Below are positions 1 to 8,121 of a stretch of DNA of 8,121 bases, piece after piece. Each line of letters starts with the position of its first letter. Position 1 is the first letter of the stretch. Source of the DNA: Candidatus Heimdallarchaeota archaeon (GTDB lineage Archaea; Asgardarchaeota; Heimdallarchaeia; Hodarchaeales; LC-3). A model generated the notes under the pieces. That model had not been told where the DNA came from and searched no databases. It was given only the letters and a program-made list of their open reading frames with translations. The translations under genes and the position numbers were made by a program. Location of the stretch: contig DAHXPE010000085.1 in NCBI GenBank assembly GCA_027364495.1, forward strand, positions 1-8,121. Reading direction: 5' to 3'.

Positions 1-83
1 CTACAGCGTTCTCAATAATTTAAAATTTAAAAAAATAAAAATAAGAAATAAAACAATCGAATAAAAATAAATTACTAACAAAA

Positions 84-90
84 CCTCCTT
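84..90 (-). promoter_or_regulatory. Strong Shine-Dalgarno-like site just downstream of the winged-helix gene
   Basis: On the minus strand the bases AAGGAGG lie 8 bases past the stop codon of the gene at 99-455. It is the best Shine-Dalgarno match in the window. The frame that follows opens with TTG at 81-79 and runs 26 codons to a TAG at 3-1, giving a very hydrophobic peptide (LVIYFYSIVLFLIFIF in its core) that could form one membrane helix. The gap between GGAGG and TTG is only 2 bases, which is too short for normal initiation, and no ATG or GTG start is well placed. It could be a coupled membrane micropeptide, a relic of a lost gene, or chance. Confidence 0.25.
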
Positions 91-98
91 TTCAGTTG

Positions 99-455
99 TT
101 AATAATATAAAAACTGACTGGACAAATCATATTTTGATTTATTTTTATTAACCCTTGCTAAGAACAAAGAATTATCAAAAACAGATGAATTAATCTTTTT
201 AGATTCTGTATTTAGAAAATAATTACCTTCATCTGATTTTTTAAGGACCGAATGTGATATCAATTTATTGAGAATAATTCTATATTCATATCGATGATTA
301 AATCGATCTTTCAAATATTTTTCACTGAAACCTGAACCATTATCAACAAATTTTAGAAAACTCATAATTGTCAAATAAGCGGACCGGTATTCTTTTTGTA
401 CTTGAATATCAGCCTCTGATTCGATTTCAAAATGAATATCTGTTAAAAAGCTCAT
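99..455 (-). CDS. Small winged-helix-like protein, putative transcription regulator
   Basis: The 118-residue protein has no strongly recognised family. The middle looks like a winged helix: a helix at about residues 22-37 (EYRSAYLTIMSFLKFV), a helix-turn-helix at about 43-68 (FSEKYLKDRF, then YEYRIILNKLISHSVL), and a hairpin 'wing' at about 70-82 (LKKSDEGNYFLN). The C-terminal 35 residues are polar and rich in Lys, Asn and Ser. I chose the ATG at 455 over the in-frame ATG at 470, because the bases between them (AAAGGAAGG) look like a ribosome binding site and a TATA-like box lies about 25 bp upstream of 455. It is divergent from the gene at 574, and the gap holds a near-perfect palindrome, so self-regulation is plausible. 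The DNA-binding role is inferred from predicted shape only. Confidence 0.6.
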   Translation of the reverse strand: MSFLTDIHFEIESEADIQVQKEYRSAYLTIMSFLKFVDNGSGFSEKYLKDRFNHRYEYRIILNKLISHSVLKKSDEGNYFLNTESKKINSSVFDNSLFLARVNKNKSKYDLSSQFLYY

Positions 456-475
456 AATCCTTCCTTTCATAATCG

Positions 476-483
476 TTTATAAA
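476..483 (-). promoter_or_regulatory. TATA-like box for the winged-helix gene
   Basis: The palindromic octamer TTTATAAA is centred about 25 bp upstream of the ATG at 455. That is the usual archaeal distance from TATA box to transcription start, so the mRNA would begin at or very near that ATG and be nearly leaderless. If so, the AAAGGAAGG between 457 and 467 would be outside the transcript. The two readings compete. Confidence 0.4.
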
Positions 484-487
484 ACCC

Positions 488-514
488 GACAAAATACTTG
501 GTTAATATTTTGTC
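488..514. promoter_or_regulatory. Inverted repeat, candidate operator
   Basis: Arms GACAAAATACT (488-498) and AATATTTTGTC (504-514) are reverse complements with a single mismatch, separated by 5 bases. A third, imperfect half-site, GTCAAAATA, follows at 512-520. The site sits just upstream of the TATA-like box at 476-483, between two divergent genes. This is the usual place for an operator bound by a dimeric winged-helix regulator, and the adjacent gene at 99-455 is the obvious candidate to bind it. The binding is inference. Confidence 0.45.
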
Positions 515-573
515 AAAATAAATTACAAAACTTAAAATTTTAAAAGATTTGATTTAAGAAATGGAGATATTAT

Positions 574-756
574 ATGCATTGTTCATTATGCGAAAAAGAA
601 ATTAGTAATTATTCTCCTTCTATACATGAATTATTAATCGATGAGAATCATGTTTATGAAATTTGTTTAAATTGTATCGATAAAATTATGAAATGGCAAC
701 AAAAATCTATTACAAAATTATTTCCGACTAAAGCACTTAAAAGGCGTTTTAATTGA
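574..756 (+). CDS. Small zinc-binding protein with two CxxC motifs
   Basis: The protein has 60 residues. Cys3-x2-Cys6 near the N-terminus and Cys31-x2-Cys34 in the middle form a four-cysteine zinc-binding site of the treble-clef or zinc-ribbon type. After the second pair come an amphipathic helix (IDKIMKWQQKSITKLF, about 35-50) and a basic tail (TKALKRRFN). From memory, short archaeal proteins with this layout, including a KWQ...KLFPTKA-like tail, recur in archaeal genomes without a known function; a role in nucleic-acid or ribosome contact is only a guess. The ATG is preceded by GGAG at 563-566 with a 7-base spacer, and by an AT-only palindrome, TTAAAATTTTAA, at 532-543 that could serve as the TATA box. 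It is divergent from the winged-helix gene. It is intact, with a normal start and stop. Confidence 0.8.
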   Translation: MHCSLCEKEISNYSPSIHELLIDENHVYEICLNCIDKIMKWQQKSITKLFPTKALKRRFN

Positions 757-773
757 CTTCAATTATAGCAAAT

Positions 774-809
774 AACAAATTATAAATATTGAATTATTTA
801 TAGTTTGTT
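774..809 (+). terminator. Hairpin after the CxxC gene
   Basis: The arms at 774-788 and 795-809 can pair over 15 bp, with one G-U wobble (780 with 803) and a 6-base loop. The site begins 18 bases after the stop codon at 756 and is followed by a short T run. The stem is almost all A-U, so it is weak. The right arm overlaps the 3' end of the SET remnant on the other strand, so it may have served both genes as a terminator. Confidence 0.4.
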
Positions 810-1085
810 TTCATCAAACCAAATTATTCCATATGTAAAAGTTAGTTCTGTACCAAGTTTTATATTCTCTTTTGAATTATAAACAGTAATTCCTTGTCAT
901 TATTTTTGCTAAGTCTGACAATAGGACTCGAAGAGTGATTATACAGACTGGTGAAAATTACACACAAAGCTTTCTTTTCGATTCGTTTTTCAAATACTTA
1001 CTTTCTGTCTATTTTAGACTTTTTACTTATAATTTTAGTTGGTCAAATGAGCTAAATGTACATCCTTCAAAAAGTCTCACCAAGT
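798..1085 (-). pseudogene. Decayed SET-domain protein (putative protein lysine methyltransferase)
   Basis: Minus-strand frames give fragments that join into the C-terminal half of a SET domain. One frame (997-893) reads ALCVIFTSLYNHSSSPIVRL and then SKNNDK; this is the SET 'xxLYNHSxxPN' element, which forms part of the AdoMet and active-site pocket. At about 893 one base is missing, and the next frame continues GITVYNSKENIKLGTELTF and then TYGIIWFDE to a TAA at 798. This matches the closing SET element, 'I..A..dIk.GeELT.sYG'. A third frame further upstream (about 1085-1030) reads LFEGCTFSSFDQLKL, compatible with the middle of the domain. Stops at 1027-1029 and 998-1000 interrupt it. The N-terminal GxG motif was not found; the likely region is 1090-1200. 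The substrate is unknown. The core assignment is good, but the upstream limit is uncertain. Confidence 0.7.
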
Positions 1086-1215
1086 TATTGATTTAATTAA
1101 GCATATGATGTCATAAATCTTATTAATTGGATTATCTTCTTGAAAAAAAAGAAGACTGAATTAAAAATTAGCTGTTCAATTCTCAAACTATTTATATTCC
1201 AAATGTACTACTTAA

Positions 1216-1839
1216 ATGGAGATTAAGAATAAAATGACATATCCAAAATTTAGCCTGTATGACTTATTAGTTAAGGATGAAGTAAAAGCGCTAATTTTTG
1301 ATAAATTTGGTCAAAAACATCATTTTCGATTATTCCCCTATAAACAGAACATATTTGGTGCATTTGAAGCTTATATTTATAGTTCAATTGACGTTAGATA
1401 TCAATCAAAGAAATTTAAAAACCTGGTATTAACGGAGGAAGATAAAAGAGTTGTGTTATTTGCATTTATGCACCGTGATTCATTGGGAACTCCAGATGGA
1501 ATGGGTGATTTCCCCGTTCTAACTCAATTTATAGGAGCTTTGAGTCCAGGTTCTAGTGAGGATAATTACATTTTTGATCGATCATTACTTCTAAAATTAT
1601 ATAAAGAAACAAATCTTCTAAAATTAAATAATAATTCAAAAGCTCAAATCAATGAAAAAGTTCCATTACCTAAATCATTAATTAAGATACTTTCACTTTC
1701 TATGTCTTATTGCTATTTCGACAAGGTTTCAATATTGAACGGTTCAATATGTGTTAATTGTGCTCGAGAATTGCAAGATGCTGGTTATGACGTTCCAAAA
1801 GATTTTATTTCGGAAATTATTTCTACAAAATCAATTTAG
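1216..1839 (+). CDS. Unrecognised 207-residue protein
   Basis: I do not recognise a family. The protein appears soluble, with no signal peptide or membrane segment. Visible features are a mixed N-terminal half, a Gly/Pro-rich conserved-looking loop at about 87-113 (HRDSLGTPDGMGDFP, then FIGALSPGSS), a Lys/Asn-rich linker near 137-148, and a C-terminal part with Cys166 and a single Cys179-x2-Cys182 (CVNC). One CxxC is only half of a typical zinc site; Cys166 and a His could complete it. The ATG at 1216 is about 22 bp from a TATA-like box (TTTATATT, 1191-1198), so a near-leaderless start is possible. The ATG at 1234 is an alternative and has GGAG at 1218-1221, but 12 bases away. It lies upstream of the ACMSD remnant and kynureninase on the same strand, but a hairpin and a 116-base gap separate it from the remnant. 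It is open throughout, so likely functional. Confidence 0.6.
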   Translation: MEIKNKMTYPKFSLYDLLVKDEVKALIFDKFGQKHHFRLFPYKQNIFGAFEAYIYSSIDVRYQSKKFKNLVLTEEDKRVVLFAFMHRDSLGTPDGMGDFPVLTQFIGALSPGSSEDNYIFDRSLLLKLYKETNLLKLNNNSKAQINEKVPLPKSLIKILSLSMSYCYFDKVSILNGSICVNCARELQDAGYDVPKDFISEIISTKSI

Positions 1840-1863
1840 CCACTTTTTTAATGGATGAATCAT

Positions 1864-1894
1864 AAAAAATATTTTAAAAACAAAAATATTTTTT
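1864..1894 (+). terminator. Hairpin after the 207-residue gene
   Basis: The arms AAAAAATATTTT (1864-1875) and AAAATATTTTTT (1883-1894) are a perfect 12-bp inverted repeat with a 7-base loop, starting 25 bases after the stop codon at 1839. The right arm ends in six T residues. This is the best terminator candidate between the unknown gene and the ACMSD remnant. Because the stem is all A-T, the T run may matter more than the fold, as is usual for archaeal termination. Confidence 0.5.
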
Positions 1895-1955
1895 CTTGTA
1901 ACGATTTAATTTACAGGTAACAAGATTACCATAAAATGGAAGATAATTAAGAAAA

Positions 1956-2570
1956 AAAGTTCCAAATTTTTTCTTAAAATTTGGTTATGGATGATTTGTT
2001 TCTTCAGATCAGTATAATCCTAACTATGCTAAAATTATGCCAAAAAATCATTTCTTTAGGGAAATTCAATCTAATTATTGGAATTCAGAAATTAGAATCT
2101 CAGAATATGAAAAAATGATGTAACTTATCAAGTTATCATTTGAAACTTCATTAGTCATCTATTCAATGATTTCTAGAAGAATTTTTGATGAACTTCCAAA
2201 CTTATTTGTAGCATTTATACATGGCGAAGATTTTTTCCAGAAAGAATAGGTGATTTTGAACACGGTTTTATTGTTAAACCCGATTTTTTGGCAATTGATA
2301 ATAAGAAAAATCCTGAAAATTATTTAGGAAAATTTGGGTCGATTCTTTAACTCATGATTCTAAACAATTACAATAAATATTGAGTAATTTGGTGAGGATA
2401 AAATAGCTCTTGGAACAGATTATCCGTTCCCGTCAGAAGAAGCAGAACCCGGAAAATTAATTTAGTCAATGGATTACTATTAAGACAAAAATGAAAATTA
2501 TTGAGATTTAATGCATTTGATTGGTCAGGAATTTCATAAGATAAATAGCAAAAATATACCTAAGATTTAA
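1956..2570 (+). pseudogene. Decayed ACMSD (2-amino-3-carboxymuconate-6-semialdehyde decarboxylase)
   Basis: The intact enzyme, a zinc amidohydrolase, decarboxylates ACMS in the kynurenine/3-hydroxyanthranilate route, diverting it from quinolinate and NAD. Three-frame reading recovers family blocks in the correct order: VPNFFLKFGYG (1959-1991); HFFREIQSNYWNSEIRISEY (2049-2108); DVTYQVI; SFETSLVIYSMISRRIFDEL onward to FIHGEDFF (2136-2237); PERIGDFEHGFIVKPDF, then NPENYLGKF; VDSLTHDSKQLQ; and GEDKIALGTDYPFPSEEAEP plus GKLI. These match animal and bacterial ACMSD as I remember them, including the catalytic His (HGxxFP, 2220) and the metal-ligand Asp (GTDYPFP, 2418). Damage: stops at 1992, 2374, 2463, 2481 and 2502; frame changes near 2117, 2236, 2334 and 2389; and loss at about 2136 of roughly a third of the protein, including the central metal-binding His. 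The N-terminal HxH motif is not visible. It cannot make an active enzyme. Confidence 0.88.
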
Positions 2571-2581
2571 ATTTTATTTCG

Positions 2582-2589
2582 AAATATAC
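2582..2589 (+). promoter_or_regulatory. TATA-like box for kynureninase
   Basis: AAATATAC lies about 25 bp upstream of the ATG at 2610, preceded by a CG-containing, purine-rich stretch (CGAA) that could act as a BRE. The spacing predicts a transcription start at or next to the ATG, so a leaderless message. There is no convincing Shine-Dalgarno site (only AAGGT at 2597-2601). If real, kynureninase has its own promoter inside or just after the ACMSD remnant, which explains how it stays expressed. Confidence 0.45.
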
Positions 2590-2609
2590 TATTATAAGGT
2601 CATTTTATA

Positions 2610-3869
2610 ATGGAATTCGAGCCCACTAAAGAATTTGCACTTAAAATGGATGAAGAAGATACATTAAAAGATTATAGAAAATTATTCTACTTTCCAAAGT
2701 TGCAAAACGGTCAAGATGTAATTTACTTTTGTAGTAACTCATTGGGACTACAACCTAAAGGAGTAAAAAGTCTCCTTGATAATGAACTGTTAATGTGGCA
2801 AATCCATGCTGTTGAAGGACACTTTAAGGGAACTAAATGGGTATCCTATCATGAATATGTAAGTAAATTAGCATCTCAAATGGTTGGCGCTAAAAAAGAA
2901 GAGGTAGTCATTATGAATACTTTAACCGTTAATTTGCATCTTATGATGATTTCTTTTTATAGACCTACTCCACAAAGATATAAAATACTCATTGAAAAAT
3001 CGGCTTTTCCTTCGGACCAATATGCTGTGAAAAGTCAAATCGAACTTCATGGTTATGACCCTAAGAATGCATTGATTGAAATTGCTCCTAGAACTGGTGA
3101 ACATGTTATCAGAACAGAAGATATAATTGAGACTATTCAAATTCATGGTAATGAAATTGCACTTATATTATTTCCAGGTGTTAATTATTTAACTGGTCAG
3201 GTCTTTGATTTTAAGACAATAACTAAAGTTGGTCATGATTATAATTGTGTTGTGGGTTTTGATTTAGCACACGCTTTTGCTAATGTTGAATTACGTCTTC
3301 ATGATTGGAACGTTGACTTTGCAGTATGGTGTACCTACAAATATGGTTGCGGAGGACCTGGCTCAATAGCTGGATGTTTTGTACATGTCAATAACATAGC
3401 TAAGAAATTACCAAGATTAGCTGGTTGGTGGGGTCATGATAAAGACACAAGATTTTTAATGGGCCCGGATTTTGTTCCAATCTCTTCAGCAGAAGGCTGG
3501 GCTCTTTCCAATCCACCTGTTTTTGCGATTACTCCATTAATTACTTCATTTGAAATAATTTTAAAGGCTAATATGGATAATTTATTCGCTAAAAGTAAAC
3601 TTTTGACAAATTACTTGGATTTTTTGATCACCAACCTTCATTCTAATAAAATTTTTATAACTCCAAAAGATCAATCAATGAGAGGTTGTCAAATTTCTAT
3701 ACATGTTAAAGAAAATGGAAAGCTATTGCATCAAGCATTAACTGATACTGGTATTATTTGCGATTGGCGTGAACCCGATGTTATTAGAGTTGCTCCTGCA
3801 CCATTATACAATAAATTTATAGAAGTTTATGAATTTATAGAAACGTTCAAATCTTTTTTACATAAATAA
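2610..3869 (+). CDS. kynU: Kynureninase
   Basis: This PLP-dependent fold-type I hydrolase cleaves kynurenine to anthranilate plus alanine, or 3-hydroxykynurenine to 3-hydroxyanthranilate plus alanine, in the cytoplasm. The 419-residue length is normal for the family. Motifs in order: CSNSLGLQP (41-49); SAFPSDQYA (131-139), part of the PLP site; FDLAHAFANVEL (217-228), with Asp218 expected to contact the pyridine nitrogen; CTYKYGCGGPGSIAG (241-255), where Lys244 should form the Schiff base; AGWWGHDKDTRF (271-282); and DWREPDVIRVAPAPLY (385-400), the C-terminal substrate/PLP arginine region. No key residue is missing. It starts 39 bp after the ACMSD remnant on the same strand, suggesting a former catabolic operon. 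It is convergent with the permease. Specificity for kynurenine versus 3-hydroxykynurenine cannot be decided, and no monooxygenase or dioxygenase gene is in view. Confidence 0.95.
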   Translation: MEFEPTKEFALKMDEEDTLKDYRKLFYFPKLQNGQDVIYFCSNSLGLQPKGVKSLLDNELLMWQIHAVEGHFKGTKWVSYHEYVSKLASQMVGAKKEEVVIMNTLTVNLHLMMISFYRPTPQRYKILIEKSAFPSDQYAVKSQIELHGYDPKNALIEIAPRTGEHVIRTEDIIETIQIHGNEIALILFPGVNYLTGQVFDFKTITKVGHDYNCVVGFDLAHAFANVELRLHDWNVDFAVWCTYKYGCGGPGSIAGCFVHVNNIAKKLPRLAGWWGHDKDTRFLMGPDFVPISSAEGWALSNPPVFAITPLITSFEIILKANMDNLFAKSKLLTNYLDFLITNLHSNKIFITPKDQSMRGCQISIHVKENGKLLHQALTDTGIICDWREPDVIRVAPAPLYNKFIEVYEFIETFKSFLHK

Positions 3870-3876
3870 ATATTTT

Positions 3877-4294
3877 CTAGAACGTCAATTCATTATATCT
3901 CTTCAGTACTTCTTGGTAGGCTTTTTCAGTGTCAAAATGTTCAAATTTAGAAATATTCGCAACTTCTTTAAGAATAAGAAAAAAGTTTATTTTTTATTTT
4001 TCCTTCATGACTGAGTTAATCTATAGTTCATATTTTCTTGGCAAAACGAGGACAACCAACAGAAATTAGGTGTGTTTTTGGCTTGTGTCCAAATTTGGCT
4101 AGTCAGAATGAATCTTTTATTGTCAGATGAGAGTTTAGCTTCTTCCAATACATATTATTACGCTTCAGTTAATTCACTGAATCCAATCTTAGTTTGATAT
4201 TTTCCATTGTTATATGAAGCTGACAAAAATCGCTGAAATTACTATTCTTCTTCTCTTTCATTCAATTTTTACATCAAATAGTTTTATCTGCCAT
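3877..4294 (-). pseudogene. Decayed gene of unknown family, probable N-terminal zinc finger
   Basis: Minus-strand reading from the ATG at 4294, 4 bases after the permease stop codon, gives a broken protein of roughly 140 residues. Pieces: MADKTI-stop-CKN-stop-MKEKKN, then SNFSDFCQLHITMEN; after a frameshift near 4205, GKYQTKIGFSELTEA, two TAA stops (4160-4155) and YVLEEAKLSSDNKRFILT; after another shift, KFGHKPKTHLISVGCPRFAKK (4096-4034, of which the last residues overlap the next frame); then KYEL, a stop, and a run ending in ISKFEHFDTEKAYQEVLKRY to a TAG at 3877. If the second TGA replaced a Cys codon, the start would form C-x2-C-x12-C-x2-H, a plausible zinc finger. The tight spacing suggests that it was once co-transcribed with the permease. 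I cannot name the family. Protein-like composition in consecutive blocks argues against random sequence. Confidence 0.6.
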
Positions 4295-4298
4295 TTTT

Positions 4299-5726
4299 TT
4301 ATTGATAAAAATTAGTTTTGATATATTTAACGTTTTTACTTGCCCATTTTATTATAAGACCTAATATAACCCAAATAATTGCAACATACCATGCCGTTGG
4401 TGAGTAGAGATATAAAAATACAGCAATCAAGAATTTACTAATCAAACCAGTAATAGGAAGAGCCGGAAAAAATGGTGTTTTAAAGGGAAAATTCCCTTTT
4501 CGTTTCCTTAGTATAATGGCAGAATAATTAACTAAAGTAAAAAGAAGAAGAAACATAACATCAGCAGAAGCAATAACATCGTTTAATGCTAGAAACACTA
4601 CGATAAATATGATTAATGTACCAGATCCCCAAATAGAGACCCATGGAGTTTTAGTTCTAGAATGAATTTTGAGGAATTGTTTAGGTAAATTATTGTCTCT
4701 AGAGAGAGCTAAAGCTACTCTGCTTGATGAATAAATTGTTGCATTTAGGGTTGCTATGGCTCCAAATATCATAGCAATTACCATAATTGGACCTAGTAAA
4801 AAATATAAATTACTACTTGCATTGATTAAACCTTCATCACCACCTGCAATTATTGTAGGTTCTAAATTTGCTGCTATAGCACTTAAGAATACTAATAAAT
4901 AAGTGAAAAATAAAGCAGTTAATGAAATAACAATTGCTTTAGGTATAGTCTTTTCAGGAGCAATAGCTTCTTCCCCAGCCTGGGCACAGATCTCATAACC
5001 TTCAAAAGCTATAAATAAAACACCCATGATTATAACAATAGGGGTAAGTGGCGATGAAAACATACCAGAGAAATAAGATATACTGTTTGGAGTTTCAAGA
5101 GCTCGAAAGATAGCAAGTATTGAAAAAACTATTAACACCCCTACCTGAACTAAGATGATTAGAAATTCAGCTCTACCTGTTGAACTAGCACCTCTATAGT
5201 TAATCCATAAGAAGAAAATTGCAATTATTATTGCAATAAAAGTGGATACAATACTCCAATGAATAGGAATAATAATGGTTATGTAAGTGTTTTCATTAGC
5301 ATTAAAAAACCATAAAATACCTTTATTAATAACTAAAATATAAAATGCACATGCAATGCTATGTCCGAGCCAACTAATCCATCCAGAAATAAAACCAATC
5401 GTCTCATTGGTTGCTTCCTTTACCCAAAGATAACCACCTCCAACTTCCGGAGAACCAGATGATAATTCTGCATAATTAAGTGCAGTAACCATAGAAATAA
5501 GATAGTTTAAAACTAAAGCTATAATTACTCCAGCCCCAATGACAGCTCCTGTATTTTTATCATACACGTAGCCCATAGTTGTTCCAGCTAAAATAAAAAT
5601 AGAAGCACCTACCATTGCACCATATCCGAGGAGTGCAACATGGAAAGTTCCCATCTCACGAGTTAATTCTACCTCTTTTGTTTCAAAGGAAACTGGGGTT
5701 GAAAATTGTTCTTCCTCATTACTCAA
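4299..5726 (-). CDS. APC-family amino-acid permease
   Basis: This inner-membrane secondary transporter of the amino acid-polyamine-organocation superfamily (AA_permease_2 type) has 475 residues and about 12 predicted membrane helices, at roughly 28-48, 60-83, 108-135, 152-174, 186-206, 229-247, 264-287, 308-336, 361-381, 387-406, 418-441 and 445-465. Signatures: the unwound helix 1 motif GYGAMVGASIFILAG (34-48); NYAELSSGSPEVGGGY (84-99); helix 6 with FIAFEGYEICAQAGEE (238-253) followed by PEKTIPKAI; and SSSRVALALSRDNNLP (333-348). The start is TTG at 5726: a stop codon lies 2 codons upstream, and the next in-frame ATG (5654) would remove part of the conserved LTREMGTF lead-in. It has no clear ribosome site. 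It is divergent from the Usp-like gene; pairing of such permeases with Usp domains is common in archaea. The substrate is unknown; an aromatic amino acid or kynurenine would fit the neighbourhood but is only a guess. Confidence 0.93.
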   Translation of the reverse strand: MSNEEEQFSTPVSFETKEVELTREMGTFHVALLGYGAMVGASIFILAGTTMGYVYDKNTGAVIGAGVIIALVLNYLISMVTALNYAELSSGSPEVGGGYLWVKEATNETIGFISGWISWLGHSIACAFYILVINKGILWFFNANENTYITIIIPIHWSIVSTFIAIIIAIFFLWINYRGASSTGRAEFLIILVQVGVLIVFSILAIFRALETPNSISYFSGMFSSPLTPIVIIMGVLFIAFEGYEICAQAGEEAIAPEKTIPKAIVISLTALFFTYLLVFLSAIAANLEPTIIAGGDEGLINASSNLYFLLGPIMVIAMIFGAIATLNATIYSSSRVALALSRDNNLPKQFLKIHSRTKTPWVSIWGSGTLIIFIVVFLALNDVIASADVMFLLLFTLVNYSAIILRKRKGNFPFKTPFFPALPITGLISKFLIAVFLYLYSPTAWYVAIIWVILGLIIKWASKNVKYIKTNFYQ

Positions 5727-5982
5727 ATAATATTACGCCAATGGTTTGAAGGTGAAATTACCTTTAGTAAAACTCAATTTTTTAACAAGATATTAATATT
5801 AATAAAATAACCTTTTTTTTTATTATTAAATAGATTTTATACTTATTAGACCATGAATCAATTTATATTTTTAAAAATTCATAAAATAAGCCGTAAGAAT
5901 AATATTTAAACGAGAAAATTAAATATTTAAAATCAAAACATAAAAAAGCAAATTGTTCAAATTTTGTTATGGATTCTTAATT
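5727..5982. promoter_or_regulatory. Divergent control region between permease and Usp gene
   Basis: This 256-base, extremely AT-rich gap must carry promoters for both divergent genes. It contains a perfect palindrome TTAATATTAA at 5793-5802, which could be the permease TATA element or an operator, and a T run at 5813-5821. On the Usp side, AAATATTTAAAA at 5921-5932 is the likeliest TATA box, placing transcription near 5950 with a leader of about 30 bases. I found no RNA gene or open frame here. Confidence 0.45.
5901..5931. repeat. Paired AATATTTAAA motif, candidate operator at the Usp promoter
   Basis: AATATTTAAA occurs at 5901-5910 and again at 5922-5931, exactly 21 bp apart, which is two helical turns. 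The same bases also form a 9-bp perfect inverted repeat (5901-5909 with 5919-5927). Two protein-binding sites on one face of the helix, or one TATA box plus a duplicate, would both look like this. In such AT-rich DNA, chance repeats are common, so confidence is moderate at best. Confidence 0.35.
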
Positions 5983-6885
5983 ATGCCTTCAGTTACTGCT
6001 GACACTTCTATGCCAAGCACAGATGATTTTTTTATCGGTTTAGAACAAATTATTGTTCCTATTGCAGGTAAAAAGTTTGAAAAATTAGCAATTACTGTTA
6101 CTAAATTTATAGCTCATGAATATGGAGCTCATGTTCTTTTATATAATGTAGGTTCTGATCCTAATAAACCTATTTTTACTGAATTAGTAAGTTTACTTAA
6201 ATCAGTCAAGGTTAAAGTAGATTTTGAATCTGAGACTCTACCTAAAGATAAAACCATACCTCAAATGATTATTAGAAGATATGAAAAAGATCCATTCCAA
6301 TTAATGATTATACCAAGTAAAAGAAGATCTAAACGGATAGATAAATTTCTTTGGAATTCTGTTTCAGCTAAAGTAATACCAAATGTTGGTATAGATGTTT
6401 TACAAGTATATGCTCAGAAAAAAATTCCCCAAGAAATTGTGTTAAAAGACATTGGTTGTTTAATTCCTTTTTCAAAGAGAGATCCTTATTTGATTAGATG
6501 GGCCGCTTCAATAATCACATCAAAGGTAGACGCTAATCCTTTAATAGCCTATCATGTTGATGAATATCCATTAGTTACTCCTTCTGAATTTGTTTCCAAG
6601 GATCCGGAATATCTCAAGCATAAAGCAGATTTTGAAAAGAGAATGAAATACTTTAGTGAACGATATTCAATAGAAATGAAAACTCAGATGGTTATAGGAA
6701 AAACAATGCAAAAAACATTAGAGCAAGTCTTAAATAAGGATAATTTAGATTTGGTTCTCATGGGAGCTACAAAAATTCCCGCTAAATTTCATTTTGGAAG
6801 AACAATGTCTGAGAAACTTATTGACAATCTCAAATGTGGCGTGGTAATTCATCATTGGAGAGTTAATCATAGGAATGGTTTATAA
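5983..6885 (+). CDS. Tandem universal-stress (UspA-like) domain protein
   Basis: This 300-residue protein, probably cytoplasmic, has two Usp-like alpha/beta domains at about 19-145 and 150-295. Domain 1 opens with a typical first strand, LEQIIVPIAGKKFEKLA, and has a helix-strand pattern, but its nucleotide-binding end is degenerate (MIIPSKRRSKRIDKFLWNS). Domain 2 reads LKDIGCLIPFSKRDPYLIRW at the front and ends LVLMGATKIPAKFHFGRTMS plus EKL and CGVVIHH. This retains the outline of the Usp ATP-loop motif, G-x2-G-x9-G-(S/T), with FGRT (271-274) as its second half. A typical Usp domain is about 140 residues, so the length fits two. I chose the ATG at 5983; the frame stays open to a TTG at 5953, but those codons add nothing Usp-like. 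It is divergent from the permease and may regulate or respond to it; tandem Usp proteins and Usp-tailed permeases are known pairings. Confidence 0.8.
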   Translation: MPSVTADTSMPSTDDFFIGLEQIIVPIAGKKFEKLAITVTKFIAHEYGAHVLLYNVGSDPNKPIFTELVSLLKSVKVKVDFESETLPKDKTIPQMIIRRYEKDPFQLMIIPSKRRSKRIDKFLWNSVSAKVIPNVGIDVLQVYAQKKIPQEIVLKDIGCLIPFSKRDPYLIRWAASIITSKVDANPLIAYHVDEYPLVTPSEFVSKDPEYLKHKADFEKRMKYFSERYSIEMKTQMVIGKTMQKTLEQVLNKDNLDLVLMGATKIPAKFHFGRTMSEKLIDNLKCGVVIHHWRVNHRNGL

Positions 6886-6953
6886 CTTAATATATAGGAA
6901 TAGATTTTTTTCATAAATGATTTTTAAAAAATTTTTGTAAATTTGATTGGATT
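6886..6953. terminator. T-rich gap between convergent genes
   Basis: The 68 bases between the stops of the Usp gene and the membrane-protein gene hold a T7 run at 6905-6911 and a TTTTTAAAAAATTTTT stretch at 6921-6936 that is T-rich on both strands. U-rich tracts after stop codons are the usual archaeal termination signal, so this short segment likely stops transcription from both sides. Confidence 0.5.
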
Positions 6954-8121
6954 CTAGCTAATTTTTTGTAATAATAAATTAGATAAAGTCTTATTAGTCT
7001 CTTCAAAAAAATTAACTTTTGTTTTCAATTGATTAAAGTCATTGTACGACCTAATAGATTTATTTAAAGAAAATGATTCAGAAAAAATATTACCAAGGAA
7101 GTTTAAAAATTGTCTTGGAATAACTATTCCAAAAACTATGTTTGCAGTTTTATTTCTCCTTTTGTCAATAAGAGTAGAGTCATGCATTGTGAATGAATAA
7201 CATATAACAGATAACTCTTTTTCTCTTATAGGAAAAGGAATTATAAATTGATTTTCAATAAAATTTTGTCCGATGCCTATAATAGCTATTGAGCTTACAG
7301 CAAAGAGAGCAAATTCTTTGTCTGTTAAATTGTACACTTTAACCATATTATCTGATTTTAATACCGTTTCAGGCCCCGACTCTGAATTTGTGGAAAGTAC
7401 CCAACCAATTATTCCTTTTTCAATCAAATATTTAGGATTTGCTTTTTCGTGAAGCGTTATTATTGGATTTTGAGCTATCATTAACGTTATAAAAATATAA
7501 GAAAAAGATATAAAAAATCTTGAAATGAAAAATAGAGCGTTTGAAATTCCTAATAAATGAATTGGTAAAATTAGGCCTAAATAGTTTAAAGATACTCCAG
7601 CAAGCATCAACCATGAAGAATAAAGACTTTTTCTTTTGATATCTTGAGAAATAATAAAATCAGGATAATTTTTTTGCCAAAAAGTATACAAGAAAAGAAC
7701 TAGGATCAGTAATGAAAACGCTATTAGTACCAAAATTGATACAAAAGGTGCTGTATATCTTTTCAAAATACCATTTTCTATATATAAGCCATAAACCGAG
7801 GAATTAGGATTATTAATTAATAATAAAGATAATTTAATTCCAGCAAGAAGTGCGAAAGCAATGGCTCCTATCCTAGCAAATATAGAGCGTTTAATTCCAA
7901 AATGAGATTGATTAAAAGTAAAGAACAAAAAAATAAATCCCAAAGTTCCAAAAATAACTCCTAATTCTTCAATTGTTATTAATTCTGTTAAGGAAAAAAA
8001 ATCTTGAGTAACTAAAACTGGAATACCAGCTAAAACCCAAAGTAATGCGAAAATATCAGCAATAAAAAGTTGTACAAGAAATATTGAAGGGAATTTAATA
8101 CTTATTTTTGTAAAATAAAGT
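6954..8121 (-). CDS. Multi-pass membrane protein with soluble C-terminal domain (5' end outside window)
   Basis: The reading frame is open from the right edge to the TAG at 6954, so 388 residues are visible and the start lies beyond 8121. An internal TTG at 7943 should not be taken as the start. Visible residues form about six membrane helices: FLVQLFIADIFALLWVLAGI, LGVIFGTLGFIFLFF, ARIGAIAFALLAGIKLSLLL, FVSILVLIAFSLLILVLFLY, SWLMLAGVSLNYLGLILPIH and LFFISRFFISFSYIFITLMI; a further helix upstream would make seven. After NPIITLHEKANPKYL comes a soluble domain of about 155 residues starting GIIGWVLSTNSESGPE and including KEFALFAVSSIAIIGIG and LSVICYSFTMHDSTLID. The strand pattern and the Gly-Pro turn recall longin/roadblock-like sensory domains, but this is a weak resemblance. 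No kinase, GGDEF or methyl-accepting motif is seen. A membrane sensor is a reasonable guess. It is convergent with the Usp gene. Confidence 0.75.
   Translation of the reverse strand, partial: LYFTKISIKFPSIFLVQLFIADIFALLWVLAGIPVLVTQDFFSLTELITIEELGVIFGTLGFIFLFFTFNQSHFGIKRSIFARIGAIAFALLAGIKLSLLLINNPNSSVYGLYIENGILKRYTAPFVSILVLIAFSLLILVLFLYTFWQKNYPDFIISQDIKRKSLYSSWLMLAGVSLNYLGLILPIHLLGISNALFFISRFFISFSYIFITLMIAQNPIITLHEKANPKYLIEKGIIGWVLSTNSESGPETVLKSDNMVKVYNLTDKEFALFAVSSIAIIGIGQNFIENQFIIPFPIREKELSVICYSFTMHDSTLIDKRRNKTANIVFGIVIPRQFLNFLGNIFSESFSLNKSIRSYNDFNQLKTKVNFFEETNKTLSNLLLQKIS

Follow-up and report, generated by a model that had tools for sequence, protein, structure and literature searches.

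ACMSD is the branch point at which ACMS is either burned or cyclised to quinolinate, a precursor of NAD. As described in an excerpt of PMC10143591, ACMSD and a spontaneous cyclisation that yields quinolinate compete for ACMS. For Heimdallarchaeia MAGs, the part of PMC11193907 used here reports a kynurenine route to NAD, and the aspartate route to NAD has likewise been reconstructed there; a passage of PMC4217691 calls the aspartate route characteristic for Archaea.

At least 80 bacterial kynU loci were profiled from the matches listed (bacterial by their titles, with no Asgard locus among the matches listed). Of the 80 listed loci, 39 have an ACMSD-family match upstream of kynU and on the same strand, at a distance of up to 200 nt in 12 of them and of up to 3.5 kb in the other 27. 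In 5 of the 80 the match is elsewhere in the stretch, and 36 have none, including 5 with less than 1.1 kb of upstream sequence. Eight of the 39 upstream matches share only 28–31% identity with the best query; these probably belong to a different ACMSD-like subfamily. Without these eight, 31 of the 80 listed loci have an ACMSD (at least 39% identity) no more than 3.5 kb upstream of kynU in the same orientation.

The stretch of DNA analysed here (8,121 nt in total, referred to as the window) has a comparable layout, with the remnant of an ACMSD gene preceding kynU on the same strand. In bacterial clusters such as L003 (Bacteroidetes), L019 (Flavobacteriales), and L050 (Neomarinimicrobiota), ACMSD is likewise directly upstream of kynU. 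The gap is 18–139 nt in the eight bacterial loci of at least 62% identity, compared to 73 nt in the window (counted from the last aligned base to kynU); the gaps in L003 and L019 are very similar to the latter (68 and 74 nt). In the bacterial clusters, however, the ACMSD matches are full length and HAAO is on the same contig in six of the eight, whereas the window has no further pathway gene: neither TDO, IDO, arylformamidase, KMO, and HAAO nor nadC was found in its 8,121 nt with Pfam and NCBIfam.

The solved ACMSD chains 4igm, 4ofc, and 2wm1, which we take to be human ACMSD, are matched over almost their full length by two open relatives of the remnant, P0121 and P0243 (453 and 463 bits). P0121 stops about 20 residues short of the other open relatives. 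The remnant differs from the solved chains in that its frame is not open and that HxH, the histidine of HPW, and 123 central residues are missing.

The ACMSD remnant

Positions 1840–2609 of the window are not overlapped by any ORF of at least 60 aa. An ORF list thus hides the remnant and makes the kynureninase look like an orphan, which is the main use of the finding. When ACMSDs were compared to the window by tblastn, P0121 matched in frame 3 at 1947–2114 (+, E 3e-15) and at 2124–2477 (+, E 6e-14), while P0124 and P0130 matched in frame 2 at 2234–2536 (+). The two frame-3 blocks reach 50–72 bits, compared to a best value of 24.6 bits in 200 resampled regions. With the frames joined and X placed at stops, phmmer returned 625 matches, the best at 1.4e-43. 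A frameshift-aware alignment to the intact ACMSD P0243 spans 1947–2536 (+) with a score of 386 and 115 identities among 198 aligned residues; the maximum over 40 first-order Markov resamplings was 39 (mean 30.6). The Pfam domain Amidohydro_2 (PF04909) matches with 27.2 bits (cutoff 26.4) when the frames are joined along this alignment; a cruder join yields only 18.4 bits, which is under the cutoff. NCBIfam has no match for the remnant, nor for the open ACMSDs P0121 and P0243. Because the score of 386 contrasts with at most 39 after resampling, and because the remnant shares a clade with open ACMSDs (100/99, see below), we conclude from the sequence comparisons that the remnant descends from ACMSD and not from another amidohydrolase. 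The family assignment made in an earlier, sequence-only reading of this DNA thus stands. The individual blocks are listed in Table 1.

Table 1. Coordinates of the blocks of the ACMSD remnant and of the kynureninase gene in the window
Feature	Position	Strand	Frame	Residues of P0243	Remarks
ACMSD remnant, block 1	1947..2114	+	3	19–74	One internal stop; tblastn and frameshift-aware alignment
ACMSD remnant, block 2	2115..2231	+	3	198–236	One internal stop; after the internal deletion
ACMSD remnant, block 3	2231..2335	+	2	237–271	tblastn and frameshift-aware alignment
ACMSD remnant, block 4	2335..2379	+	1	272–286	tblastn match of P0122 at 2329–2370
ACMSD remnant, block 5	2379..2477	+	3	287–319	GTDYPFP; internal stops
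ACMSD remnant, block 6	2477..2536	+	2	320–339	Degraded C-terminus
Kynureninase (KynU), intact, 419 aa	2610..3869	+			TIGR01814, 450.2 bits (cutoff 246.4)

Seven open ACMSDs served as queries in the frameshift-aware alignment (P0243, P0244, P0245, P0249, P0242, P0121, and P0281). The aligned frames contain six stops with P0243 and P0249, five with P0244, P0245, and P0121, and four with P0242 and P0281. The number of frame changes is four with P0243, P0244, P0245, P0249, and P0281, five with P0242, and three with P0121, for which the alignment is shorter. A deletion of 123 residues (75–197 of P0243) is located at the window junction 2114/2115. This junction and its 123-residue gap are obtained with six of the seven queries; the alignment of P0281 begins only at 2124. 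The far edge of block 4 is query-dependent (2373–2391), and block 6 is placed differently with P0242 and is missing from the P0121 alignment. The 18 N-terminal residues of P0243, including HxH, were not found upstream of block 1.

The zinc ligands of ACMSD are presumably HxH, the histidine of HPW, and the aspartate of GTDYPFP. HxH was not found, the HPW histidine is inside the deleted stretch, and the aspartate is kept; the stretches FGYG, FFRE, AFIHG, and GTDYPFP are retained. With the core gone, and with it three of the four presumed zinc ligands (those of HxH and HPW), the pseudogene in all likelihood yields no decarboxylase.

The sequence-only reading had described ordered ACMSD blocks spread over three frames, with at least five stops and a large internal loss, and had proposed a frameshift-tolerant search. 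Such a search did find an ACMSD-family alignment across the joined frames, with the frame chain 3/3/2/1/3/2; the loss corresponds to the 123-residue deletion, and the number of stops is four to six, depending on the query. The observation was right, but the bounds given for the remnant (1956–2570) need revision: it starts 9 nt earlier, and the aligned part ends 34 nt before 2570. The block HGEDFFPERIGDFEHGF crosses a frameshift, and the list of blocks was incomplete, since the frame-1 block (WVDSLTHDSKQLQ) and the degraded C-terminus were missing.

We consider it very likely that the window carries an ACMSD pseudogene beside an intact kynureninase gene. The remnant is probably a unitary pseudogene, and both its enzyme and the pathway are known ones. 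The gene loss is clear but ordinary, being another case within such a pathway. Programmed frameshifting or stop read-through was considered and rejected: several shifts and stops, together with the missing 123-residue core, preclude an enzyme.

Kynureninase and the archaeal relatives

The kynureninase gene had also been called intact and directly downstream, and this is confirmed by its TIGR01814 match (Table 1). The protein has its full length and retains key residues. In an alignment with chain 3e9k, presumably the human enzyme, H71, S300, and N301 correspond to H102, S332, and N333 of that chain, and K244, which we take to be the PLP lysine, is common to all 88 kynureninase rows aligned. 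H102, S332, and N333 are assumed to favour 3-hydroxykynurenine. Deducing the substrate from these residues was nevertheless rejected: the HKSN set is present in 77 of the 80 bacterial loci listed and does not separate genomes with HAAO from those without. Among the matches listed, nine of ten HAAO-less bacteria also carry H102/S332/N333.

The seven closest relatives of KynU have 66–79% sequence identity, and P0005 carries the name kynureninase. In a quick tree, KynU is in a 17-row clade (SH-aLRT 99) which includes the Candidatus Heimdallarchaeota protein P0015. Because its end branch (0.16) is similar to those of its relatives P0002 (0.13), P0003 (0.12), P0004 (0.19), and P0005 (0.21), there is no sign of kynU decay. 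The protein cluster which contains the KynU of the window comprises two proteins from separate contigs, of which the longer has 8792 bases.

In a 44-row ACMSD tree, the remnant is in an 8-row clade (bootstrap 100, SH-aLRT 99) with P0121, P0242–P0246, and P0249. A wider 15-row set (98/89) adds P0247, P0248, P0250, P0253, P0254, and the proteins from Heimdallarchaeota LC_2 (P0281) and LC_3 (P0279). Rows with bacterial names, and one named as an amoeba, are among the remaining 29. The branch of the remnant is very long (2.27), as expected of a decayed sequence, and its exact place within the 8-row clade is unsure. A previous quick tree, in which archaea were less well represented, had joined the remnant to P0121 in a 7-row group (SH-aLRT only 93). 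P0121, P0242–P0245, and P0249 are mutually 76–80% identical; the remnant has only 57–60% identity to these, and a good part of its divergence has therefore probably accrued after the loss.

The sequence-only reading had spoken of an archaeal cluster. Both trees group the pair with proteins named Heimdallarchaeota, which supports an origin from an Asgard, Heimdallarchaeia-like archaeon; this assignment is drawn from the trees of two adjacent genes, the ACMSD remnant and kynU. The archaeal ancestor would have carried an ACMSD-kynU pair, in an arrangement that is common in bacteria. The pair was probably acquired from bacteria, with both the ACMSD and the kynureninase tree being unrooted.

To what extent the relatives keep both genes was analyzed with the longest contig of each protein cluster, which was compared by size and source for 120 x 120 listed ACMSD and KynU rows. 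Contig size and source are equal for KynU P0002 and ACMSD P0243 (14442, ena), for P0003 and P0249 (10272, lgn), and for P0005 and P0245 (18982, jgi). Pairs are thus found for three of the seven closest KynUs, and two further pairs occur lower in the listed rows. According to a rough simulation, chance would produce 0.07 matches over 9 kb across the full lists, and about 0.001 among the top sets. Neither the other four of the seven KynUs (contigs of 2–3 kb) nor P0121 (20697) has a pair among the listed rows. The three relatives are from the same family branch as the window and differ from it in having an open ACMSD, while that of the window is broken. It is thus well supported, as read from contig tables, that the nearest relatives still carry an open ACMSD and kynU on one contig. 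An intact ACMSD-kynU pair in related genomes had been suggested as a check; an open ACMSD on a contig equal in length and source to that of kynU was found in three of seven cases. A search with the broken remnant did not list the open proteins P0243, P0245, and P0249.

Because the nearest relatives seem to have kynU and an open ACMSD on one contig, a recent loss of ACMSD which is confined to this lineage is well supported. An ancient loss common to the whole clade was rejected, given the open ACMSDs whose contigs match those of three close kynUs in length and source.

Possible fates of the pathway

The consequences of ACMSD absence were surveyed in 79 bacterial kynU genomes of the 80 listed (L069 was left out), many of which are fragmentary MAGs, with a threshold of E 1e-20 for ACMSD matches; the statistics ignore shared ancestry. 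A strong ACMSD match (at least 39% identity) is found in 51 genomes, a match of only about 30% identity in 13, and none in 15. HAAO is over the cutoff in 50 of 51, 12 of 13, and 7 of 15 of these genomes, respectively, and nadA in 29 of 51, 5 of 13, and 9 of 15. HAAO is missing in 8 of the 15 ACMSD-less genomes compared to 1 of the 51 with a strong match (Fisher p 9e-6, with the 13 genomes having only an about 30% identical match left out). The absence of ACMSD is not linked to that of nadA: of the HAAO-positive genomes, 4 of the 7 lacking ACMSD and 22 of the 50 with a strong match have no nadA (p 0.69), counting nadA below the cutoff as missing (G002, G042, G070). Both fates proposed in the sequence-only reading, quinolinate with NAD and a stop at anthranilate, occur in the surveyed bacteria with similar frequency. 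The earlier claim that kynU without ACMSD is unusual is weakened, as 15 of these 79 genomes, many of them fragmentary MAGs, have no match at E 1e-20.

Without ACMSD, any ACMS produced by 3-hydroxyanthranilate dioxygenase would not be drawn off and would cyclise to quinolinate. It may be that all flux from 3-hydroxyanthranilate now ends in quinolinate and NAD, and that the kynurenine pathway is retained for biosynthesis. We regard this as plausible but tentative. It is consistent with the competition between ACMSD and cyclisation (excerpt of PMC10143591), with the kynurenine route reported for Heimdallarchaeia MAGs (part of PMC11193907), and with the seven of 15 ACMSD-less bacterial genomes which have kept the dioxygenase, four of them without nadA over the cutoff (one of the four, G042, has a nadA fragment under the cutoff). 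However, HAAO, KMO, and nadC are not among the genes found within the window, the bacterial survey gives no nadA association, and the aspartate route, in the parts of PMC11193907 and PMC4217691 cited above, makes the need for a second one doubtful. Alternatively, the ring-cleavage branch may have been lost too, so that KynU would yield only anthranilate or 3-hydroxyanthranilate, plus alanine. The distribution of HAAO in the ACMSD-less bacteria argues for this, while the set H102/S332/N333, presumed to favour 3-hydroxykynurenine, argues against it but is just as present in nearly all HAAO-less bacteria; we consider such a truncated pathway conceivable, though rather doubtful.

That the remnant is a redundant copy seems unlikely to us; the job would then be done by another, intact ACMSD in the genome or by a distant ACMSD-like amidohydrolase. 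A precedent might be seen in the 13 of 79 bacterial kynU genomes which have only an about 30% identical ACMSD-like protein, adjoining HAAO in five of them (G012, G018, G043, G048, G054), but second copies are rare there, with a single match at E 1e-20 in 61 of the 64 genomes having an ACMSD match. Highly improbable is a sequencing or assembly error in an intact ACMSD gene. The frame breaks are small shifts, of a kind that errors can make, but errors would have to account at the same time for the 123-residue deletion, the lost N-terminus, four to six stops, and an amino acid divergence that leaves 57–60% identity to relatives which are 76–80% identical among themselves. Read errors are also made unlikely by the larger ORFs around the remnant, which are open: three neighbours (419, 475, and 310 aa) are complete, and a further one, of at least 388 aa, continues beyond the end of the window.

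If the pseudogene beside an intact kynureninase is accepted, the recent loss, with open copies in sister archaea and a kept kynureninase, would allow the catabolic and the NAD-making uses of the pathway to be compared. This comparison would fall within one archaeal group that is presumably close to the ancestry of eukaryotes. As a speculative extension, a Heimdallarchaeia-like archaeon might through this loss have converted its tryptophan catabolism to a dedicated kynurenine route to NAD resembling that of animals and fungi, and sister archaea with and without ACMSD might then be a natural comparison of catabolic and biosynthetic pathway use. The case would gain in interest if HAAO and nadC were present in a genome devoid of ACMSD, nadA, and nadB. 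A literature search on the Heimdallarchaeia/Asgard kynurenine pathway, kynureninase, NAD+ biosynthesis, and ACMSD pseudogenes found this loss in no title or abstract opening among the papers listed.

Other features of the window and of the bacterial genomes

A second gene remnant is at 801–964 (−), in two frames (NHSSSPIVR... and ...IKLGTELTFTYG), within a region (757–1215) that is not overlapped by any ORF of at least 60 aa. When joined, the pieces reach 23.0 bits for the SET domain of Pfam (cutoff 22.4, E 1.1e-4) and have no NCBIfam match. Between kynU and an amino acid permease gene, a possible third remnant is at 3870–4290 (−), with coding-like pieces in several frames, ending ...EKAYQEVLKRYNELTF; these pieces have no match in Pfam or NCBIfam.

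A 60-aa ORF at 574–756 (+) has two CxxC pairs (CSLC, CLNC) and by eye resembles a small zinc ribbon, with no Pfam match over the cutoff. The ORFs at 1216–1839 (+; 207 aa), 99–470 (−; 123 aa), and 6954–8120 (−; at least 388 aa) have no Pfam or NCBIfam match; by eye, the product of the last resembles a multi-pass membrane protein. No tRNA or Rfam family was matched in the window. A plasmid collection gave no match, and viral contigs gave 25 pattern matches and no relative.

The 13 bacterial genomes having only an about 30% identical ACMSD-like amidohydrolase are G006, G011, G012, G018, G024, G032, G035, G043, G048, G054, G056, G067, and G069. Its proximity to HAAO in the five genomes named above suggests a distinct ACMSD-like subfamily in bacteria.
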